Assembly (NCBI RefSeq): GCF_000744705.1
Contig: NZ_JQML01000001.1
Coordinates: 1,798,001-1,862,000 of the forward strand
DNA from: Streptacidiphilus albus JL83
GTDB lineage: Bacteria; Actinomycetota; Actinomycetes; Streptomycetales; Streptomycetaceae
Length of the DNA stretch: 64,000 nucleotides
Direction of reading: 5' to 3'
Part shown: in pieces, positions 1 through 64,000 of the stretch
Layout: each line of letters starts with the position of its first letter
How positions within the stretch are numbered: the stretch's first letter is position 1
Position numbers and translations under genes: made by a program
The notes under the pieces: generated by a model
The model's database searches: none
The model's input: only the letters and a program-made list of their open reading frames with translations
Told to the model about the DNA's origin: nothing

Positions 1-195
1 GTAACCGATTCGCGCAACTAACACGCCGCCTACTTCTGTGACGCTGCTCACGATCGGAAGGTTCCCCGGGGTCGACTGCCCCGTCCCGGACGTCCGAACC
101 GGCGGACTTGGTCGGTCATTTCCGGCGTATCCCACCAAATCACAACACTCCGCTGGGAGTTCGCCGCCGAAAGCGGGAGCCCGGCTCCCGGCCAC

Positions 196-212
196 CGTAG
201 GTATGACCTACG
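196..212. promoter_or_regulatory. 17-bp perfect inverted repeat before first gene
   Basis: CGTAGGTATGACCTACG has 7-bp arms around a 3-bp centre and ends 10 bases before the ATG at 223. No purine-rich ribosome binding site lies between it and the ATG, so it may be an operator, or part of a short 5' leader. The protein that would bind it is unknown. The rest of positions 1-222 shows no gene. Confidence 0.4.
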
Positions 213-222
213 ATCGTCCGAC

Positions 223-1176
223 ATGAGCTCTGCCGCCACTCCCAGCACCCCGCTGCCCGTCCGCACCCCCGGCTCGCGGGCGCGCGGCCGCCACCGTCGT
301 CCGGAACGTCCGGAGATACCTGCGGGCGCGCCTGCGCTGCTCCTCGCCGTGCCCGGGGAGCCCACCTCGTCCACCCAGCAGATCGCCGACGAGCTGGTCT
401 CACTGGTCCGCGCCGAGCAGCCCGGGATCGACGTCACCGCCGTCTACCTGGTCGCTGACCAGGCACTGGACGCCGTACCGGCAGCGCAGGCCCCGGCCGA
501 GGGGGACGCTCCGACCGAGGGGGACGCGCAGGACGGCGACGTGCCGGCGGCGGTTTTCGGAACGGAGCCGGCCGGTCCGCCGAGCCTCGCGGCCGCGCTC
601 GCGCGCGCGGCCGAGGCCGGAGCGGCCGTGCCGGTCGTCGTCCCGCTGCTGCCCGGACCGAACACCGCCTTCGACCTGGCGCTGGCGGATCTCGGCGGCG
701 GGATCACCACCACCGACCCGCTCGGTCCGCACCCGCTGCTCGCCGAGGCGCTGCACGTCCGGCTGTCCGAGGCCGGACTGGCCCGCGCCGACCGGGCCCG
801 GCTGTTCGCGGTGAACACCGCGGCCGACGGCATCGTCCTGGCGACCGTCGGCGGCCCCGAGGCGCTGCAGTTCGCCGAGGTCACCGGGGTGCTGCTGGCC
901 GCGCGGCTGGCCGTGCCGGTGGTGGCCGCGACCCTGGACGAGCCCGGCTCGGTGGCCGCCGCCGCCACGCACCTGCGCGAGACCGGCTGCGGTCAGCCGG
1001 CGCTGGCGCCCTACCTGATCGGCCCCGAGGTCGACGCCGACCTGCTGAAGAGCGTGGCGGCCGAGACCGACTGCCCGGCGGCGGAGACGCTGGGCGCCTA
1101 CCCCACCATCGCCCGGCTGGTGCTCGGGCTGTACCTGGGCGCGATCGGCGTCGAGCGCGACGCCGATCTGACCTGA
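223..1176 (+). CDS. CbiX/sirohydrochlorin chelatase-like protein
   Basis: This 317-residue soluble protein starts with a disordered Pro/Arg-rich segment (residues 1-40) followed by alternating beta/alpha sequence. It has the look of the actinobacterial CbiX-like family: an LLLAVPGEP segment near residue 45, VPVVVPLLPGP near 145, and a repeated half near residue 195 onward. True chelatases place a cobalt or iron ion in a tetrapyrrole using a histidine near the N-terminal strand; here the expected 'HGS' is replaced by 'PGE', so activity is doubtful. ATG at 223 is the first in-frame start after the palindrome, and no clear ribosome site precedes it. It converges on the LacI gene. The family call is from overall pattern only. 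Confidence 0.5.
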   Translation: MSSAATPSTPLPVRTPGSRARGRHRRPERPEIPAGAPALLLAVPGEPTSSTQQIADELVSLVRAEQPGIDVTAVYLVADQALDAVPAAQAPAEGDAPTEGDAQDGDVPAAVFGTEPAGPPSLAAALARAAEAGAAVPVVVPLLPGPNTAFDLALADLGGGITTTDPLGPHPLLAEALHVRLSEAGLARADRARLFAVNTAADGIVLATVGGPEALQFAEVTGVLLAARLAVPVVAATLDEPGSVAAAATHLRETGCGQPALAPYLIGPEVDADLLKSVAAETDCPAAETLGAYPTIARLVLGLYLGAIGVERDADLT

Positions 1177-1212
1177 GCCGGCCCCGACCGGCCTGACGGC
1201 GGGTCACCGGAG

Positions 1213-1243
1213 GGAGGGCGTGCGGCTGCTGCCGGCGCCCTCC
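1213..1243. terminator. stem-loop between convergent genes
   Basis: GGAGGGCG pairs with CGCCCTCC across a 15-base GC-rich loop, just after the stop at 1176 and before the stop of the leftward gene at 1276. It could serve both convergent genes. There is no T tract, as is common in high-G+C actinobacteria. Confidence 0.5.
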
Positions 1244-1275
1244 GTTCGCGTGCCCGGACCGCCCCGGTAAGGCGG

Positions 1276-2301
1276 TCAGCCGCGGGTCGGCACCGCCGCC
1301 GTCGAGCCGCGCACCACCAGCTCCGGCTGGAAGACGAACTCCCCGCGCTGCGCCGGGTTTCCGCTGATCTCCTCCAGCAGCACGTTGACCGCCGCCGCAC
1401 CCATCGCCTCCACCGGCTGCCGGATGGTGGTCAGCGGCGGGTCGGCGAAGGCGATCAGCGGCGAGTCGTCGAAACCGACCACCGAGACCGATCCCGGGAC
1501 CGAGAGCCCGCGCGCCCGCACGCCCCGGATCGCGCCGAAGGCCATCAGGTCGCTGCCGCAGACGATGGCCGTGCAGCCCCGGTCCAGCAGCGCGTTGGCG
1601 GCCGCCTGGCCGCCCTCCACGGTGAACAGCGAGTGCTGGACCAGCTCGGCGAGGCCGGCCGGGTCCAGACCGAAGCGGGAGCGCATCTCCTCGGTGAAGC
1701 CCTCGACCTTGCGCTCGACCGGCACGAAGCGGGCCGGGCCGACGGCCAGGCCGATCCGCTCGTGGCCGAGGCCGGCGAGGTGCTGGACGGCCATGTGCAT
1801 CGCCGCGCGGTCGTCCGGCGAGATGAAGGGGGCGGTGATCCGCGGGCTGTAGCCGTTGATCATGACGAAGGGCACGCCCTTGCCGATCAGCCGGGCGTAG
1901 CGCTCGGTGTCGGCGGTGGTGTCGGCGTGCAGCCCGGAGATGAAGACGATGCCGGTGACGCCGCGCTCGACCAGCAGCTCGACCAGTTCGTCCTCGGTGG
2001 AGCCGCCCGGGGTCTGGGTGCAGAGCACCGGCGTGTAGCCGTAGCGGGTCAGCACCTGCTCGATGACCTGGGTGAAGGCCGGGAAGATCGGGTTGCTCAG
2101 CTCGGGGGTGATCAGCCCGATGAGCCCGGCGCTGCGCTGCCGCAGCCGGGTCGGACGCTCGTAGCCGAGCACGTCCAGCGCGGCCAGCACCGACTGCCGG
2201 GTGGTGGCGGACACCCCCGGCTTGCCGTTCAGCACGCGGGAGACCGTGGCCTCGCTGACCCCCGCCTGGGCCGCGATGTCCGCCAGCCGTGCAGTGTTCA
2301 A
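1276..2301 (-). CDS. LacI-family repressor, paralogue 1
   Basis: 341 residues with an N-terminal helix-turn-helix (LADIAAQAGVSEATVSRVL, residues 6-24) and a periplasmic-binding-type effector domain ending with the usual VVGFDDSPLIAF and LTTIRQP motifs. The start is TTG at 2301, chosen because GGGAAG sits about 6 bases upstream on the minus strand and the HTH begins directly after. It is very close in sequence to the next LacI gene (2513-3556), including long identical runs in the HTH and the C-terminal third, so the two look like a tandem duplication. It follows the glucosidase/ABC operon in the same direction but is separated from it by a 211-base gap with a tandem repeat. It probably senses an alpha-glucoside; the effector is not determinable here. 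Confidence 0.88.
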   Translation of the reverse strand: MNTARLADIAAQAGVSEATVSRVLNGKPGVSATTRQSVLAALDVLGYERPTRLRQRSAGLIGLITPELSNPIFPAFTQVIEQVLTRYGYTPVLCTQTPGGSTEDELVELLVERGVTGIVFISGLHADTTADTERYARLIGKGVPFVMINGYSPRITAPFISPDDRAAMHMAVQHLAGLGHERIGLAVGPARFVPVERKVEGFTEEMRSRFGLDPAGLAELVQHSLFTVEGGQAAANALLDRGCTAIVCGSDLMAFGAIRGVRARGLSVPGSVSVVGFDDSPLIAFADPPLTTIRQPVEAMGAAAVNVLLEEISGNPAQRGEFVFQPELVVRGSTAAVPTRG

Positions 2302-2446
2302 GAATGCTTCCCAGGGTCGGGTGGATGCTCGTCACCCGCAGCCTATTGCACGGTGGGGTTCCGGCCGATCGATTCACCCGGTCCCGCCGGAGCCGGACGT
2401 GCGGAAGCCCCGGCGCGGGGCGGGTGCCCTGCGCCGGGGGTGGCTC

Positions 2447-2506
2447 CGTCCACCGACCGGCCGTCCACCGAGCGGCCGTCCACCGAGCGGCCGTCCGCCG
2501 ACCGGC
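2447..2506. repeat. 15-bp tandem repeat, 4 copies
   Basis: Four near-identical 15-bp units of the form cgtccaccgagcggc lie in the gap between the two LacI genes, just beyond the stop of the upstream one. Copies differ by one or two bases. The stretch is outside both reading frames. Confidence 0.8.
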
Positions 2507-2512
2507 CGACCG

Positions 2513-3556
2513 TCAGCCCGCCGCCCGGGGGCGGGCCGCGCCGGTGGAGCCGCGGACGACCAGCTCCGGCTGGAAGACGAACTCGGCCCGGTGCAGCGCG
2601 TTGCCGTTGATCTCCTCCAGCAGCGCGTCCACGGCCGCGCCGCCCATCGCCTCCACCGGCTGCCGGATGGTGGTCAGCGGCGGGTCGGCGAAGGCGATCA
2701 GCGGCGAGTCGTCGAAGCCCACCACCGAGACGTCGCCGGGCACTTCGAGTCCGCGCTGGCGCACCGCCCGGACCACCCCGAAGGCCATCAGATCGCTGCC
2801 GCAGACCACCGCCGTGCAGCCCTTGTCCAACAGTCCGGCGGCGGCGGCGTGGCCGCCCTCGACGCTGAACAGGGTGTGCGCGACCAGCTCGGAGCTCTGC
2901 TCCGGGCTCCGGCCCAGCAGCTCCTGGCAGGCGGCGGCGAAGCCCTCGGTCTTCCGCTGCGCCGGGACGAAGCGGCGCTGACCGAGCGCCAGCCCGATCC
3001 GCTCGTGGCCGAGTTCGGCCAGGTGCTGGACGGCCATCCGCATCGCCGCCCGGTCGTCCGGGGAGACGAAGGTCGCGGAGATCCGCTCGCTGTAGCCGTT
3101 GATCAGCACGTACGGCACGCCCCGGGCGGCCAGCCGGGCGTACCGCTCCATGTCGGCGGTGGTGTCGGCGTGCAGCCCGGAGACGAAGACGATGCCGGTG
3201 ACGCCCCGGTCCACCAGCATGTCGACCAGTTCGTCCTCGGTGGAGCCGCCCGGGGTCTGGGTGCAGAGCAGCGGGGTGTACCCGTGCCGGGTCAGCACCT
3301 GCTCGATGACCTGCGCCAGCGCCGGGAAGATCGGGTTGTTCAGCTCGGGGGTGATCAGCCCGATCAGCCCGGCGCTGCGCTGCCGCAGCCGGGTCGGACG
3401 CTCGTAGCCGAGCACGTCCAGCGCGGCCAGCACCGACTGCCGGGTACCGGCGGAGACCCCCGCCTTCCCGTTGAGGACCCGGGAGACGGTGGCCTCGCTC
3501 ACCCCCGCCTGGACGGCGATGTCGGCCAGGCGGGGGCCGGCGGAGACGGACGGCAT
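2513..3556 (-). CDS. LacI-family repressor of the alpha-glucoside operon, paralogue 2
   Basis: 347 residues, same architecture as its neighbour at 1276-2301: HTH at residues 9-28 (LADIAVQAGVSEATVSRVLN) and effector domain with STEDELVDMLVDRGVTGIVF and the C-terminal LTTIRQPVEAMGG motif. The ATG at 3556 lies one base beyond the stop codon of the alpha-glucosidase gene (TGA at 3560-3558), which implies translational coupling and places it as the last gene of the leftward ABC/glucosidase operon. By position and family it resembles Streptomyces MalR/Reg1-type repressors, which bind CTTGCA-type half sites; such a site is present upstream of the binding-protein gene. The most likely role is maltodextrin-relieved repression of the operon. 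Confidence 0.88.
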   Translation of the reverse strand: MPSVSAGPRLADIAVQAGVSEATVSRVLNGKAGVSAGTRQSVLAALDVLGYERPTRLRQRSAGLIGLITPELNNPIFPALAQVIEQVLTRHGYTPLLCTQTPGGSTEDELVDMLVDRGVTGIVFVSGLHADTTADMERYARLAARGVPYVLINGYSERISATFVSPDDRAAMRMAVQHLAELGHERIGLALGQRRFVPAQRKTEGFAAACQELLGRSPEQSSELVAHTLFSVEGGHAAAAGLLDKGCTAVVCGSDLMAFGVVRAVRQRGLEVPGDVSVVGFDDSPLIAFADPPLTTIRQPVEAMGGAAVDALLEEINGNALHRAEFVFQPELVVRGSTGAARPRAAG

Positions 3557-3557
3557 G

Positions 3558-5273
3558 TCAGCAGGACCACCAGACGGTCGTGTCGGCCGGGAGCAGCACC
3601 TCGTCGCCGACCGGCGGGAGGTCGCCGGAGGCGAGCAGCACCCGGCCGGGGGCGGGCAGCCGCACCGGCTGCCGGCCGGTGTTGACGGTGCAGACCAACT
3701 CCCCGTCGGCGCTGCGGCGGCGGAAGGCCAGGACGTCGCTCGGGCTGTCCAGCCACTCGACCGAGTCCCCGGCGCCGAGGGCCGGGTGCTCGCGGCGCAG
3801 GGCCAGCGCCCGGCGGTAGAACTCCAGGGTGGAGGAGGCGTCGCCGGTCTGCGCCTCGACGCTGAGCTTGGCCCACTCGGCCGGCTGCGGCAGCCAGCTT
3901 GGTCCGCCCTCGACCGGTCCGAAGCCGTACGGGGCGGCGGTGCCGGACCAGGGCAGCGGTACCCGGCAGCCGTCGCGCATGCCCTCCTGGCCCTCGGCCT
4001 CGGTGCCCCGGGCCCGTTGGAACGCCGGGTCCTGGCGGACCGCGTCGGGCAGGTCGAGCACCTCGGGCAGGCCGAGCTCCTCGCCCTGGTAGACGTAGGC
4101 CGAGCCGGGCAGGGCGAGCATCAGCAGGGTGGCGGCGCGGGCGCGGAGCAGGTCCTGCTTCGCGTTGCCGCCGCCGAGGCGGGTGCGGTGGCGGACCACG
4201 TCGTGGTTGGAGAGCACCCAGGTGGCGGGGGCCTGCACCGGGCGCATGGCGGCCAGCGAGACGTCGATCACCGCGCGCAGCGGCTCGGCCTCCCAGGCGG
4301 TGCCCAGGTACTGGAAGTTGAACGCCTGGTGCAGCTCGTCCGGGCGCAGGTAGTTGGCGGTGCGCTCGACCGTCGGCGTCCAGGCCTCGGCGACGCCGAT
4401 CCGCCGGGTCTCCGGGTCGGTGCCGTACTCGTCCAGGATGGCGCGCCACTGGCGGTAGATCTCGTGGACGCCGTCCTGGTCGAAGAAGGGCAGCACGTCG
4501 TTGCCGAGCAGCCGGAGCTGGTCGTGCACCCCGATGTCGGGCAGGCCGGGGGCCTTGACCAGGCCGTGGGCGACGTCGATCCGGAACCCGTCGGCGCCGA
4601 GGTCGAGCCAGAAGCGCAGCAGCGAGCGGAACTCGTCGGCGACGGCGGGGCTGTCCCAGTCGAAGTCGGGCTGCTCGGGGGCGAAGAGGTGGAGGTACCA
4701 CTCGCCGGGTGTGCCGTCGGGGTTCCGGCTGCGGGTCCAGGCCGGGCCGCCGAAGACGGACTCCCAGTCGTTGGGCGGAAGTTCGCCGTTCGCGCCCTGC
4801 CCGGGGCGGAAGTGGAAGCGCCGCCGCAGCGTGCTGCCGGGACCCTCCCGCAGCGCCTGCCGGAACCAGGGGTGCTGGTCGGAGGCGTGGTTGGGGACAA
4901 TGTCGACGATCACCCGCAGGCCGAGCGCGTGGGCGTCGGCGATCAGGCCCTCGGCGTCGGCGAGGTCGCCGAACATCGGGTCGACCCGGCGGTAGTCGGA
5001 GACGTCGTAGCCGGCGTCGGCCTGCGGGGAGGCGTAGAAGGGGGAGAGCCAGACGGCGTCCACGCCGAGTTCGCGGAGGTAGGGCAGCCGGGAGCGGATC
5101 CCGGCGAGGTCGCCCATGCCGTCGCCGTCGGCGTCGGCGAAGCTGCGCGGGTAGACCTGGTAGATCACCGCGTCGCGCCACCAGCCGGTTCTGCGCGCGG
5201 AGTCGGTCCCGGCCGCGGTGGCGGCGGTCTCGGTTCCGGCGGGCAGGTTCTGGGCGGCAAGGTGCTGGGTCAT
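3558..5273 (-). CDS. GH13 alpha-glucosidase (AglA type)
   Basis: 571-residue cytoplasmic glycoside hydrolase, consistent with the exo-acting alpha-glucosidase/oligo-1,6-glucosidase group. The N-terminus has WWRDAVIYQVYPRSFADADGDGMGDL, then conserved region I DIVPNH, region II GFRIDVAHG (nucleophile Asp), region III IGVAEAW (acid/base Glu) and region IV LSNHDVVRH (stabilising Asp). The ATG at 5273 is preferred over upstream in-frame codons because AAGGGA precedes it and the conserved fold begins shortly after; about 30 residues of linker come first. It has no signal peptide, so it would act on imported oligosaccharides. It is downstream of the permease genes and coupled to the LacI gene. Linkage preference (alpha-1,4 or alpha-1,6) cannot be fixed from sequence. 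Confidence 0.93.
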   Translation of the reverse strand: MTQHLAAQNLPAGTETAATAAGTDSARRTGWWRDAVIYQVYPRSFADADGDGMGDLAGIRSRLPYLRELGVDAVWLSPFYASPQADAGYDVSDYRRVDPMFGDLADAEGLIADAHALGLRVIVDIVPNHASDQHPWFRQALREGPGSTLRRRFHFRPGQGANGELPPNDWESVFGGPAWTRSRNPDGTPGEWYLHLFAPEQPDFDWDSPAVADEFRSLLRFWLDLGADGFRIDVAHGLVKAPGLPDIGVHDQLRLLGNDVLPFFDQDGVHEIYRQWRAILDEYGTDPETRRIGVAEAWTPTVERTANYLRPDELHQAFNFQYLGTAWEAEPLRAVIDVSLAAMRPVQAPATWVLSNHDVVRHRTRLGGGNAKQDLLRARAATLLMLALPGSAYVYQGEELGLPEVLDLPDAVRQDPAFQRARGTEAEGQEGMRDGCRVPLPWSGTAAPYGFGPVEGGPSWLPQPAEWAKLSVEAQTGDASSTLEFYRRALALRREHPALGAGDSVEWLDSPSDVLAFRRRSADGELVCTVNTGRQPVRLPAPGRVLLASGDLPPVGDEVLLPADTTVWWSC

Positions 5274-5367
5274 GGGATCCCTTGTGGACTCGGGCGTCGG
5301 ACGGTGAGCGGCGTCGATCACCAGATGATCAACGGAGGAACGGCGGGGCAGGGCACGCGAGGGGCCG

Positions 5368-6321
5368 TCAGCCCTTGGTCCCGCCGGCGGTGAGGCCGGT
5401 GACCAGGTGCTTCTGCACCAGGTAGAAGACCAGGGCGGCAGGGACGGCGACCAGGACACCCATCGCCGCCATCAGGTTCCACTGCTGGTTGTACTGGCTG
5501 ACGAAGGTCTGGATGCCCACCGCCAGCGTGTACTTGTCGGAGGAGAGCATGAAGATCGAGGAGTAGGCGACCTCGCCCCAGGCGGTGAGGAAGCTGTAGA
5601 AGGCGGCGACCGCCAGGCCGGGCTTGGCCAGCGGCACGATCAGCCGCCAGAAGACCCCGAGGGGGCTGAGCCCGTCGATCCGGCCGGCCTCGTCGATCTC
5701 GACCGGGATGGTGTCGAAGTAGCCCTTCATCATGAAGGCGCAGAAGGGCACCGTGGTGCTGCAGTAGATGATGATCAGGCCCTGGTAGCTGTCCAGCAGG
5801 TCCAGCTCAGACATGATCTTGTAGAGCGGCACCAGCAGCACCGACACCGGGAACATCTGGGTCAGCAGGAAGGTCCACATCAGCTGGCGGTGGCCGGGGA
5901 ACCGCATCCGGGAGACGGCGTAGCCGGCGGTCGAGGCGAGCAGCACCCCGAAGAACATGGTGCCGCCGCTGACGATCACCGAGTTGGCGAACCAGGTGAA
6001 GAAGTCCGTGTGGAACAGCACATAGCCGTAGTTGGACAGCGAGGCCTTGCCCAGGATGCTGCCCGGGTGCAGGAAGTCGTTGGTGCCGGGCCCGAGCGAG
6101 ACGTAGGCGATCCAGCCGATCGGGAACACCGCGACCAGGCTGACCAGGGCCAGCACGCCGTGCAGCGCCAGCGAGGCCCCCTTGCCACGCTCGCCCCGGC
6201 CCCGGGGCCGGGCGGCGGTGCGCTCCGACTGCCGCGCGGTGCGCTGCGGCGCTTCTGCGACGGTACTCACGGCGGGTCCTCCGGTCGGCCGGTCTGCGGG
6301 GGTGGCGGTGCGGTCGCTCAT
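5368..6321 (-). CDS. ABC sugar permease, MalG type
   Basis: 317 residues with a long charged N-terminal tail (about residues 1-50), then six predicted membrane helices. The EAA motif for contact with the ATPase is at EIDEAGRIDGLSPLGVFWRL near residue 215, and the C-terminus reads QKHLVTGLTAGGTKG, the classical MalG ending. ATG overlaps the stop of the upstream permease gene (ATGA at 6318-6321). It forms the second half of the membrane channel. No ATP-binding subunit gene is present; in Streptomyces a shared MsiK-type ATPase encoded elsewhere usually powers such importers. Confidence 0.93.
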   Translation of the reverse strand: MSDRTATPADRPTGGPAVSTVAEAPQRTARQSERTAARPRGRGERGKGASLALHGVLALVSLVAVFPIGWIAYVSLGPGTNDFLHPGSILGKASLSNYGYVLFHTDFFTWFANSVIVSGGTMFFGVLLASTAGYAVSRMRFPGHRQLMWTFLLTQMFPVSVLLVPLYKIMSELDLLDSYQGLIIIYCSTTVPFCAFMMKGYFDTIPVEIDEAGRIDGLSPLGVFWRLIVPLAKPGLAVAAFYSFLTAWGEVAYSSIFMLSSDKYTLAVGIQTFVSQYNQQWNLMAAMGVLVAVPAALVFYLVQKHLVTGLTAGGTKG

Positions 6322-7331
6322 GACGCGGCCTGCTGCTCGTTGCGGGCCAGCCAGCGGCGGTAGAAGCCGGCGAAGACCACCAGCATGGACAGGATGAGCA
6401 CGCCGTAGGCGGCCGAGTCGGCGTAGTCCTGCGGCTGCTGACCGTAGAACAGCTGGTAGGCGTAGGTGACCAGGATCTGGACGCTGTCGCTGCCGGTGTT
6501 GCCGAAGAGCAGGAAGATGACGTTGAACTGGTTGAAGGTCCAGATCACGCCGAGCAGCACGACGGTGCCGCTGACCGGCCGCAGCCCCGGCAGGGTGACG
6601 TGCCGGAAACGCTGCCAGGGGGTGGCGCCGTCCATCTCGGCGGCCTCGTAGAGCTCGCCCGGGATCGCCTGCATCCCGCCCAGCAGCGAGACCATCATGA
6701 ACGGCACCCCGACCCAGGTGTTGACCGCGATGGCGGCGACCTGCTGCCAGATCGGGACGCTGAGCCAGCTCGGGGTCGGCAGGTGCAGCGCCCCGAGGAC
6801 GCCGTTGAGCACGCCGTTGTCGCTCAGGATCAGCCGCCAGGAGAAGATGGTGACGAAGGTGGGCACGGCCCAGGGCAGCACCAGCAGCACCCGGTACAGG
6901 GTCCGGCCGCGCAGCTTGCGGTTGAGCAGCACCGCGAGGCTGAGCCCGAAGCCGTAGGTGAGGGCGACGCAGCTGACCGTCCAGACGATGGTCCAGACGA
7001 AGTGCGGCCAGAACTCGCGGTCGGCGCCGGAGAGGATCTGGGTGTAGTTGTGCAGCCCGACCCATGAGTAGGTGTCAGGGATGTGGTTGACCCCGATGGT
7101 GCGGCCCACGTTGAGGCTGGTCGCGTCGGTCAGCGACAGGTAGACGCCGCGGGCCAGCGGGTAGAGCACCACCACGGCGATGACCAGCGCGACCGGGGCG
7201 GACATGGCCCAGGCGTACCAGTAGCGGTCGTAGGACTGCTTGATCCGGGCGAACAGCCCGCGCCTGGGACCGGCCGGGGCCCGGCGCTCCTTCAGGGCTC
7301 CGCCCTGCACGGGGACGGCCATCTGCGACAC
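6318..7331 (-). CDS. ABC sugar permease, MalF type
   Basis: 337 residues with a short basic cytoplasmic N-terminus, about six membrane helices and the EAA loop ELYEAAEMDGATPWQRFRHV near residue 235. It is first of the two permease genes and overlaps the next by four bases. The start at 7331 gives the N-terminal MSQMAVPVQ; the internal ATG four codons later is equally possible. The partner genes identify it as the MalF-like subunit of an alpha-glucoside or maltodextrin importer. Confidence 0.93.
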   Translation of the reverse strand: MSQMAVPVQGGALKERRAPAGPRRGLFARIKQSYDRYWYAWAMSAPVALVIAVVVLYPLARGVYLSLTDATSLNVGRTIGVNHIPDTYSWVGLHNYTQILSGADREFWPHFVWTIVWTVSCVALTYGFGLSLAVLLNRKLRGRTLYRVLLVLPWAVPTFVTIFSWRLILSDNGVLNGVLGALHLPTPSWLSVPIWQQVAAIAVNTWVGVPFMMVSLLGGMQAIPGELYEAAEMDGATPWQRFRHVTLPGLRPVSGTVVLLGVIWTFNQFNVIFLLFGNTGSDSVQILVTYAYQLFYGQQPQDYADSAAYGVLILSMLVVFAGFYRRWLARNEQQAAS

Positions 7332-7370
7332 CTCTTCTCACACGTTCATGCTGTTCGGCGGGACTGCGTC

Positions 7371-7402
7371 GGCCGGTCCGACCCGGGCGGGTCGGACCGG
7401 CC
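7371..7402 (-). promoter_or_regulatory. intra-operon stem-loop after binding-protein gene
   Basis: A 14-bp perfect stem (GGCCGGTCCGACCC with its complement) with a 4-base loop GGGC begins 9 bases beyond the stop of the binding-protein gene at 7412. Placed between binding protein and permeases, it probably protects the upstream mRNA or terminates partially, giving an excess of binding protein. This is the usual arrangement in mal-type operons. Confidence 0.7.
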
Positions 7403-7411
7403 GGGTGGCGG

Positions 7412-8698
7412 CTAGTGGTCGGAGAAGCCGGGCAGCAGCTTGCCGATGGCGGCGGCCGTGGTGTCCAGGCCGGACTGGACGCTCTCCTGGCCGAGCAGGA
7501 TCTTGGTGTAGTCGTTGCCGAAGGGCGTGTAGAGCGAGCTGTACTCGGGCAGGGCCGGGCGCGGCACCGAGTGGCTGAGGATCGCCTGGAAGCCGGCGAT
7601 GCCGGGGTCGGCGTTGACGGCGGCGGTGTAGGCGTCGCTGCGGGCCGGCAGGGTGCCGTTCTTCAGCGCGACGGTGGTCTCGCTGGCGGCCGAGGTCATG
7701 AAGGCGATGAACTTCTCGGAGGCGGCGAGGTGGGCCGCGTCGGCGCCGGCGTAGGCGACCAGGTTCTGGCCGCCGGTGGGGGCGCCGGCCGTGCCGGTGG
7801 AGCCGGCCGGGACGGCGGCGATGCCGAGGTTGGCGTGGTTGCCGAAGGCGCTGCCGCTGTAGACGTTGGTGATGTCCCACGGGCCCTGGACGACCATGGC
7901 GACCTTGCCGCTCTCGAAGGCGTCCATGATGTCGGTGTCGGCGTTGGCGGTGATGTCCAGCTTGGACACCCCGGGGGCGCCGATGAAGCTCTTGGCGGTG
8001 GTGATCGCCTTGACCGCGGCGGCCGAGTTGACGGTGATCTTGTTGCTGGCGGCGTCGACCAGGTCGGTGCCCTCGCCGAACAGGAAGGGCATGCCGTAGT
8101 AGCCGGAGGCCTCCAGGGCGAATCCGTCGACCCCGGCCTTCTGCTTGATCACCGCGGCGTCGGCCTTGAGCGCGTCCCAGCTGGTGGGGGCGGCGGTGAT
8201 GCCCGCCTTGGCGAACAGCTCCTTGTTGTACATCAGGCCGAGGGTGTCGGTGACCTGCGGGGCGCCGTAGACGTGGCCGCCGAAGCTCGCCTGCTTGATC
8301 AGGCTGGCCTCGAAGGCGGACTGGTCGGCCATGGCGGGGGTGCCGTCGAGCGGGGCGAGGAAACCGGCCTTGGCGAAGGCGGGGGTCCAGCCGACGTCGG
8401 AGCGGAGCACGTCGGGGGCGCCGCTGCTGCCCGCAGCGGTCTGGAACTTCGCCTCGGCGGTGCCGAAGGGCACGTTGACGTAGTTCACCTTGATCGTCGG
8501 GTTGGCCGCCTCGAAGGCCGCGACCAGCGCCTTGTAGGTCGGGGCCTCGTTGGTGGCGTCCGAGGTGTCCCACCAGGTGATGGTGACCGGGCCGTTGGCC
8601 TTGGTGGAAGACCCGGCACTGCTGCCGCTACCTCCGCAAGCACTTGCAGAAACCGCTATCGCCGTTGCCAGAACAGCTGCCGCAATGCCACGACGCAT
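7412..8698 (-). CDS. ABC sugar-binding lipoprotein, MalE type
   Basis: 428 residues. The signal peptide ends in a lipobox (VSASAC, Cys21), so the mature protein is a membrane-anchored extracellular binding protein. The mature sequence starts with VTITWWDTSDATNEAP and fits the group 1 solute-binding family (GNTLGLMYNKELF-like segment LGLMYNKELFAKAG near residue 180, ALKNGTLPARSDAY near 350). It is first in the leftward operon with two permeases, glucosidase and LacI. The first 25 codons use many A/T-ending codons, unlike the rest of the gene, and include an operator-like inverted repeat at 8636-8647. Substrate is inferred as maltodextrin or alpha-glucoside from the GH13 partner. Confidence 0.92.
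   Translation of the reverse strand: MRRGIAAAVLATAIAVSASACGGSGSSAGSSTKANGPVTITWWDTSDATNEAPTYKALVAAFEAANPTIKVNYVNVPFGTAEAKFQTAAGSSGAPDVLRSDVGWTPAFAKAGFLAPLDGTPAMADQSAFEASLIKQASFGGHVYGAPQVTDTLGLMYNKELFAKAGITAAPTSWDALKADAAVIKQKAGVDGFALEASGYYGMPFLFGEGTDLVDAASNKITVNSAAAVKAITTAKSFIGAPGVSKLDITANADTDIMDAFESGKVAMVVQGPWDITNVYSGSAFGNHANLGIAAVPAGSTGTAGAPTGGQNLVAYAGADAAHLAASEKFIAFMTSAASETTVALKNGTLPARSDAYTAAVNADPGIAGFQAILSHSVPRPALPEYSSLYTPFGNDYTKILLGQESVQSGLDTTAAAIGKLLPGFSDH
8636..8647. promoter_or_regulatory. operator-like repeat inside binding-protein gene
   Basis: GCAAGCACTTGC repeats the half-site of the upstream operator in inverted form, within the signal-peptide codons. It could be a second repressor site or a chance result of the Ala-Ser-Ala-Cys codons. 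Confidence 0.3.
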
Positions 8699-8840
8699 TG
8701 TGCACTCCTTGGAGGGTGGTTATGCCCGGATCTGATGGGGGACGGCACCTGACGTACGCGGGCCTCCCGTGGCCGACGCACCGTTGTTGCCGCCGGGCTT
8801 GGGGAGGAACGTAACAGTGGCGCGCATTGCTCGGAAAGTC

Positions 8841-8861
8841 CTTGCAACAACTTTCTGCAAG
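8841..8861 (-). promoter_or_regulatory. LacI/MalR-type operator of the ABC operon
   Basis: CTTGCA (8841-8846) and TGCAAG (8856-8861) form an inverted repeat with a 9-base spacer, 143 bases before the binding-protein start. Read leftward it begins CTTGCAGAAAGTT. CTTGCA half-sites are those described for Streptomyces MalR/Reg1 regulators. The site also lies about 145 bases before the rightward homogentisate dioxygenase gene. Confidence 0.65.
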
Positions 8862-9004
8862 AAGAGGTGATCGTTACATTCGCGTGTCCGTCCGATGACC
8901 GTTCCGGGCGGGGCTTCCTTGACAGGCCGGGGTCCCCGGCCATGGGATGTGGACGCGCCCCCACTCGGGGCGGGCACCGAGCCGGCGTCGCTCAGGAGGC
9001 GAAA

Positions 9005-10243
9005 GTGGCGTACTACCGCAGCACGGGGGCGATCCCCCCGAAGAGGCACACCCAGCACCGGGACCCCTCCGGAACGCTCTACTTCGAGGAGTTGATGGGA
9101 GAGGAGGGCTTCTCCTCCGACTCCTCCCTGCTCTACCACCGGCACCTGCCCTCGGCGCTGGTGGACAGCCGGGTCTGGCCGCTGGAGGGCGCCAAGCCCG
9201 AGCCCAACCACCCGCTCAAGCCCTACCACTTCCGGCTGCACGACCTCTTCCCGGGCGAGCAGTGGCGGCAGTCCGACCCGGTCCGCGACCGGCGCACCGT
9301 GCTCGGCAACGCCGACGTCCGGATCTCCTACGTCGCCGCCGGGCTGCCCTCCCCGCTCTACCGCAACGGGATAGGGGACGAGTGCGTCTACGTCGAGTCC
9401 GGCGCCGGGGTGATGGAGAGCGTCTTCGGCAGCCTGGAGGTCGGCGAGGGCGACTACGTGATCGTGCCGCGCGCCACCACCCACCGCTGGCTGCCCACCG
9501 GCGACCGTCCGCTGCGGCTCTACGCGATCGAGGCCAACAGCCACATCACCCCGGCCAAGCGCTACCTCTCACGCTTCGGCCAGCTGCTGGAGCACGCCCC
9601 CTTCTGCGAGCGCGACCTGCGCGGACCGGTCGGCCCGCTGCTCAGCGAGGAGCCGGGCGACGTCGAGGTCTACGTCAAACACCGGGTCGGCGGGGACATC
9701 GGCGGCACCGTGCTCACCGTCCCCGAGCACCCCTTCGACGTGGTCGGCTGGGACGGCTGCCTCTACCCCTACGCCTTCAACATCAGCGACTACGAGCCGA
9801 TCACCGGCCGGATCCACCAGCCGCCGCCGGCCCACCAGGTCTTCGAGGGCCAGAATTTCGTGATCTGCAACTTCGTGCCGCGCAAGGTGGACTACCACCC
9901 GCTGTCGATCCCGGTCCCCTACTACCACGCCAACGTCGACAGCGACGAGGTGATGTTCTACTGCGGCGGCGACTACGAGGCCCGCAAGGGCTCCGGCATC
10001 GGCCAGGGCTCGGTCTCGCTGCACCCGGGCGGCCACACCCACGGCCCGCAGCCCGGCGCCTACGAGCGCAGCATCGGCGCGGTGGCCTTCGACGAACTCG
10101 CGGTCATGGTCGACACCTTCCGTCCGCTGGAGCTCGCCGAGGGCGCCCGGGCCAGCGACGACGGACGCTACGCGTGGAGCTGGAGCGGACGCGGCCCCGA
10201 GGGCCCGCTCGGCCCGGTCGAGGCGGCGGGCGACCCCGAGTGA
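9005..10243 (+). CDS. hmgA: homogentisate 1,2-dioxygenase
   Basis: 412 residues. It opens the aromatic ring of homogentisate to maleylacetoacetate in tyrosine/phenylalanine breakdown, using non-haem iron. The cupin fold is recognisable: VYVESGAGVMESVFGSLEVGEGDYVIVPRATTHRW in the first half, and the iron-site region YYHANVDSDEVMFYCGGDY (His and Glu ligands) with HPGGHTHGPQPGAYE (His ligand) in the second. GTG at 9005 is preceded by AGGAGG at a 6-base spacing and gives the family N-terminus AYYRSTGAIPPKRHTQH; upstream in-frame codons look non-coding. It stands alone, without fumarylacetoacetase or maleylacetoacetate isomerase genes nearby. Confidence 0.95.
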   Translation: MAYYRSTGAIPPKRHTQHRDPSGTLYFEELMGEEGFSSDSSLLYHRHLPSALVDSRVWPLEGAKPEPNHPLKPYHFRLHDLFPGEQWRQSDPVRDRRTVLGNADVRISYVAAGLPSPLYRNGIGDECVYVESGAGVMESVFGSLEVGEGDYVIVPRATTHRWLPTGDRPLRLYAIEANSHITPAKRYLSRFGQLLEHAPFCERDLRGPVGPLLSEEPGDVEVYVKHRVGGDIGGTVLTVPEHPFDVVGWDGCLYPYAFNISDYEPITGRIHQPPPAHQVFEGQNFVICNFVPRKVDYHPLSIPVPYYHANVDSDEVMFYCGGDYEARKGSGIGQGSVSLHPGGHTHGPQPGAYERSIGAVAFDELAVMVDTFRPLELAEGARASDDGRYAWSWSGRGPEGPLGPVEAAGDPE

Positions 10244-10262
10244 GCCGGACGCCGGTCCTCGG

Positions 10263-10820
10263 TCAGCGGGACCGCGGCGGGCTGACCGGCGGCGGGCTGA
10301 CCGGCGGCCGACCGACCGACTCGGCGACCTGCTCCGACGCCGGGGCGGCCACCGAGCCGGCCTGGCAGGGCGCCAGCCTCGGGGCCGGCCAGGCGAACAG
10401 CCCCCGGTTCCGGATGTCCACATAGACGCACTCCCCGGTGAGGCCCAGGGCGATCCTGGTCTCACCGGGGCCGAAGGCCGCGCTGATCCGCAGCCGGAGC
10501 GGCAGTCCCGCCGCCGTCAGCAGCCTGGCCACCCCGGCGTTGTCGACCGGCGGCGACTGCTCGGCCAGCGGCAACGAGTTCAGCCGGTCCGCCAGCTGCG
10601 GCGCCGCCGGTCCGCCGACCGCACCCGGGGCGGCGAGGTCGTGGCGGTGGCCGATGGTCTCGGCGAGCTGGCCCACGGCGACCAGCCCCGCCACGCTGAG
10701 CAGGGCGAGGCAGCAGCCGAGACCGGCCCGCCAGGAGCCCCGGTCGGCCGGGGCCGGTGCGCGCGCCGGCGGCCGGGCGCCCTCGCCCCCCGGCTCCGCC
10801 TGCGCGACAGCTTCGACCAC
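10263..10820 (-). CDS. hypothetical single-pass membrane protein
   Basis: 185 residues: a Pro/Ala-rich N-terminal tail (1-30), one hydrophobic helix (about 33-50: GLGCCLALLSVAGLVAVGQL), and an extracytoplasmic domain of about 120 residues with two cysteines (ECVYVDI and APCQAG). The C-terminus is Pro-rich. It lies downstream of the conservon GTPase gene, same strand, 118 bases away, and converges on hmgA. No family recognised. Confidence 0.6.
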   Translation of the reverse strand: MVEAVAQAEPGGEGARPPARAPAPADRGSWRAGLGCCLALLSVAGLVAVGQLAETIGHRHDLAAPGAVGGPAAPQLADRLNSLPLAEQSPPVDNAGVARLLTAAGLPLRLRISAAFGPGETRIALGLTGECVYVDIRNRGLFAWPAPRLAPCQAGSVAAPASEQVAESVGRPPVSPPPVSPPRSR

Positions 10821-10937
10821 TGCTCCGCCTTCACCCGCGATGTGTCGATCCCGTGAAGGTCCATTCTGCGTCCGCTGTCCTCCCCCGCACCGGGGAATAG
10901 CCGGATTATCGTTCCAGGCTTCGATGGTGACGATCCC

Positions 10938-11483
10938 TCAGCCCGCCGCCATGGCCAGTTCGACGACCTCCACCAGCACGTCCTTCACCGAGTCCCTGAC
11001 CCGGGCGTCGCAGAGCACCAGCGGGATCGCCGGGTCCAGGTCCAGCGCGGTGCGCACCTGCTCGACGGGGTAGGACCGGGCCCCGTCGAAGCAGTTGACC
11101 GCCACCACGAACGGGATGCCGCGCTGCTCGAAGTAGTCCACCGAGGGGAAGCAGTCCTCCAGCCGGCGGGTGTCCGCGAGCACCACCGCGCCGAGCGCGC
11201 CGACCGCCAGCTCGTCCCAGACGAACCAGAACCGGTCCTGCCCGGGGGTGCCGAACAGGTAGACGGCCAGCCCCTCGCGGATGTCGATCCGGCCGAAGTC
11301 CATGGCGACGGTGGTGGTGCGCTTCCCCTCCACCCCGTCCACGGAGTCGACCGGCCGACCGGCCTCGCTCAGCCGCTCCTCGGTCCGCAGCGGCCGGATC
11401 TCGCTCACCGCCCCGACCAGGGTGGTCTTGCCCGCGCCGAAACCGCCCGCGACCAGGATCTTCAGCGCCGTTATGGAGTCCAC
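10938..11483 (-). CDS. cvnD: conservon GTP-binding protein (CvnD type)
   Basis: 181-residue small GTPase of the MglA/CvnD class. Walker A is GGFGAGKTT at residues 13-21; a switch region KRTTTVAMDFGRI and G3-like FGTPGQDRF (residues 77-85) follow; the NKxD position reads NCFDGA and the last motif CDARVR. In the Streptomyces conservons this protein acts with the membrane kinase (CvnA), roadblock (CvnB) and DUF742 (CvnC) proteins. Here it is last of that group but two other genes lie between it and cvnC; its ATG is 16 bases after the DUF4239 gene stop, so all are probably one transcript. Confidence 0.92.
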   Translation of the reverse strand: MDSITALKILVAGGFGAGKTTLVGAVSEIRPLRTEERLSEAGRPVDSVDGVEGKRTTTVAMDFGRIDIREGLAVYLFGTPGQDRFWFVWDELAVGALGAVVLADTRRLEDCFPSVDYFEQRGIPFVVAVNCFDGARSYPVEQVRTALDLDPAIPLVLCDARVRDSVKDVLVEVVELAMAAG

Positions 11484-11499
11484 GGCTGGATCTTATCGA

Positions 11500-12237
11500 T
11501 CAGGACGTACCTGCGGACAGTTGCGCGAACCGGGTGAGGCTCTGGGTGTAGGCGATGGGGGTGACATGCACCGGTCCCGCGTAGGGATGGCTCATCTGGA
11601 ACACCATGAAGATCCCGAAACCGACCACCGCGCCGACCAGTCCGAGGGCGACGGCCTCCCGTAGTTGGAAGGTGAGTCCGGCGATCGGCGCATAGAGCAG
11701 TACCAGCAGCCCGGTGGCGACCATCGCCGGGTAGAGCGGCCCCGGCAGCGAGTCCGAGGTGTCGGCCAGCCGGATCTGCCGGGTGGTGTAGACGTCGTCG
11801 AGATCGCTCAGCTCCTGGGTCTGCGCCGGTGTGACGGGCATCGCGAGGACGTGGTCGCGGACCTTGTCCAGGGCGGCCCAGGTCGCGTTGTCCGCCTTGC
11901 CGGTCGACGACATGCTGGCGAACTCGTGGTGGATGACCGAGGTGACATAGGCGGTCAGCAGCGGCCGGGTGGTCACGTCGGCGTCCGTGTAGGCCGCATT
12001 GAGGGCGCGGGCCTCGTCGAAGGTGTGGCCCTTGGAGGTGTTGATGTTGGACCAGGAGCCGGCGATCAGGAAGGCGATGACCAGGATGAAGGAGGAGAGC
12101 GAGGCCGAGCCGAGGAAGCCCAGCGCACCGCCGGAGAAGGTGCCCTCGCGGGAGCGGTGGGTCCGGCCGAAGGAGGCGAGCAGGACGACGGCGATAATGC
12201 CGCCGATGAGCGCGCAGAGAATGAAGCCGAGGATCAT
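11500..12237 (-). CDS. DUF4239 membrane protein within conservon
   Basis: 245 residues with an N-terminal helix (MILGFILCALIGGIIAVVLL), a second helix around residues 45-65, a soluble region of about 110 residues containing EFASMSSTGKADNATW and QTQELSDLDDVYTTRQIRLADTSDS, then two C-terminal helices. This is the bestrophin-like DUF4239 layout. ATG at 12237 has GGGAGG upstream. Its start overlaps the stop of the proline-rich reading frame by four bases. DUF4239 is not a usual conservon member, so its place between cvnC and cvnD suggests a role in the same signalling unit. The molecular function is unknown. Confidence 0.8.
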   Translation of the reverse strand: MILGFILCALIGGIIAVVLLASFGRTHRSREGTFSGGALGFLGSASLSSFILVIAFLIAGSWSNINTSKGHTFDEARALNAAYTDADVTTRPLLTAYVTSVIHHEFASMSSTGKADNATWAALDKVRDHVLAMPVTPAQTQELSDLDDVYTTRQIRLADTSDSLPGPLYPAMVATGLLVLLYAPIAGLTFQLREAVALGLVGAVVGFGIFMVFQMSHPYAGPVHVTPIAYTQSLTRFAQLSAGTS

Positions 12238-12904
12238 CGGTGCCTCCCGACAGCGTGGCTGAGGTATCCCGCACCGGCGGCGACCAGGGCGGGCAGGGTG
12301 ACGGCCATGAAGACGAAGGCCGCCTCCGGCGAGGCCGCCGGGACGGTGACGCTCTGGTGCACGATCACCGGGGGCGTCGGCTTGGCCACGGTGACCGCCT
12401 TGAGGTGGTGGGGCGGCGGCGGGGGCGGCAGCACGGCCTGCGGATGCGGACGGACCACCACCGGACGCGGATGGACCACCGGCGGGCGCGGATGCGGGTG
12501 GACGACCGGTGGGCGCGGAGGCGGCGGCGGGGGTGGCGGCGGGGGTGGTGGAGGCGGGGCGGGGGCGGGGGCGGGGGCGGGGGCGGGCAGGGCATCCGCG
12601 GCATCGGTGGCGGGTGCGGCCAGAAGTGCCAGTGGTGGCCGTCGTGGCGGCCGTACCAGCCGTGGCCGCCGCCGTCGCGGCGGCCGCCACCGCCGTCGCC
12701 GCCGCCGAAGTGCCCGCCGTAGCCGCCACCGTGGACGTGCCCGCCGTCGTGGACGTGCCCGGCGCCGTGGTCGGCCGAGGGCGGCAGGCCGGAGGCCGGC
12801 GCGGCGGGGGGTCGGGGGACGGGCGGGACCGGCGGCTGTGGCACGCCGGGCCAATGATGCTGCGGTAGACCGGAGTTGCGTCCCATGGGCACAAGTTGCC
12901 CCAA
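12234..12904 (-). pseudogene. Gly/His- and Pro-rich protein, apparent frameshift in G tract
   Basis: Two adjacent frames together make one sensible protein. The first begins at ATG 12904 (MGRNSGLPQHHWPGVPQPP) and runs through a Gly/His-rich part (GHVHDGGHVHGGGYGG, HHWHFWPHPPPMPRMPCPP). The second supplies poly-Pro, three RPPVVHPHP-like repeats, a linker and a C-terminal hydrophobic helix (FVFMAVTLPALVAAGAGYL). They meet in a run of GGGGGC repeats at about 12535-12595, and the joint length is one base short of a multiple of three. This is either a real frameshift, a slippage-prone tract, or a sequencing error. The intact product would be a C-terminally anchored proline-rich surface or stalk protein, coupled to the DUF4239 gene by an ATGA overlap. 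Confidence 0.6.
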
Positions 12905-12987
12905 AGCCGTCCGGGTCAGTGACGGACCCGACCCAAACCGCCCATCCGGGTGTCAATCACTGGAACGCCTGTACGGCGACAGCACAG

Positions 12988-13407
12988 TCAGAGCGCCCGC
13001 AGCCCCCGGATCACCTCGCGCAGCACGCTCTCGTCGGGCAGCTCCGCCGCCGGGACCGGGCGGCTGACGCTGATCAGCTCGGCGTCCAGCAGATCGCCCA
13101 GCAGGATCCGGACCACCCCCAGCGGCAGGTCGCTGCCGGTGGCGATCTCGGCGACCGACAGCGGGCGGCTCCGGACCAGTTCCAGGATCGCGTGGTGCTC
13201 GGGGTCCTCGGCCAGGTCGTCGTCGGCGTCCGGGGCGGAGACGGCGGAGACCTGCGCGATCACGTCGAAGGCGTTGCTCTCGGCGTGCCAGGTCCGGCCC
13301 CGGGTGAGGGTGTAGGGGCGGACCAGCTGCGCCTGCTCCGCCGCGTCCTCGGCCCACTCGTCCGCCGGGCCCTCCCCCGGCCCCGGGAACCCCCGCACGA
13401 CCCTCAC
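12988..13407 (-). CDS. cvnC: DUF742 protein (CvnC type)
   Basis: 139 residues: an acidic N-terminus, the family segment LVRPYTLTRGRT (residues 28-39), then a winged-helix-like C-terminal half with HHAILELVRSRPLSVAEIATGSDLPLGVVRILLGDLLDAELISV. Its ATG overlaps the roadblock gene stop (13404-13407). In conservons this protein interacts with CvnB and CvnD at the membrane kinase. The start matches the usual family length of about 120-140 residues. Confidence 0.93.
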   Translation of the reverse strand: MRVVRGFPGPGEGPADEWAEDAAEQAQLVRPYTLTRGRTWHAESNAFDVIAQVSAVSAPDADDDLAEDPEHHAILELVRSRPLSVAEIATGSDLPLGVVRILLGDLLDAELISVSRPVPAAELPDESVLREVIRGLRAL

Positions 13408-13820
13408 CGCTCTGCGGCCAGGCCGGTCCGCGCCTCGGTGCCCAGGTGCTCACCGACGCGCCGGACGAGCAGGGCCATCTCGTAGGCGACCAGGCCGACA
13501 TCGGCCTCGGCCTCGCTGAACACGGCGAGGCAGCTGCCGTCCCCGGCGGCGGTCACGAACAGGAACGCCTGCTCCAGCTCGATCATGGTCTGCCGCACCT
13601 CCCCCGCCTTGAAGTGCCGGCTCGCGCCCTTGGCCAGGCTGTGGAAGCCGGAGGCGACCGCCGCCAGGTGCTCGGAGTCCTCGCGGGTCAGCCCCGCCGA
13701 GGCGCCGGTCGCCAGTCCGTCGCTGGACAGGACGACGGCGTGCCGGACCTCGGGCACCCGCCGGACCAGGTCGTCCAGGAGCCAGTTGAGATCGTTGGAG
13801 GGCTTCGTCGGTACGGTCAA
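13404..13820 (-). CDS. cvnB: roadblock/LC7 domain protein (CvnB type)
   Basis: 138 residues comprising a single roadblock/LC7 fold: LNWLLDDLVRRVPEVRHAVVLSSDGL (residues 11-36) and FLFVTAAGDGSCLAVFSEAEADVGLVAYEMALLV. These proteins act as GAP-like or scaffold partners of the small GTPase. Four-base overlaps with both flanking genes (13404-13407 and 13817-13820) show tight translational coupling inside the conservon operon. Confidence 0.94.
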   Translation of the reverse strand: MTVPTKPSNDLNWLLDDLVRRVPEVRHAVVLSSDGLATGASAGLTREDSEHLAAVASGFHSLAKGASRHFKAGEVRQTMIELEQAFLFVTAAGDGSCLAVFSEAEADVGLVAYEMALLVRRVGEHLGTEARTGLAAER

Positions 13821-16369
13821 CGGACCGGTCCTTCCGCTGGTGCAGTGCTGGAGTGGGGGGCAGCGCCGGACGAGGGGTTGTCCGGGGGTTCGTCGGCTGT
13901 CGCCGGGGTGGCCGACAGGTGCAGGGCGGTGGGACGGGCGGTGCTGCTGCCGCGTCCCCGGCTGAGGCCGCGCTGGTAGGAGGAGAAGGTCTGCCGGATC
14001 TCCTCGGGCGAGCGCTCCCGGGCGGCGGTCTCCTCCGGCTCGGGCGCGCCGGAGCGGCGGCGCTCGGCGGCCTCCCTGAGCTGCGGGGCGAGGTTGGCCT
14101 GCCGGACCCGGCGCGGCAGCAGCTCGGACACCGGCGCGGCGGCCTGCTCGACGACCGGGCGGACGGCTGCGGGCCGGACTGCGGGCCGGACTGCGGGCGT
14201 GGGCCGGACTGCGGGCGCGGGCGCCGGGGCGGCGCCTTCACGGGCGGCGCCTTCACGGGCGGCCAGGTAGCCCTCGGCCCGCGAGGGCAGCGCCCGTCGG
14301 CGCGGCAGCCCGCCGGCGCCGTCCTCCTCCGGCGGCACCGCGCGCGGGCCGCCGGGGGCCGACTGCGGTGTCCCCTGCGGGAGTTCGCGACCCAGCCGCA
14401 TCCGCGCGGCGGGCAGGACCAGCTCCGAGGTCTCCTCGGCCTGGGTCTCGGCGGGGCGCGGCGCGGCCTCGGTGAGCAGGTCGGGCGGCAGCAGCACCAC
14501 GGCGGTAGTGCCGCCGTAGGGGGACTTCCGCAGCGAGACCTGGATGCCGTGCCGACCACTGAGCCGGCTGACCACGAAGAGCCCGAGCCGGTCGGTGTCG
14601 CTGAGGTCGAAGTCGCCGGCGGCGGCCAGCCGTTCGTTGGCGGCCGTCATCGCCTCGTCGCCCATGCCCAGGCCCCGGTCGTCGATCTCCAGCACGAAGC
14701 CGTTGGCCACCAGTTCGCCCTGGATCCGGACCTGGGTGTGCGGCGGGGAGAAGACCGTGGCGTTCTCGACCAGTTCGGCCAGCAGGTGGACCACGTCGGA
14801 GACGGCGCCGCCGACCACGGCGACCGGCGGCATCCGGTGCACCCGGACCCGGGCGTAGTCCTCGACCTCGCCGACGGCCGCGCGGACCACGTCCAGGATC
14901 CGCACCGGCCGCCGCCAGGAGCGGCCGGGGGCCGCACCGGAGAGGATGATCAGGCCCTCTGCGTGCCGCCGCATCCGGGTGGTCAGGTGGTCGAGCCGGA
15001 ACAGGTCGGCCAGTTCCTCGGGCTGGTCGGCGCTGCGCTCCATCTCGTCCAGCAGGGTCAGCTGCCGGTGCAGCAGCGCCTGGCTGCGCCTGGCCAGGTT
15101 GACGAAGACGGCGGCGACGCCCCGGCGCAGCTCGGCCTGTTCGACGGCGGCCTCGACGGCGGCCCGCTGCACCGCGTTGAAGGCCCGGCCGACCTGGGCG
15201 ATCTCGTCCCGGCCGCGGCTGTCGCCGACGTTCACCGTGGGCACCTCGGCCGCGAGGTCGACCCGTTCGCCCTGGCGCAGCCGCCGCATCACGTCGGGCA
15301 GCCGGGCGTCGGCCAGGTCGAAGGCGGAGTCGCGGAGCCCGACCAGCTCGCGGACCAGGCCGCGGCCGATCCGGATCGACACCAGCAGCGAGAGCAGCAC
15401 CGCGAGCAGGCCGACCGCGCCGACCACGCCCTGCTGGGAGATCACGCCCAGGGCGTAGGAGCGGGCGTCGGACTCGACCATCCCGGCGGCCTGGTTGTCG
15501 ATGGTGCTGAGGTCGCCGAGGGTGTTGGTGAGGGTGGTCTGCCAGTCGGCGGGGGCGATGTCCCGGGCGGCGGTGGCCTGGCCGAACTCGGCGGCCTCGT
15601 CCTCCAGATTGGTCAGCGCGACGTACTGGGTGCCGCCGGTGAACTGGAGGAAGAGCCGCTGGGTGGCGGCGGGCAGCTGCGGCGGGTCGACCTGGAAGAG
15701 CAGCTGCTCGCCCTCCCCGGCGGTGAGGAAGGCCTGGAACTGGGTCTGGTCGAAGGCTCCGGCGACGTGCGCGCCGGTCATCAGCGCGTCCTCCTCGGAG
15801 ATGTACTCCCGGGCCCGGACCAGTTCGATGACATAGCCGGCCTCACGGGTGAGGTCGCCGACCGGGAGGCTGGTGAGCGAGAGCCGCAGCGCAAAGAAAG
15901 GATTCTGCGCACCGGTGTAGGTCCGGTAGACCTGGTACCAGGTGAGCGAGCCCTGCTCGACCTCGGCCCGCCCGGACCGGACGATCTGGATCTCCTGCAG
16001 TACCCCGCGCAGGGCCGCCTGCTGATCGCTGTTCAGCTGCTCGACCCGGTGCGTCTGGGCGGCGTGGGAGACGACCACGGCGGCGTCCGCGTCGGTGGCG
16101 GCCTCGGCGCGGTGCAGGGTGGTCAGGTCGCCCTTGCCGGCCGGGGCGGCGGCGAAGGCCACGGCCGCCCGGCGCTCGTCCTGGAGCGCCAGCGAGAGGG
16201 TGTCCGAGGGGGCGCCGATCCAGGTGTACTCGGCGTTGATCCGGGTCAGCGACCACACCTGGCCGATCGAGACGATGGTGGTGTAACTCCACAGGGCGCA
16301 CAGCGAGATCAGCGGGACCAGCAGCAGCGCGATCAGCTTCGCGCGGATGGATCTGCTGCGAAAGCGCAT
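13817..16369 (-). CDS. cvnA: conservon sensor kinase-like protein (CvnA type)
   Basis: 850 residues. Order: short basic N-terminus, helix 1 (LIALLLVPLISLCALW), a long extracytoplasmic nitrate/nitrite-sensor-like helical domain, helix 2 (GVVGAVGLLAVLLSLLVSI near residue 315), a HAMP segment, a dimerisation part (VNLARRSQALLHRQLTLLDEMER), and a GHKL ATPase domain (HLLAELVENATVFSP, then EIDDRGLGMGDE and DRLGLFVVSRLSGRHGI). The C-terminal 230 residues are Pro/Ala-rich and disordered. ATG at 16369 has GGGGGAG upstream and precedes the first helix directly; an ATG 15 codons earlier is less likely. It heads the conservon operon. Signal unknown. Confidence 0.93.
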   Translation of the reverse strand: MRFRSRSIRAKLIALLLVPLISLCALWSYTTIVSIGQVWSLTRINAEYTWIGAPSDTLSLALQDERRAAVAFAAAPAGKGDLTTLHRAEAATDADAAVVVSHAAQTHRVEQLNSDQQAALRGVLQEIQIVRSGRAEVEQGSLTWYQVYRTYTGAQNPFFALRLSLTSLPVGDLTREAGYVIELVRAREYISEEDALMTGAHVAGAFDQTQFQAFLTAGEGEQLLFQVDPPQLPAATQRLFLQFTGGTQYVALTNLEDEAAEFGQATAARDIAPADWQTTLTNTLGDLSTIDNQAAGMVESDARSYALGVISQQGVVGAVGLLAVLLSLLVSIRIGRGLVRELVGLRDSAFDLADARLPDVMRRLRQGERVDLAAEVPTVNVGDSRGRDEIAQVGRAFNAVQRAAVEAAVEQAELRRGVAAVFVNLARRSQALLHRQLTLLDEMERSADQPEELADLFRLDHLTTRMRRHAEGLIILSGAAPGRSWRRPVRILDVVRAAVGEVEDYARVRVHRMPPVAVVGGAVSDVVHLLAELVENATVFSPPHTQVRIQGELVANGFVLEIDDRGLGMGDEAMTAANERLAAAGDFDLSDTDRLGLFVVSRLSGRHGIQVSLRKSPYGGTTAVVLLPPDLLTEAAPRPAETQAEETSELVLPAARMRLGRELPQGTPQSAPGGPRAVPPEEDGAGGLPRRRALPSRAEGYLAAREGAAREGAAPAPAPAVRPTPAVRPAVRPAAVRPVVEQAAAPVSELLPRRVRQANLAPQLREAAERRRSGAPEPEETAARERSPEEIRQTFSSYQRGLSRGRGSSTARPTALHLSATPATADEPPDNPSSGAAPHSSTAPAEGPVR

Positions 16370-16465
16370 GGACTCCCCCGGACTGCGGCTCGGTAGACAG
16401 GTGCGGGCGCACAAGATACCAATGGTGCCGTGCGAGCCTACTCCCTGCCCGGGGGCCGGTTCGAG

Positions 16466-17431
16466 TCAGTTCGAGTGGCGAATCGGGTCAGGATTCGCGT
16501 CACGAGCCGCCTCCCGGCACAGCCGTCGCAGCGGTTCGGCGACCACCTGTGGGCGCTCTGTCAGCAGCATGTGTCCGCAGCCCGGCTCGATGTGGAGGGC
16601 GGCCTGCGGCAGCTCGTCCACCAGCCGGCGGCTGTGGACGACCGGGGTGAGCCGGTCCAGCGCCCCGACCACGACCTCGACCGGCACTCCCGCCAGCGCT
16701 CCCAGCGCGCCCGCCTTGTCATGGGCCATCAGCGCCGGGTACCAGCCGGCCACCGCGATCATCGGGCAGCCGTGGATCATGCGCGCCCCGGCCAGCACCG
16801 CCTGGCGCGGGGCCGTCGGACCGTAGAGGTAGCGCTTGACCAGGAAGGGGTTGAGGCCGCGCTCCGGTCCGGGCAGCCGGGCGCGGATCCGCTCGGAGCT
16901 CCTGGGGGTGACGGCGCAGTAGCCGAAGAAGGCCGACTGGACGTGGCCCTGGACCCGCAGCCGGAGCGGCGCCTCCCGCCGCCCGCGCGGGTCGAGCCCT
17001 CCGGCCGAAGTGCTGGTCAGCAGCACGCCCTTGATCCGGCCGCCCTCCGCACCGCCCTCGAAGAGCTCGGGGCGGGCGGCGGCCAGCGCCATGATGGTCA
17101 TCCCGCCCATGGAGTGCCCGCCGAGCACCACCGCCCCGGTCGGCGCGGTCTGCTCGATCACCCGGGCGAGGTCCCGGCCGAGCAGGTCGATGCTCCAGGG
17201 GGCGAGGCCGCCCTGGGACCGGCCGTGCCCGCGCTGGTCGTAGCGGACCACCCGGACCCCCTCCCCGGCCAGCTGCTCGGCCTGCCGCTCCCAGGCGGAG
17301 GCGTCGAGGGTCCAGCCGTGGGCGAGGACCAGGGTGACCGGCGCATCCTCGGGCCCGTCCGCGCGGGCGGCGAGCAGGGCGCCGTCCTCGGCGGTGACGG
17401 TGAGGTCGGAGCTCACAGCGGCAGGGGACAT
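16466..17431 (-). CDS. alpha/beta hydrolase
   Basis: 321-residue hydrolase. Oxyanion region HGWTLDASAW near residue 38, nucleophile elbow GGHSMGG (Ser) near 105, Asp in VVVGALDRLTPV near 250, and catalytic His in EPGCGHMLLTERP near 290. A lid segment of about 70 residues follows the elbow. ATG at 17431 is chosen because GGAG lies 7 bases upstream; an ATG four codons earlier is possible. No signal peptide. It is divergent from the acyl-CoA synthetase gene across a 215-base gap with two palindromes, so the pair may share control. An esterase or lipase role in lipid breakdown is plausible but not proven. Confidence 0.85.
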   Translation of the reverse strand: MSPAAVSSDLTVTAEDGALLAARADGPEDAPVTLVLAHGWTLDASAWERQAEQLAGEGVRVVRYDQRGHGRSQGGLAPWSIDLLGRDLARVIEQTAPTGAVVLGGHSMGGMTIMALAAARPELFEGGAEGGRIKGVLLTSTSAGGLDPRGRREAPLRLRVQGHVQSAFFGYCAVTPRSSERIRARLPGPERGLNPFLVKRYLYGPTAPRQAVLAGARMIHGCPMIAVAGWYPALMAHDKAGALGALAGVPVEVVVGALDRLTPVVHSRRLVDELPQAALHIEPGCGHMLLTERPQVVAEPLRRLCREAARDANPDPIRHSN

Positions 17432-17497
17432 GGAGCACTCCATCCGATGGACACGGTCGGTCGGTGAGGGCGCCGAATCCAGGGCTCGCGGCGTCAA

Positions 17498-17513
17498 CTT
17501 ACCGTTCAGTAAG
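17498..17513. promoter_or_regulatory. TetR-like inverted repeat CTTAC-N6-GTAAG
   Basis: CTTACCGTTCAGTAAG is an inverted repeat 67 bases before the hydrolase start and 134 before the acyl-CoA synthetase start. Similar CTTAC/GTAAG half-sites occur in operators of TetR-type fatty-acid regulators. A related CGGTAACTTACG sequence recurs at 17584-17595. No regulator gene is adjacent. Confidence 0.4.
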
Positions 17514-17568
17514 GTATGGCCCGGGCGCTGCGCCGTCAATGGCACGGATATACGCGCACACCCTGCCC

Positions 17569-17586
17569 CCGGAGGTTAACCTCCGG
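17569..17586. promoter_or_regulatory. 18-bp perfect palindrome before acyl-CoA synthetase
   Basis: CCGGAGGTTAACCTCCGG is perfectly self-complementary and lies 61 bases before the start of the acyl-CoA synthetase gene. It could be an operator or a cruciform/hairpin in the leader. Confidence 0.45.
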
Positions 17587-17646
17587 TAACTTACGAGTCC
17601 CGCCGCGACACCGCGACGGAGTGGGGGGCGACGAAGGGAGCTACCC

Positions 17647-19476
17647 GTGCGGGAGTTCGCCGTACCGGCGCTGGCCGAACCACTGCTCACGGGCGGGCTG
17701 GCCGAGTCCGTCTTCACCTCGGCCGACAAGGACCCCGGGCTGGTCGCGCTCTCCCGGCGCACCCCCGACGGCGGCTGGGAGGACGTCAGCACCGCGCAGT
17801 TCCGCGACGAGGTGCTCGCCATCGCCAAGGGCCTGCTGCACCAGGGCGTCCGCTTCGGCGACCGGGTCGCGCTGATGTCGCGCACCCGCTACGAGTGGGC
17901 CGTCCTGGACTACGCCCTGTGGACCATCGGCGCCCAGCCGGTCCCGGTCTACCCCACCGCCTCCGCCGAGCAGTTGCACTGGATCCTGGCCGACTCGCAG
18001 GCCGTCGCCTGCATCGTGGAGCACGAGGACCACGCCATGACGGTCGGCTCGATCTGCGACAACCTGCCCTCGCTGCGCCGGATCTGGCAGCTGGACACCG
18101 GCGCCCTCAAGGAGCTCGCCCTCGCCGGGCGCAGCATCCCCGACGAACTGATCGACCGTCACCGCAGCTCGGTCGCCCCGGAGTCGGTCGCGACCGTGAT
18201 CTACACCTCGGGCACCACCGGCCGTCCCAAGGGCTGCCTGCTCTCGCACGCCAACTTCGCCGCCGAGACCGACAACATCGTGGCCGCCTACCAGGAGGTC
18301 TTCCGCCGGCACGGCAACGAGCAGCCGTCCACCCTGCTCTTCCTGCCGCTCGCCCACGTCTTCGGCCGGATGGTGCAGATCGCGGCGCTGCGCTCGGGCG
18401 TCCGGCTGGGTCACGAGCCCAGTCTCGCCCCCGCCCAACTGCTGCCCGCCCTGGCCTCGTTCCGGCCGACCTTCGTCCCGGCCGTCCCCTCCGTGTTCGA
18501 GAAGCTGCTCCAACGGGCCCGGGAGGCGGCCGAGACCGGCGGCCGGGCCGCGGCCTTCGAGAAGGCGTACGACCTGGCCGTGCGCTACGCCACCGCCGTC
18601 GAGCGGCACGCCTTCGGCAACGGCGCCGGCCCCTCGCCGGCCCTGCGGCTGCAGCACCAGGTCTACGACCGCGCCGTCTACAGCCGGCTGCGCGCGGTGC
18701 TCGGCGGCCGGGTCCGGCACGCCATGTCCGGCGGCTCGCCGATGAGCCGCGAGCTCGGGCTGTTCTTCGCCGGCGCCGGTGTCCCGGTCTACGAGGGCTA
18801 CGGGCTCACCGAGTCCACCGCCGCCGTCACCTCCAACCCGCCCGACCGCCCCCGCTTCGGCACCGTCGGCCGACCGGTCCCCGGCACCACCGTCCGGATC
18901 GCCGAGGACGGCGAGGTACTGGTGCGCGGCGGCCAGGTCTTCCAGGGCTACCTGGACAACGCGCTGGGACGTCCGGTCCGCAGCAGCTGGCTGGCCACCG
19001 GCGACCTGGGCCGCCTGGACGCCGAGGGCTACCTCAGCATCACCGGCCGGAAGAAGGAGATCATCGTCACCAGCAGCGGCAAGACCGTCGCCCCGGCGCT
19101 GCTGGAGGACCGGGTCCGACTCCATCCGCTGGTCTCCCAGTGCATCGTCGTCGGCGACAACCGCCCCTGCATCGGCGCGCTGCTGACCCTCGACCGGGAG
19201 GCCCTCGCCCACTGGCAGCGCCGACGCGGCAAGCCCGAACTGCCGCCCGCCCAGGCCCGGCGCGATCCGGACCTGCACGCCGAACTGCAGCGCGCGGTGG
19301 CGGCGGCCAACACCGCCGTCTCCCGGGCCGAGTCGATCCGCGCCTTCCGGGTGCTGGCCGAGGACTTCACCGAGCGGCAGGGGCTGCTCACCCCCTCGCT
19401 CAAGCTCCGCCGCCGGGCCGTGCACGCGGCCTGCGCGGCCGACATCGACGCCCTCTACGCCACCGCCGAGGCGTAG
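17647..19476 (+). CDS. long-chain acyl-CoA synthetase
   Basis: 609 residues of the ANL adenylating superfamily, of the size and pattern of actinobacterial FadD-type enzymes. AMP-binding P-loop-like motif YTSGTTGRPKG near residue 183-193, LFLPLAHVFGR near 232, MSGGSPMSRELGLFFAGAGV near 358, GYGLTE near 383, the conserved hinge Asp in TGDLGRLDAEGYLSITGRKKEI near 450, and a C-terminal domain with the Lys-containing LTPSLKLRRRAV. It activates a fatty acid to acyl-AMP and then the CoA thioester at the cytoplasmic membrane face. GTG at 17647 has AAGGGAG 6 bases upstream. Confidence 0.93.
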   Translation: MREFAVPALAEPLLTGGLAESVFTSADKDPGLVALSRRTPDGGWEDVSTAQFRDEVLAIAKGLLHQGVRFGDRVALMSRTRYEWAVLDYALWTIGAQPVPVYPTASAEQLHWILADSQAVACIVEHEDHAMTVGSICDNLPSLRRIWQLDTGALKELALAGRSIPDELIDRHRSSVAPESVATVIYTSGTTGRPKGCLLSHANFAAETDNIVAAYQEVFRRHGNEQPSTLLFLPLAHVFGRMVQIAALRSGVRLGHEPSLAPAQLLPALASFRPTFVPAVPSVFEKLLQRAREAAETGGRAAAFEKAYDLAVRYATAVERHAFGNGAGPSPALRLQHQVYDRAVYSRLRAVLGGRVRHAMSGGSPMSRELGLFFAGAGVPVYEGYGLTESTAAVTSNPPDRPRFGTVGRPVPGTTVRIAEDGEVLVRGGQVFQGYLDNALGRPVRSSWLATGDLGRLDAEGYLSITGRKKEIIVTSSGKTVAPALLEDRVRLHPLVSQCIVVGDNRPCIGALLTLDREALAHWQRRRGKPELPPAQARRDPDLHAELQRAVAAANTAVSRAESIRAFRVLAEDFTERQGLLTPSLKLRRRAVHAACAADIDALYATAEA

Positions 19477-19502
19477 CAGGCGCCGAGGCCGACCGCCTCC
19501 GG

Positions 19503-19715
19503 CTACTTCCAGTCGAAGCGGTAGGTCCGGTAGGTGTTCACCCCGGCCGGGAACTCGGCGTTGAAGACCAGCGCCCCGGAGCGGCTGTACTCGGAGATGT
19601 ACGGCAGCGCGCCCCGGCCGACCACCAGCTCGCCGTTGGGCAGCGTCTGCCCGTTGCCCTGCGAGGGGGCGATCAGGCCCTCCGGCCAATCGACCGAGCG
19701 CACCAGCGTCCGTGC
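19503..19715 (-). pseudogene. arylsulfotransferase (ASST-like) fragment
   Basis: About 70 codons encode a sequence typical of the C-terminal blades of the secreted arylsulfotransferase-like propeller family: SQGNGQTLPNGELVVGRGAL, PYISEYSRSGALVFNAEFPAG and YRTYRFDW. Family members are several hundred residues long and continue beyond YRFPW; here a TAG follows at once and nothing related lies upstream. It is a remnant between the acyl-CoA synthetase and the beta-helix gene. Confidence 0.65.
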
Positions 19716-19786
19716 CCCCACCGACCACTCTGCGGCAGGAGCACGGACGCGACGGTGCGGCCGGGACGGGCCCGGGCCGCGGTCGA

Positions 19787-22015
19787 TCAGTTGTAGCTGG
19801 TCAGGTCGGCCACCGTGCTGCCCGAATTCACGCTTCCGCCGGTGCCGTTGATGATGTGCTGGATGGTGCCGGTACCGCCGAGCGAGACGGTGACCATGTC
19901 GTGCCACTGGACACCGGAGGAGTTGGGCGAGGTCAGGGCGTTGGCGGAGACCTCCGCGGGGTTGACGTCGAAGTAGCAGTAGACGCCGACCCCGTAGCCG
20001 TTGAAGCTGCTCACGCTGGAGGCGACGTTGATCGACGGGTAGCCGTCGGACGAACCGTCCATCCAGGAGGACTGGTTGGGCGGGTCGTAGGGCATCTCGG
20101 ACTGGTAGAAGTAGTCCGAGCCGCCATTGCCGTTCCACTGCACCTGGACTGCCTGGTAGTGCTCGACGGCCAGACCGTACATGGTGACGTTGGCGCCGTT
20201 GACCACCAGGCCGTTGGCGGCCGTGTTGGTGGTCCAGCCCACGGTTCCGGAGTTTCCGTGGTCGGCGCGCCACAGCCACAGGTCGTCGCCGACGACGTTG
20301 CTGCTGTTGACCACGAGGGTCTGGGTGGCGCTGCCCACGGTCGCCCCGCCGATCCGGGCGAACACGTCGGAGAGGACGGTCGGGTCGCTCGCGTGGCTCG
20401 CGCTGGAGCCGGACGGGCCGATCTGGACCAGCGTGCTGCTGTTGGTGGTACCGGCGTCGAAGATCAGTCCGCCGATGCGGATGCCGTTGACGTCGGCGGT
20501 GGACAGGATCGTGTTGCCGCCGTTGGACACCAGCGTGGCCAGCCCCAGGCCGAGGACGACCGTGTCGGGGTTGTTGACCTGGATGGTGCCGTTGATCTGG
20601 TAGACCCCGGGGGTGAACAGCAGGTCCTGCCCGGCCGCCAGCGCCGCGTTGATCTGGGCGACGGTGCTGGAGGGAGTCGCGATGTAGAAGTCACTGATCG
20701 GCAGCGAGGTGCCCGGGGTGTTGCCGTTGGCCCAGCTGACCCCGGTCGCATTGGTCCGGTTCGAGGGCACGAACACGTCCCAGTTGCCGGAGGAGTCGAT
20801 GTACAGGTACGGCTTCTCGTCCACCGTCGGGGTCGAGCCGACCGTGGTGTAGGTCGGGAAGCTCTGCGCCGGGGCGCCGGTGTCCCCGACGAACACCATG
20901 TTCCAGTTGGAGCCGGCCCAGCTGCCCATCTGCACGTTGCGGGTGAGGAACTGCTGCTGGCTACCGGAGTTGATCTGGCCGGTGACGACGGAGTCGCCGA
21001 TGTAGCCGCCGGAGGACCAGTTGCTGCTGGTGTTGCCGGAGGTGTCGTCGTCCAGGACCAGGCCCCCGTCGACCTGGACCCTGCGCATCGGGTCGGCCTG
21101 GGAGACGGCCCACTCGGTGGATCCCGAGGACGGGTCCAGGGTGATGTTCTCCACCCCGCGCCAGAAGTTCTCGGTGGCGTTGCCGTTGTTCCAGGCGGCG
21201 TTGGCGTAGACGCCGCCGCCGGTGATCACCGTCTGCGAGGGGTTCTGCCCCAGCCCGATCACCTCGGTGTAGTAGCCGACCGGGACCGAGACGTTGTACG
21301 TCCCGGGCTCGAAGGCCAGCACGTACCGCTGGGTGCCGAACTGGTTCGACTGCTGGGTGTTGTACACCGCGTTGATGTCGGCCTGGATGGTCGACGTCGA
21401 CATCGACGGGGTGAAGACATAGACGTTCGAGCCGAGGTTGGGAGCCGTGCCGGTGCCGCCCCCACTGCTGCTCGGCAGGTTCCAGACCTGGTTCGAGGAG
21501 TCCGCGCAGTCCCAGATCTGCACCTGGGTGCCCGAACCGCCGAAGCCGGTGTCGTCCAGGCACTTGCCGGAGTTCGGGTTCACCAACTCGCCGTTGGACT
21601 GCGGCTGCCAGTCCTGCGCCGCAGTGCCGTTGCAGGTGTACAGGTCGACCAGGGTGCCGTCGGTGGTACCGGCCGCGTCCACGTCCAGACACATGCCGAG
21701 CACTTCCAGGCTGCCGTTGGACTCCACCGTCCACTGCTGGGCGCTGGTGCCGTTGCAGGTGTAGACCTGGATCGGGTTGAAGTTCGCGGTGCTCGCGCTG
21801 CGGTCGTCCAGGCACAGGCCCTCGTACCCGGTGATCGGGCCGGTGGCCCCGACAGTGGCCTGGGCGGCGGCCGGAGCGGCGGCCGGAGCGGCCGAACTGG
21901 TGGCTGCGACGGCGTGGCTCGCGACCGCGATTCCGGGTGCGGTCGCGAACGCGGTCGCAGTGAGTACCGCGACCGTCCGGCGCCGCAACCGGCCCGGAGT
22001 GGCGGTGGATTTCAT
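19787..22015 (-). CDS. secreted ricin-B lectin plus beta-helix protein
   Basis: 742 residues. Sec signal peptide (residues 1-40, ending near AVA-ATSSA), a ricin-type beta-trefoil (CBM13-like) at about residues 60-180 with repeated QVYTCNGTSAQQWT and LDVDAAGTTDGT units, a Ser/Gly linker, and a large right-handed parallel beta-helix domain (about 190-742: VYVFTPSMSTSTIQADINAVY, AFEPGTYNVSVPVGYYTEVIGLG, ITGGGVYAN). The pectin-lyase-like layout resembles secreted polysaccharide-active enzymes such as GH55-type, but catalytic residues cannot be assigned. ATG at 22015 has AAGGAG upstream. It is divergent from a LacI regulator, which suggests induction by a sugar released from its substrate. Confidence 0.8.
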   Translation of the reverse strand: MKSTATPGRLRRRTVAVLTATAFATAPGIAVASHAVAATSSAAPAAAPAAAQATVGATGPITGYEGLCLDDRSASTANFNPIQVYTCNGTSAQQWTVESNGSLEVLGMCLDVDAAGTTDGTLVDLYTCNGTAAQDWQPQSNGELVNPNSGKCLDDTGFGGSGTQVQIWDCADSSNQVWNLPSSSGGGTGTAPNLGSNVYVFTPSMSTSTIQADINAVYNTQQSNQFGTQRYVLAFEPGTYNVSVPVGYYTEVIGLGQNPSQTVITGGGVYANAAWNNGNATENFWRGVENITLDPSSGSTEWAVSQADPMRRVQVDGGLVLDDDTSGNTSSNWSSGGYIGDSVVTGQINSGSQQQFLTRNVQMGSWAGSNWNMVFVGDTGAPAQSFPTYTTVGSTPTVDEKPYLYIDSSGNWDVFVPSNRTNATGVSWANGNTPGTSLPISDFYIATPSSTVAQINAALAAGQDLLFTPGVYQINGTIQVNNPDTVVLGLGLATLVSNGGNTILSTADVNGIRIGGLIFDAGTTNSSTLVQIGPSGSSASHASDPTVLSDVFARIGGATVGSATQTLVVNSSNVVGDDLWLWRADHGNSGTVGWTTNTAANGLVVNGANVTMYGLAVEHYQAVQVQWNGNGGSDYFYQSEMPYDPPNQSSWMDGSSDGYPSINVASSVSSFNGYGVGVYCYFDVNPAEVSANALTSPNSSGVQWHDMVTVSLGGTGTIQHIINGTGGSVNSGSTVADLTSYN

Positions 22016-22139
22016 GGGGGCTCCTTCGTCTTCGTTCCCGAATGTCGTGGCATGTCCGGCAGCGGGAGCGGTCGGTGGGGCCGCCGGCAGCGAGCCGCGT
22101 ACTGGCAAGTGGGGGGCGGCTGCTGTGGCGCCTGGCGCA

Positions 22140-22155
22140 TGAAACAACGTGAAAC
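22140..22155. promoter_or_regulatory. paired TGAAAC motif upstream of beta-helix gene
   Basis: TGAAAC occurs at 22140-22145 and again at 22150-22155, 10 bp apart (one helical turn), about 125 bases before the beta-helix gene start. The same hexamer and its complement recur at 22286-22305 at the start of the divergent LacI gene, which suggests a common regulator site. Confidence 0.45.
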
Positions 22156-22278
22156 GATGGGCACATCACGACTGCAATCAGGTGGAAAGCGCGATGTGCT
22201 GCCGATTGCAGCAGTACTGCATGGCCTCGTCAATATGATGGATTTGAGCAGTCCGAGAACCGGAAGGATCGTTACGGG

Positions 22279-23370
22279 ATGGCGATGAAACGCAGCGCTG
22301 TTTCACACGGCGAAGCACCATCTGTTTCACCCTGTGAGCCGGGCGGCACGGGCCGCGTGAGCGTGCGCGCGGTGGCGGCGGAGACCGGGCTGTCGATCAC
22401 GACCGTCTCCCGGGTGCTCAACGGCAAGGAGAACGTGGCACCCGAGACCCGCGAGCGCGTCCGCGAGGTGGTCGACCGGCTGGGGGCGCGGGCCCCGCAG
22501 CCACGGCCGCGCGAGGCGGCGCCGCCCTCCACCGCCCCCGTCTTCGTCCGCTGCCCCTACCTGCTGACGGACTACTTCGGACACATCGTCACCTCCGTGG
22601 CCGAGACGCTCAGCGCCCACGGCCGAACGATGCTCCTCGACGCCGGCGACAGCGTGGTGGAGTCCACCGTGCTGCGCGGACTGCCGGGCCGCCGCGAGAC
22701 TCGCGGCGCCGTGCTGATCCTGCCGCCGGAGCCGGCCCAGGAGCTTGAAGCACTGGCGTCCCGCCACTATCCGGTGGTCGTGGTGGACCCCCGGATCGCG
22801 GTGCCGCGCGGCACGGTGTCGGTACGGGCAGCGCACTTCTCCGGCGCGCGCAGCGCGACCCGGCACCTGGTCGCCCTCGGCCACCGCCGGATCGGCGTCA
22901 TCAGCGGCCCGTCCTCCTGGCTGGCCAGGGACGACCGCGTGGCCGGCCACCTGGCGGCGCTCTCCGAGGCGGGCGTCCTCGGCAGCCCCGAAATGATGCG
23001 GCACGGCGAGCCCAAGGACGAGACCGGCCTGCTGGCCGGCGGCGAACTGCTCGACCTCGCCGAGCGGCCCACCGCGATCGTCTGCTTCAACGACAAGGTG
23101 GCGGTCGGCGTGCTCCAGGCAGCGGCAGCGCGCGGGCTGAGCGTCCCCCAGGACCTCTCGGTGACCGGCTTCGACGACATCGACGTCAGCCGCGCGACCA
23201 CACCGCCGCTGACCACGGTCAGACAACCGCTGCGCGAGATGGGACGGGTGGCGGTCACGATGCTGCTGCGCCAGCTCGACGGCCACCCGCACGAGGCGTT
23301 GAGCATCGAACTGGAGACCCAGCTGGTCGTACGAGCCAGCACGGGCCCGGTCCCCCGCGCGGCCGGGTGA
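22279..23370 (+). CDS. LacI-family regulator of beta-helix gene
   Basis: 363 residues. An unusual 28-residue extension precedes the HTH (VRAVAAETGLSITTVSRVLNGKENV, residues 30-54). The effector domain contains HFSGARSATRHLVALGHRRIGVISGP and ends in TGFDDIDVSRATTPPLTTVRQP. ATG at 22279 has GGAAGG 11 bases upstream; GTG at codon 29 is an alternative start that lacks a site. The 5' codons overlap an inverted repeat TGAAAC-N8-GTTTCA, suggesting autoregulation. It is not a close paralogue of the two LacI genes near 2-3.5 kb. Likely controls the adjacent divergent secreted protein. Confidence 0.88.
   Translation: MAMKRSAVSHGEAPSVSPCEPGGTGRVSVRAVAAETGLSITTVSRVLNGKENVAPETRERVREVVDRLGARAPQPRPREAAPPSTAPVFVRCPYLLTDYFGHIVTSVAETLSAHGRTMLLDAGDSVVESTVLRGLPGRRETRGAVLILPPEPAQELEALASRHYPVVVVDPRIAVPRGTVSVRAAHFSGARSATRHLVALGHRRIGVISGPSSWLARDDRVAGHLAALSEAGVLGSPEMMRHGEPKDETGLLAGGELLDLAERPTAIVCFNDKVAVGVLQAAAARGLSVPQDLSVTGFDDIDVSRATTPPLTTVRQPLREMGRVAVTMLLRQLDGHPHEALSIELETQLVVRASTGPVPRAAG
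22286..22305. promoter_or_regulatory. LacI-type operator TGAAAC-N8-GTTTCA
   Basis: TGAAACGCAGCGCTGTTTCA has 6-bp perfect arms around an 8-bp centre that itself contains AGCGCT. It sits within codons 3-9 of the LacI gene. Another GTTTCA follows at 22324-22329. Confidence 0.5.
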
Positions 23371-23594
23371 GGCCCGTGCCCGTGGCAGTCCGCCCACTGC
23401 TGCGCACGACGGTCGCACCAGGCACCGGCGTGGTCCGCAGCAGCAGGGCTCCGACCGCGAGCACCGGGCGGTGGTTGGTCGCCTGGCCGACGGCAGTCAG
23501 CCGACAGCACTCGCCACCGCTCCGGGACTCGCGGGAAGCCCTCAGCTGCGAACTACAGGCCGACGTACCGCTCGCCTTCGGCGAACTCGCCGGC

Positions 23595-23786
23595 TTAGAC
23601 CGCCCCCACGAAGGCCGCGAGCGCAGCAGCAGGGAAGACCAGAGCCGGCCCGTCGGGGTCCTTGCTATCACGCACCGGGACGCTGCCGGAGATGAACCCG
23701 AGCGCCACCTCGACGCAGGCGCCGCCGTTGCTGCTGTAGCTGGACTTGAACCAGAGAGCGCCAGTCAGATCCGCAGACTGACCCAT
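23595..23786 (-). CDS. DUF397 protein 1, C-terminally truncated
   Basis: 63 residues starting MGQSADLTGALWFKSSYSS, with NGGACVEVALGF and VPVRDSKDPDGPALVFP, the DUF397 hallmark. Compared with the copy at 30226-30459, sequence is nearly identical until AAG (Lys) is replaced by TAA; twelve further codons (AGEFAEGERYVGL) are still readable beyond it before a second stop. AGGAGG precedes the ATG. DUF397 proteins are small partners of XRE regulators in Streptomyces. This gene appears to be the third of a DUF397 set separated from its XRE operon by the 6.4-kb transposon array. Confidence 0.8.
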   Translation of the reverse strand: MGQSADLTGALWFKSSYSSNGGACVEVALGFISGSVPVRDSKDPDGPALVFPAAALAAFVGAV

Positions 23787-23821
23787 GGACGCACCTCCTC
23801 TCAATGCCCCGATGTGGACTA

Positions 23822-23851
23822 AGTGGTCGGGTCCGGAAATCCTTCGGGGGG
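23822..23851. repeat. left terminal inverted repeat of cassette A
   Basis: Starts AGTGGTCGGG and contains TCCGGAAATCCTTCGGGG, the inverse of the ends at 25050, 27478 and 30195. It is immediately preceded by TA and by the DUF397 gene 1 leader. Confidence 0.75.
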
Positions 23852-23980
23852 ACTGCGGAGCCGTTTTGCGCGGTCGCGGCTTCTGGAGTGGCCTTGGAAC
23901 TCGCTGGCCGGCGGTGTACGGAGGTCGTTTCCGAGGGGTAGCCGGGCTGTGCGGCGAGGCGTTTGATGGGATGACGGGTT

Positions 23981-24018
23981 GCCCGCGGCGGGCCCCATTG
24001 CGGTGGCCTGCCGCGGGC
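23981..24018 (-). terminator. stem-loop after secreted repeat protein
   Basis: GCCCGCGGCGGGCC (23981-23994) pairs with GGCCTGCCGCGGGC (24005-24018) with a single mismatch. It starts 7 bases beyond the stop codon of the leftward gene at 24025. Confidence 0.7.
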
Positions 24019-24024
24019 GATGGA

Positions 24025-24753
24025 CTACGCGATCAGGCACTCCGCGTAGGTCTGTGTCACCGCATCAAGGTCGCGGGCTTCGAAGTTGTTCTGCCAGGTT
24101 CCTTCGTTCTCCGGGTCTGGCCTACTGACGTTAGGCGTATCCTTACCGGTCGTGGTGAACCCGCCGCCGAGAACGACTTGCGGGGAGGGGCAGTCGGCTC
24201 CGGTGACCTGGTGGACGGTCAGTGTGCCGCCGGTCTCGCAGACGCCGTACGCCGTTTCGATAGCGCCGTGGACGCTGCTGACGGTCCAGGTCTTGTTCGC
24301 CGCGTCCGGGAAGGACCGCTGCACCAACTCGGTGCTGTTGCTCCACCCACCGCCGGTCAGGGTGCCCGTGGGACACGTGGCCTGCGACGCTCCGGTCACG
24401 ATCGTGCTGAGTAGGCCGTCCGGGTCCACCTGGCACCGAGCGTATGCCTCGGCATCCGGGTGGCCACTTTCGCCAGCAGTCTTGTCCGCCGTGACAGTCC
24501 AGCTGCTCTTTGACGACGGGTAGCTCGCGTCGACGACCCGGTCGCTGTCGACCTCGTAGCCGCCGCCGGTGACGGCATAGCCGGCCGGGCAGGTGGCGGT
24601 GAGGGTGAGCACGTTGTCGCTGGAGCCGCTGACGGTGACGGTCTTGACGAGGACGGCGGCGGACGCGGCGTGGGCCGGCAGGCCGACCAGGGCCAGGCTT
24701 CCCATGCTCAGGGCGATGGCCATGCGGGTGGGGATGGGCATGCGCAAGCGCAT
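24025..24753 (-). CDS. secreted three-repeat protein (cargo of cassette A)
   Basis: 242 residues. Signal peptide of about 33 residues (RMAIALSMGSLALVGLPAHAASA). The mature part has three repeats of roughly 60-65 residues, each with a Cys-Pro and triple-Gly motif: CPAGYAVTGGGYEVD, CPTGTLTGGGWS, and CPSPQVVLGGGF; each repeat ends with a second Cys (YARC, GVC, AEC), so three intramolecular disulfides are likely. No enzyme motif is visible. Start ATG at 24753 has AAGGAG 7 bases upstream. Proteins of this pattern are common in actinobacteria without known function. It is the only gene of cassette A. Confidence 0.8.
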   Translation of the reverse strand: MRLRMPIPTRMAIALSMGSLALVGLPAHAASAAVLVKTVTVSGSSDNVLTLTATCPAGYAVTGGGYEVDSDRVVDASYPSSKSSWTVTADKTAGESGHPDAEAYARCQVDPDGLLSTIVTGASQATCPTGTLTGGGWSNSTELVQRSFPDAANKTWTVSSVHGAIETAYGVCETGGTLTVHQVTGADCPSPQVVLGGGFTTTGKDTPNVSRPDPENEGTWQNNFEARDLDAVTQTYAECLIA

Positions 24754-24990
24754 GGGAAGCTCCTTGTGATCAACTGGATGCTGAGAGTAATAGACTTTGC
24801 ATCGAGTAGATCATGCTGCCCAATGCAGGGATATGGACAAGAGTGCGGAATCGTCCGTATGGCCGGTGGTACGCCACCTCCCGCACGCCTCCCGCGCGCG
24901 GTTCGGTCAGCGGACCCGTTGACCACCGGCCTGGGCACCGTCCCTCGCCGCGCGCCCTGTACCCGATAGCGTTCCCGGCGGGCGCCCGCC

Positions 24991-25049
24991 CTCGACTCGA
25001 CCGACACACACCCGTCGACCGATAGCAAGAAACTGTCCCGACGGCCTGA
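24991..25049 (+). pseudogene. transposase 3' remnant in cassette A
   Basis: CTCGACCGACACACACCCGT and the following bases match the last 20 codons of the IS630 transposase at 29007-30194 (LDRHTPTDRHQESS), including CCTGATCAACCCCC at the stop codon. A TAG interrupts the frame after LDRHTPVDR. Only about 60 bp remain, in the same orientation as the intact copy. Confidence 0.6.
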
Positions 25050-25122
25050 TCAACCCCCGAAGGATTTCCGGAGCAGACCACTAAGTGGTCGGCGCCGAAG
25101 ATCCTTCGGGGGGTTGATCAGG
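25045..25122. repeat. cassette A/B junction: back-to-back terminal repeats
   Basis: A 78-bp near-palindrome. CCTGATCAACCCCCGAAGGA on the left is mirrored on the right, with GACCACTAAGTGGTC at the centre. It reads as the right end of A, a single TA, and one end of B. Confidence 0.8.
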
Positions 25123-25462
25123 CTGCCAGGGTGATGGAGGATTCTTGGTGTCGGTCGGTGAGTGTGTGCCGGTCGAGCCGGACCAGCAGATCGTCCAGGT
25201 CGGGGGCGGTGAACTTCCGCTGGAACGGCTGTGCCGCGGCGTTGTAGCGGTCTTCGAATGCTCGGAGTCGGTGTACTCCCACCTCGACGGCGATCCGCGC
25301 GTTGGACCTGCCCTGTGTCGCCAGGAGCACGATCTGTGACCGGACCCTGGCCTGGTGCGGAGTCTTGTGGCCGTAGGCCGCCTTCTTCAACCGTTGCCGC
25401 TCGGCGGCGGTCAGGACTGCGGGGCGGGCGGCAGCAACAGGCAAGGCAGATAAGCCGATCAG
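25118..25462 (-). pseudogene. internally deleted IS630-type transposase
   Basis: 114 codons join the first ~64 residues of the transposase (LTAAERQRLKKAAYGHKT, GRSNARIAVEVG) to the last ~48 (RAFEDRYNAAAQPFQRKF, LDRHTLTDRHQESS) in frame. Relative to the full copy at 29007-30194 about 280 residues are missing, including all three catalytic acidic residues. The start codon position reads CTG instead of GTG. The product, if made, would be a small HTH-containing protein that could still bind the ends. Confidence 0.85.
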
Positions 25463-25494
25463 CAGAAGTGGATCACAATGCCATGGGGGTCTTG

Positions 25495-26403
25495 CTATGC
25501 CGTCTCGTGGTGGAGGGGGTCCAGGGCGATGAGTTCGTCCTGCGACAGGCGCAGCGTGCCGACGGCGACGTTCTGGTCGAGGTGGTCGAGGTCGCCGGTG
25601 CCGGGGATGGCCAGGACGTGGGGGCCCTGGTGCAGGGTCCACGCCAGCCGGATCTGGGCTGCGCTCACGCCGCGGGCGCGGGCGATGGCGTTCACTTCCC
25701 GGCTGTGGTCGGTGGTCGCGCCGGCGGTGCGTCCGATGCCGGCGATCGCGTAGAACGGCACGAACGCGATGTGTTGCTCACCGCAGATGCTCAGGAGTTC
25801 CTTCTGCTCGGGCGATGCGCCGATGCCGTACATGTTCTGGACGCAGACCACCGGCGCGATGCTCTGGGCCTGGGCGAGGTGGTGGGGGCGGACGTTGGAC
25901 AGTCCCAGGTGGCGGATGAGTCCGGCGGTGCGGAGTTCGGCCAGTGCGCCGAAGCGTTCGGCGACGGAGTCGGTGCCGACGATGCGCAGGTTCACCACGT
26001 CGAGGTGGTCGCGGCCGAGCTGGCGCAGGTTCTCCTCGACCTGGCCGCGCAGTTGCCCGGGGGTGGCGTGAGGCAGCCACCGGCCCGAGGGGTCGCGGCC
26101 CGGTCCGACCTTGGTGGTGATGACGAGGTCCTCCGGGTAGGGGGCCAGTGCCCGGTTGATCAGCTCGTTGGCCGAGCGCAGCGGTGAGAAGTAGAACGCG
26201 GCGGTGTCGATATGGTTCACCCCCAGGTCAACGGCGCGACGCAGGACACTGATCGCCTGCTCGCGGTCGCGTGGGACGGCGTCGGCTGCGAACGCTTCGC
26301 CGTGCTGGGTCAGGCGCATCGTGCCGAACCCGATCCGCTTGACGGTGCGGTCGCCGAGGGTCCAGATGCCGGATGCCGCCGCAGTGGTCGTCTGTGAGGT
26401 CAT
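25495..26403 (-). CDS. aldo/keto reductase (cargo of cassette B)
   Basis: 302 residues, TIM-barrel NADPH-dependent oxidoreductase. Motifs: GFGTMRLT near residue 25, the catalytic Asp/Tyr segment GVNHIDTAAFYFSP near 63 (Asp and Tyr of the tetrad), VITTKVG with the Lys near 93, and the cofactor-end IPGTGDLDHLDQNV near 270. The fourth tetrad residue (usually His) falls in LDVVNLRIVG, where His is replaced by Asn-Leu-Arg; such members often reduce rather than hydroxylate poorly, so activity is uncertain. ATG at 26403 has no clear ribosome site. Divergent from the ArsR gene across 67 bases. Confidence 0.88.
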   Translation of the reverse strand: MTSQTTTAAASGIWTLGDRTVKRIGFGTMRLTQHGEAFAADAVPRDREQAISVLRRAVDLGVNHIDTAAFYFSPLRSANELINRALAPYPEDLVITTKVGPGRDPSGRWLPHATPGQLRGQVEENLRQLGRDHLDVVNLRIVGTDSVAERFGALAELRTAGLIRHLGLSNVRPHHLAQAQSIAPVVCVQNMYGIGASPEQKELLSICGEQHIAFVPFYAIAGIGRTAGATTDHSREVNAIARARGVSAAQIRLAWTLHQGPHVLAIPGTGDLDHLDQNVAVGTLRLSQDELIALDPLHHETA

Positions 26404-26470
26404 GGCGCGATGATGTCCGCAGGGTAGGCTGGCCTGCCATTGATTAAGACATGCCTGAATCCGAAGAGGA

Positions 26471-27469
26471 GTGATCGTCCTGGCAGGGCTGGCGTTCTCG
26501 GCAAGCGATCTGGCGCAGGTGCGGTTCGCCGTCTCACCGATGTGGGAGGTCGCGCCCAGCTTCCGTCTGCTGATGTCCGGTACCACACATCCGGTCCACC
26601 GGCGCTGGGCCGACCAGGTACGGCCGCGCCTGCTGGCCGCCGGGCTGGACCGGGGCTGGCTGGCCGAGCTGATCCCGCCCACCGGCTACGTCCCCGACTT
26701 CCTCAACCCAGCACCGGCCGCACCGGCCCCCACACCGCAGGAAGAGCGGGACGCGATCCGGGCCGCGCCCGCCGACCGGGTACGCCAGGACCTCGACCAC
26801 CTGGCCCGCCACCAGGGCAACCTCCTCGGCCCCCGACTGCGCACCCTGCACGCCGACCCGCCAGGCCGCCTCGCCAAGGTCACCGAAGAGATCGAAACGT
26901 ACTGGGAGCTGGCACTCGCCCCCTACTGGGCACGCATCCGGGCCGTCCTGGAAGCAGACATCCTCCACCGGGCCCGCATCGCCGCCGAGCACGGCACCGG
27001 CCACCTCCTCAACGACCTGCACACGTCGGTGAGCTGGGACGGCAATGCGCTGCGGATGTCCGGCCGCAAGCAGCCGCTGACCCGCCAGGCGGCCGGCACG
27101 GGACTGCTGCTGATCCCCTCGGCCTTCACCGGACCGGGACTGCGCACCCGAACGACGCTGCCGGATCCACCACAACTCGTCTATCCGGCGCGCGGTGTCG
27201 GTCCGCTGTGGCAGGCGCGGCCAGCTGTCCGGGCCGACACCCTCTCCGCCGTACTCGGCCGCTCGCGGGCCCTGCTGCTGACCGAACTGGAGACCCCTGC
27301 CTCCACTACACAGTTGGCCCACCGCACAGGGCTCTCCACCGCCGGGGTATCCCAATATCTGGTTGCGCTACGCAACGCGGGCTTGGTCAGCGCCCACCGC
27401 GCCGGCCGCTCCGTCCTCTACGCCCGCACCACCGCAGCCGAAGCCCTCCTCCAAGCCGCATCCGCCTGA
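26471..27469 (+). CDS. DUF5937/ArsR-type regulator (cargo of cassette B)
   Basis: 332 residues. N-terminal DUF5937-like region (QVRFAVSPMWEVAPSFRLLM, and RQDLDHLARHQGNLLGPRL, ELALAPYWARIRAVLEADI) and a C-terminal winged helix (SRALLLTELETPASTTQLAHRTGLSTAGVSQYLVALRNAGLVSAHRAGRSVLYART). The GTG at 26471 directly follows GAGGA, which is too close; translation may begin a few codons later at a CTG, or the RNA may be leaderless. Divergent from the aldo/keto reductase gene, which it probably controls. The stop is 8 bases before the cassette B end repeat. Confidence 0.85.
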   Translation: MIVLAGLAFSASDLAQVRFAVSPMWEVAPSFRLLMSGTTHPVHRRWADQVRPRLLAAGLDRGWLAELIPPTGYVPDFLNPAPAAPAPTPQEERDAIRAAPADRVRQDLDHLARHQGNLLGPRLRTLHADPPGRLAKVTEEIETYWELALAPYWARIRAVLEADILHRARIAAEHGTGHLLNDLHTSVSWDGNALRMSGRKQPLTRQAAGTGLLLIPSAFTGPGLRTRTTLPDPPQLVYPARGVGPLWQARPAVRADTLSAVLGRSRALLLTELETPASTTQLAHRTGLSTAGVSQYLVALRNAGLVSAHRAGRSVLYARTTAAEALLQAASA

Positions 27470-27470
27470 C

Positions 27471-27549
27471 CTCACGTCAACCCCCGAAGGATCTCCGGAG
27501 TCGACCACTAAGTGGTCGCCGTTCGAATTCCTTCGGGGGTTGACGTGAG
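27471..27549. repeat. cassette B/C junction: back-to-back terminal repeats
   Basis: A 79-bp inverted repeat: CTCACGTCAACCCCCGAAGG is mirrored exactly at its right side, around a central GACCACTAAGTGGTC. It joins the outer ends of B and C through one TA (27509-27510). Confidence 0.8.
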
Positions 27550-28070
27550 AGGTGGGTGGCGGGGGAAGCCGGGACTGACCGCGGTGGACCTGGTGGTCGC
27601 TGCGGTAGTTGGGTTGCCGCGTCTGCTGCGCCGTGTGCTTGAGCCGCGCGACTGGGCGGTGTCCGCCTCGCGATGACGATGCCCGCCTGGCTGGAGGGGA
27701 AGGGCGGACGCTCCGAGGCACACTGCCACCGGGGAAATGATCGACGGGTGCGCTACCTGGTGGACAACGGCCAATGCTGTTGCTTGAGTTAGTAAAGTAA
27801 TACTGGGTCGCGCGAGCGGCCGGTCCGCGAACATGGGCTGGCTCAGGACGCGGTCGAACGCGCCTGGCCCCGCGAGGTCGAAGGGCACAGCGCGATCTCC
27901 GTCCGGATCAGCGCTGCTTGACGAGCCGGAACCCGGGCCTTGGGCCAGGTGGAGTATGCCGAACCGGTTCTGCACCTCCCTCGGGGGTGATTCGGCGTGT
28001 CCATGATGGTTCGGAGACGCAGGCGCCGGGAGCCTGGAGCCACTGTTCCCGAGCTGAAGGATCTTCCCTC
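27550..28070. other. non-coding 5' part of cassette C
   Basis: About 520 bases without a convincing gene. An A/T-rich patch at 27775-27805 (GAGTTAGTAAAGTAATACTG) may contain a promoter. The stretch just before the cargo gene contains CCTCCCTCGGGGG. Confidence 0.4.
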
Positions 28071-28577
28071 ATGTCGTACCGTACGAAGCTGCGCGGCGCC
28101 GTGGTCGGCAGCTGCACCATCACCCTGCTGGCCGGAGCCGGCCTGTTCACGCTCCCCGCGCAGGCCGCCCCGGCCACTCCGGCCGTCCGGGCCGTCCAGG
28201 CCGTCTCGGTCGCCCACGCCACCAGGGCCCGCCGCGACGAGCGCCCCGCGGCTGAGGTGGCCTCGTTCTTCCAGGCCTACCAGGACGCAGTGAACGGAAC
28301 GAGCTCCAAGACTCCCCAGCAGGTACGCGAGGAGTACATGTCGGCTGTCCTCAACACCGAACTCGACCTGTGGGCCAGCACCCACCAGGCCGACCCCATC
28401 TACCGCAAGAACGAACCCATCGCCAGCTTCAGCACCACAGGCCAGGCACCTGGCGAACTGGGACACACCGACGTCTACCTCACCATGAACTACACCGACG
28501 GCACCAGCCTCAACGTCGCGTACACGGTCCGTGACTCCGACCTGGCGATCACCGGCCTCAAGAACACCCCCTCCTGA
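28071..28577 (+). CDS. small secreted protein (cargo of cassette C)
   Basis: 168 residues. Signal peptide about 1-32 (VVGSCTITLLAGAGLFTLPAQAAPA), an Ala/Val/Arg-rich linker, then a compact domain of about 110 residues: AEVASFFQAYQDAVNG, EEYMSAVLNTELDLWASTHQADPIYRKNEPIASFS, and YLTMNYTDGTSLNVAYTVRDSDLAITGLKNTPS. The shape recalls NTF2/SnoaL-like folds or secreted inhibitors, but no family is recognised. Start ATG at 28071 with GAAGGA 9-11 bases upstream. A strong terminator follows. It is the only cargo gene of cassette C. Confidence 0.75.
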   Translation: MSYRTKLRGAVVGSCTITLLAGAGLFTLPAQAAPATPAVRAVQAVSVAHATRARRDERPAAEVASFFQAYQDAVNGTSSKTPQQVREEYMSAVLNTELDLWASTHQADPIYRKNEPIASFSTTGQAPGELGHTDVYLTMNYTDGTSLNVAYTVRDSDLAITGLKNTPS

Positions 28578-28588
28578 TGAACCATGCC

Positions 28589-28623
28589 CCTGCTCCCGGC
28601 CGTCGAAGGCGGCCGGGAGCAGG
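28589..28623 (+). terminator. rho-independent-type stem-loop
   Basis: CCTGCTCCCGGCC pairs perfectly with GGCCGGGAGCAGG (13 bp) around a 9-base loop, 11 bases after the stop of the small secreted protein gene. Confidence 0.8.
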
Positions 28624-29006
28624 GCCGTGTACCGCAGGACGAACAGACCATTCCCGGACGGACACCATCATCACGTGCTCACTGCGGTGCCGGTAAATCT
28701 GCTGACGGGTCGTCGGAGTGCTTGGCAGAGCATGGGGCTGGCCAGTTCATTCGGTTGGTCAGATGGTGGGACACGCCGCCGGTGGCGCACCTGGGGAGCT
28801 GCTGGTCATCGAGCTACAGGCCGGTTCACCACCACGCGCTCAAGACGCTAGTGCCTTGATCGCAGTTGAGTCGAAGTCACGCGCCGTCTTCCGGTGTCCG
28901 CTGACCGACTGGGTATGGCCGCCCTCGTGCCCAGTCCGACGGATGGACGAATCTCCCCGGGCCCGCCCGGGTCCGGCAGAGTACGGGCCGATGTGATCCA
29001 CTTCTC
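28624..29006. other. non-coding gap before transposase
   Basis: About 380 bases without a gene. Homology to the deleted copy in cassette B begins at TGTGATCCACTTCT (28993-29006), directly before the transposase start, so the ancestral single IS may have begun near here and the 1.5 kb to the left may be acquired. Confidence 0.4.
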
Positions 29007-30194
29007 GTGATCGGCCTGCCCGCCATGCCCGTTGCCACCGCTTGTCCGATCGTGCTGACCGCCGCTGAGCGGCACCAGCTGAAGAAGGCGGCCTACGGCC
29101 ACAAGACCGCCTACCGGGCCCGGAATCGGGCACAGATCGTGCTGCACGCGGCCCGTGGCCGCTCCAACGCCCACATCGCCCGCGAGACCAGGCTGCACCT
29201 GGACACGGTCCGCACCTGGCGGGGCCGGTTCGCCGACGGCGGCCTGCCGGCACTGGCCGACCGCAAGCGGCCCGGACGCCCGGCCCGTTTCACCCCCGTG
29301 CAGGTCGCCGAGGCCAAAGCCCTGGCCTGCCAACTCCCAGCCGAGACCGGGATACCACTGGCGCGCTGGTCCTGCCCGGAGCTGGCCGCCGAGCTGATCG
29401 CGCGCGGCGTCACCGACTCCGTATCGGCCTCCACCGTGCGCCGCTGGCTGCGCCAGGACGCCATCAAGCCCTGGCAGTACCGGTCCTGGATCTTCATCCG
29501 GGACCCGGACTTCCGTGGCAGGGCCCAGCGCGTCCTCGACCTGTACGCCCGCACCTACGAAGGCGAACCCCTCGGCGCGGACGAGTACGTGCTCTCCAGC
29601 GACGAGAAGACCTCGATCCAGGCCCGCTGCCGCTGCCATCCGACCCTGGCCCCGGGTCAGGCCAGGGCGATGCGCGTCAACCACGAGTACAGACGCGGCG
29701 GAGCCCTGGCCTACCTGGCCGCCTACGACGTCCACCAAGCCGACGTCCTTGGCCGCTGCGAGGCCACCACCGGCATCGTGCCGTTCATGGCGCTCGTCGA
29801 ACAGGTCATGACGCAGGAGCCCTACGCCAGCGCGAAGCGCGTCTTCTGGATCGTCGACAACGGCTCCTCGCATCGCGGCAAGAGATCAATCGACCGCCTG
29901 GCCGCCCGATTCCCGAACGCCGTCCTGGTCCACACCCCGGTCCACGCCTCATGGGTGAACCAGATCGAGATCTTCTTCTCCATCGTGCAACGCAAGGTCG
30001 TGACGCCCAACGACTTCACCGACCTCGACCAGGTCAGAGCCCGGCTCCACGCATTCGAAGACCGCTACAACGCCACAGCACAGCCGTTCCAGTGGAAGTT
30101 CACCACCTCCGACCTGGACGATCTGCTGGCCCGGCTCGACCGACACACCCCCACCGACCGACACCAAGAATCCTCCGTCGCACTGACTGCCTGA
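29007..30194 (+). CDS. IS630-family DDE transposase
   Basis: 395 residues. N-terminal two-part HTH region (LTAAERHQLKKAAYGHKT, IARETRLHLDTVRTWRGRF, then VSASTVRRWLRQ) followed by an RNase H-like DDE catalytic domain: Asp199 in LSSDEKTS, Asp284 in WIVDNGSSH and Glu321 in WVNQIEIFFSIVQRK. Spacing matches the IS630/Tc1-mariner group, which inserts at TA. The start is GTG at 29007, without a clear ribosome site; ATG at codon 7 is an alternative. The stop codon TGATCAACCCCC abuts the right terminal repeat. Deleted or degenerate relatives lie in cassettes A and B. Confidence 0.93.
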   Translation: MIGLPAMPVATACPIVLTAAERHQLKKAAYGHKTAYRARNRAQIVLHAARGRSNAHIARETRLHLDTVRTWRGRFADGGLPALADRKRPGRPARFTPVQVAEAKALACQLPAETGIPLARWSCPELAAELIARGVTDSVSASTVRRWLRQDAIKPWQYRSWIFIRDPDFRGRAQRVLDLYARTYEGEPLGADEYVLSSDEKTSIQARCRCHPTLAPGQARAMRVNHEYRRGGALAYLAAYDVHQADVLGRCEATTGIVPFMALVEQVMTQEPYASAKRVFWIVDNGSSHRGKRSIDRLAARFPNAVLVHTPVHASWVNQIEIFFSIVQRKVVTPNDFTDLDQVRARLHAFEDRYNATAQPFQWKFTTSDLDDLLARLDRHTPTDRHQESSVALTA

Positions 30195-30226
30195 TCAACC
30201 CCCGAAGGATCTCCGGTCTTGACCAC
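30192..30226. repeat. right terminal inverted repeat of cassette C
   Basis: TGATCAACCCCCGAAGGATC through GACCAC, overlapping the transposase stop codon and followed by TA (30227-30228). It is the outer right boundary of the three-cassette array. Confidence 0.75.
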
Positions 30227-30459
30227 TAAGCAGTGACGTACTGCTCGCCCTCGGCGAACTCGCCGGCCTTGACCGCACCCACGAAGGCCGCGAACGCAGC
30301 AGCAGGGAAGACCAGAGCCGGCCCGTCGGGGTCCTTGCTGTCACGCACCGGGACGCTGCCGGAGATGAACCCGAGGGCCACCTCGACGCAGGCGCCGCCA
30401 GATTGACTGTGGCTCGACTTCGACCAGGGAGCGCCAGTCAGATCTACGGGGTGGCTCAT
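30226..30459 (-). CDS. DUF397 protein 2
   Basis: 77 residues: MSHPVDLTGAPWSKSSHSQS, GGACVEVALGFISGSVPVRDSKDPDGPALVFPAAAF, and the C-terminus AGEFAEGEQYVTA. AGGAAAGG lies upstream of the ATG at 30459. Its stop codon TAG straddles the junction with the transposon array: TA is the target dinucleotide and the final G comes from the array end. It is 31 bases downstream of DUF397 gene 3. Confidence 0.88.
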   Translation of the reverse strand: MSHPVDLTGAPWSKSSHSQSGGACVEVALGFISGSVPVRDSKDPDGPALVFPAAAFAAFVGAVKAGEFAEGEQYVTA

Positions 30460-30490
30460 GAATGCCTTTCCTCTCATGCCGCGAGGCAGA

Positions 30491-30733
30491 CTACGGGGTG
30501 ACCTGCTGCTCCCACTCGGCGAACTCGCCAGCCTTGATCGCGCCTACGAAGGCCACGAACGCAGCGGCGCGGAAGAGCAGCGTCGGACCTTCAGGGGCCT
30601 TACTGTCGCGCACCGGAACGAAGCCGGAGATGAACCCAGGCGCCACCTCGATACAGGCACCACCGTTGTCGCTGTGGCTGGACTTGAACCAGGCGGCACC
30701 GGACGACTCGATCTGATCAGTCACGAGGAGCAC
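30491..30733 (-). CDS. DUF397 protein 3
   Basis: 80 residues, with SSGAAWFKSSHSDNGGACIEVAPGF and VPVRDSKAPEGPTLLF. It overlaps the end of the XRE regulator gene by 13 bases, so the two are translated together. GTG at 30724 (VTDQIES) is an alternative start. In Streptomyces such DUF397 partners act with DUF5753 XRE proteins, some in development (the BldB/WhiJ-type systems). Confidence 0.88.
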   Translation of the reverse strand: MLLVTDQIESSGAAWFKSSHSDNGGACIEVAPGFISGFVPVRDSKAPEGPTLLFRAAAFVAFVGAIKAGEFAEWEQQVTP

Positions 30734-31554
30734 AACTCCTTCCGTACCTCTTGGATCATGGCGAGGGAGTTAGCTTGGGACAGCGCGTCAACCTGCAGCC
30801 AATCGTACTCTCTCTCCCATGCTGCAACCGAGTCGCTTTCACGCTCCAGAAAGCCGCGCTGGTGCGATTCTGTGTAGCCGAGCACAGTTCGGTCGGGCAT
30901 CGTCAGCAGCCACACAGGCAACACGAACGGGCAGCGCTCGCCGAGTTCGTATGGGGCCACCTGAATGATCCTCCTGGGCTGCTCAGCCACACTCTCCAAC
31001 TTAGCAAGCTGATGCACCATCACCTCTCGCCCTCCGACCATGCGGCGCAGGCAGCTCTCATCGAGGACGACATGGACGACGGGAGCGGGAGAGCGACCCA
31101 GGAGGGCCTGTCGAGTAGCCAGGAAGGCGACCCGCTCATCCGCCTGCTCCTGGCTGATGCTTCCCCGCCTGACCGCTGCGGCAGCCAACGCCATCGCATA
31201 CTCAGGAGTCTGCAACAAGCCAGGGATGACTCCCAGCTCGAAGGCCCTTATCTTCGCCGCCTTTGCCTCTCGCGCGGCAAACTCCGGGAATCCTTCGATG
31301 AGTGCTGCGTGCCTCAGGCTCCACCACATCAGTTCGAGCGTGCCGCCGGTCTCAAGAGCAGCATCAGCAGCGACGGAGATGTGAAGTGTTGCGGGCCGTT
31401 GCCCCCTTTCGAGGTAGGACACGTAGGTAGCGCTGTACCCGATCAGCTCCCCAAACTGTGCTTGCGACAGACCTTTGGCCTTACGTGACCGGCGCAGCTG
31501 CGTTCCATAGGCGGCCCACGGAGATGACGACGGGTCAAGATCAATCTCCCGCAA
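30721..31554 (-). CDS. XRE regulator with DUF5753 domain
   Basis: 277 residues: N-terminal XRE helix-turn-helix (LRRSRKAKGLSQAQFGELIGYSATYVSYLERGQR, residues 19-52) and a DUF5753 C-terminal domain (AFELGVIPGLLQTPEYAMAL, VVLDESCLRRMVGG, FVLPVWLLTMPDRTVLGYTE). It resembles the WhiJ-like regulators of Streptomyces that pair with a small DUF397 protein. It leads an operon with DUF397 genes 3, 2 and, before transposon entry, 1. An inverted repeat lies upstream of its start. Confidence 0.92.
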   Translation of the reverse strand: MREIDLDPSSSPWAAYGTQLRRSRKAKGLSQAQFGELIGYSATYVSYLERGQRPATLHISVAADAALETGGTLELMWWSLRHAALIEGFPEFAAREAKAAKIRAFELGVIPGLLQTPEYAMALAAAAVRRGSISQEQADERVAFLATRQALLGRSPAPVVHVVLDESCLRRMVGGREVMVHQLAKLESVAEQPRRIIQVAPYELGERCPFVLPVWLLTMPDRTVLGYTESHQRGFLERESDSVAAWEREYDWLQVDALSQANSLAMIQEVRKELCSS

Positions 31555-31605
31555 GGGATCACCACCATTTCACAACACGGTTTTGTCCACAGTGAGGACC
31601 TTCCG

Positions 31606-31631
31606 AATCGTACGTCCGCGACGCAACGATT
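31606..31631. promoter_or_regulatory. inverted repeat AATCGT-N14-ACGATT
   Basis: Perfect 6-bp arms with a 14-bp spacer, 52 bases before the leftward XRE gene and 64 before the rightward hypothetical gene. It could be the XRE protein's operator in this divergent promoter. Confidence 0.4.
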
Positions 31632-31694
31632 GGAGTGCAGACGGTGAGATTCACCGAACGCTAAGTGACCATCAATGACCCGCGAGGCAGACCC

Positions 31695-31985
31695 ATGGAC
31701 GAACTGACGCTGGATGACGAAGCAGGACAGACCGGCGACCGAGGTGGCGAAGGCTCGCCGCAGTCGGCGGCCGAGGACCGGACGTACATCGCGCGGTTGG
31801 ACTTTCTGACGCTGATGCACCTGCTTCGCTGGGAGGTCTCGGACGCCGCAGTCGTCACCACCTCCCTCGGTGAGGAGCGGGTGCGGATCGGGACCGTGGC
31901 CGTCCCCGTCCTGGAGCAGTTCACCGAACTCCTGCGGCGGCACTTCACCGCAATCGCCACCGTCGAGGCGAGGTGTCCCGAGTGA
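31695..31985 (+). CDS. hypothetical protein next to XRE gene
   Basis: 96 residues, acidic N-terminus (MDELTLDDEAGQTGDRGGEG) then a helical part RTYIARLDFLTLMHLLRWEVSDAAVVTTSLGEERVRIGTVAVPVLEQFTELLRRHF. ATG at 31695 is preferred over the GTG at 31665 because GAGG precedes it. No family recognised. It is divergent from the XRE operon and overlaps the next gene by four bases. Confidence 0.6.
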   Translation: MDELTLDDEAGQTGDRGGEGSPQSAAEDRTYIARLDFLTLMHLLRWEVSDAAVVTTSLGEERVRIGTVAVPVLEQFTELLRRHFTAIATVEARCPE

Positions 31986-32176
31986 GCGAGATGACGCTCC
32001 GCGTCTATCGGCTGGATGCAACCACCGGTGCGCGGACAGAGCTTCCGCACGTCGATCCGAGCCCGGTGCTCTACGCCGGAATCAGCCAGACCTACCCGCC
32101 CTGTAGCTGCCCGCGCTGCCTGCCGCACACCGGTGGTCGGCCGACGCCTGGCCATCGGGATCCTGAACTCCCCTGA
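31982..32176 (+). CDS. small Cys-motif protein
   Basis: 64 residues from GTG at 31982, which overlaps the previous stop (GTGA); ATG at 31991 is possible. The notable feature is CSCPRCLPHT (C-x-C-x-x-C with His) near residue 42, a probable metal-binding knuckle. Function unknown. Coupled to both neighbours. Confidence 0.55.
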   Translation: MSEMTLRVYRLDATTGARTELPHVDPSPVLYAGISQTYPPCSCPRCLPHTGGRPTPGHRDPELP

Positions 32177-32410
32177 TTGGAACCATCCTTGCCTGAGCCC
32201 ACAGTGAACTCACCGTCCAAATCGGCCTACCGGCTGCGGCGCGCGCTGGCGTACCGGGCGGAGTACGACGCGGGGGCGAGCATCAGTGAGCTGATGCTGA
32301 CGCACCGCGCGAGCTACAACACCGTGTACGCGCTGCTGGAGCTGGCCGGCACGGCGTTTCGGACCAACCACCTCGGCGCGACACCGGGCACGGCGCGGAC
32401 CACTCGATGA
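32177..32410 (+). CDS. small helix-turn-helix protein
   Basis: 77 residues as drawn from TTG at 32177, directly after the previous stop; GTG at 32204 (VNSPSKSAYRLRR) is an alternative. The core RRALAYRAEYDAGASISELMLTHRASYNTVYALLELAGTAFR matches the short Streptomyces HTH proteins in which a basic N-terminus precedes a single HTH with T-V-Y recognition helix. A degenerate second copy lies at 34490-34653. Target unknown. Confidence 0.65.
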   Translation: MEPSLPEPTVNSPSKSAYRLRRALAYRAEYDAGASISELMLTHRASYNTVYALLELAGTAFRTNHLGATPGTARTTR

Positions 32411-32418
32411 CTTGAAAA

Positions 32419-32452
32419 ACGGCCCTGCCCCGGGGTCTCGGGGCAGGGCCGT
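32419..32452. terminator. bidirectional stem-loop terminator
   Basis: ACGGCCCTGCCCC pairs with GGGGCAGGGCCGT (13 bp) around an 8-base loop, preceded by GAAAAAC. It separates the rightward HTH gene and the leftward Ig-like gene. Confidence 0.85.
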
Positions 32453-32475
32453 CAGGGACGTGTCTGCGACTACTG

Positions 32476-34212
32476 CTACGGCATGACCGTCAGCGTGGTG
32501 GTGGTGCTGGTGGATCCCGTCCAACCCGTGGTGGTGGCGGTGGTGATGCGCCAGGCACCAGTGGCGGTGGCCTTCTCGTGGAAGAAGACGTTCCCGTAGA
32601 CGTTGGTGACGGCCTCGGCCCTGGTGGTCCAGGTGGAGCTGCCGGCGGGGCGGAACTGGAGCAGCGCCCAGGCGTTGCGGAGCGCGGGCCGGGCCGAGGT
32701 GCTCAGGCTGGTGCACTGGTCGAGGTGCCCGGAGAAGGTGACCACGGTGTTGCGGCGGGCCCGGGTGGTGGAGAGGCCGAGAGCGGTGGCCGTGGTGGGG
32801 ACGACGTCGATGTCCAGGACACTGTCGGAGGACAGGCCGTTGTCGGACTCGACCGCCACGTCGACCTCGTTGGTGCCGGTGATCATCGAGTACCAGCCGG
32901 GCCAGGAGGGCGTGCTCGGGTAGGTGCCACTGACCGAACTGCTGCCCGCACGGGAGCGGTCGACTATGAGCCAGTCGGCGAGCTTGCTGTAACCGTCGGG
33001 GGCGGTGACGACCGCGCGAAGGTTCACGTCGGTGCCGAGACCGACGACCAGAGGGCTCTTGACTCCCGCCCACTGCACGTTCAGCGGCAGGGCGACGGTG
33101 ATCGCCGACGTGGCCGTGCTGGTGTGACCGCGATTGTCGGTGAGGGTCACAGTGAGCCGGTGCTGTCCGTACGGGAGTTGCCGGGCAATCGTCCCGGTGC
33201 CGCCAACCTTGAGGAAGCATGACTGCGGGAGGCCCGTGGCGGTGGCCGGGGCGCTGTTCCACAGGGATCCGTCCACGGAGACGGATATCTGCTGGGGTGC
33301 GACGTACTGTGCACCGCTTCCGCAGCCCAAGGTGCTGGAACCGTATGCGTAGCTCACGCCCATGTTCGCCAGGGCGTCCGGTGCGATCGTGCCGGAGTAC
33401 AGGTTGAGCGTGGGTGCGTGGTCGATGACCAAGGTGAGCGGAACGGGGTCGCCGACGGTGCCGTTGCTGTCCACCGCCACGGCTTCGGCGGGATAGGCGC
33501 CGGAGGGGATGGCCTGGGTGTCAGCCGTGGTGCTCCAGCTCGTGCCGTCCGCAGAGGGAGTCAACTGCAGCGTGGGCCACGAGGGCTGCCCTGGGACCAG
33601 GATCTGAACGCTGCTGACGGTGGTGCCGTCGGGGGCGCCGGCGCCGGGAGCTGCGGTGGCCTGCACGGTCAGGGAGCTGTCCCCGACCAGGCCTACCGGG
33701 GTGCTCGGGCTCCACGGCGTGTTGGTGACAGGCACGACAGTGGTGGGGCGGTGATTGTTCACCAGGGCGTTCAGGTCGGCATGCGCCACCCCCACGGTGC
33801 CGGCGAACGCCAGCGCGACAAGGACTACGCCTCCGTCGTCCAGCGCCGGGAGCGCCAGGGGGCCGCTGCCGCCCTGGACCGGGGCGGTGGTGTTCAGGTC
33901 GGCGGTGACGGTGCAACTGGTGGCGCAGTCCGCAGGCAACGGAATTTGCTGGCGCAGCCGGACGGAAGGTGTCGTCCCGATGAACTGACCGGCGGTGAGC
34001 TGGATGAAGGTCACCGGGTCGGTGGCCGAGTTCTGCACGTTCAGGGTGACCTGGGTGTCACCGGTCAGGGTCTGGCCGGCGGTGATGTTCCCGAACGAGA
34101 CGCCGGCCTGGGCGGGCGCGTCGGCGAGGGCCGGGGACGCGGTGACGGCACAGCTGAGCAGGGAGGCCCCGAGGAGGGGGGCGAGTGCCTTCGTCGAGCG
34201 AAGGGGCGGCAT
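32476..34212 (-). CDS. large secreted Ig-like repeat protein
   Basis: 578 residues. Signal peptide about 1-34 (LAPLLGASLLSCAVTASPALADAPA). The rest is Thr/Ser/Val-rich beta-structure with several bacterial Ig-like stretches: NITAGQTLTGDTQVTLNVQNSATDPVTF near the start, DNRGHTSTATSAITVALPL, and a final domain ARRNTVVTFSGHLDQCTSLSTSARPALRNAWALLQFRPAGSSTWTTRAEAVTNVYGNVFFHEKATATGAWRI typical of secreted actinobacterial proteins. ATG at 34212 has GGAG upstream. No catalytic motif; possibly an adhesin or cell-surface protein. Confidence 0.78.
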   Translation of the reverse strand: MPPLRSTKALAPLLGASLLSCAVTASPALADAPAQAGVSFGNITAGQTLTGDTQVTLNVQNSATDPVTFIQLTAGQFIGTTPSVRLRQQIPLPADCATSCTVTADLNTTAPVQGGSGPLALPALDDGGVVLVALAFAGTVGVAHADLNALVNNHRPTTVVPVTNTPWSPSTPVGLVGDSSLTVQATAAPGAGAPDGTTVSSVQILVPGQPSWPTLQLTPSADGTSWSTTADTQAIPSGAYPAEAVAVDSNGTVGDPVPLTLVIDHAPTLNLYSGTIAPDALANMGVSYAYGSSTLGCGSGAQYVAPQQISVSVDGSLWNSAPATATGLPQSCFLKVGGTGTIARQLPYGQHRLTVTLTDNRGHTSTATSAITVALPLNVQWAGVKSPLVVGLGTDVNLRAVVTAPDGYSKLADWLIVDRSRAGSSSVSGTYPSTPSWPGWYSMITGTNEVDVAVESDNGLSSDSVLDIDVVPTTATALGLSTTRARRNTVVTFSGHLDQCTSLSTSARPALRNAWALLQFRPAGSSTWTTRAEAVTNVYGNVFFHEKATATGAWRITTATTTGWTGSTSTTTTLTVMP

Positions 34213-34307
34213 AGGTGATCTCCGTGGCAGGGATGTTGGGATGAGAGTACTGACTCCGAGCCCGTGAGCGACGGGCATATATCCCGCCCGTCGTTGTACC
34301 ACCACGA

Positions 34308-34457
34308 GTGCCTACCCGTCGCATCGCCTTCCCCATGCTCGCACCGGCCTTCGTGACCATCTTCCTGCTCCAGTTCGCCCAGATCCGGAACAACTTCACC
34401 CTGCGCCTGGCGACGCTCACAGGATTCATTAACTTCCGTTATTGGAAGGACACTTGA
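34308..34457 (+). CDS. possible 49-residue membrane peptide
   Basis: GTG at 34308 opens a short frame with strong G/C third-position bias: basic start VPTRRIAFPMLAPAFVTIFL, one hydrophobic helix, then QIRNNFTLRLATLTGF. No ribosome site. It may be a real small membrane protein or the remaining end of a lost gene. Confidence 0.3.
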   Translation: MPTRRIAFPMLAPAFVTIFLLQFAQIRNNFTLRLATLTGFINFRYWKDT

Positions 34458-34489
34458 CGGATGGAGCAGTGACATTTCCTTCTGAATAG

Positions 34490-34653
34490 GCCTGCTGGCA
34501 CCGACGCGCCCTGGTGTACCGGCCAAGCACGACGCAGGAGCAAGTACTGGTGAACTGATGATTACTCACTGTGCTGGTCACAGCACGGTTTACGTACCGC
34601 TGGGGCGGTTGACCCGGTGTTCCGCACCGGACATGACGGTGGCTTCCCAATGA
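34490..34653 (+). pseudogene. degenerate copy of small HTH gene
   Basis: Reads RRALVYRP, then after a one-base frame change HDAGASTGELMITHCAGHSTVYVPLGRL, which lines up with RRALAYRAEYDAGASISELMLTHRASYNTVYALLEL of the gene at 32177-32410. The frameshift and lost residues mark it as a decaying paralogue. Confidence 0.65.
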
Positions 34654-34846
34654 ACCATTCACGACGTCCAGGGCGACAGAGGGGGCACGCTCCGCGCTCT
34701 CTCCCGGCTCGCCCTGTGGCGTCGGGCCCCGAAAAGTCCTTGCAGCGTCAGGGCAGTGTCGATATCCCTGCACCGGTGGGTACTTCACCATGTTTGCGGA
34801 CTGCTATGTTCTCGCAAGATCCCCTCTCTGTAGAAGGAGCGCACGC

Positions 34847-35047
34847 ATGCTCAACGGTCTTCCTGAAATCTCGGTCACGCGCATCGCCGCCCTTGCGGCG
34901 GTCAGCGCAGGACTGATTGTCGGCGCGGCTGTGGCCATTGCTCCGGCCCCGACGACGGCCGAGGCCCGAGGCTGCCACATATCGGCCCTGGCGGCGGCTG
35001 AGCCCGCCCACTCCTCGGAGCTCTTCCGGCCGGCCGGTTGCTTCTAG
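34847..35047 (+). CDS. 66-residue peptide precursor, two cysteines
   Basis: MLNGLPEISVTRIAALAAV opens a hydrophobic segment to about residue 32, then APAPTTAEARG, and a C-terminal part CHISALAAAEPAHSSELFRP ending AGCF. AAGGAG lies 8 bases before the ATG. It may be a small exported disulfide peptide (cleavage after AEA) or a modified-peptide precursor with a 25-residue core bracketed by two cysteines. It precedes the PaaK-like gene by 109 bases on the same strand. Function unknown. Confidence 0.6.
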   Translation: MLNGLPEISVTRIAALAAVSAGLIVGAAVAIAPAPTTAEARGCHISALAAAEPAHSSELFRPAGCF

Positions 35048-35156
35048 CCTCCTGACGAGAAGTCATGTGATGAACAAGGACACCTGATGCGAGCCGTGCG
35101 ACCGCTGAAAGTCGCACGGCTCGCGTTCGGCTCCACCGGTCCCGAGGAGACGGCCC

Positions 35157-36398
35157 ATGCAGACCACCCTGACCGAGCAGCGCCTGATCGGTCTGGCCCG
35201 GACGCTGACCCGCGTCCGAGCGGACAGCCCGTTCTACCGGGGGCTGATCCCCGACGGGGACATCGGGCCCGACGACGCCCCCGGTCTGCTGCGGCAGCTG
35301 CCCTGGCTCGACCCGGCCGGCTGGGCCTCGGTCCGCGAGCAACTGCGCACCTCGACCTTCGACGGGATCGCCACCGGGTTCACCAACGGCACCTCCGGTA
35401 CCCCGAAGGCGTTCTACTCGACCGAGGCGGAGCGTGCGGCGCTGAGGTCCAGCCGTGTCGGCGACGGGCGTCGGCGGCTGCAGTTGGTCGGTTTCAACCA
35501 CGGGGCCGTGGTGGGTCTGGACCTGGCTGGAGAAGGAGACTTCGTCCCCCTGCTGTCGATGGCCTACTTCGACCTGGCGGCCGACCTCATCGCCAACGGC
35601 TCCGCCGACGGGAGTCGCATTCGCGTCCTGGCGGGTACGGCGCGGCAGATCAAGGATCTGACGCTGCACATGCAGCAGCGCTTCGGCGACATCTCCGGCT
35701 TCGGCATCGACTCGCTGGAGGTCGGGCGTGAGTTCCTCTCCCGTGGCTGGGAGTCCCGGCTACGCGAGTGGTGGGGTGCGGAGATCGACGTGGTCTACGG
35801 CTTCTCCGAGCTCCGTATGTGCAACGCGCTCAAGTGCCGGACCTGTGCACACCATCACTTCCCTCCGTCCTGCGTGGCCGAAGTCGTCGACCCGGCCGAT
35901 CCCGACCGCTATGTTCCGCTAGGCGGGCGCGGCAGCCTGCTGGTGACGGCGCTCTACCCCTACGTCGAGTTCGAGCCCCGGATCCGCTACCGGCCCGGCG
36001 ACCTGGTCCAACTCGCTGCGCAGGCCTGCCCGAAGTGGGGGGAGCCGGGGTTCCTCCCGTTGGGGCGGGAGGCGCACTGCGTGGCCTCCGGCGAGCAGGG
36101 CGGGTTCGTCACTACTGCGGACTGTGTGTCCACCTTCGCGGACCTGCCGCAGGTCGCGGTCAGTCCCCGCCATCTGTACCCCGATGCCGACCAGCGGCAC
36201 TACGAAGCGGGAAGCCCCCGCTTCAAGATCGTCGACGAGGCCGACGGCCCCGCCGTCCGGGTGGAGCTCCGCTTCGACCCGCAGGTCTGGCCGCAGGAGG
36301 CACAGGCCGTCGCCGACGCGGCCCGGAAGTCCCTTCCGGCGGGGGTCCGGGTGATCCTGCACGGCCCTGGCCAGCTCGAAGACGTGACCCTCGTCTAG
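35157..36398 (+). CDS. PaaK-like adenylate-forming enzyme
   Basis: 413 residues. ANL-type motifs: FTNGTSGTPK (residues 75-84, ATP-binding loop), VVYGFSE (212-218, aryl/acid-site region) and RIRYRPGD (275-282). A cysteine/histidine cluster MCNALKCRTCAHHHFPPSC (221-239) resembles the zinc-binding insert of PaaK/CapK-like enzymes. Related proteins activate aromatic or other carboxylic acids as AMP esters, sometimes in natural-product pathways. It is shorter than classical phenylacetate-CoA ligases (about 430-440). Start ATG at 35157 has GAGGAG 9 bases upstream. Neighbours are a short peptide gene and a methyltransferase gene. Substrate unknown. Confidence 0.8.
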   Translation: MQTTLTEQRLIGLARTLTRVRADSPFYRGLIPDGDIGPDDAPGLLRQLPWLDPAGWASVREQLRTSTFDGIATGFTNGTSGTPKAFYSTEAERAALRSSRVGDGRRRLQLVGFNHGAVVGLDLAGEGDFVPLLSMAYFDLAADLIANGSADGSRIRVLAGTARQIKDLTLHMQQRFGDISGFGIDSLEVGREFLSRGWESRLREWWGAEIDVVYGFSELRMCNALKCRTCAHHHFPPSCVAEVVDPADPDRYVPLGGRGSLLVTALYPYVEFEPRIRYRPGDLVQLAAQACPKWGEPGFLPLGREAHCVASGEQGGFVTTADCVSTFADLPQVAVSPRHLYPDADQRHYEAGSPRFKIVDEADGPAVRVELRFDPQVWPQEAQAVADAARKSLPAGVRVILHGPGQLEDVTLV

Positions 36399-36490
36399 GG
36401 AGCCCCCAGCACGGCGAGCCAACGCAAGCCGAGGCCCCGGCAGGAAATCGAGTGTGCGATCCATCCGTCCCTGTGCCAGTATCACCGGCC

Positions 36491-37264
36491 ATGACCGCAG
36501 AACGAGCTACCGCCCTCTTCGACCAAGTGGCCTCGGTGTACGACGAGGTGCTGCCGTTCTTCGCCGGGTTCGGCGAGCAGCACATGGAGTGGCTCGCCCC
36601 TGCTCCCGGCACCCGTGTCCTCGACCTGGGCGCCGGACGCGGCGCCCTGACCGGTGCCGCGCTCGCCCGTGGCTGCCAGGTGACGGCCGTGGACTGCGCC
36701 CCCGGCATGGTCGAGCGGATCGCGGCCCAGTACCCGGACGTCCACGGGACGCGGGTGATGGACGCTCATCGACTGGACTTTCCGGACAGCTCCTTCGATC
36801 TGGTCTGCGCCGGATTCGTCGTCCACCTGCTCGACGATCCGGCAGCGGCGGCCCAGGAGGTCCGTCGAGTCCTCGCCCCTGGCGGGGTGTTCTCCTTCTC
36901 CGTCCCCGGAGCCGTCGAGGACGCGCCGGAGTGGGAGTTCTACAGCGCCCTCTTCCGCGAGTTCCAGCCGCGGATACCCGCCGGCGAGGGACGCCTCAGC
37001 CGCCCCCTGGACGAGCAGCAGCTTCTCGTGACGGCCGGATTCACCGACGTCGGCGACACTGACATCGAGCAGCGTCTCCCGGTCCCCGACGCCGACACGT
37101 TCTGGAACTGGGCGCTCTCGCACGGCTCCCGCGCGTTCATCGACGCCCTCCCGGCGGACTCCCGATCCGAGTTCGAGGCCCGGGTGCGGGCGGAGCTGGC
37201 CATCATGGATCCGATCGTGTTCGCCTCCGGCGCCAGCCTCTGGCGCGGCACCTCGCCGGCCTGA
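36491..37264 (+). CDS. SAM-dependent methyltransferase
   Basis: 257 residues, class I Rossmann methyltransferase: motif I VLDLGAGRGALTG (residues 40-52), acidic motif II VTAVDC, DLVCAGFVVHLLDDPAAAAQEVRRVLAPGGVFSFSVP later. No ribosome site precedes ATG 36491, but CAGTAT lies 12 bases upstream, so a leaderless RNA is possible. It follows the PaaK-like gene by 92 bases and may act on the same product. Confidence 0.88.
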   Translation: MTAERATALFDQVASVYDEVLPFFAGFGEQHMEWLAPAPGTRVLDLGAGRGALTGAALARGCQVTAVDCAPGMVERIAAQYPDVHGTRVMDAHRLDFPDSSFDLVCAGFVVHLLDDPAAAAQEVRRVLAPGGVFSFSVPGAVEDAPEWEFYSALFREFQPRIPAGEGRLSRPLDEQQLLVTAGFTDVGDTDIEQRLPVPDADTFWNWALSHGSRAFIDALPADSRSEFEARVRAELAIMDPIVFASGASLWRGTSPA

Positions 37265-37337
37265 CCCGCGTCGGCGGCTGTCGGGCCGGAGGGCGGTCCG
37301 GTTTGCGGGGCACTGACCCGGACCGGCCGGTGGAGGG

Positions 37338-38147
37338 TCAGTGACCGACGGCGGCCTTGACCGCCTTCGTGGCGAAGTAGCCGGAGAGCCAGCCGGCGGT
37401 GGCGTCCGAGTGGTGCGGCGCCTCGACGAAGCCGGTGATGGCGAAGCCCGCCGCGATCTGGCCGCCGAGCTGCTCGGTGAGCGTGTGGCTGTACTCCACC
37501 GGCGCGTCGAGGCCCCACAGCCGTTCCCGCTCGGCGGGCTCCAGGTGGGTGAGGTCGCTGTAGGGCAGGCGGTGACGCACCACCAGCTCGCCGCGCGCCT
37601 CCAGGGGCTCGGCATCGAAGAGGTAGACGTCCGGGTTGAGGAAGCCGGACAGCAGCGTCCCGCCGGGGCGCAGCACGCGGTGGCACTCGCGCCAGACCGG
37701 CGCCGGCTCCGGGATGAACAGGTTGGAGACCGGGTGGACGATCAGGTCGAAGGAGGCGTCCGGGAACGCACTCAGGTCGCGCGCGTCACCGAGCACGGTG
37801 CGCAGATCGAGCCCCTCCCGCGCCGCGACCATCTCGTCCTGCGCCAACTGGCGGGGCGAGTTGTCGAAGACGGTCACCCGCGCGCCCGCCGCGGCCAGCA
37901 CCGGACCCTGCTGCCCGCCGCCGGAGGCGAGGCAGAGCACGTCGCGACCGGCGATGTCCGGCGGGAACCAGGTCGGGTCGACCGGCTCGTGTCCGATCAG
38001 GACGATGGACCACTGACCGGCCCGCGCCTTCGCGATCACCTCGGGGCCGACCGGGCGCGACCACTCGTTGCCCTGCTCCACCTCGCGGTCCCAGGCGAGG
38101 CGGTTGTGCGCGACGGGGTCGACGGGGTCGACGGGAGTCTGGCTCAT
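37338..38147 (-). CDS. SAM-dependent methyltransferase
   Basis: 269 residues. Begins SQTPVDPVDPVAHNRLAWDREV; motif I reads DVLCLASGGGQQGPVLAAAGARVTVFDNS (residues 88-116), followed by FDLIVHPVSNLFIPEPAPVWRECHRVLRPGGTLLSGF. This N-terminal pattern (HNRxAWD) is shared by Streptomyces ubiquinone-type methyltransferases of unknown substrate. ATG at 38147 is the one directly before this motif. It is divergent from the RHH regulator over a 120-base gap with paired palindromes, so it may be a regulator target. Confidence 0.88.
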   Translation of the reverse strand: MSQTPVDPVDPVAHNRLAWDREVEQGNEWSRPVGPEVIAKARAGQWSIVLIGHEPVDPTWFPPDIAGRDVLCLASGGGQQGPVLAAAGARVTVFDNSPRQLAQDEMVAAREGLDLRTVLGDARDLSAFPDASFDLIVHPVSNLFIPEPAPVWRECHRVLRPGGTLLSGFLNPDVYLFDAEPLEARGELVVRHRLPYSDLTHLEPAERERLWGLDAPVEYSHTLTEQLGGQIAAGFAITGFVEAPHHSDATAGWLSGYFATKAVKAAVGH

Positions 38148-38204
38148 GCGCCACACCCTAGTTGCTACGTCGAACAAGTGTCCGCAGATGGCCTGCTGCA
38201 GGGG

Positions 38205-38249
38205 TTGACGCATGCGACAAGCCCTCCTTAGGGTTGACGCATGCGACAA
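38205..38249. promoter_or_regulatory. two copies of palindromic operator TTGACGCATGCGACAA
   Basis: TTGACGCATGCGACAA occurs at 38205-38220 and, identically, at 38234-38249 (29 bp apart, near three helical turns). Each is a palindrome except for one position per arm. A weaker relative TTGCTACGTCGAACAA lies at 38162-38177. Together they fill the gap between a leftward methyltransferase gene and a rightward RHH gene. Confidence 0.7.
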
Positions 38250-38267
38250 CCTCTCCCGAGGGACACC

Positions 38268-38801
38268 ATGGGCACCACCCCGCCGCGCAATGCCGGCGGA
38301 CGCCCCGAGGTCGGCCCCAAGATCGATGTTCGCCTCCCGCTCGACACTCTCCGGCGTCTCGACGACCGGGCCGAAGCCGCCCGCAAGTCCCGCGCCGACA
38401 CGATTCGCTCACTTATCGACGACGGCCTCGACCACCCCCGTACTCTCGCGGAGCTCGCCGCCGAACGCCCCCTCGAACTCGTCGACCAGGTCGTCGACGG
38501 CGACCACTCCCACGGCGTCTCCGTCCACAGCAGCGGCCGCACGTTCTGGCTCTCCAGTTGCCCGGACGGGTGGATCCTCGCCCACAGCAGGAGTACGAGG
38601 CTCATCGCCGCCTTCCAGGGCGCGGCGCTCCTCGCCTTCCAGCACCTCCCCGTCAGCGAAGTGACTCCCCATCTGACCTCCGACGAGCCCGCCTTTCCCG
38701 CCCTGGTCGCCGCAGGACGGGCAATCCTCGACGACATCGGCGCACAGGAACGCCACCTGGCGCGGAACCTCGACGCCGTGCAATGGCCGCCCATCCTCTG
38801 A
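38268..38801 (+). CDS. ribbon-helix-helix regulator
   Basis: 177 residues. An N-terminal RHH domain (PKIDVRLPLDTLRRLDDRAEAARKSRADTIRSLIDDGL, residues 19-56) is followed by a 110-residue C-terminal domain (FWLSSCPDGWILAHSRSTRLIAAFQGAALLAFQHLPVSEV). The ATG at 38268 has GAGGG upstream; an earlier ATG lies inside the second operator copy and is unlikely. CopG/Arc-type proteins bind tandem palindromes as dimers of dimers, which fits the two operator copies 19-63 bases upstream, so autoregulation is likely. Another target may be the divergent methyltransferase gene. Confidence 0.78.
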   Translation: MGTTPPRNAGGRPEVGPKIDVRLPLDTLRRLDDRAEAARKSRADTIRSLIDDGLDHPRTLAELAAERPLELVDQVVDGDHSHGVSVHSSGRTFWLSSCPDGWILAHSRSTRLIAAFQGAALLAFQHLPVSEVTPHLTSDEPAFPALVAAGRAILDDIGAQERHLARNLDAVQWPPIL

Positions 38802-39089
38802 CCGGCGCCCTCCCGACATGACCAACGAGCGCGCTGTGGACACGACTTCACCGCGGAGGCCAGCCGCGGTACCCGCTGCCGGAGGGGCGCTGCTCGAAGT
38901 CGGGGCAGCGGAAAGCCTCCTGCACGAACCCGCTTCTCCGATCCCAGAGGGCGAACAGGTCCCGCTTGCCGGTGACAGACCGGTATGCGTTCTCGTGGTC
39001 GCGGAAGCATGCCATCGAGCCGCAGGGCGCGCACCGACGCTGCACTGTCCGTGCAGTCGGCCACGACGGCGGCCGGGCCGCTGCTCTCC

Positions 39090-39497
39090 CTACGGCGCTT
39101 CCCCCGCCGGGGTGTCGTCCTCGGCGTAGACGACCTCCAGCTCGAAACCCTGACTGTCGATCAGGTGCACGGCGCTGCCGGTGTCCACCCGCAGCGTCCA
39201 GTCCGCCGCCAGCGCGGCCTTCAGCACGGGCTCGCGCGCACCGCGCACGGCCAGGTGGTTCAGCCCGGCCCGGAGCCGGTCGTGGCCGCCGGGCCGCAGC
39301 GCCGGCGACTGCTCGATCACGACGTAGCTGCCGCCACCGCTCCGCCAGCTGCGCCCGCGCTCCCAGTTCTGGTACAGCCGGCAGCCGAGCGCCACCAGCA
39401 CCGGCCCCCACTGCCGCTCGGCGGTGGCGAGATCGTCCACCCACAGCTCGACGTGGTGGACGAAGGCTCCGCCCGGCTCCTGTCGGTCCTCACTCAT
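39090..39497 (-). CDS. VOC (glyoxalase-like) family protein
   Basis: 135 residues forming one vicinal-oxygen-chelate fold: FVHHVELWVDDLATAERQWGPVLVALG, GSYVVIEQSPAL, RAGLNHLAVRG, and HLIDSQGFELEVVYAED. Metal positions His (HHVEL), His (LNHLA) and Glu (FELEV) are all present. ATG at 39497 chosen by family start. Substrate unknown. The 288 bases to its right, 38802-39089, hold no supported gene. Confidence 0.85.
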   Translation of the reverse strand: MSEDRQEPGGAFVHHVELWVDDLATAERQWGPVLVALGCRLYQNWERGRSWRSGGGSYVVIEQSPALRPGGHDRLRAGLNHLAVRGAREPVLKAALAADWTLRVDTGSAVHLIDSQGFELEVVYAEDDTPAGEAP

Positions 39498-39599
39498 GGC
39501 GCCGATCCTCGCACGCAACCGCCCCGGGCACCCGTTGCGGCGTGCGGCCGCAGCGAGTGCCCGGGAGGTCCGAGGCCTTGTCGGCCCGGTGCCAGGCCC

Positions 39600-39872
39600 T
39601 CAGTCGGCCTGCCCACGGGCACCCTGCTTGACCCGCTCGACGGCCTGCTGATGGGCCTCGCGGGCGGCCGGCTCGTCGGCGACCGCCACCGGGCTCTCAG
39701 GGAAGGTGAACCAGTCCTGGGCACCGACGTACTGCACGGTGATATCGGCCCGGCCGTCGACCCAGGTGGTGTGCACGGTCAGTTCGCCGCTGATGGTTCC
39801 CCGCTCAACGGTCGGCACACCGCCTGGGCCGGAGATGATGCCGATCGTGGTCCACGTCGCCCATTGCTCCAC
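39600..39872 (-). CDS. hypothetical protein
   Basis: 90 residues from GTG at 39872, set by AGGAGG 5 bases upstream. VEQWATWTTIGIISGPGGVP and ISGELTVHTTWVDGRADITVQYVGAQDWFTFPE suggest a small beta-sheet domain with a helical tail. No family recognised. Confidence 0.6.
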   Translation of the reverse strand: MEQWATWTTIGIISGPGGVPTVERGTISGELTVHTTWVDGRADITVQYVGAQDWFTFPESPVAVADEPAAREAHQQAVERVKQGARGQAD

Positions 39873-40005
39873 GGGTGCCTCCTGCTCGGTACGGCCGAGC
39901 GCCCCTCGTGAGCCGCGGGCCCATGAGAGGCGGATTGCGTACTTACCCGGTCCACCATACAAGCGGACCCCGCTACTCCGCCGTTCGAGGCCGTGGCGCC
40001 TTGCG

Positions 40006-40070
40006 GCGCGCGATTCAGGCGCGCGACTCAGGCGCGCGACTCAGGCGCGCGACTCAGGCGCGCGACTCAG
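40006..40070. repeat. 13-bp tandem repeat, 5 copies
   Basis: Five units of GCGCGCGACTCAG (first unit with one change) end inside the stop codon of the next leftward gene. A 13-bp period is not a multiple of three, in keeping with its non-coding position. Confidence 0.9.
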
Positions 40071-40798
40071 GCACCGGCGACGACCGGCCAGTGACCGCCG
40101 GGGAAAGCGGTGCCGTCCTCGGCCTCGCCATGGATCGTGGAGAGCTGGCTGGCCTGGACACCGAGGAGGGCGGACAGGGTGCCTACGAGGGCGACTATCG
40201 CACCGAGGGTGAACGCGCCACTACTGAGCGAGGCCAGCAGGCCGACCGGAGCAGCCACGCCAGTGGCCGTAGCCGCTGCGGCCGCGATCTGCGACATGAC
40301 GAATTGGGCCACCAGGAGCAGCACCCCCGCATAGAAGGCCAGTCCTGAGACAGCGCATGTCTGGAGCGCCCCGGAGACCTTGTCCGAGGAGGCACCCAGC
40401 CGGGCAGCAGCAGCGGACTGCGGAGTGATCGCCGTGGTGTAGGCGGTGGCAGCGGCACCCTTCCAGTCGCCGGTGCTGCCGAGCGACGCCGGGTTGAGTT
40501 CGGCTGCGACGCCGGTGAAGATGCCGCGGGCACTCTCCCACTTGTAGGCCGTCTCCCAGAACATCACGGGGGCACCGAGTCCCTCGATCACCTCGTTCAA
40601 GAGGTTCATCGCCCAGTTGGCGAGCTCCCACAGCTTCTCACCCAAGTAGACGATCGACTCCGCCAGCCACGAGGGGATGTACCACTCATTGGCAAGCCGC
40701 AGGACCTCCGCCTGAACACTCTCCTGGTGCTTCGGGATCTCGGCCAGCTTCCCGGTGATCCGGTCCGAGATCTGGCTGTACTGTGTCGCGTCGAACAT
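40067..40798 (-). CDS. WXG-type protein with C-terminal membrane helices
   Basis: 243 residues. A helical N-terminal half (ISDRITGKLAEIPKHQESVQAEVLRLANEW, then GDWKGAAATAYTTAI, a W-x-G turn between helices) resembles large WXG100/LXG-like proteins of type VII secretion. The second half has two hydrophobic stretches (GLAFYAGVLLLVAQFVMSQIAAAAATA and GAFTLGAIVALVGTLSALLG). It ends with GGHWPVVAGA. It is last in a leftward group with a small WXG-like protein, a YbaB-like protein and a four-helix membrane protein. No secretion ATPase gene is nearby. Confidence 0.6.
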   Translation of the reverse strand: MFDATQYSQISDRITGKLAEIPKHQESVQAEVLRLANEWYIPSWLAESIVYLGEKLWELANWAMNLLNEVIEGLGAPVMFWETAYKWESARGIFTGVAAELNPASLGSTGDWKGAAATAYTTAITPQSAAAARLGASSDKVSGALQTCAVSGLAFYAGVLLLVAQFVMSQIAAAAATATGVAAPVGLLASLSSGAFTLGAIVALVGTLSALLGVQASQLSTIHGEAEDGTAFPGGHWPVVAGA

Positions 40799-40825
40799 GA
40801 TCGTCTCCCATTCATCAGTCCGGCG

Positions 40826-41137
40826 TCATTTCTGCAGAAGGCGGAAGGACGCGGCAGCGGCACCCTCTGTCTGTTCGTAGCCGGCTGCGGTCCTACGCAG
40901 CAGTCCGGCAATCCGCTCACACTCCGCCGCCCCCTCGCCCGCACGGCCCGCGATGACCTGGGAGACCTGGGTGTGCGCGTCGACCACGATCTGGAACACA
41001 CCCGCCTCGATCCGATTGAAGGCGAGGGCGGCGACAGTACTCTGGCCCTGCTCAAGGGCGTCGGACTCCTGCTGCCAGGTCTTGGCCTCATCGTCGAGCG
41101 TGTCGACGGTCACCTGGTAGCCAGTGGGCGTCGACAT
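40826..41137 (-). CDS. WXG100-like small helical protein
   Basis: 103 residues: MSTPTGYQVTVDTLDDEAKTWQQESDALEQGQSTVAALAFNRIEAGVFQIVVDAHTQVSQVIAGRAGEGAAECERIAGLLRRTAAGYEQTEGAAA. Two long helices and ~100-residue length fit ESX-type substrates, although the strict WXG is absent. ATG at 41137 shares a base with the upstream TGA (TGATG). Confidence 0.6.
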   Translation of the reverse strand: MSTPTGYQVTVDTLDDEAKTWQQESDALEQGQSTVAALAFNRIEAGVFQIVVDAHTQVSQVIAGRAGEGAAECERIAGLLRRTAAGYEQTEGAAAASFRLLQK

Positions 41138-41946
41138 CAGCGCACCCCTCCCTGGTCGCGGCCCTGGTCGCGTCCTTGGTCGCGGCCGAATGCGCCCGAG
41201 GTGAATGTTCCGGGGCCGCCGGAACCAAAGGTTCCGGGAACCGGCCAAGCCTGGCTCCCGCCACCGGAGTTCTGCAGCAACGCGAACAGCTCTCCCACGA
41301 GCCGGTCGGAGCGCCGGGCACGTCCCGCCTGCTGCTCAACTGCAGCCCGACGTCGCGAGCGCGCCTGTGCGAGCGCGGAACTCAGCGCCGCCTGAACGGT
41401 CTCGTCGCCCTGCCGGTCGGCCCAGCGCTCATCCACCGTGCAGGCCGCGAGCCCGCGCGGGGAAAGGCTGAGCCGAACCGCTCCGTCACCGCCCTGGCCG
41501 GTCCATCCGCTCTCTGCCGACACTGCGGCATCCCCGGAAGGCAGCTCCGGCCCATCTCCGATCAGCTCCAGAACCTCGTCGACGACGGTCGCCAGCGGCC
41601 GGGGCGGCTCCTCCGCCGCAGGCGGCGTGGCCGACTCCGGCCGGCTCTCGTCGACTCTGGCGATATCGAACTCCTGCTTCCATTGAGCCAGTTGGGCCAA
41701 TGCCGCCTGCTGGGCAGCCTGGAGCACGGCCTGGCCGAGGCCGCCCGGGCCAACCGCCTGCCGCCAGCGGGGGGCCAGGGCGATCCGCTCCGGCAGAGCG
41801 TCCGGGGCGATCCGGACGCGAACCGACATCGCGGCGTCCTCACCCTCCGCGGCGGATGGACGAGCCCGGGCCAGGAGCTCTGCGGTGCGCATTACCTCGG
41901 TGAACTCCTGCTGGAATTTTATGAGTTGACTCTGCTGACTACTCAA
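41137..41946 (-). CDS. YbaB/EbfC-like protein
   Basis: 269 residues from TTG at 41946, set by GGGGGAG upstream. N-terminal helix LSSQQSQLIKFQQEFTEVMRTAELLARARP, then a YbaB-like core (MSVRVRIAPDALPERIALAPRW, QAVLQAAQQAALAQLAQWKQEFD), an acidic linker, a second copy of the same type (AVRLSLSPRGLAACTVDERWA, ALSSALAQARSRRRAAV) and a tail with three RDQG repeats. YbaB-like proteins are frequent neighbours of ESX substrates in Streptomyces. DNA binding is possible but unproven. Confidence 0.62.
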   Translation of the reverse strand: MSSQQSQLIKFQQEFTEVMRTAELLARARPSAAEGEDAAMSVRVRIAPDALPERIALAPRWRQAVGPGGLGQAVLQAAQQAALAQLAQWKQEFDIARVDESRPESATPPAAEEPPRPLATVVDEVLELIGDGPELPSGDAAVSAESGWTGQGGDGAVRLSLSPRGLAACTVDERWADRQGDETVQAALSSALAQARSRRRAAVEQQAGRARRSDRLVGELFALLQNSGGGSQAWPVPGTFGSGGPGTFTSGAFGRDQGRDQGRDQGGVR

Positions 41947-41969
41947 CGCTCCCCCTGCATGTGACTTGT

Positions 41970-42395
41970 TCAGTAGGTGAGATCCTTGGCCGGCACCGCC
42001 AGGTGCGGGACCAGGACGTAGCCGCTGCACACCACTCCCAACCCGAGCCCCATGCCGAGCAGCAGGTGCCCGCCGCCGGTGAATGCCTCGCTGGCCAGCA
42101 TGATGGCGCTGCACTCACTGGGCAGCACACAACCGATGGCGAGGGCGATCCGCAGGCCACGCGGGAGCCGCAGCCGGAACAAGGGGACGAGGGCGAGCAG
42201 GACCACTCCGAGCAGGGCCACGCCCAGTGCCGCAGCTGCCGGGAACCAGGGAAAGAGCGGGGCAGCCAGGACGTCGGTGCGGTTGCTGCTGAGCGCCCAG
42301 CGCAGCAGTGGCACGGCGAAGCAGAGTGCCGGGATCGCGGCGCCCCACAGCCCGACCGCCCTGCGACCGAAAATGTTGGCACCCGCTGTGCTCAT
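41970..42395 (-). CDS. four-helix membrane protein
   Basis: 141 residues with four predicted helices (IPALCFAVPLLRWAL; AAAALGVALLGVVLLALVPLF; IALAIGCVLPSECSAIMLA; LLLGMGLGLGVVCSGYVLVPHLA). First gene of the WXG/YbaB group. No family recognised. Confidence 0.6.
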   Translation of the reverse strand: MSTAGANIFGRRAVGLWGAAIPALCFAVPLLRWALSSNRTDVLAAPLFPWFPAAAALGVALLGVVLLALVPLFRLRLPRGLRIALAIGCVLPSECSAIMLASEAFTGGGHLLLGMGLGLGVVCSGYVLVPHLAVPAKDLTY

Positions 42396-42574
42396 GGCTC
42401 TCCCCGCGTTTCGGCAGCCTCAATTCCCCCGGCTGATCCACGCCGCCACCGTAGCGGGCCGCTGTCGATCATTGCCTGTGAACGGAGAAGACTTGAGCGA
42501 AACAAGAGCTTGGCCCTCGACCCCGTTGTGATGACACGTCTGATCTGGCTTGCGCGACCGTAGTTGCTCGGACA

Positions 42575-42649
42575 TCAGGAGTCGAATCCCGGGACCTGAC
42601 TGTTGGTGGCACCTCCGACGGCCGGCCAGTGACCGCCGTAGGCAACCGT
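42575..42649 (-). pseudogene. possible remnant of WXG-type protein C-terminus
   Basis: Reads TVAYGGHWPAVGGATNSQVPGFDS then stop, resembling the ending PGGHWPVVAGA of the protein at 40067-40798. Only about 25 codons. The rest of the 310-base gap 42396-42705 shows no gene. Confidence 0.3.
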
Positions 42650-42705
42650 TCGGCAGGTGTACTGTTCCCTGGTCCTCCGCGCTGCCTCGAACCACCGGAG
42701 TCCGC

Positions 42706-43671
42706 ATGTACGCACGACCCCTCGGCCCCGGTGCGCAGCTCGCTCCGCTGGAGCCCTGGTGGGCCGAGGAGTTTCTCGCCCACTTCGACCGCTGCCGCGC
42801 CTATATCACCCCCTGGGTGGGCCGCAACTTCGTCGCCACGGACCTGGAGTCCGCCGAAGCCGTGCTGCGGGGCTACTGGGACGCGCAGGCGCTGACCGGC
42901 GCGGGCATCCACGGCATCCGCCTGGACGGGGTCCTGGTCGGCGGCGTCATGTTCGCTTCCATCGACGCGGCGTCCGGCGTCGCCGAGGTCGGCTGCTGGC
43001 TGGAGCCCGCCGCCGAGGGGCGCGGGCTGGTCACCCGGGCGGTCGGGCTGCTGATCGACTGGGCCTTCCGGGAGCGGGGACTCCGCCGGGTCATCTGGCA
43101 CACCCTGTCCGCCAACACCCGCAGCATCGCCACCGCCCGCCGTCTCGGCCTGACCTACCAGGAGGCGGACGGCTCCGGCGACGAGCCTGCGGAGATCTGG
43201 TCGACCACTCCCGAGGACTGGTTCGGCCGCCGGGACGCCGGGGCCGAGGAGGCGGCCGACGCTGCCTCCGACGAGGACCGGATCGACGCCCTGGCCGCGA
43301 CGTTCTTCGACGCCTTCACCAATGCCGACGGACGCGAAGTCGACCTGGGCAGCCTGGAGTCCATGTTCGTGCCGGGCGCCGTGGTCGTGAGCCATGCCGA
43401 ACCCGTGAAGGTCGAGACCGTGGAGCAGTTCCTGACGCCACGGCAGAAACTGCTCCACGGTGGCGAACTGGTCGACTTCAGGGAGTGGGAGACCAGCAGG
43501 ACCACCCTGGTCTCCGGGAACGTCGCGCAGCGCCTGGTCCGTTACGCCAAGTCCGGGGTCCTGCGCGGCGACGCCTACACCGGCAGCGGGACCAAGTGCA
43601 TCCAACTGCTGCGGACACCGGCCGGCTGGCAGATCACGGGCATCACCTGGAGCGACGACACCAGCGAGTGA
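42706..43671 (+). CDS. GNAT acetyltransferase fused to NTF2-like domain
   Basis: 321 residues. Residues 1-180 are a RimJ/RimL-type GNAT domain (IHGIRLDGVLVGGVMFASID, EVGCWLEPAAEGRGLVTRAV with the acetyl-CoA loop, LRRVIWHTLSANTRSIATARRLGL). After a linker (RDAGAEEAADAASDEDRID), residues 200-321 form a SnoaL/NTF2-like domain (IDALAATFFDAFTNADGREVDLGSLESMFVPGAVVVSH, WQITGITWSDD). Both normally occur as separate proteins. The frame is continuous with uniform codon use. GGAG precedes the ATG. Function of the fusion unknown. Confidence 0.82.
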   Translation: MYARPLGPGAQLAPLEPWWAEEFLAHFDRCRAYITPWVGRNFVATDLESAEAVLRGYWDAQALTGAGIHGIRLDGVLVGGVMFASIDAASGVAEVGCWLEPAAEGRGLVTRAVGLLIDWAFRERGLRRVIWHTLSANTRSIATARRLGLTYQEADGSGDEPAEIWSTTPEDWFGRRDAGAEEAADAASDEDRIDALAATFFDAFTNADGREVDLGSLESMFVPGAVVVSHAEPVKVETVEQFLTPRQKLLHGGELVDFREWETSRTTLVSGNVAQRLVRYAKSGVLRGDAYTGSGTKCIQLLRTPAGWQITGITWSDDTSE

Positions 43672-43705
43672 GCCTCGGGGATTGTGGCAGTCCCGTGCAC
43701 GACGA

Positions 43706-44503
43706 TCACAGGCCGTACTCGGCAGCGCTGACCGTCTCGTCGGCTGGGGGTGGCGTGAGCGTCAGTGGTGCGTTGTAGTCGCTGAAGGTGGTCGTTGCGG
43801 CTTTCGCACCACTGTCGGTGACCTGAAGGACCTCGGGCGCGGCAGTGTCGGAGACGAGGATGGTGGCGTTGTCCAGGGGGTCCAGGAGGGTCAGCGCCTT
43901 GGTCCCGGCGAATGTTGTGACGGGTCCGACGGTCGAGATGGCGGCGTGCTGCATCGAGGAGACCACTATCGAGTTCAGCGAGCACACTTCCGCAAACAGC
44001 CGCATTTTCGTGTCGGAGAGGCTGCTCTTGAAGTACTTTCCGCTCAGGAGCTGCTGCGCAGCGGGGCTCCCGCCGCCCATCGTGCGCCAAAGGGCGAGGT
44101 CGGGCTTGACCCAGATATCGCTTCCGATGACGACCACCTGGTAGGAGCCGGCGCCGGCTGTGGTGGCGGTGCCCTGACACCCCTTGTCCCCCGCGATCCT
44201 CACGTCGACGGTGGTATGCGGAACGGCGTTGGCCTCGCCGCCTGTCACGTGTACCGAGGTGGCGAGGGATTGAGCATCCTCGGCGTTCGTGGCAATCGTG
44301 CCTCCCGCCATACCTGCCAGTGGGCCCGCCAGTGTCGCTGTCGGACTCGGGGTGGCGGGTATGGCCGTGGCGTTCGTGGCGATGGGAGTACTCGCCGCTG
44401 TTGCAGCGCCGATCGGCTTCGTGGTGCTGCTGCAGGCGGTCGCGGTGAGTGCGAGCGCGGTGCAGACGAGCGTGCTCGTGGCCATGCGCGTCGTGCTGAT
44501 CAC
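43706..44503 (-). CDS. lipoprotein, LppX/LprG-like
   Basis: 265 residues. Signal peptide with likely lipobox Cys near residue 20 (LALTATACSS), a Thr/Ala-rich linker, and a soluble domain with TVDVRIAGDKGCQGTATTAGAGSYQVVVIGSDIWVKPDLALWRTMGGG and EVLQVTDSGAKAATTTFSDYN. The plan matches the gene at 60508-61305 (same length, same DxWxKPDxxxW-like segment), suggesting an LppX/LprAFG-type lipid-binding fold. GTG at 44503 has GGGGGA upstream; ATG at codon 7 is possible. Confidence 0.65.
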   Translation of the reverse strand: MISTTRMATSTLVCTALALTATACSSTTKPIGAATAASTPIATNATAIPATPSPTATLAGPLAGMAGGTIATNAEDAQSLATSVHVTGGEANAVPHTTVDVRIAGDKGCQGTATTAGAGSYQVVVIGSDIWVKPDLALWRTMGGGSPAAQQLLSGKYFKSSLSDTKMRLFAEVCSLNSIVVSSMQHAAISTVGPVTTFAGTKALTLLDPLDNATILVSDTAAPEVLQVTDSGAKAATTTFSDYNAPLTLTPPPADETVSAAEYGL

Positions 44504-44736
44504 AGTTTCTGATCCCCCGGGGAGTTGTCGCGGAGGGCAAGAGTCCGCACCTCCGTCTGCACACCCTAGGGCCTGCTTCAGAGGCGGCAGCACGCTGATG
44601 GGCTGCACCGCCGTCTTGGGTGTCGGTCGGTGCGGGTGGTGTGTTGGGTCACGGGCCGTGGCCCTCCTGCCCGGGGGGGTGGGAGGGCCACGGTGCGGTG
44701 CGGGGTGGTGCGGGGTTGGTGCGGGGTGGGGTGGGG

Positions 44737-46212
44737 TTAGTTGGTGCTGGTGGCGATGGCGCCGAGGCCGGCGGCGTTGCCGGGGATGTGGTAGACGCTG
44801 GACCACTTGCCGGTGCCGTAGTTGGCGTCGATGTTGTAGAGGGTGTTGTCGGAGCCGGTGAAGTACAGGTGGACGACGCTGCCGATCGCGGCGGCGGAGA
44901 GGGACCCGACACCGGCCGCGCCGCCGGGCACGGTCGTGACGCCGGTCCAGGTGCCCTTGGAGTAGTCGCCGTCCTGGTTGAACAAGGTGTTGCCCGAGCC
45001 GGTGTAGTAGAGGTGGTCGATGCTGCCGACGGTGGCAACAGCGAGGTTCTGCACCCCGGAGGCGTTGCCGGGCAGCGCCATGACCGAGGACCAGGTCCCG
45101 GTGGTGTAGTCGGCGTTGAGGTTGTAGATGGTGTTGCCCGCGCCGGTGAAGTACAGGTGGACCGAGTTGCCCTGGGCGGTGGCGGTGATGTTCTGCACCC
45201 CGGCCGCACCGCCCGGGACGGCCTGGACCGCGGACCAGCTGCCGGTGGTGTAGTTCCCGTCGGTGTTGTAGATCGTGTTGTTGGACCCGATGTAGAACAG
45301 GTGGACGGTGTTGCCGACCGCGACGGCGGTCACCTCACGCGCCCCGGCCGCACCGGGGATCTTCTGCCAGCTGCCCCAGCTGCCCGTCGCGTAGTCGCCG
45401 TCGTTGGTGTAGACCGCGTTGTCCGAGCCGATCGCGTACAGCCGGGTGACCTTGCCGGTGCTCGCGGCGGCGACCTTGGTGACCCCCGCCGCCCCGCCCG
45501 GGACGCTCTGCAGCGCGGACCAGGTGCCCTTGGCGTAGTTCCCGTCCTGGTTGAACAGCGTGTTGCCCGAGCCGACCATGAAGACGTGCACGGTGGTGGC
45601 CGGGTCGGACGTCGGCGTCCCGGTCCCGGTCCCGTTGCCGCCGATCGGCGCGACGTAGCCGCTGATGCTCATCCCCATGTAGGAGCTGTAGCCCAGCGCA
45701 CCGCTGTAGGGCCCGTCCTGGTGGACCGCCGAGGTCGCGGCCCAGTTCCCGCTGGTGCCGTTCTCGTCGCCGCCGACGGTCTCGATGGTGCCGTCCGCGT
45801 TGACCTGGGTGACGATCGCGACATGGTCCGCGGACCCGGCCCCGTTGTAGTCGAACACGACCGCGTCGCCGACGGCCGGCGTCCCGGTCAGGCCGCCGTT
45901 GTACTGCCCGAAGCTGCCCGCCGCCGCGGTCAGGCCGCTCACGTTCACCCCGTCCTGCTGCCACACCCACTTGGCGAAGTCCGCGCACCACAGCTCCGGG
46001 CTGCCGCCGTTGCCGGTGCACGAGGACTCGTAGCCGCTCCCGCCGGCACTGTTGGTGTCGCAGGCCCCGTGGCCCAGGTTGGCCTGGGCGATCTGGGCGA
46101 CCGCCGAACCGGTGTCGGCATGGGCCGGCAGCACCGACAACCCGGTCACCGCGGCCGCCGCGACCAGCGTCGCAATGCCGTTGCGGCGGAACTTCGCACT
46201 GAGAACAGACAC
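44737..46212 (-). CDS. secreted CHAP peptidase with six-unit propeller
   Basis: 491 residues. Signal peptide 1-33 (GIATLVAAAAVTGLSVLPAHA). CHAP-type domain about 35-180: catalytic Cys in ELWCADFAKWVWQQDG, His in SADHVAIVTQV, Asn/Asp in ETVGGDENG. A short linker leads to six repeats of about 49 residues, each with a core like VHLYFTGSDNTLYNIDANY and PGGAAGV, forming a tachylectin/PLL-like propeller that may bind glycans. GTG at 46212 has AAGGAG upstream. Predicted role: extracellular peptidoglycan amidase or endopeptidase targeted by its lectin part. Confidence 0.85.
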   Translation of the reverse strand: MSVLSAKFRRNGIATLVAAAAVTGLSVLPAHADTGSAVAQIAQANLGHGACDTNSAGGSGYESSCTGNGGSPELWCADFAKWVWQQDGVNVSGLTAAAGSFGQYNGGLTGTPAVGDAVVFDYNGAGSADHVAIVTQVNADGTIETVGGDENGTSGNWAATSAVHQDGPYSGALGYSSYMGMSISGYVAPIGGNGTGTGTPTSDPATTVHVFMVGSGNTLFNQDGNYAKGTWSALQSVPGGAAGVTKVAAASTGKVTRLYAIGSDNAVYTNDGDYATGSWGSWQKIPGAAGAREVTAVAVGNTVHLFYIGSNNTIYNTDGNYTTGSWSAVQAVPGGAAGVQNITATAQGNSVHLYFTGAGNTIYNLNADYTTGTWSSVMALPGNASGVQNLAVATVGSIDHLYYTGSGNTLFNQDGDYSKGTWTGVTTVPGGAAGVGSLSAAAIGSVVHLYFTGSDNTLYNIDANYGTGKWSSVYHIPGNAAGLGAIATSTN

Positions 46213-46346
46213 AGGAATCTCCTTGAAGGAAGCACAAGCGAAAGAAAAAGGGAGTGTGGTGCGTGGTGGTGCGGTGTCAACTGCCGGACCCGCGAGGGGC
46301 CCGGGTGTGGGATGGCACGGCCGGCCCGCACGAGGGCGTGCCCGGC

Positions 46347-46507
46347 TGGACGGCTGGCCTGCAGGAACAGCCGTCACGGTGAGAGGTGCAGCGAAAGGAC
46401 ATGCCCGGGAGTGCCAGGGGTGCCGGGGGTGCCGGGGCCCGGCCGGAACCGGGCGCGGACACGGAGGTCCGCTCGGACGGCTGCCCTGCAGGAACAGCGG
46501 TCGTCAC
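46347..46507. repeat. two copies of a 30-bp hairpin-forming repeat
   Basis: GGACGGCTGGCCTGCAGGAA (46346 on) and CGGACGGCTGCCCTGCAGGA (46474 on) are near-identical and continue ACAGCSGTC. Each can fold GACGGCTG against CAGCCGTC around CCTGCAGG. They occupy the 329-base gap 46213-46541, which has no gene. Confidence 0.6.
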
Positions 46508-46541
46508 TATCAGCGGCACAGACGGTGCGGTGCGGGACGGG

Positions 46542-46931
46542 TCAGCCGGCGGGACGCGGCTGCCACACCCCGGAAGACGCCGACGGCGCCGACGGTGCGG
46601 GTGGCGCCGACGGCGCCGACGGTGCGGGTGGTGCGGGTGGTGCGGGTGGGAGGTAGCGGTGCCGCAGGAGCGGCGAGGCCAGGTGGCAGCGGTGCAGGAG
46701 CGCGGCCGCCCGCCGCTGCGCACCGTCGGGGTCCTGGTCGGGGGTCTCGGGGGTCCGCAGGAACAGCAGCAGGTCGATCCGGTCCGGTCCGGCGCGGCCG
46801 GAGGCGTGTTCGAGGCGGTCCTCGGGCACGGCGTGCGCCCACAGCACGTCCACGATCTCGGCCCCCTCGGTCGGCCCGTCCGCCGCCCGCGCCCCCCGGT
46901 TGCGGTCCAGGGAGGTGTAGACGATGTCCAC
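46542..46931 (-). CDS. hypothetical protein with Ala-Pro tail
   Basis: 129 residues from GTG at 46931, which follows the stop of the upstream gene by 5 bases. Body: VDIVYTSLDRNRGARAADGP, EIVDVLWAHAVPEDRLEHASG, RIDLLLFLRTPETPDQDPDGAQRRAAALLHRCHLASPLLRHRYLPP. The last 30 residues are PAPSAPSAP-type repeats from a tandem DNA repeat at 46577-46652. No family recognised. Confidence 0.5.
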   Translation of the reverse strand: MDIVYTSLDRNRGARAADGPTEGAEIVDVLWAHAVPEDRLEHASGRAGPDRIDLLLFLRTPETPDQDPDGAQRRAAALLHRCHLASPLLRHRYLPPAPPAPPAPSAPSAPPAPSAPSASSGVWQPRPAG

Positions 46932-46936
46932 CGCGC

Positions 46937-47131
46937 TCAGCCCCAGGAGCCGTTGCCGTCGGCGACCACACCGGCCGGGGCCGGGACACTCACCGCGGCC
47001 TGGACCACGGCCACAGCAGCAGCCGGGGCGGCGGCCGGGGCGGCGACGGCCACGCTGCCGGGCAGCATGACGACCGTGCCGACGGCGAGGGCGGCGACCG
47101 CGGCGGCCTGGGCGAGACGGGTACGGATCAT
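46937..47131 (-). CDS. 64-residue exported peptide
   Basis: MIRTRLAQAAAVAALAVGTV followed by an Ala/Val/Pro-rich segment and GVVADGNGSWG. Looks like a signal sequence with a very short mature end. Coupled to the following gene. Function unknown. Confidence 0.5.
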   Translation of the reverse strand: MIRTRLAQAAAVAALAVGTVVMLPGSVAVAAPAAAPAAAVAVVQAAVSVPAPAGVVADGNGSWG

Positions 47132-47429
47132 GGCAGTGAGTCCTTTGCTGAAGGAGGGACGGGTGTCCATCTCCGGATCTCGCGTCCCGCGGTGACGCTT
47201 CGTCCGGCTGCCGTTCGGGCTGTTCCCTGCCGGCAGTGACCAGCTTCGTCGCAGATCAACACCCCCGGAAGAGTTTCCGGGTGTCGCCAAGACGCCTGTC
47301 GGGATTGCGACACGTTGACATGGCATCATCAACTCTGCGGTACTCGCTGGACGTGCTTCAAAAGGCGGCTCCGGTATCGTCGCCCCTGGCTGCAATCCCG
47401 GTGCTGCAAAGACGGGCGATCGAGCAGCG

Positions 47430-47573
47430 GACGACCGGGAGTTCCCGTTGCTCGCGCCCGTACCAAAGACTGGATGGAGGACTCCCCGGCCTCTTCCCCA
47501 CCGGCAACAATGGCTCCAGCCTGGCCCGTTGCGTGCTCGTCAGATCCGCCCGCCCCCTTGGAGCGACTCGCAC
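47430..47573 (-). pseudogene. IS5-family transposase N-terminal remnant
   Basis: RADLTSTQRARLEPLLPVGKRPGSPP matches the usual opening of Streptomyces IS5-type transposases (DLTDAQWxxLxPLLP-GxRPGRPP). The sequence loses similarity afterwards. It abuts the truncated regulator gene at 47583. Confidence 0.55.
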
Positions 47574-47582
47574 ACAGGCGGT

Positions 47583-48239
47583 TCAGGGCTTGGGTGAGCT
47601 CTCCTCGGTCCGCGACTCGGCGGTGAAGCTGGCGAGGAAGTTCAGGGCCTCCTCGGCCGGGCTTCCGGGTGGGGCGGTGTAGATCACGAGGAGCTGGTGG
47701 GCGGCGCCGGGGACCTGGAAGGTCTCGTAGTTGAGCGTGACGTCGCCGACGGCGGGGTGCCGGAATCGCTTGGGTCCGTGGGTCTTCTCGTGTACGTGGT
47801 GGCCGGCCCACAGCGTGCGGAAGGTCTCGCTGCCGAGCGACAGTTCGCCGACGAGGCGCACGAGTTCCGGATCGTGCGGCCGGCGTCCGGCTGCCATCCG
47901 CAGGATGCCGACCGTGGTGCGGGCGGATTCGTCCCAGTCGAGGTGGATCCGTGGGGCGTCCGGGTCGAGGAAGATCCGCCGGGCCATGTTCCGCTCGCGG
48001 GCCGCGAGGTTGGGGAAGTCGGCGATCAGCGCGGCCGCGAGTGGGTTCCGGGCGAGGACATCGTTGCGGTCGTTCATGATCACGGCGGGGGCGCTGGGGA
48101 TCGCCTCGACGACCTGCCGCAGGGCGGGGCGCAGCGCCTCGCCGCGTCCGGTGACCGCAGCTGTCGCGCCGGGACGGCGGGGCGGGCAGGCCAGGTCGTA
48201 CAGGGCCGCCGGGCTGCTCACCACGCTCACCGCCACTCG
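47583..48239 (-). pseudogene. MmyB-type XRE regulator lacking its HTH
   Basis: About 218 codons for the C-terminal ligand-binding domain of MmyB-like regulators: RPALRQVVEAIPSAPAVIMNDRNDVLARNPLAAALIADF, RIHLDWDESARTTVGILRMAAGR, FRTLWAGHHVHEKTHGPKRFRHPAVGDVTLNYETFQVPGAAHQLLVIYTA. Full-length members have an XRE HTH and RLEQGR segment in front; here homology stops near AALYDLACPPRR and a piece of an unrelated MFS gene on the other strand begins 46 bases away. Without HTH it cannot act as a normal repressor. Confidence 0.75.
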
Positions 48240-48285
48240 GCTGGGCGGCAGCGGCCTCCCCTCCGGTTCGGCGACCCGGATCGCC

Positions 48286-48453
48286 GGGCAGGCCGTCCAG
48301 GGCGAGGTGGCCGGGGCGCACCGCGCGGCCCTGGCCGCAGGCTTCACCGGCGCCCTCCACACCCTGGGCCTCGTCCTTGCGGCCCTGTCGACGCCGGGCG
48401 CGGTCCTCACCTGCCTCGCGCCCGCGCCCGGCGCCGCCGCCTCGCACCGCTGA
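48286..48453 (+). pseudogene. MFS transporter C-terminal remnant
   Basis: GEVAGAHRAALAAGFTGALH and LGLVLAALSTPGAVLTCLAP resemble the last membrane helix and tail of DHA2-type MFS drug exporters. It ends with TGA at 48451. No start or upstream portion remains. Confidence 0.5.
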
Positions 48454-48490
48454 GCGCTCGGCTCGTGCGAGGCGGCGAGCCGTTGTCGGG

Positions 48491-49315
48491 TCAGCCCGCG
48501 TCGGCGGTGAAGGCCGGCAGGTAGCCGTCGGCCTGGCCGGTCGAGGTCGGGTGGTACGACTCGTCGATCGGCAGCGTGGTGCTGTGCAGCCAGGAGTCGT
48601 CGGAGCAGATCTCGTGGCCGTTGAAGGCGGAGCGGACGTCGGCGAAGGCGAAGCCGGCCTTGGCCGCCTCGTTGGCGATCACCCCGTCGAGGTCGTCGGC
48701 CGCGCCGTTGATGGCGTTGCGGGAGGTGTCGCTGATGCCGAACAGGCAGTCCCCCGGCACCTGGTAGAGGTGCGGGTAGCCGAGGACCACGACGTGGGCG
48801 TTGGGCGCGTCGGCATGGATGGCCGCGTAGACGCTGTCCAGCTTGCCGGCGAGCTGGGTGTTGGTGAAGCTCTCGGCGGTGGACACCGCGCTGAGGCAGG
48901 CACTGGTGCCGTCCAGCACGCAGGTCTCCATGGTGGAGGCGAAGCCGGCGTCGTTGCCGCCGATGCTGATGCTGACCAGCCCGATGGAGGAGTTGAGGCC
49001 GGAGAGCTGACTGCTCAGCACATCCGAGGTGGTGGCACCGGAACAGGCCGCGAAGTCGAAGGACGAGGGGTGGTTGGCGGCCTGCCAGAGGTAGGGGTAG
49101 GCCAGGGTGCTCTGCTCGCAGTCGCCGCTGGAGCTGATGTAGCTCCCCGATCCGACCCCGGAGGAGTAGGAGTCGCCGAGGGCGGCGTAGCCGGTCGCGG
49201 ACGCGTCGGCGGGCGCGGCGGCGGCGAGCAGGCCGGTGCCGAGGCCGAGCACGGAGAGGGTGGCGAGAGCGGTCCGGGCGGTGGTGCGGAGCGAGCGTGC
49301 GCGGGTTGGGCGCAT
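48491..49315 (-). CDS. secreted SGNH/GDSL hydrolase
   Basis: 274 residues. Signal peptide 1-40 (LATLSVLGLGTGLLAAAAPADASA). Block I GDSYSSG (catalytic Ser near residue 49), block III IGGNDAGF (Asn near 120), block V DESYHPT (Asp/His near 255). Six cysteines form likely disulfides (GDCEQS, ACSG, CVLDGTSAC, GDCLFG, ICSDD). This is the Streptomyces extracellular esterase/lipase family. Same strand as, but separate from, neighbours. Confidence 0.93.
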   Translation of the reverse strand: MRPTRARSLRTTARTALATLSVLGLGTGLLAAAAPADASATGYAALGDSYSSGVGSGSYISSSGDCEQSTLAYPYLWQAANHPSSFDFAACSGATTSDVLSSQLSGLNSSIGLVSISIGGNDAGFASTMETCVLDGTSACLSAVSTAESFTNTQLAGKLDSVYAAIHADAPNAHVVVLGYPHLYQVPGDCLFGISDTSRNAINGAADDLDGVIANEAAKAGFAFADVRSAFNGHEICSDDSWLHSTTLPIDESYHPTSTGQADGYLPAFTADAG

Positions 49316-49503
49316 GGTGCCTCCACGGCTTCAGGACTGGGCGCGCCGGTGCGGCGCGGATGCGGCGTTGGGTGTGACGCCTATCACTTGAATACCAGTC
49401 AGTAACCTAGAAGCCCAGTGTCCATGCCAAGAATTCTTGGGCGTGTCACGGTCGCACGCCCCCTTTCCGCACCACGCGCCGCTCTGTCACCACCCGTGCG
49501 CCC

Positions 49504-49920
49504 TCAGGCGAGGAAGGACAGTCGGACCGTTCGGCGCGGGTTGTCGCCGTTGGTGTCCACCAGCACCACGGACTGCCAGGTGCCCAGGGCGAGTCGCCCG
49601 TCCAGCACCGGCAGGGTCGCGTGCGGGGCTACCAGCCCCGGCAGCACGTGATCCCGGCCGTGGCCGGGACTGCCGTGCCGGTGCCGCCAGCGGCCGTCCG
49701 CCGGAAGCAGCTCGCGCAGCGCGGCCAGCAGGTCGTCGTCGCTGCCCGCGCCGGTCTCGATCACCGCGACCCCGGCGGTGGCGTGCGGGACGAAGACGTT
49801 CAGCAGCCCGTCCGCCCCGGGGGCGACCTCCTGGAGGAAGGCTGCGCAGCGGTCGGTGATGTCCAGCGCCGTCTCCTGGCTGCCGGTGGTGACGTCGAAG
49901 GTCCGCGTGGTGAATGCCAT
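49504..49920 (-). CDS. YjbQ/UPF0047 family protein
   Basis: 138 residues, full family length: TGSQETALDITDRCAAFLQEV, NVFVPHATAGVAVIETGAGSDDDLLAAL, HRHGSPGHGRDHVLPGLVAPHATLPVLDGRLALGTWQSVVLVDTNGDNPRRTV. Conserved metal-site histidines (PHATAG, HGxxHxxP-like) are present. Some members show thiamine-phosphate synthase activity. ATG at 49920 chosen by family start. Confidence 0.92.
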   Translation of the reverse strand: MAFTTRTFDVTTGSQETALDITDRCAAFLQEVAPGADGLLNVFVPHATAGVAVIETGAGSDDDLLAALRELLPADGRWRHRHGSPGHGRDHVLPGLVAPHATLPVLDGRLALGTWQSVVLVDTNGDNPRRTVRLSFLA

Positions 49921-50029
49921 GGGCCCATCTTCACCCACCGGCCCAGTGGTTCAGACCTGACTCCCCCATTCGGCACTCGCGCCCACCGCCCGGGCGCCCC
50001 GCCCCCGCTGCAGCACTCGCGCGACCCGT

Positions 50030-50425
50030 TCAGACCTCGCGCGACTCACTCTCGCGGAGCAGCGCGCGCAGCAGCTGCTCGTCGTCCGGACTGAGGCCGG
50101 AGACGAAGCGGGCGAGCACGGTCTGCCGGTCGGCGCCCTTGTCCAGCTCGGAGCGCATCCGCCGGGCCGCGAGCCCCGGCGCGTCCTGGGCCTCCTGCGC
50201 CGGGGCGTAGGCGAAGGCGCGCCCGACACGCGTGCGGACCACCACGCCCTTCTCGTGCAGCCGGGAGAGGATGGTCGCGACCGTGGTGCGGGCGAGCCCG
50301 CCACCGAGCGCGGACTGCACATCGGCCGGGGTGAGCGGCCCGCTCCCGGCCCAGAGCACGCCGAGCACGCCGGCCTCCAGCTCACCGGGGTGGCGGCGCT
50401 GCGGTCCGATCTCGGTCATGCGCAT
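50030..50425 (-). CDS. BlaI/MecI-family repressor
   Basis: 131 residues. Winged-helix N-terminal domain (GELEAGVLGVLWAGSGPLTPADVQSALGGGLARTTVATILSRLHEKGVVVRTRVGRAFAYAPA, residues 14-76) and dimerising C-terminal helices (ELDKGADRQTVLARFVSGLSPDDEQLLRALL). ATG at 50419 (MTEIG) is an equally good start. A BlaI-type operator lies at 50511-50526 in front of it, facing the DedA gene. No BlaR-type membrane protease gene is present. Confidence 0.93.
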   Translation of the reverse strand: MRMTEIGPQRRHPGELEAGVLGVLWAGSGPLTPADVQSALGGGLARTTVATILSRLHEKGVVVRTRVGRAFAYAPAQEAQDAPGLAARRMRSELDKGADRQTVLARFVSGLSPDDEQLLRALLRESESREV

Positions 50426-50510
50426 CCGCCTTCCGGGTCGTCCGGGCAGGTCTCCACGCGGCGGCCTCCGGGGGAACAGCAGTTTCCATCCACTAGAGTG
50501 GCACGGACCG

Positions 50511-50526
50511 ACTACATGTATGTAGA
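50511..50526. promoter_or_regulatory. BlaI-type operator ACTACATGTATGTAGA
   Basis: A near-perfect 16-bp palindrome matching the known actinobacterial BlaI consensus (TACTACATATGTAGTA type), placed 86 bases before the BlaI gene and 65 bases before the DedA gene. It is probably bound by the adjacent BlaI protein. Confidence 0.75.
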
Positions 50527-50590
50527 CGATAAAGACACGCTATCAAGCGAGCTCGAACCAGTGTCCACCACCGTATGAGGAGTGACGTCC

Positions 50591-51250
50591 ATGGCCCCGG
50601 ACCCGACGGCCCTGATCAATCTGGCGGTGAACCCGCTCTCTGCGAACTCGCTGCTCTCGGCCTTCGGCGCGGCCGGGATCTTCTTCATCATGTTCGCCGA
50701 GACCGGACTGCTGGTCGGGTTCTTCCTGCCCGGTGACTCGCTGCTGTTCACCGCCGGGCTGCTCTGCACCACCAGCAAGGACGGCGTCCACCTCAACCTG
50801 CCCACGGTGCTGCTCTGCGCCGTCGCCGGGGCGCTGATCGGTGCCCAGGTCGGCTACCTGATCGGGCAGAAGGGCGGCAAGCCGCTGCTGGCCCGCAGCA
50901 AGAACAAGCACATCCGGGCCGGCGCCGAACGCGCCGAGCAGATCCTGGGCGACTACGGCCATGCCAAGGCCATCATGATCGGACGCTTCATCCCGGTGGT
51001 CCGGACCGTGCTCAACCCGGTGGCCGGCGCGCTCAACGTCCCGGTGCGCACCTTCACCCTCTGGCAGATCGTCGGCGGGCTGATCTGGTCGGTCGGGGTG
51101 ACCCTGGCCGGCTACGGCCTCGGCAACACCATCCCGAACATCGACACCTACCTCCTGCCGATCATCGGGCTGATCGTGCTGGTCTCGGTGATCCCGATCG
51201 CCATGGAGATCCTGCGGAGCCGCCGGACGTCCAGCACCCCGCAGGAGTAG
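50591..51250 (+). CDS. DedA-family membrane protein
   Basis: 219 residues with about five helices. Family motifs: FAETGLLVGFFLPGDSLLFTAG (residues 37-58), GALIGAQVGYLIGQKGGKPLL, and GRFIPVVRTVLNPVAGALNVPVRTFTLWQIVGGLIWSV. ATG at 50591 has AGGAG 8 bases upstream; the GTG three codons earlier is too close to it. DedA proteins include lipid-carrier (undecaprenyl phosphate) flippases. The PAP2 gene follows after 2 bases, so both are one operon under BlaI. Confidence 0.93.
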   Translation: MAPDPTALINLAVNPLSANSLLSAFGAAGIFFIMFAETGLLVGFFLPGDSLLFTAGLLCTTSKDGVHLNLPTVLLCAVAGALIGAQVGYLIGQKGGKPLLARSKNKHIRAGAERAEQILGDYGHAKAIMIGRFIPVVRTVLNPVAGALNVPVRTFTLWQIVGGLIWSVGVTLAGYGLGNTIPNIDTYLLPIIGLIVLVSVIPIAMEILRSRRTSSTPQE

Positions 51251-51252
51251 CC

Positions 51253-51849
51253 GTGAACGGCGCCTCCATCGACGGCGGGCTGTACCACTGGTTCATCACC
51301 CAGGCCGCCGACGCCCCGCACTGGTTCGACAACCTGATCTCGTTCTACGCCACCTACGGACTCGGCCTCTTCGCCCTGCTGATGGTCGTCTGCTGGTGGC
51401 GGGCGCGCGGCTCGCGCAGCGCCGCCGCGATGGCGACCGCGCTGGCCGTACCGGTCGCCGTGGTCGTCGCGTACCTGGCCAACGACATCGTGAAGAGCAT
51501 CTTCCACGAGGCCAGACCCTGCCAGGTGATCACCTCGCCGATGACCATCCAGCCCTGCCCGGGGATCGGCGACTGGTCCTTCCCGAGCAACCACTCGGCC
51601 ATCGCCGCAGCCTCGGCCGCAGCGATACTGCTGATCGACCGCCGGCTCGGGGCGATCGCCGTGCTGGCCGCGCTGGTCATGGGCTTCGCCCGGATCTGGG
51701 TCGGCGCGCACTACCCGCACGACGTGCTGGTCGGCTTCGTCGTCGGCGCGGCCGTCGCCGTCCCGGTCGTGCTGGCCGCCCGCCAGTACGCGCCGCCTCT
51801 GGTGGTCCGGCTGCAGTCCGGCTTCCTCCGCCCGTTCCTCACGGCGTAG
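51253..51849 (+). CDS. PAP2-family phosphatase
   Basis: 198 residues, GTG start. Six predicted helices and the three phosphatase motifs KSIFHEARP, FPSNHSAIAAA, and ARIWVGAHYPHDVLVG. Such proteins include undecaprenyl-diphosphate phosphatases (BcrC type). Co-transcribed with DedA, it could dephosphorylate the lipid carrier on the outer face before flipping back. Confidence 0.9.
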   Translation: MNGASIDGGLYHWFITQAADAPHWFDNLISFYATYGLGLFALLMVVCWWRARGSRSAAAMATALAVPVAVVVAYLANDIVKSIFHEARPCQVITSPMTIQPCPGIGDWSFPSNHSAIAAASAAAILLIDRRLGAIAVLAALVMGFARIWVGAHYPHDVLVGFVVGAAVAVPVVLAARQYAPPLVVRLQSGFLRPFLTA

Positions 51850-51866
51850 CCGGGAGCGCCGTCCGC

Positions 51867-51936
51867 TCCCCCGTCCTCCCCGTTCCCCTGTCCTCCCCGT
51901 TCCCCTGTCCTCCCCGCTGCCCCCGTCCTCCCCCGC
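51867..51936. repeat. 17-bp tandem repeat, about 4 copies
   Basis: Units of the form TCCCCTGTCCTCCCCGT follow the PAP2 stop codon; the last unit is longer and degenerate. The next gene is convergent. Confidence 0.8.
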
Positions 51937-51990
51937 TCCGCCTCGACTCCGGGCGCCCCGTGCAGGCCGCACGCGGCGCCCGGACCCGGT

Positions 51991-52938
51991 TCAGGCCGTC
52001 TTCCCCGCCGTCTTCGCCGCCGCCGCGCGCTTCCGGTTGCGCACGATGGCCCGGGTGACCACCGGCGGCAGCAGGTCGCGCGCGGTGCGCCGGAGCAGCG
52101 ACGCCTGGCGCCGGTCCGCTGCGGCCGGGGCGGGTCGGGCCGCAGCGCGCTCGGCCTCCAGCGCGGCGTGGTACCGGGAGACCCGGAAGCCCGGCACCGG
52201 GACCTGCTTCCCCTCGATCCGGACGATCCGGTGGCCGGAGACGGTCTGGACGTCCGTCCGGCAGCGCTCCCAGCCCTTGACCTCCCGGAGCAGCTCCTCC
52301 TGGAAGGGCTCCGGGTCTCCCCAGGTTCCGTAGAACTTCTCCGAGCTGATGCAGATCGGGCGCAGCCCGTCGCTGAGCACCGCCTCCCAGACGGCGGCGG
52401 CGACACCCGGCGTGTGCTCGGACCGGAAGTCGTCCAGGGCGATCACACCCTCGGGCGCGAGCGCCCGACGGGCCACCTTGATGTCCAGTGCGACGTGCTC
52501 GTAGAGGTGCGAGGCGTCCACGTGGACGAACCGGCAGCTTCCCTCGGGGATGCGGCCGTCCGCCAGCACCGAGGTGGGCGCCTGGACGATCACCGGCAGC
52601 TCGTCGTGGAAGGCCAGGTAGTTGGCCTCGAACGAGTCCCTGGTGAGGGTGGAGCGGTAGGACATGGTCATCTCGGCGCCGTTGTCGTCGTCCGGGGCGT
52701 CCGAGTCGAAGAGGTCGCAGACCGTCAGCCGCTCGGCCGGACGAAGGTGCTCGCCGAGCACGACCGCGCTCTTGCCCAGATAGGCGCCGAGCTCCAGCAG
52801 GTCGCCGTCGGTTCCCGTGCGCTCCTGGCGACGCAGGAACCAGTCGAAGATCAGCCGGTCCTTGGCGAAGAACCATCCGGGAATATCGTCCAGCACCCCC
52901 GGTCGCAGAGCGGGACTGGGTGTGACTTCCGAAGCCAT
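51991..52938 (-). CDS. class I SAM-dependent methyltransferase
   Basis: 315 residues. GDLLELGAYLGKSAVVLGEHLRPAERLTVCDLF (motif I, residues 45-77), VHVDASHLYEHVALDIKVARRALAPEGVIALDDF later: the TylF/Methyltransf_24 pattern used by many sugar- or metabolite-modifying enzymes. C-terminal 45 residues are Ala/Arg/Lys-rich. No partner gene nearby indicates the substrate. Confidence 0.85.
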   Translation of the reverse strand: MASEVTPSPALRPGVLDDIPGWFFAKDRLIFDWFLRRQERTGTDGDLLELGAYLGKSAVVLGEHLRPAERLTVCDLFDSDAPDDDNGAEMTMSYRSTLTRDSFEANYLAFHDELPVIVQAPTSVLADGRIPEGSCRFVHVDASHLYEHVALDIKVARRALAPEGVIALDDFRSEHTPGVAAAVWEAVLSDGLRPICISSEKFYGTWGDPEPFQEELLREVKGWERCRTDVQTVSGHRIVRIEGKQVPVPGFRVSRYHAALEAERAAARPAPAAADRRQASLLRRTARDLLPPVVTRAIVRNRKRAAAAKTAGKTA

Positions 52939-53110
52939 GAGGTTCTCCGTGCATCTGCGCCGTGAGGCAGCCCTGAACGACCTGTGACCGCCGATGGTAA
53001 GCGGTACGGAGGCCGAAGGAGAAGGGACTACGTCCGGTTGCGAACTCCCGTTCTCCTCCCGGACAGCCGGGCTTCTCCCTACGGCAGGTCTCCGACCTGC
53101 GGCAGGCGGC

Positions 53111-53749
53111 CTACGGCAGGTCGACGCCCTCGCCGCTGAGCAGCCGGTGGTAGGTGGTGTCCTTGGCGAGATTGCCCAAATGAGTGGCGACCAGGCCGAG
53201 GCCGCGGTCGTTCAGCAGCCCGTCGTGCAGCGCGAAGGCCCGGGTGGCGCCGACGGCGCGGGTGTAGTCGATCACCTCGGACTGCTTGGACCAGGGCGCG
53301 TGCACCGGCAGCAGCAGCGTGGGGACCTCCTGCTCGGGCAGGGTCAGCGCGTCGCCGGGGTGGAAGACCTCGCCGTCGACCAGGAACCCGATGTTGAGCA
53401 CCTGCGGGATGTCCGGGTGGATCACCGCGTGCCACTCGCCGTGGACCTCGACCGCGAAGCCGGCCGCGTCGAAGGCGTCGCCGTGGCCGACCCGCTGCAC
53501 CCGGCCCTCGCCGAGGCCGGTCAGCCGCTCGGCGACGGTCGCGTTGGCCCAGATCTGCAGCGCCGGGTTGGCCTCGGCGGCCTCCCGCAGCCGGTCCTCC
53601 AGGAAGTGGTCCGGGTGCTCGTGGGTGATCAGCACGGCGTCCGCCCCGGCCATGGCCTCGGGCTCGGTGAAGCAGCCCGGGTCGAGGACGATGGTCTGCC
53701 CGTCCTTCTCCAGCCGCACGCAGGCATGTCCGAACTTGGTGAGCCGCAT
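53111..53749 (-). CDS. MBL-fold metal-dependent hydrolase
   Basis: 212 residues. MRLTKFGHACVRLEKDGQTIVLDPG, then the motif ITHEHPDHFLEDRL (HxHxDH), HPGDALTLP and ALHDGLLND with further ligands. This is the UlaG-like small metallo-beta-lactamase group. ATG at 53749 gives the conserved MRLTKFGH start. Substrate unknown. Confidence 0.9.
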   Translation of the reverse strand: MRLTKFGHACVRLEKDGQTIVLDPGCFTEPEAMAGADAVLITHEHPDHFLEDRLREAAEANPALQIWANATVAERLTGLGEGRVQRVGHGDAFDAAGFAVEVHGEWHAVIHPDIPQVLNIGFLVDGEVFHPGDALTLPEQEVPTLLLPVHAPWSKQSEVIDYTRAVGATRAFALHDGLLNDRGLGLVATHLGNLAKDTTYHRLLSGEGVDLP

Positions 53750-53867
53750 GGTGCCGACCTCTCTACGCAGGTGGTTGCTTGGCGTCCACCATCCTGCCGC
53801 AGCGCGGAGCCGCCGTCCTGACGCCAGCCGGGTGCCCCCGCTACCCGGCTGACCTGCGGTCCGCCTC

Positions 53868-54188
53868 CTAGAGCGCCGCCCCGCCACGCTCCCCGGTGCG
53901 GATCCGGACCACCTCCTCGACCCGCTGCACCCACACCGAGCCGCCGCCCGCCACCGCGATCACCCGGACGATGTCGTCCGCGTCGGCGTCCGCGGCGACG
54001 ATGTCCATCCGGACGGCGGGCAGCAGGTCGACCCGCCACCGGACGCCCCGGTACACCTCGTACCGGGGCGGCAGTACTCCCTGGGCGTAGACGGTGCTGA
54101 CGGTCACACCGGGGATGCCGAGGGTGCGCAGGGCCTCGCGGACCTGCTCGAAGCCGGCGGTGGGCAGGACGGCGGTGACCAGCCTCAT
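53868..54188 (-). CDS. atypical PII-like protein
   Basis: 106 residues, PII fold: MRLVTAVLPTAGFEQVREALRTLGIPGVTVSTVY and C-terminal VEEVVRIRTGERGGAAL. The T-loop reads EVYRGVRWRVDLLP where canonical PII has EVYRGAEYxVDFLP, so the modified tyrosine (Tyr51) is tryptophan. The B-loop (usually TGxxGDGK) is AVAGGGSVW and lacks the ATP-contacting lysine. It overlaps the ammonium transporter gene by four bases, the normal Amt-PII arrangement, so it probably still gates the transporter but may not be covalently modified. Confidence 0.85.
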   Translation of the reverse strand: MRLVTAVLPTAGFEQVREALRTLGIPGVTVSTVYAQGVLPPRYEVYRGVRWRVDLLPAVRMDIVAADADADDIVRVIAVAGGGSVWVQRVEEVVRIRTGERGGAAL

Positions 54189-55663
54189 GGCTCCGCGGCG
54201 GGCTCGGCAGCGCGGTCCGGTTCGGTGGCGGACGAGGAAGCGGGTGAGGACGAGGCGGTTGAGGAGGCGCTTGAGGACGAGGCGGTTGAGGACGAGGGTG
54301 CGGACGGGGCCGCCCCGACCGCGACCAGGCCGTCCTCGCTGGGGTAGGCCTCCTCGTCGTGGATCTCGACGTCACCGAGCTCCAGGACGTCGTCCGGCAG
54401 CCGGAGCTTCATGAACAGCCCGAGGAACTTCAGGATGAGGAAGGTCATCAGCCCGTCCCAGACGATGATCGTCGCCGCCGCCCCGGCCTGCAGCGCGAGC
54501 TGCTTGGGATGGCCGTGGAAGAGCCCGGCGACGGAGACCGCGCTGCCGTCCTTGTTGTAGTAGACGGCCATCGCCGGGTCGGCGAACAGGCCGACCAGCA
54601 GGCCGCCGAGCAGGCCGGCCACGCCGTGGGTGTGGAAGACGCCGAGGGCGTCGTCCACCTTCCGCATGAAGGAGACCTTGGCGAAGTAGTTCCAGGAGCA
54701 CCAGACGACCGCCGAGGCGATCACGCCGATCAGGATGGCGCCGGTACCGGTGACGAACCCGGCCGCCGGGGTGATCGCGACCAGGCCGACGATCATGCCG
54801 TTGACCGCGCCCAGGAAGGTGGGCTTGCGCTGCTTGCTGAGGAACATGTCGAGCAGCACCCAGGTGAGCAGCGCGACGGCGGTGGTGAGGTTGGTGTTGA
54901 GTACGGCCGCCGAGGCGTTCTGGCCGCCGAAGTACTCGTCGCCGCCGTTGAAGCCGTTCCAGCCGAGCCACAGGAAGCCCGCGCCGCAGGCCACCATCGG
55001 CAGGTTGTTGGGGACGGCCTTGGCCCGGTCCCGGGCGAGGCGCGGCCCGATCACCGCCGCCGCGACGAAGCCGGAGGTGCCGGCCGCCAGGTGGATCACA
55101 TAGCCGCCGGAGTAGTCCAGCGCCCCCATCTGCGCCCACCAGCCGCCGCCCCAGAGCAGGAAGGCGTTGACCGAGTAGACGATGCCCGACCAGAGCAGCA
55201 CGAACAGCAGCCAGGCCCGGAAGTTCATCCGGCCGATGACGCTGCCCAGGAACAGCAGCGGGGTGATCGCCGCGAAGGCGAACTGGAAGTAGGCGAGCGA
55301 GGACTGCGGGAACCGGAAGGCGGGCATCAGCCCCTGGCCGCTGACCAGCGGGATGTTCGCCTGCCCGGTCTCGGACTTGGCGCCGAGGATGGTGCCGGGC
55401 CGGCCCACGGCGGAGTGCAGGATGCCGGGGCCGAGGTGCATGGGCGTGCCGAAGCTCATCTGGAACTCGTAGAGCACCCAGGCGACGAGCACGACCGAGA
55501 ACGCGGTGAACGCCATCAGCATGGTGTTGACGATCCATTTGCGCTGGACCAGGCCGCCGTAGAGGATCGCGATGCCGGGAATGCTCATCAGTCCGACCAA
55601 CGTGGCAGCGACCAGCTGCCACGTGTTGTCGCCGGAGTTCAACCAACTCGGGTAGGGAATCAA
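54185..55663 (-). CDS. amt: ammonium transporter
   Basis: 492 residues with eleven predicted helices. Amt signature: DYSGGYVIHLAAGTSGFVAA and the pore His pair (VIHLAAG and VFHTHGVAGLLGG). Ends with a cytoplasmic tail containing LELGDVEIHDEEAYPSEDG and a long Ser/Ala/Glu-rich repeat extension (about 40 residues) encoded by repetitive DNA. Start TTG at 55663 has GGGAGG 9 bases upstream, and gives a signal-like PYPSWLNSGDNTW start close to the first helix; an ATG further upstream would add an unlikely Arg-rich leader. Confidence 0.92.
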   Translation of the reverse strand: MIPYPSWLNSGDNTWQLVAATLVGLMSIPGIAILYGGLVQRKWIVNTMLMAFTAFSVVLVAWVLYEFQMSFGTPMHLGPGILHSAVGRPGTILGAKSETGQANIPLVSGQGLMPAFRFPQSSLAYFQFAFAAITPLLFLGSVIGRMNFRAWLLFVLLWSGIVYSVNAFLLWGGGWWAQMGALDYSGGYVIHLAAGTSGFVAAAVIGPRLARDRAKAVPNNLPMVACGAGFLWLGWNGFNGGDEYFGGQNASAAVLNTNLTTAVALLTWVLLDMFLSKQRKPTFLGAVNGMIVGLVAITPAAGFVTGTGAILIGVIASAVVWCSWNYFAKVSFMRKVDDALGVFHTHGVAGLLGGLLVGLFADPAMAVYYNKDGSAVSVAGLFHGHPKQLALQAGAAATIIVWDGLMTFLILKFLGLFMKLRLPDDVLELGDVEIHDEEAYPSEDGLVAVGAAPSAPSSSTASSSSASSTASSSPASSSATEPDRAAEPAAEP

Positions 55664-55756
55664 CGCGCGGTGCCTCCCATCGGGGAAGTGCGGCCTTCGG
55701 CGGAGGTGCGGCCGAGCCGCAGGTGTCCACCCGGAAGGTCGGGCCTCGACGTTGCC

Positions 55757-55771
55757 CTGACGTTTCGTCAG
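55757..55771. promoter_or_regulatory. inverted repeat upstream of ammonium transporter
   Basis: CTGACGTTTCGTCAG has 6-bp perfect arms, 94 bases before the transporter start. GAAAC in its leftward strand recalls part of a GlnR box, but the full GTnAC-n6-GAAAC pattern is not convincing. Confidence 0.35.
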
Positions 55772-55865
55772 CATTGCTGCGCTGCAAAGAAGTTCTCACA
55801 GCCAAGGCCGTGCACGACCTGGCATGGGCCGGTCAGCGCAGCTCAGCGGCGCCGCTCGGCTGGAT

Positions 55866-56951
55866 TCAGCGCCGCCGTTCGACCCGGCTGCGCTTGACCG
55901 TGCGGAAACGCCGGGCCACCTGCCGGGCCAGGTCGGCCGCGCCGACCAGCCCGGCCTCGTTGCCCAGCCGCGCCAGCACGATCTCCGCCTCCGGGCGGAA
56001 GCCGCGTCCGGTCAGGTTCCGCCGGAACGCCTCCCGGGCCGGGCCGATCAGCAGCTCGCCGGCGGCCGACACGCCGCCGCCGATCACGAAGCGCTCCGGG
56101 TCCAGTGCGGCGGCCAGGTTGGCGATGCCCAGGCCCAGCCAGTGGCCGACCTCCTGGAGCAGCTCGACCGCGACCGAGTCGCCCTGCTGGGCGGCCTCGG
56201 TCACCAGCGGGCCGGTGATCGCCGCCACGTCGCCGCCGACCCGGTCCAGCAGCGGCTGGGCGACCGGCGACTCGGCGGCGGCCAGCTCCCGCGCCTCCCG
56301 GACCAGGGCGTTGCCCGAGGAGTACTGCTCCCAGCAGCCCCGGTTGCCGCAGGGGCAGCGGTGCCCGCCGGGCACCACCGTCATATGGCCGAACTCCCCC
56401 GCCATGCCGTAGCGCCCGCGCTCCAGCCTGCCGTCGCGGACGATCGCCCCGCCGATGCCGGTGCCGAGGTTCACCATCACCAGCTGGTCGGTGCCGGCCC
56501 CCGCGCCGAAGCGCCACTCCGCCCAGGCGGCGGCGTTGGCGTCGTTCTCGACCACCACCGGCAGCCGCAGCCGGGAGCTGAGCGCGTCCCGCAGCGGCTC
56601 GTTGCGCCAGGACAGGTGCGGCGCGAACAGCACCCGGGCCCGGTCCGCGTCCACGAAGCCGGCCGCGCCGATGCCGACCGCGTGCACGTCGTGCCGGTCC
56701 GCCAGGTGCAGCACCAGCTCGGTGATGGTGTCCTCGACCACCTTCGGGCTCTTGCTGCGGTCCGGGGTCTCGGTGCGCACCTGCTCCAGGATCCGGCCCT
56801 CGCCGTCGACCACCCCTGCGGCGATCTTCGTCCCGCCGATGTCGATGCCGACCGTGGGCAGCCGCAGCAGTCCCGGACGCGGGGCCCGCTCCCGTCGCGG
56901 GGACGTACCCGGCGTACGCCTGGTACCTGTGCGGGTGTACGCGCTGCTCAC
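55866..56951 (-). CDS. glkA: ROK-family glucokinase
   Basis: 361 residues. An Arg/Pro-rich extension of about 35 residues precedes the ROK fold. ATP site VGIDIGGTKIAAG, sugar site ENDANAAAWAEW, GTGIGGAIV, and the zinc motif CPCGNRGCWEQYSSG. Matches the Streptomyces glucose kinase that also mediates carbon catabolite repression. GTG at 56951 gives the start VSSAYTRTGTRRTP; an internal start near residue 30 would give the common 317-residue size. Phosphorylates glucose from the glucosidase route in the cytoplasm. Confidence 0.9.
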   Translation of the reverse strand: MSSAYTRTGTRRTPGTSPRRERAPRPGLLRLPTVGIDIGGTKIAAGVVDGEGRILEQVRTETPDRSKSPKVVEDTITELVLHLADRHDVHAVGIGAAGFVDADRARVLFAPHLSWRNEPLRDALSSRLRLPVVVENDANAAAWAEWRFGAGAGTDQLVMVNLGTGIGGAIVRDGRLERGRYGMAGEFGHMTVVPGGHRCPCGNRGCWEQYSSGNALVREARELAAAESPVAQPLLDRVGGDVAAITGPLVTEAAQQGDSVAVELLQEVGHWLGLGIANLAAALDPERFVIGGGVSAAGELLIGPAREAFRRNLTGRGFRPEAEIVLARLGNEAGLVGAADLARQVARRFRTVKRSRVERRR

Positions 56952-57052
56952 GTTCCGTCCATTCCGTTGTCGGGCCCCCGCCACACGGTACGCGCGCGCC
57001 CCGCACCCCGGCGCGCAGACCCGCCCCGCGCGCCGCTGCTCCACCGCTCCGC

Positions 57053-57802
57053 CTACCGGGCCTGCTGCAGCGCGGCCAGCAGTCGCTCGGCGAACAGGTA
57101 CGCGTCCCCGGGCCAGCGGGCGGAGAGGTAGTTGCCGTCCTCGACCACGAACGCCGGGCCGTGGTCGGCCGCGGTGCCGCGCCGGGTGGCGCTGCGGGGC
57201 CCGCGCTGGAAGTCGCCCGGCGCGGCCAGGACGGCGGTGATCTCGTCCTGCACGTACGCCGGGTACGTCCGGTAGTAGCGGCCGAGCCGCCAGCCGGTCA
57301 GCAGGTAGGCGGAGCGCTCCAGGTACCGGGGCAGGCCGGTGGTCCGGCGGCCGTGCAGCACGCTGCGGCCGGTGCCCGGGGCCAGCGCCCGGGCCAGCAC
57401 CAGCGGACCGTGGCAGATCGCCGCCACCGGCCGGCCGAGCCGCCAGAACTCGGCCACCTTGCGCTGGAGTTCGGCCGAGCCGAGGTACTGCCGCATGCCC
57501 GGGGCGTGGCCGCCGGGCAGCAGCAGTGCGTCGTAGTCGGTGGCCACCAGGTCCTTCCAGGCCACTGCGCCGCGGAAGGCCGGGTCGGCGACCATCCGGC
57601 GGTAGAACTCCTTCGGCTCCGGCTCGGCGCCGAGCCGGCCGAAGAGCACCCCGTCCAGCAGCCGCGGATCGGCGACGGGCGCGGTGCCGACGCGCTCGGT
57701 CGCCACCACCACCTCGTGGCCCGCGTCCGTCAGCAACTGCCAGGGCACGGCCACCTCGGTGACGTCGAAATCCCGGTCCGGAAGGGGCATCAGTACGCGC
57801 AT
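57053..57802 (-). CDS. DJ-1/PfpI-family protein
   Basis: 249 residues. MRVLMPLPDRDFDVTEVAVPWQLLTDAGHEVVVAT, YDALLLPGGHAPGMRQYL, and the nucleophile elbow VAAICHGPLVLARA (Cys near residue 130). Fits class I glutamine amidotransferase-like proteins of the Hsp31/chaperone-protease-deglycase type. ATG at 57802. Specific activity unknown. Confidence 0.9.
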   Translation of the reverse strand: MRVLMPLPDRDFDVTEVAVPWQLLTDAGHEVVVATERVGTAPVADPRLLDGVLFGRLGAEPEPKEFYRRMVADPAFRGAVAWKDLVATDYDALLLPGGHAPGMRQYLGSAELQRKVAEFWRLGRPVAAICHGPLVLARALAPGTGRSVLHGRRTTGLPRYLERSAYLLTGWRLGRYYRTYPAYVQDEITAVLAAPGDFQRGPRSATRRGTAADHGPAFVVEDGNYLSARWPGDAYLFAERLLAALQQAR

Positions 57803-57902
57803 CCGGCCATCATCCAGCATCGGCGGCCGGGGGCGCGGTCCGCTTGCAGCGCCTGCGGTTCGAGTCCAACCCCGTGGCGGCCTGACCTGGCAGAATCGAC
57901 CT

Positions 57903-58217
57903 ATGGGTAAGCACAGCCGCACCGGACCACCCCCGCCTCCGGGAGACCGGGAACCCCACCGGGAGCGGATCGACCCGGAGGCCGCCGACGCGCTGGAACC
58001 CTTCAACCGGCGCCGCCGACCCCCGCTGGACGGACCTCGCATCCACCGTGCCCTCCACGGCGGCGCCAGCCATCTCCACCCCGACCAGCCCAGGTTCCTC
58101 TTCGCCTGGGACGGCTATGGATACGCCCCGGCGGGCACCGCCCCGGACCTGGCCGCTGCCCGAGCCTGGGCCTCCGAAGCCCCGCCGGCCAGCCAGCCCG
58201 AGCCCGAGAAGTCCTGA
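57903..58217 (+). CDS. hypothetical Pro/Arg-rich protein
   Basis: 104 residues: MGKHSRTGPPPPPGDREPHR, then EPFNRRRRPPLDGPRIHRALHGGASHLHPDQPRFLFAWDGYGYAPAGTAPDLAAARAWAS. No ribosome site; CAGAAT lies 6 bases before ATG and could be the -10 box of a leaderless RNA. A conserved small Streptomyces-type protein, function unknown. Confidence 0.6.
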   Translation: MGKHSRTGPPPPPGDREPHRERIDPEAADALEPFNRRRRPPLDGPRIHRALHGGASHLHPDQPRFLFAWDGYGYAPAGTAPDLAAARAWASEAPPASQPEPEKS

Positions 58218-58971
58218 CCTGGTCGCCTCGGGATGAGCAGGGCCGCCCGCAGTCAAGCCCGCCGACACCCATCAAGGTCAGTCACTCGGACCCCTTGGGC
58301 CGCCTGCTTCTCGCCGCGATTTGCCCTTGAGCCGCCAGCTGACGACCGCGACGGCCGCTGAATTCCGCTCTCTGAGCTTCGGGGCATGATCGACCGTCAT
58401 GAGATCGTCAGCAGCGACACGTTGGAGGGGGTGTTGTACCTACTGCTTGATGGGGCTGGGCTGTAGTCAAAGGATCCGGATCCGGGTCGCCAAGAACAGG
58501 TGCGCGATCGGGGTGCCGGCGGTATTGGTGGCGAAGCATGCAAGGCGCATGCCGTCGGCGTCGGTTAAGCGCAACTGAGCTCCCTGGTAGGGCCGTTCGG
58601 ACGATGATCCGTATACGGAAACAGGGACCTGGACAATCCTCATTTTCGCGGGCAGAGGCCCCTTCTGCGTTCCTGAGCACCCGTCGGACAGCTGGCCTCA
58701 CGAAAGCCCGAGGCCAACTCCTCGAAACAGCGATCCCATCGCGCACCCTCCTCCACCTCCACGGTGGAGACGGGTAGTCCAATGCACAGCCCCGAGCACC
58801 GTTCTCGCAGCTCAGACTTTCACTCGGGAAGAGCCGCGCCCTTGTGAGATTGACCCTTGACGGTCGCCTGCCAGTGAAGAACAATTCGCTTCGCCAGCGT
58901 TACAAGCTTACGGGGGATAGCAACATGCTGACATCAAGCGACCGGCCCCCGTGGACAGAAGGTGGAGTTCC
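58218..58971. other. gene-poor stretch with IS debris
   Basis: No intact gene. It holds an IS1380 transposase fragment (next entry) and 58600-58971, where nothing but a possible upstream region for the secreted protein gene is seen. Confidence 0.5.
58467..58591 (-). pseudogene. IS1380-family transposase internal fragment
   Basis: Reads YQGAQLRLTDADGMRLACFATNTAGTPIAHLFLATRIRIL then stop. It matches the middle of IS1380-type transposases (GAQLxxTDADG ... FATNTxG). Frames break on both sides. Confidence 0.6.
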
Positions 58972-59334
58972 ATGGAATTCAGGCGCAAGTTTCTCCCCAT
59001 GATCGTCGCGGTCGGTGTGGCCGCTGTCGGCATCGCCACCGCGACCCCCGCATCCGCCCAGGTCTATCGGTCCTCGTCGTGCGGCGGCTCAGTTGAGATC
59101 CAAAAGGCGGGCCAGGGCGTCCAGTGCTTCACCTGGAACGGTGTGAAGTCGACCGGGTATGTTCTCAACGTCGGCGATTGGTACGGCTGGGTGGATGCCG
59201 GCGAGTACAACATCACGACGAACTGGCACGACCAAGCGACCGGTGCGAACTACACGATTTCGCCCGGGGTGTGGGGGAAGGCGGGGCAGCCCACGTCCAA
59301 CAGCATTCTGGTGAACATCGTATTCAACTCGTAG
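58972..59334 (+). CDS. small secreted protein
   Basis: 120 residues. Signal peptide about 1-29 (FLPMIVAVGVAAVGIATATPASA), mature part of about 91 residues, beta-rich with CGGSVEIQKAGQGVQCFTWNG (two cysteines), GDWYGWVDAGEYNITTNWHDQATGANYTISPGVWGK. AAGGTGGAG precedes ATG 58972. No family recognised. It lies between two IS1380 fragments. Confidence 0.72.
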   Translation: MEFRRKFLPMIVAVGVAAVGIATATPASAQVYRSSSCGGSVEIQKAGQGVQCFTWNGVKSTGYVLNVGDWYGWVDAGEYNITTNWHDQATGANYTISPGVWGKAGQPTSNSILVNIVFNS

Positions 59335-59479
59335 ATCCGTGCACGGCAGCGGGGCCTCCTCGGAGCTTGCGGGTGTTGCGTCCGCAAGTACGGGAGGTCC
59401 CACGGCCGCTGTCCCGGCGGCGAATGCGGTCGCACCAGTGCGTTACTGATCCGCCGTCACGGACGCCGGCCTCCGCAGT

Positions 59480-59635
59480 GAGGCGGCCGGTGGTGACCAG
59501 GCGGGCTGCGGCTGCGGCGGAGAGCAGTCGCAGCCGTAGGCGTTTGGATTCCCACCGGCGGGCCTGGCCGGCCAGGGCAAGTATCGGCATCCAGGCCAGG
59601 AGGTCCAGGGCGATCTGGACGACCTTCAGCGACGA
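59480..59635 (-). pseudogene. IS1380-family transposase C-terminal fragment
   Basis: VVQIALDLLAWMPILALAGQARRWESKRLRLRLL then AAARLVTTGRL closely fits the C-terminal part of Streptomyces IS1380-type transposases (IALDLLAWMPMLAL...RRLRLRLF...GRLVTTGRR). The order relative to the fragment at 58467-58591 shows they come from different copies. Confidence 0.68.
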
Positions 59636-59863
59636 GTTACTACAGCGACCCGGCCGACGAGCACGAGAGCATCACCAACCACCGGGGCTCGTACGCGAAG
59701 GCCACGGGCAGCTACTCGAAGAGGCCACGGCCGAACTGCGCGCCCTCGGCGTGACCAGCGTCCGCACCGACCGCGTTCGGGGGACGGTCGCGGAGCGGGA
59801 GACAGCGGCGTTCAGGACCCGTCCGAACTGTGCGGGCACTGCACGAAGGGCCGGGCGGGGGTA

Positions 59864-60129
59864 TCAGCCGATGGCCTTGACGAGGGCAGCAACGAACGTG
59901 GCCGCGTCCAGCGGCGCCCCATCCACCGGCGATGTCAAAGCCCTTGCGCGCCTGGTAGCCGGTGACGTTGTTGTAGTTGTTGCTGCCCTTGGCCACATCG
60001 ACGATGTCCGAGGCGCTCGCGTTGGGTCCCAGGCCGGTGTACAGGGCGGGGTTGATCTGGCCGAGGTTGCCGTCCGGCCGTCCACCCTGCTCGGACAGGA
60101 GTCCGGCGACGGCCTGTCCACCGTCTACC
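59864..60129 (-). pseudogene. S53 (sedolisin) peptidase C-terminal remnant
   Basis: Two frames combine to AVAGLLSEQGGRPDGNLGQINPALYTGLG, NNYNNVTGYQARKGFDIAGGWGA and PLDAATFVAALVKAIG, the typical sedolisin ending (LGxxNPALY ... GYxAxxGxDxATGWGxP ... FVAAL). A frame change lies at the GGWGA position and everything before, including the catalytic SGTS, is absent. Confidence 0.68.
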
Positions 60130-60251
60130 GCTCCCCGAGCCGGCAGAGCGCCGTCGCGGACATCACCGGCGGCAAGGCGGTTCCTGGGCGATGCGTGCCG
60201 GTGACCAGTTCGGGGGCGAGGGGCATGCGATGGCGCTTCGGTCCGCCCGCG

Positions 60252-60301
60252 CTTCGGGTACCTGCTCCCCCGCCGATCGGCGGGGGAGCAGGTACCCGAA
60301 G
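60252..60301. repeat. perfect 50-bp palindrome
   Basis: CTTCGGGTACCTGCTCCCCC begins 25-bp arms that meet at CCGATCGG with no loop. The complementarity continues imperfectly for another ~8 bases on each side. It lies upstream of the lipoprotein gene and beyond the S53 remnant. Confidence 0.95.
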
Positions 60302-60507
60302 TGCGGGTTGTTGCGGTGATTGATCCGGGCGAGGATGACGGGGCGGCAAGGCGTGCCGTTGGGGGCAGATACCCGCCGGGTATCCACCACACCCAAACAC
60401 CCGGGGGACCAGTGTCCGCCAAGGGGCGCGGATGCCTGTGTCACGCCTGTGCGAGCCCCAGGCTCGCGGCTTGGACGATCAGTGCGACGAAGGGGTGGGG
60501 GTTCCGT

Positions 60508-61305
60508 ATGCGGTTCACCGCAGCGTGCATCGGGGCGGCGGCCTGCCTTGCCGCGGTAGCGCTCGTCGGGTGCGGGAGCCATGACGCCAAGCACGCCGGC
60601 GCATCCGACCCGGCATCCGCATCCGCATCCGCATCCGCATCGAGGACGGCCGCGACGGTGGACCTGTCCGCGGAGCAGATCCTTCAGCGGGCTCGGGCGG
60701 CGGGGGCTGGGGCGTCGTCGTACACGATGTCCTTCAACTACGGCTCCGATCCGCTCGATCCGGATCCGACGCACTTGTCGGGCCGCTTGTCCTGGGACCG
60801 GAGCGGTCACTGTGTCGGGCACGTGGCAATCGCGGGCAAGGGTTCGGCAGAGCTCATCGTGTCCGACGGCACCACCTGGCTCAAGCCCGACCCGCGGTTC
60901 GCACAGGCGGAGTTCGGGCCGGCGGCAGCGGCGCTGCTTGCCGGGAAGTACCTCAAGGGCCCCGTCGGCGATCCCCACTTCGACGACCTGTCCGCCAGCG
61001 CCAGCGCCGACAACCCCCACGGGGACCTGTGTCAGATGGGTGTGTACCTTCAGTCGATCCCCGACGAAGGCGATGAGGGAGCAACGAAGCGGGGCACGAC
61101 CATCATCGGGGGCGTGCACACCGTCGAGGTGATGCCCGTGGGCAAGGGGGCCTCCAGCCTCTTCATCGCTACGGACGGAACGGCCCGTCTGATCAGGGCA
61201 GGGGATCAGCCGGGGGTTTGCTTTACCGACTACGACAAGCCCGTGGCCGTTCACCTGCCCGCAGCGAACCAGACTGTGGACGTGAGCAGGCTTCCTCGGC
61301 GCTGA
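60508..61305 (+). CDS. lipoprotein, LppX/LprG-like
   Basis: 265 residues. Lipobox ALVGCGS (Cys22), an Ala/Ser-rich linker with SASASASAS, then a domain of 215 residues: AEQILQRARAAGAGASSYTMSF, LSGRLSWDRSGHCVGHVAIAGKGSAELIVSDGTTWLKPD, VPVAVHLP-like end. Architecture equals the gene at 43706-44503. LppX/LprAFG proteins carry lipids across the envelope; assignment is tentative. ATG 60508 has GGGGTGGGG upstream. Confidence 0.65.
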   Translation: MRFTAACIGAAACLAAVALVGCGSHDAKHAGASDPASASASASASRTAATVDLSAEQILQRARAAGAGASSYTMSFNYGSDPLDPDPTHLSGRLSWDRSGHCVGHVAIAGKGSAELIVSDGTTWLKPDPRFAQAEFGPAAAALLAGKYLKGPVGDPHFDDLSASASADNPHGDLCQMGVYLQSIPDEGDEGATKRGTTIIGGVHTVEVMPVGKGASSLFIATDGTARLIRAGDQPGVCFTDYDKPVAVHLPAANQTVDVSRLPRR

Positions 61306-61565
61306 GCAGGATCCCGGCCGGGGCCATCCTCGCACCGGTCCCTGCTCACCGATGGCGGGGAGCAGCCCACGATGCTCCCCGCCTCAACCCCAGAGCCTGA
61401 CGGCCCCAAACGCATGCTCGCGGCCTGTCCGAGCCCGCATGCATCCTGCCCAGGCCGCGCTCTGCTGGCCACGTCTCGTCAAGGCCTCAGGTCGACCGGT
61501 GGCCGGCTCTCTGCCGCCACGAGCAGCCCCGTGCCTTCTTCAGTACCGCCAATCAAGGATTCTCC

Positions 61566-63551
61566 ATGTCTTCCCCCGGTTCGACCCGAATAGCGACCGC
61601 TGTGTGTCTGGCGGCCATGGCACTGGGACTTGCTCCCGCTGCATCCGCACTGCCTGTACGTCCGGCGGCAACGCAACCGACACCGGCACAGACCCCTGAC
61701 GTCTCTGCATTCGTGCCCGGTACGAGCGGGTCGCCTTCTTCGAAGACCGCCCCACCGCTTGCAGGCACCGCACGGGGTACATCGGGCCAATCCATCGCAC
61801 GCCCATCAGCAGCCCGCTCCCACCCAGTGCTGGAGAACTCCCGTCCCACCGCGCCGCTGCCTGCCGACGTGGGCCCGGGCGACGGGGCAGGGTGGACCAG
61901 TGCTGAGGCCGAGTCGTTCTGGACCCCGCAGCGCATGGCCGCAGCCGTACCGGAAGCGGTGACAGGAAGCCCTGCACCGGTACCGACTGCGACCGTCGGC
62001 CGGGCCCGGCCGTATACGAGCGCCGAGGCCATCGTGCCGAGGGGCCAGCACTTCGCGGGTGTCCCCTCCGTCGGCACCCTCTACTTCCTGGACAAGGCCC
62101 AGGTGGCGCACAACTGCACGGCCAGCGTCATCAAGAGCCCGGGGCGGAACCTGATCCTCACCGCCGGGCACTGCTCTCCGGGTCCTGGCGGTCACGACGC
62201 ATTCGTTCCGGGGTACGACCAGACGAAGCAGCCCTACGGGATATGGGCAGTCACCCGGGGTTACTCGGTGCCCGGTCACGGGACGTCGGGTACGGGGTCC
62301 AACCTGGACTTCGCCTTCGGCACGGTCGCCGACCGCGACGGCCGCAAGCTCCAGGACGTGACCGGCGGCAACAACCTGACCCGAACCCCCCGATACGACA
62401 ACCCCTCCGTCACCGTGATCGGCTACCCGGAGAAGGGGCACGACAGTACCGACCAGGCGATCCGCTGCACCGTGCCCACCAGCCGACTGCCGGGCGCGGG
62501 CCTGACACAGATGCAGATAGCTTGCCACGGCTACTGGGACGGCGTCTCGGGCGGCCCGTGGATGACCAACTTCAACGGCACCACCGGGGACATCATCGGC
62601 AACGTCGGCGGCCTCAATGCCGGCGGCCTGCTGAACTCTCACGACCCGCTCTACGATCAGGTCTCCTACAGCCCGATGTACGACGACCAGATCTTCAACC
62701 TCTACAAGCAGGCCACGACCGGCGCTGCTGCGCCCCCGGCTGCGTACTCGATGGGCAACCGCGCCACGTGGAGGAACGCCCGGCATGTGGTGGCCGGGAA
62801 CTTCACCGGCAAGTCCCGGGCCGAGGACATGATCACGGTATGGGTCGACGGCGAGGTCACGCTCTACCACGGCGACGGCAACACCCACTTCACCGGCGAG
62901 ACCCAACTGCTCGCCCCGAAGTCCGCCTGGAAGGACGCCGTCACGATCACCGCCGGGACGTTCACCCCCGAGAGCAACCACTCCGGCCTGGTCGTCCGCT
63001 GGATCGACGGCGAACTCGACCTCTACCCCGACGTCAGCGCCACCGGCATCGGCAGTGAGGTACGCCTGGAGAACGCCAACACCACCTGGACCAAGGCCGC
63101 CGTCGTCGCCGGACAGTTCGGCGGCAACGGCAAGACACCCACCGCCCTGGTCGTGGCCTGGACCGACGGCCACGTCAGCCTGTTCCCCAACATCACCAGC
63201 CACTCCATGACCGGAGAGGTCCAGCTGATCGCCGCCAACAAGACCTGGACCTGGATGCGCAACATCACCGCCGGCGACCTCGCCGGAAACAACGGCTCCG
63301 ACCTCGTCGTCCGCTGGCTCGACGGCACCCTCACCCTCTACCCCGACGTCGACGACTCCGGCACCCACCAGGAGACCACCCTCCTGAAACCCAACACCGC
63401 CTGGACCACCGTCACCGACATGACCGTCGGCAACTACTCCAACAACGGCTGGCCCGACGACCTCGTCACCCTCTGGGCCGACGGCCACCTCACCATGTAC
63501 CCCGACACCGGCAACAACGGCCTCGGCACCCCCGTTTCGTTGGTCGCCTGA
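61566..63551 (+). CDS. secreted trypsin-like serine protease with repeats
   Basis: 661 residues. Signal peptide 1-30 (CLAAMALGLAPAASALP), a Pro/Ser/Thr-rich propeptide of about 130 residues, a chymotrypsin-fold domain about 150-390: His in LILTAGHCSPG, Asp in NLDFAFGTVAD, Ser in WDGVSGGPWMTNF, with paired Cys (HNC/GHC, RC/AC). C-terminal 270 residues contain about five VCBS/FG-GAP-like repeats (VVAGNFTGKSRAEDMITVWVDGEVTLYHG and similar, each ~55 residues). ATG 61566 lies in a tract without an obvious GGAGG. Predicted extracellular protease. Confidence 0.88.
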   Translation: MSSPGSTRIATAVCLAAMALGLAPAASALPVRPAATQPTPAQTPDVSAFVPGTSGSPSSKTAPPLAGTARGTSGQSIARPSAARSHPVLENSRPTAPLPADVGPGDGAGWTSAEAESFWTPQRMAAAVPEAVTGSPAPVPTATVGRARPYTSAEAIVPRGQHFAGVPSVGTLYFLDKAQVAHNCTASVIKSPGRNLILTAGHCSPGPGGHDAFVPGYDQTKQPYGIWAVTRGYSVPGHGTSGTGSNLDFAFGTVADRDGRKLQDVTGGNNLTRTPRYDNPSVTVIGYPEKGHDSTDQAIRCTVPTSRLPGAGLTQMQIACHGYWDGVSGGPWMTNFNGTTGDIIGNVGGLNAGGLLNSHDPLYDQVSYSPMYDDQIFNLYKQATTGAAAPPAAYSMGNRATWRNARHVVAGNFTGKSRAEDMITVWVDGEVTLYHGDGNTHFTGETQLLAPKSAWKDAVTITAGTFTPESNHSGLVVRWIDGELDLYPDVSATGIGSEVRLENANTTWTKAAVVAGQFGGNGKTPTALVVAWTDGHVSLFPNITSHSMTGEVQLIAANKTWTWMRNITAGDLAGNNGSDLVVRWLDGTLTLYPDVDDSGTHQETTLLKPNTAWTTVTDMTVGNYSNNGWPDDLVTLWADGHLTMYPDTGNNGLGTPVSLVA

Positions 63552-63674
63552 CAACGCCACCCGCGGGCCCGGCAAGACCACAGGGCACAAACCCCACCCC
63601 ACCGCGCCCGCACACGCGGCATCCGAGCACACCACACCAACCACACCCGCCGACCCAACCATCCGGGGGACCCG

Positions 63675-64000
63675 ATCCACACGCACAGCCGACGAACCAG
63701 CACACAGGCAGCAACCACCGCGGCAGCAACACTGGCCGCAGCCCTGCTGCTCCTGACCTCCCTGAGTACCGGCGCCGCATACGCGGTCACGGGACCGGGA
63801 TGCCTGCAGGACACCTGCACGCCCCCGGCACCGGGCGCATCCGGCGCAGCGGCCGCCGACACCACGGTGGCCCCGGTCACCGGCGCGGCCACCGTCGGGG
63901 GCACCTTCACCCTGGGGAACGGGGAGCCGTTGGCGAACTACCCGGTCACCGTCACCGCGATGGACGACATCCCGGCCGTCGGGGACCAGGCGAGCCCCAC
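63675..64000 (+). CDS. secreted protein, 3' end outside window
   Basis: At least 108 codons: basic start, hydrophobic signal segment (TLAAALLLLTSLSTGAAYA), GPGCLQDTCTPPAPGAS and an Ig-like start TVAPVTGAATVGGTFTLGNGEPLANYPVTVTAMDDIP. No ATG, GTG or TTG exists at the expected site; ATC at 63675 sits 5 bases after GGGGGA and is the only candidate in frame before the signal sequence. Truncated by the window edge. Confidence 0.6.
   Translation, partial: MHTHSRRTSTQAATTAAATLAAALLLLTSLSTGAAYAVTGPGCLQDTCTPPAPGASGAAAADTTVAPVTGAATVGGTFTLGNGEPLANYPVTVTAMDDIPAVGDQASP

Follow-up and report, generated by a model that had tools for sequence, protein, structure and literature searches.

Elements of the IS630 family, which is related to Tc1/mariner and includes IS630 of Shigella sonnei and ISY100, have a transposase with a DDE triad and terminal inverted repeats. 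The studied IS630 elements duplicate a 2-bp TA, and IS630 itself prefers CTAG (PMC2170065). Transporter insertion sequences (tIS) combine IS ends and a transposase with passenger genes unrelated to transposition, often together with a regulator (PMC3129680, PMC9330008, PMC6305408). Examples are the IS481-type ISArsp12 and the ISL3-type ISPst2 with an ArsR regulator and a permease, and an actinobacterial genus has IS481 and ISL3 examples (PMC6305408). IS ends enclosing passenger genes without a functional transposase are referred to as mobile insertion cassettes (MIC; PMC3129680). The group of elements described here shares with the IS630 family the IS630-type transposase with a predicted DDE triad, the terminal inverted repeats and a TA contained in the target, which reads CTWAG.

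Layout of the array and its flanks

The window is a stretch of 64,000 nucleotides from Streptacidiphilus albus JL83 (C1:1798001-1862000 of a 9.9-Mb, single-contig genome). Positions 23823-30226 consist of three elements, A, B and C, arranged back to back with inverted ends of the type GTGGTC-N11-TCCTTCGGGGG. Element borders were counted from the terminal G of GTGGTC. The extended pattern AGTGGTC-N11-TCCTTCGGGGG is found at six out of six ends with 0 mismatches (23822+, 25082-, 25084+, 27509-, 27511+ and 30227-). The original prediction of three end-bounded segments was therefore correct, and the subterminal sequences are shared as it described, with the order outer end, cargo, transposase or its remnant, and transposase-proximal end. 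The single-TA spacers that it described, however, proved to be TAA, i.e. 3 bp shared between neighbors (borders at 23820-23822, 25082-25084, 27509-27511 and 30227-30229). Since all four duplications read TAA, the order in which A, B and C were inserted is not readable from them. The back-to-back junction pattern occurs four times in the window (two palindromes, counted on both strands each), compared with 0.00 expected from shuffles.

Beyond the six ends of the array, the host genome contains one further end site with at most one mismatch. This lone relic end (one mismatch, C1:94893-94921, L105:5001) is located near the chromosome end, is followed by GTGGTCAGGCTG and has no transposase nearby. 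For the coordinates of all features see Table 1.

Table 1. Features of the array, its flanks and the small gene of related elements. Positions refer to the window unless a locus is given.
Feature	Position	Strand	Basis or remark
Left flank, DUF397 paralogue with a premature stop (nonsense codon)	23598-23786	-	outside the array; comparison with paralogues
Whole array including outer TAA duplications	23820-30229		end and border analysis
Element A, 1.26 kb	23823-25081	+	ends exact; outer end left, transposase-proximal end right; MIC-like, without functional transposase
A cargo, 242-aa secreted-type protein with three repeats (TCPxG...GGG)	24025-24753	-	sequence
A/B junction palindrome	25043-25121		two transposase-proximal ends, common TAA 25082-25084
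Element B, 2.4 kb	25085-27508	-	orientation opposite to A and C, with the transposase-proximal end on the left and the outer end on the right
B transposase remnant	25121-25462	-	internal deletion, aa 1-64 joined to aa 346-395
B cargo, aldo/keto reductase (AKR)	25495-26403	-	Pfam PF00248, 3.9e-46
B cargo, divergent DUF5937/ArsR-type regulator	26471-27469	+	Pfam PF19361, PF01022
B/C junction palindrome	27471-27549		two outer ends, common TAA 27509-27511
Element C, 2.7 kb	27512-30226	+	outer end left, transposase-proximal end right
C cargo, 168-aa small secreted protein	28071-28577	+	its family present in 72 of 200 family genomes
C transposase, IS630 type, open frame	29007-30194	+	NCBIfam transpos_IS630 (NF033545), 4.4e-51
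Right flank, DUF397 paralogue, stop codon overlaps target site	30226-30477	-	outside the array; comparison with paralogues
Copies of the ~111-aa protein	L074:2278-2616, L131:5605-5940, L133:4557-4892, L134:4549-4881		conserved in Streptomycetaceae, Mycobacterium and Rhodococcus

In element A the transposase-end region is cut down to approximately the last 90 bp (remnant 24993-25081). Its cargo protein gave 0 matches in Pfam, NCBIfam and PADLOC, and relatives within the family are weak only. The transposase remnant of element B is only 67-80% identical to the C transposase, so the array is not one duplicated element. In the B regulator, PADLOC matches to Csa3 cover the HTH. Divergent AKR and DUF5937/ArsR pairs of this kind (window 25495-27469; loci L141-L159) are common in Streptomycetaceae chromosomes without element ends, and a chromosomal pair is the likely donor of the B cargo. 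Most chromosomal matches to this cargo stop at the two gene ends, which indicates that a tight gene pair was taken up.

The C transposase scores 174 bits against NF033545 (cut-off 100). Its predicted catalytic residues D199, D284 and E321 are invariant in 27 of 27 aligned relatives. Phage records searched with the transposase yielded 0 relatives, and a search for plasmid relatives of the C cargo found none. Within their own end pair, the variable 11 bases of an element agree at 8.89 out of 11 positions on average, versus 7.23 for swapped pairs (0 of 20000 permutations). The end pair of C has only 2 out of 11 identical bases, the lowest value among 38 elements. Since the two ends are strongly unlike in these bases, C may be a hybrid; judged by its ends, it may also be immobile. 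Each of A, B and C occurs only once in the host genome.

The array is flanked by tandem DUF397 genes and an adjoining XRE/DUF5753 regulator (23598-23786, 30226-30733 and 30721-31554). The spacer between the second and the third DUF397 gene is a paralogous empty site that fits the array borders. In 14 genomes of the same genus no orthologous empty site was found for the array; only DUF397 paralogues matched.

Distribution, target site and movement of the family

A search with the ends, as suggested in the original prediction, was done in 396 family genomes with one mismatch allowed. The end pattern was present in 70 of them, the reversed control in 0 of 396. The element set was compiled from convergent end pairs together with annotated plasmid relatives and comprises 40 delimited elements from actinomycete chromosomes and plasmids. 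All have one constant order: outer end (mostly with TTGAC inside), cargo, transposase, transposase-proximal end (mostly with TTGATCANGC inside). The distance from the 3' end of the transposase gene to the other inverted end is approximately 36 nt. Element sizes range from 1.26 kb (A) to 7.4 kb (L100). In L100 (L100:1001-8436) the transposase gene is split at approximately aa 285 by extra DNA with a gene for a beta-lactamase fold, possibly a nested insertion in which a second insertion took place inside the transposase gene. L087 is a composite with the transposase-proximal end at both sides, and several elements of the family have decayed transposases or ends. Gene calls of the codon model opposite the transposase strand were artefacts and were dropped. 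An arrangement as composite transposon, with two complete IS bracketing the cargo, was ruled out because there is one transposase per element.

The flanks of the elements follow the pattern C-TWA-element-TWA-G. In pairs with TWA on both sides the middle base agrees in 29 cases and differs in 4, and we conclude that at least 3 bp (TWA) are duplicated. The duplication may reach 5 bp, because the element starts with G and ends with C. In four elements (L093, L095, L099 and L129) the left side reads TTA and the right side TAA, and the opposite arrangement does not occur; a simple 3-bp duplication does not account for this. An orientation-dependent third duplicated base was ruled out, since TTA and TAA occur in both orientations.

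Inspection of the borders showed that CTWAG is re-created on both sides of an inserted element, because the target C, TWA and the G of the element restore it on one side and the C of the element, TWA and the target G on the other. An existing element is therefore itself an acceptor, and the regenerated CTWAG at each border provides a simple reason for stacking. Insertion at the border site of a neighbor, part of the original prediction, is still the simplest reading of the array; the target and the duplication are CTWAG and TWA, respectively, and not TA. In 400 kb sampled across the host genome we counted 16 CTWAG sites, compared with 285 expected from composition and 115 from a first-order Markov model. 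This corresponds to an approximately 18-fold depletion, or about one site per 25 kb. The window contains eight sites, six of them outside called genes and four of them array borders. A long frame with high GC3 across the joined flanks was found in only 3 of 38 cases. Among 84,980 genomes the stacked junction pattern was observed on two other contigs (L138 and L139); repeats often break assemblies. At L138:70-135 an outer end meets a transposase-proximal end in a perfect palindrome, and the variable bases of the two are identical; a head-to-tail dimer of one element, or its circle junction, would look like this.

That elements of this family have moved is evident from their copies, from recurring cargos and from an empty site. 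The same-genome copies L074/L075 and L095/L096 (SnoaL cargo) are 99.6% identical and their homology stops at the borders. A MerR set is common to L076 (Kitasatospora cathayae plasmid) and L129 (Streptomyces NBC_00354 plasmid), and the alignment again ends at the borders. The AKR/DUF5937 set is common to element B and its relative L090, which aligns to B solely inside the borders. The same cargo is thus found at unrelated sites in different genera. The comparison of an empty with a filled site, which had also been suggested, was possible for another member of the family: L096 has a true empty site in G453, where 92% identity continues through GCTGCTTAGGATGA (CTTAG). The filled site reads C-TTA-GTGGTC...GACCAC-TTA-G. 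An empty site for L074 was sought in the same genus and gave no match outside its host.

Base form and cargo slot

Eight of the 40 elements represent a base form of 1.66–1.68 kb, which comprises the transposase and a divergent gene for a protein of approximately 111 aa. The copy of this protein that was tested had no match in Pfam, NCBIfam or PADLOC. An element can lose this gene and still persist. The base form occurs with the same CTWAG/TWA borders in Mycobacterium (L133) and Rhodococcus (L135). Rhodococcus ZPP (L134) has the gene order of the base form together with more divergent ends. Most other elements match the base form for approximately 30–390 bp inward from the outer end; the match breaks at the cargo and resumes at base position ~270–510. 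The breakpoints vary among elements, and remnants of the small gene are kept in several of them (L080, L081, L094 and L107). The base-form elements do not form one group in the transposase tree but are dispersed between those with cargo. L074 is the sister of the GNAT-carrying L094 (100/99) and L131 is the sister of L085 (100/98). These base/cargo sisters and the differing breakpoints indicate that the small gene was replaced by cargo several times independently. The reverse direction, from the cargo form to the base form, is unlikely because outgroups also have the base form.

We counted 27 distinct cargo sets, including the three in the window, all of them in one slot. What takes the place of the small gene is one gene, an operon or a divergent pair of regulator and enzyme, and a regulator is present in approximately 15 of the 27. 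TetR is found with an SDR, with a zinc dehydrogenase, an SDR and a hydrolase, with an MFS protein and a hydrolase, with a glyoxalase, with an epimerase-type protein and with a member of the carboxymuconolactone decarboxylase family. Other cargos with a regulator are MarR with a dehydrogenase as well as the MerR sets. Further cargos are amidase, nitrilase-type, GNAT, SnoaL, MFS and F420-type oxidoreductase proteins, an ice-binding protein, a beta-lactamase-fold hydrolase, a HEAT protein and a kinase-like protein. PADLOC assigned no defence system among the cargos tested, and its match to the HEAT protein was weak. The passenger-carrying IS630-type family with fixed order that had been predicted from the window is thus strongly supported by 40 elements with 27 cargos, and other cargos in the same order were found when looked for.

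Origin of the array and relation to known elements

We consider it highly probable that three separate IS630-type elements with passenger genes are stacked in this segment, A and B being transposase-defective derivatives, and that the stack arose by successive insertion. The elements would move by transposase-mediated cut-and-paste, as other IS630 elements do. The array would have grown as unrelated members of the family inserted one after another into the regenerated border site, and stacking at a border may have been favored by the depletion of CTWAG in the host genome. Speculatively, both the capture of cargo and the frequent internal deletions of the transposase could arise when the gap that excision leaves in the donor is repaired incorrectly.

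Relatives of many cargo genes lie on chromosomes without element ends, and in several elements the transposase or an end has decayed, as would be expected if ordinary IS630 copies and relic ends merely lay beside unrelated chromosomal genes that are not cargo. We regard this as very improbable, since elements at unrelated sites enclose the same cargo within the same borders (L095/L096, L076/L129 and L090/B), the SnoaL element has an empty site and the cargo is in one slot throughout. The strong hairpins formed by back-to-back ends could suggest terminators or regulatory hairpins of adjoining genes; the chance of this is negligible, because the ends pair at element distance, have target duplications and coincide with the borders of copies. 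The outcomes that the original prediction had named as evidence against itself were not observed: the ends do not act as terminators, another member of the family has an empty site, and the three segments in a row did not turn up in other genomes. A joint arrival of A, B and C as one composite unit would also leave inverted outermost ends with TAA on either side. It is improbable nonetheless, as paired ends and a separate TAA mark every internal border, and elements elsewhere usually stand alone.

A question of a different kind is whether anything in the array still moves. The array could be a relic of three landed or rearranged members, none of them mobile now, with C a hybrid that obtained its outer end from a lost neighbor. 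The end pair of C, the worst of 38, the missing transposases of A and B and the lack of a second copy of any of the three in the host genome are in line with this, whereas the open C transposase with its catalytic triad and the intact conserved parts of six out of six ends are not. We rate it at somewhat under an even chance, and it is compatible with successive insertion of three separate elements as the origin of the array. Mobilization of A and B in trans by the C transposase, as originally predicted, is possible. The separate lineages of A, B and C and the badly matched end pair of C weaken the case for this role. Defective copies elsewhere have duplications, which could be older than their decay, and no defective copy with the same deletion at two sites was found in the family set. 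Doubtful, in our view, is the broader idea that the group serves Streptomycetaceae as a general system for capturing and stacking genes, in which a replaceable slot and a rare, mostly non-coding CTWAG that is re-created on insertion would produce integron-like arrays at safe sites and defective cassettes would be moved in trans.

The group departs from studied IS630 elements in duplicating at least 3 bp (TWA) in CTWAG, and because it does not show the 2-bp TA duplication we call it an IS630-related group. Its base form has a second conserved gene and the group has many cargos, while studied IS630 elements have one transposase gene. With tIS it shares that ends, transposase and cargo move as a unit (L095/L096 copies, empty site), and element C has the anatomy of a tIS. 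It differs from them in the transposase family, in a single slot where at least 27 cargos replace an ancestral companion gene, and in stacking at regenerated targets. Like MIC, A and B enclose cargo between two ends and lack a functional transposase; unlike MIC they keep transposase remnants, and we therefore describe them as deletion derivatives. The resemblance to integron cassette arrays is an analogy only: small gene cassettes lie in a row and insertion re-creates the acceptor. Here, however, a DDE transposase is present, orientation is mixed and arrays are rare, and an integron was rejected as no integrase is found among the array genes scanned. We class the group as a new IS630-related variant of the transporter IS, an established kind along with MIC. 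An IS630-type group of this kind is not described in the literature searched (ISfinder lay outside that search).

The group is a compact, gene-carrying type of transposon that occurs in the main antibiotic producers among bacteria, both on chromosomes and on plasmids. It has at least 27 cargos, many of which pair a regulator with a detoxification-type or metabolic enzyme. Routine annotation masks it as an 'IS630 family transposase' next to ordinary genes, and the exact borders allow mobile accessory genes to be located. The 3-bp duplication in CTWAG is a testable departure from the TA rule of IS630 elements. The sister pairs of base form and cargo form provide material for studying gene capture by an insertion sequence.

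Follow-up and report, generated by a model that had tools for sequence, protein, structure and literature searches.

Minimal gene clusters in which the carboxylate of a short ribosomal peptide is adenylated have been described for GrcB, IndF and MccB, all of the E1/ThiF superfamily. According to the available excerpts of the respective reports, the ThiF-like GrcB adenylates its own peptide, leading to a Glu-Cys thiolactone (PMC12250964), and IndF forms an indolylamide (PMC12150305). An adenylating enzyme likewise serves a ribosomal peptide in the case of nosiheptide, where, in the part of the report at hand (PMC5585349), NosI activates a free indolic acid that ends, via the carrier NosJ, on a Cys. 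PEARL pathways, as far as the consulted extracts describe them, combine a small ribosomal peptide with an ATP-dependent ligase and use aminoacyl-tRNA. In the open-licence PMC literature, the macrocyclising or capping chemistry of ThiF-like RiPP enzymes was not found for ANL enzymes of the kind described below.

Our analysis of 64,000 nucleotides of Streptacidiphilus albus JL83 DNA (the window) revealed a small peptide gene and a gene for a PaaK-like ANL enzyme that form a genuine, very sparse two-gene cassette shared between actinobacteria. The cassette is like the GrcB, IndF and MccB clusters in its proposed logic, but its enzyme is of the ANL superfamily and its reaction is a prediction. With the PEARL pathways, in the extracts consulted, it has in common the small peptide and the ATP-dependent ligase, whereas its ANL enzyme belongs to another family; its enzyme is likened to NosI by description, not by sequence. 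The initial annotation had tentatively placed the locus outside the named classes, and within the literature searchable here (open-licence PMC papers) no named class fits the cassette.

Distribution of the peptide-enzyme pair

The peptide, the ANL enzyme and a methyltransferase are encoded on the same strand where they had been placed originally, as confirmed by the ORFs and Pfam (Table 1). The gene for a 66-residue peptide with a good ribosome site was likewise confirmed: AGAAGGAG stands 7 nt ahead of its ATG, and the enzyme ATG is preceded by an equally good site, GAGGAG.

Table 1. Features of the locus, with positions in the window.
Feature	Position	Strand	Basis
Ribosome binding site AGAAGGAG of the peptide gene	34832..34839	+	sequence
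Precursor-like peptide gene, 66 aa	34847..35047	+	translation; homologues in L010, L011, L012; hydropathy
17-bp hairpin between the peptide and enzyme genes	35086..35127	+	fold of 35045-35150
PaaK-like ANL enzyme gene, 413 aa	35157..36398	+	profile searches, alignment, motifs
SAM methyltransferase gene, 257 aa, outside the cassette	36491..37264	+	Pfam; independent island

A short encoded precursor conserved beside a modifying enzyme is the arrangement by which RiPP cassettes are recognized, and a small two-Cys peptide gene adjoins the enzyme gene in all loci of its clade that were found (5/5, in one of them downstream and with weak similarity). On a plasmid of Streptomyces sp. NBC_00376, an enzyme 72% identical to that of the window has directly upstream a 68-aa peptide that is annotated as hypothetical and shows 48% identity to the window peptide. 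At 88% identity, the enzyme also occurs in G149 and G210, two genomes from a single other genus, each with a 67-aa peptide upstream; the mutual identity of these two enzymes is 98.8%, and they were therefore counted as one lineage. In a third genome of this genus, G138, the enzyme is 41% identical and a 75-aa Sec-like peptide with a C-x23-C-x end starts about 43 nt downstream (ATG counted). The similarity of this peptide to the other cassette peptides is weak: it was the best of 105 small ORFs in 20 kb (hmmsearch E 0.037), and its score was reached by 4 (window), 73 (NBC_00376) and 296 (G149) of 1000 shuffles. It is also the sole carrier of the Cys pattern among the 105 ORFs. A scan of 1,031 other small ORFs found the pattern C-x(15-30)-C-x-stop in 8 (13/1,036 with the five cassette peptides included), and its rarity, together with peptide counterparts beside the same enzyme at four other loci, indicates more than chance.

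The enzyme was detected in 4 of 394 genomes of the family at E<=1e-20, the window's own included, and in 1/14 genomes of the window's genus. In the genus of G149, 5 of 70 genomes match at E<=1e-15, three being the clade members G149, G210 and G138 and two distant; G149 itself carries a distant second copy. An order-level search with the 41% relative retrieved the window's own genome only (1/391), a class-level search this genome and the distant G825 (2/394), and a search of genus g9, run without a positive control, none of 392 genomes at E<=1e-30. No relative was seen in viral contigs, phages or genome contigs, the last being weak evidence of absence since these scans need short exact stretches. 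In tblastn against plasmids the peptide alone gave no match even at E 10 although a plasmid homologue exists, so that the absence of tiny peptides from such searches means little. A defence-system reading was dropped in view of no PADLOC match.

All ORFs in 24 kb of the window and in 19-25 kb of the four other pair loci were compared with each other. Among the matches listed, no gene besides the pair, including any protease or exporter, is common to the five loci; beyond the pair and shadow frames, they comprise 36% identity over 70 residues between a small ORF of L010 and a large ORF of L014. ORF matches to the window fall entirely within the pair for L014 (14/14) and L015 (13/13). Between the window and G149, 159/201 bases (79%) of the peptide gene and 1091/1242 (88%) of the enzyme gene are identical, as are 55/109 (50%) of the intergenic bases, 37/92 (40%) downstream and 39-52% just upstream; the conservation of DNA is limited to the two ORFs. 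A transposase gene with a DDE_3 domain (29007-30194, + strand) precedes the cassette by about 5 kb, consistent with a mosaic region.

Conserved features of the peptide and of the enzyme

The peptide (MLNGLPEIS...CHISALAAAEPAHSSELFRPAGCF) carries its cysteines at positions 43 and 65. The Cys-bracketed C-terminal part had been described as 25 residues ending in GCF; the ending is correct, but the length counted from Cys43 is 24. Residues 13-31 form a hydrophobic segment, with a best 19-residue Kyte-Doolittle mean of 2.2-2.5 in the peptides of the window, G149/G210 and NBC_00376, and an AxA-like site (AEA) ahead of the first Cys is, judged by eye, a candidate signal-peptidase site. A lipoprotein reading was rejected on inspection by eye, which found no lipobox at the first Cys. 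MLNGL-EI, the hydrophobic stretch, both Cys and E-L-F are invariant across these three upstream-peptide lineages. Conservation of the tail, posed beforehand as a check of the locus, was borne out, the C-x-end being kept in the upstream peptides as well; the conserved Glu of the window peptide lies 7 residues before the last Cys. The NG86 estimates of dN/dS (0.197/0.339 for the peptide, 0.068/0.347 for the enzyme) point to purifying selection on the peptide that is looser than that on the enzyme. Within the peptide gene, with few lineages at hand, DNA identity amounts to 89/108 in the N part and 70/93 in the C part between the window and G149, and to 75/108 and 47/93 between the window and NBC_00376.

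The stretch 35045-35150 folds with -50.5 kcal/mol (z -4.68). In NBC_00376 another strong structure forms at the same intergenic place (z -5.79), and none is present in G149/G210 (G149 z +1.75), i.e., a strong hairpin occurs in 2/3 lineages. Such a hairpin is expected if the precursor is made in excess of the enzyme, and it possibly sets precursor expression above that of the enzyme. Positions 34300-38300 contain no sigma-70-like promoter, and terminator-like sites there are at chance level.

The window enzyme reached no Pfam family at cut-off and gave no AMP-binding match at E<=1. Its best NCBIfam match was the DVU_1553-type AMP-dependent ligase (61.6 bits versus a cut-off of 300), other matches (BagE/FevW, FlxY, PaaK) lay far below cut-off, and no model in either collection reached its cut-off, that of PaaK phenylacetate-CoA ligase proper included. 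The matches in both are to ANL families, with neither a ThiF match nor an extra recognition domain, and the closest solved structures are the phenylacetate-CoA ligases 4r1l (E 3.7e-10, four-sequence profile) and 9s3l. The motifs NGTSGTPK (P-loop), YGFSE and RYRPGD, which we take to be the ATP-binding motifs, are all present. The Cys/His cluster singled out in the initial annotation does exist (CNALKCRTCAHHHFPPSC), but it aligns with the Cys/His region of ordinary PaaK structures and is therefore nothing special. The enzyme thus resembles the ANL group of PaaK, F390 synthetase, BagE-FevW and FlxY in its core ATP-binding motifs, its Cys/His region and its weak profile matches, and differs from this group in remaining below curated cut-offs and in its shortened C-terminus.

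In a 21-sequence alignment, the window enzyme ends in EDVTLV and those of NBC_00376 and G149 in DDPILV and DDVTLV, all lacking a Lys. The Rhizobium and G825 tails, NEPIVIKI and PEPALKL, have a Lys at the usual PaaK-like position, and the G138 enzyme has one near the usual C-terminal position. The usual C-terminal catalytic Lys of PaaK-like enzymes (A10) is apparently missing from the window enzyme, and for this reason efficient adenylation is uncertain: either another residue substitutes for it, or adenylation may be slow or done differently. A single-sequence AlphaFold2 model of the enzyme was unusable (pLDDT 38.6, pTM 0.26).

Small peptides beside related enzyme clades

In the tree of the 21-sequence alignment, the enzymes accompanied by the two-Cys peptide make up clade A. 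In clade B (Rhizobium leguminosarum, Aminobacter, Mesorhizobium and G825), a 55-88-aa Ala/Glu-rich peptide is encoded upstream of the enzyme; R. leguminosarum is represented here by one of eight similar records, and the Aminobacter and Mesorhizobium enzymes are nearly the same. In the genus of G825, all enzyme-bearing genomes (4/4, L047-L050, G825 included) keep the peptide at 84-100%; it comprises 55-60 aa, ends in RR and lies beside a 500-aa PaaK-like enzyme. In clade C, a ribosome-like site and a peptide gene of only 22-26 codons directly precede the enzyme in 5/5 loci, the peptides following the pattern MVKHYxKYAxSTLxxAMF (MVKHYIKYAFSTLTAAMFASMV). These loci are a second copy in the window's own genome (L009/L024, near C1:9.168 Mb), the NBC_01435 and NBC_01324 plasmids (L030 and L031), L005 and L006; the C-terminal peptide residues vary, and a similar membrane protein follows in L009 and L030.

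Roseibium has one unconfirmed 60-aa ORF. No such peptide was seen in scans of the related loci L020, L021 and L022, nor such a conserved ORF at the other PaaK-like loci L002, L004 and L007 (L003 and L008 lay outside the scan). When 25 other gene starts were examined as a rough control, 4 were preceded by some small ORF having a ribosome-like site; the presence of a peptide alone is therefore weak and its conservation is what counts. Since small peptide genes of other types lie upstream of two further clades, a peptide-handling role for this enzyme group is likely.

The R. leguminosarum plasmid locus (L029; NZ_CP121639.1, 369310-394410) encodes, besides the Ala/Glu-rich peptide and the PaaK-like enzyme, an S8 protease and a 7-deazapurine set: FolE, 6-carboxytetrahydropterin synthase, QueE, QueC, nitrile hydratase, and adenylosuccinate synthetase and lyase. 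Its product is possibly a peptide-linked nucleoside; the open-licence PMC literature yielded nothing on a deazapurine gene cluster in this species. The Mesorhizobium plasmid NZ_AP023260.1 (L028) and Aminobacter (L027) combine a small peptide of this kind and a PaaK-like enzyme with an S8 protease, a homologue of beta-ribofuranosylaminobenzene phosphate synthase and PurC- and PurH-like genes, a C-nucleoside-like cluster.

Proposed chemistry and alternative readings

We tentatively propose, at a probability of roughly 0.4, that the pair is a minimal, horizontally spreading RiPP-like cassette whose enzyme activates a carboxylate that a conserved Cys captures. The N-terminal part, MLNGLxEI and the hydrophobic segment to near the AxA-like site, would serve as leader or export part, and the last 24-26 residues, bracketed by the two Cys, as core. 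With ATP the enzyme would convert a carboxylate to the acyl-AMP, most likely one of the peptide itself (the C-terminal carboxylate or the Glu of E-L-F), and the thiol of a conserved Cys would capture it to form a thiolactone. Export of the resulting cyclic peptide would follow, with a possible function in signalling or antagonism. This proposal is supported by the pairing in 5/5 clade loci with unrelated flanks, the restriction of DNA conservation to the two ORFs, the invariant peptide residues, the purifying selection on the peptide, the hairpin in 2/3 lineages, the small peptide genes upstream of related enzymes, and the precedent of GrcB for adenylation with Cys capture. Against it stand the missing C-terminal Lys, the lack of a protease or transporter conserved with the pair among the matches listed, and the Sec-like character of a peptide that, once exported, could simply form a disulfide between its two Cys. 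The downstream position and weak similarity of the G138 peptide, the missing hairpin in G149/G210 and the peptide-less L020, L021 and L022 argue in the same direction.

More broadly, and with somewhat more reserve, divergent PaaK-like ANL enzymes of at least three clades could be maturases of ribosomal micro-peptides, the window pair being a minimal form that macrocyclises or caps alone. The precursors would be the two-Cys peptide, the Ala/Glu-rich peptide and the 22-26-aa KHYxKYAxSTL peptide, respectively.

The enzyme might instead activate an external small acid and attach it to a peptide Cys, as NosI does according to the available excerpt of PMC5585349. We regard such acylation as unlikely, although both cysteines are conserved and the NCBIfam matches, all of them well under cut-off, include acid-activating enzymes (BagE/FevW, FlxY, PaaK). 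Among the matches listed, no gene for acid synthesis, a carrier protein or a transferase is conserved with the pair, and the same excerpt has NosI needing a carrier protein as well as the hydrolase-like NosK. No more probable is an independent secreted disulfide peptide, a signal or bacteriocin, beside an enzyme responsible for a companion small molecule or for protection of the producer. The hydrophobic segment and the AxA-like site (by eye) are typical of export, and the two Cys and the sparse, plasmid-borne distribution would suit such a peptide; but the pairing persists across enzymes of 41-88% identity and two other enzyme clades have peptide partners as well, which suggests a direct relation of enzyme and peptide. 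We consider it rather improbable that the peptide assists the enzyme as a carrier or helper, serving as a scaffold that has a product assembled at its end and subsequently cleaved off. PEARL scaffold peptides, as the extracts consulted describe them, offer a precedent, and the Rhizobium and Mesorhizobium relatives combine an A/E-rich small peptide with an S8 protease and purine or deazapurine genes, whereas the pair of the window clade has, among the matches listed, no accompanying protease or building-block genes and its peptide is of another type, with a hydrophobic leader and two Cys.

The initial annotation had counted the methyltransferase (Pfam Methyltransf_11, E=3.9e-23, from the ATG at 36491) as a member of the locus. 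Of the three genes whose joint occurrence was to be checked, peptide and enzyme are paired at 5/5 clade loci, but tblastn found no methyltransferase at E<=1e-3 in the 19-25 kb around the other four pairs (L010, L014, L015, L016). Besides the window's, 4 of 130 family genomes carry it at 83-85%, one match stopping at residue 220, and tblastn of the enzyme in these four loci (about 3.7 kb each) found nothing. The window aligns with them over about 36425-37276, L046 having two additional short matches to 21.5-21.8 kb; the methyltransferase thus travels with its own upstream stretch and without the pair. None of the 13 further genomes in the window's genus has a match to the methyltransferase at E<=1e-30, nor does any plasmid at E<=1e-20 (tblastn); the methyltransferase is an independent module, not a cassette member. 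A second SAM methyltransferase adjoins it (37338-38213, - strand) and is about 27-33% identical to the relatives of the first. A three-gene small-molecule or peptide locus, suggested by the common strand and the short gap (36399-36490), is largely refuted by this gene distribution and is highly improbable.

Were the cassette enzyme to modify its peptide, ANL adenylation would be a stand-alone route to finish ribosomal peptides. The candidate precursor comprises just 22-26 residues in one clade, and the rhizobial pairing sits within deazapurine and C-nucleoside-like clusters. PaaK-like genes annotated as 'hypothetical protein', 'CoF synthetase' or 'phenylacetate--CoA ligase' would then be beacons for small or odd unannotated precursors.
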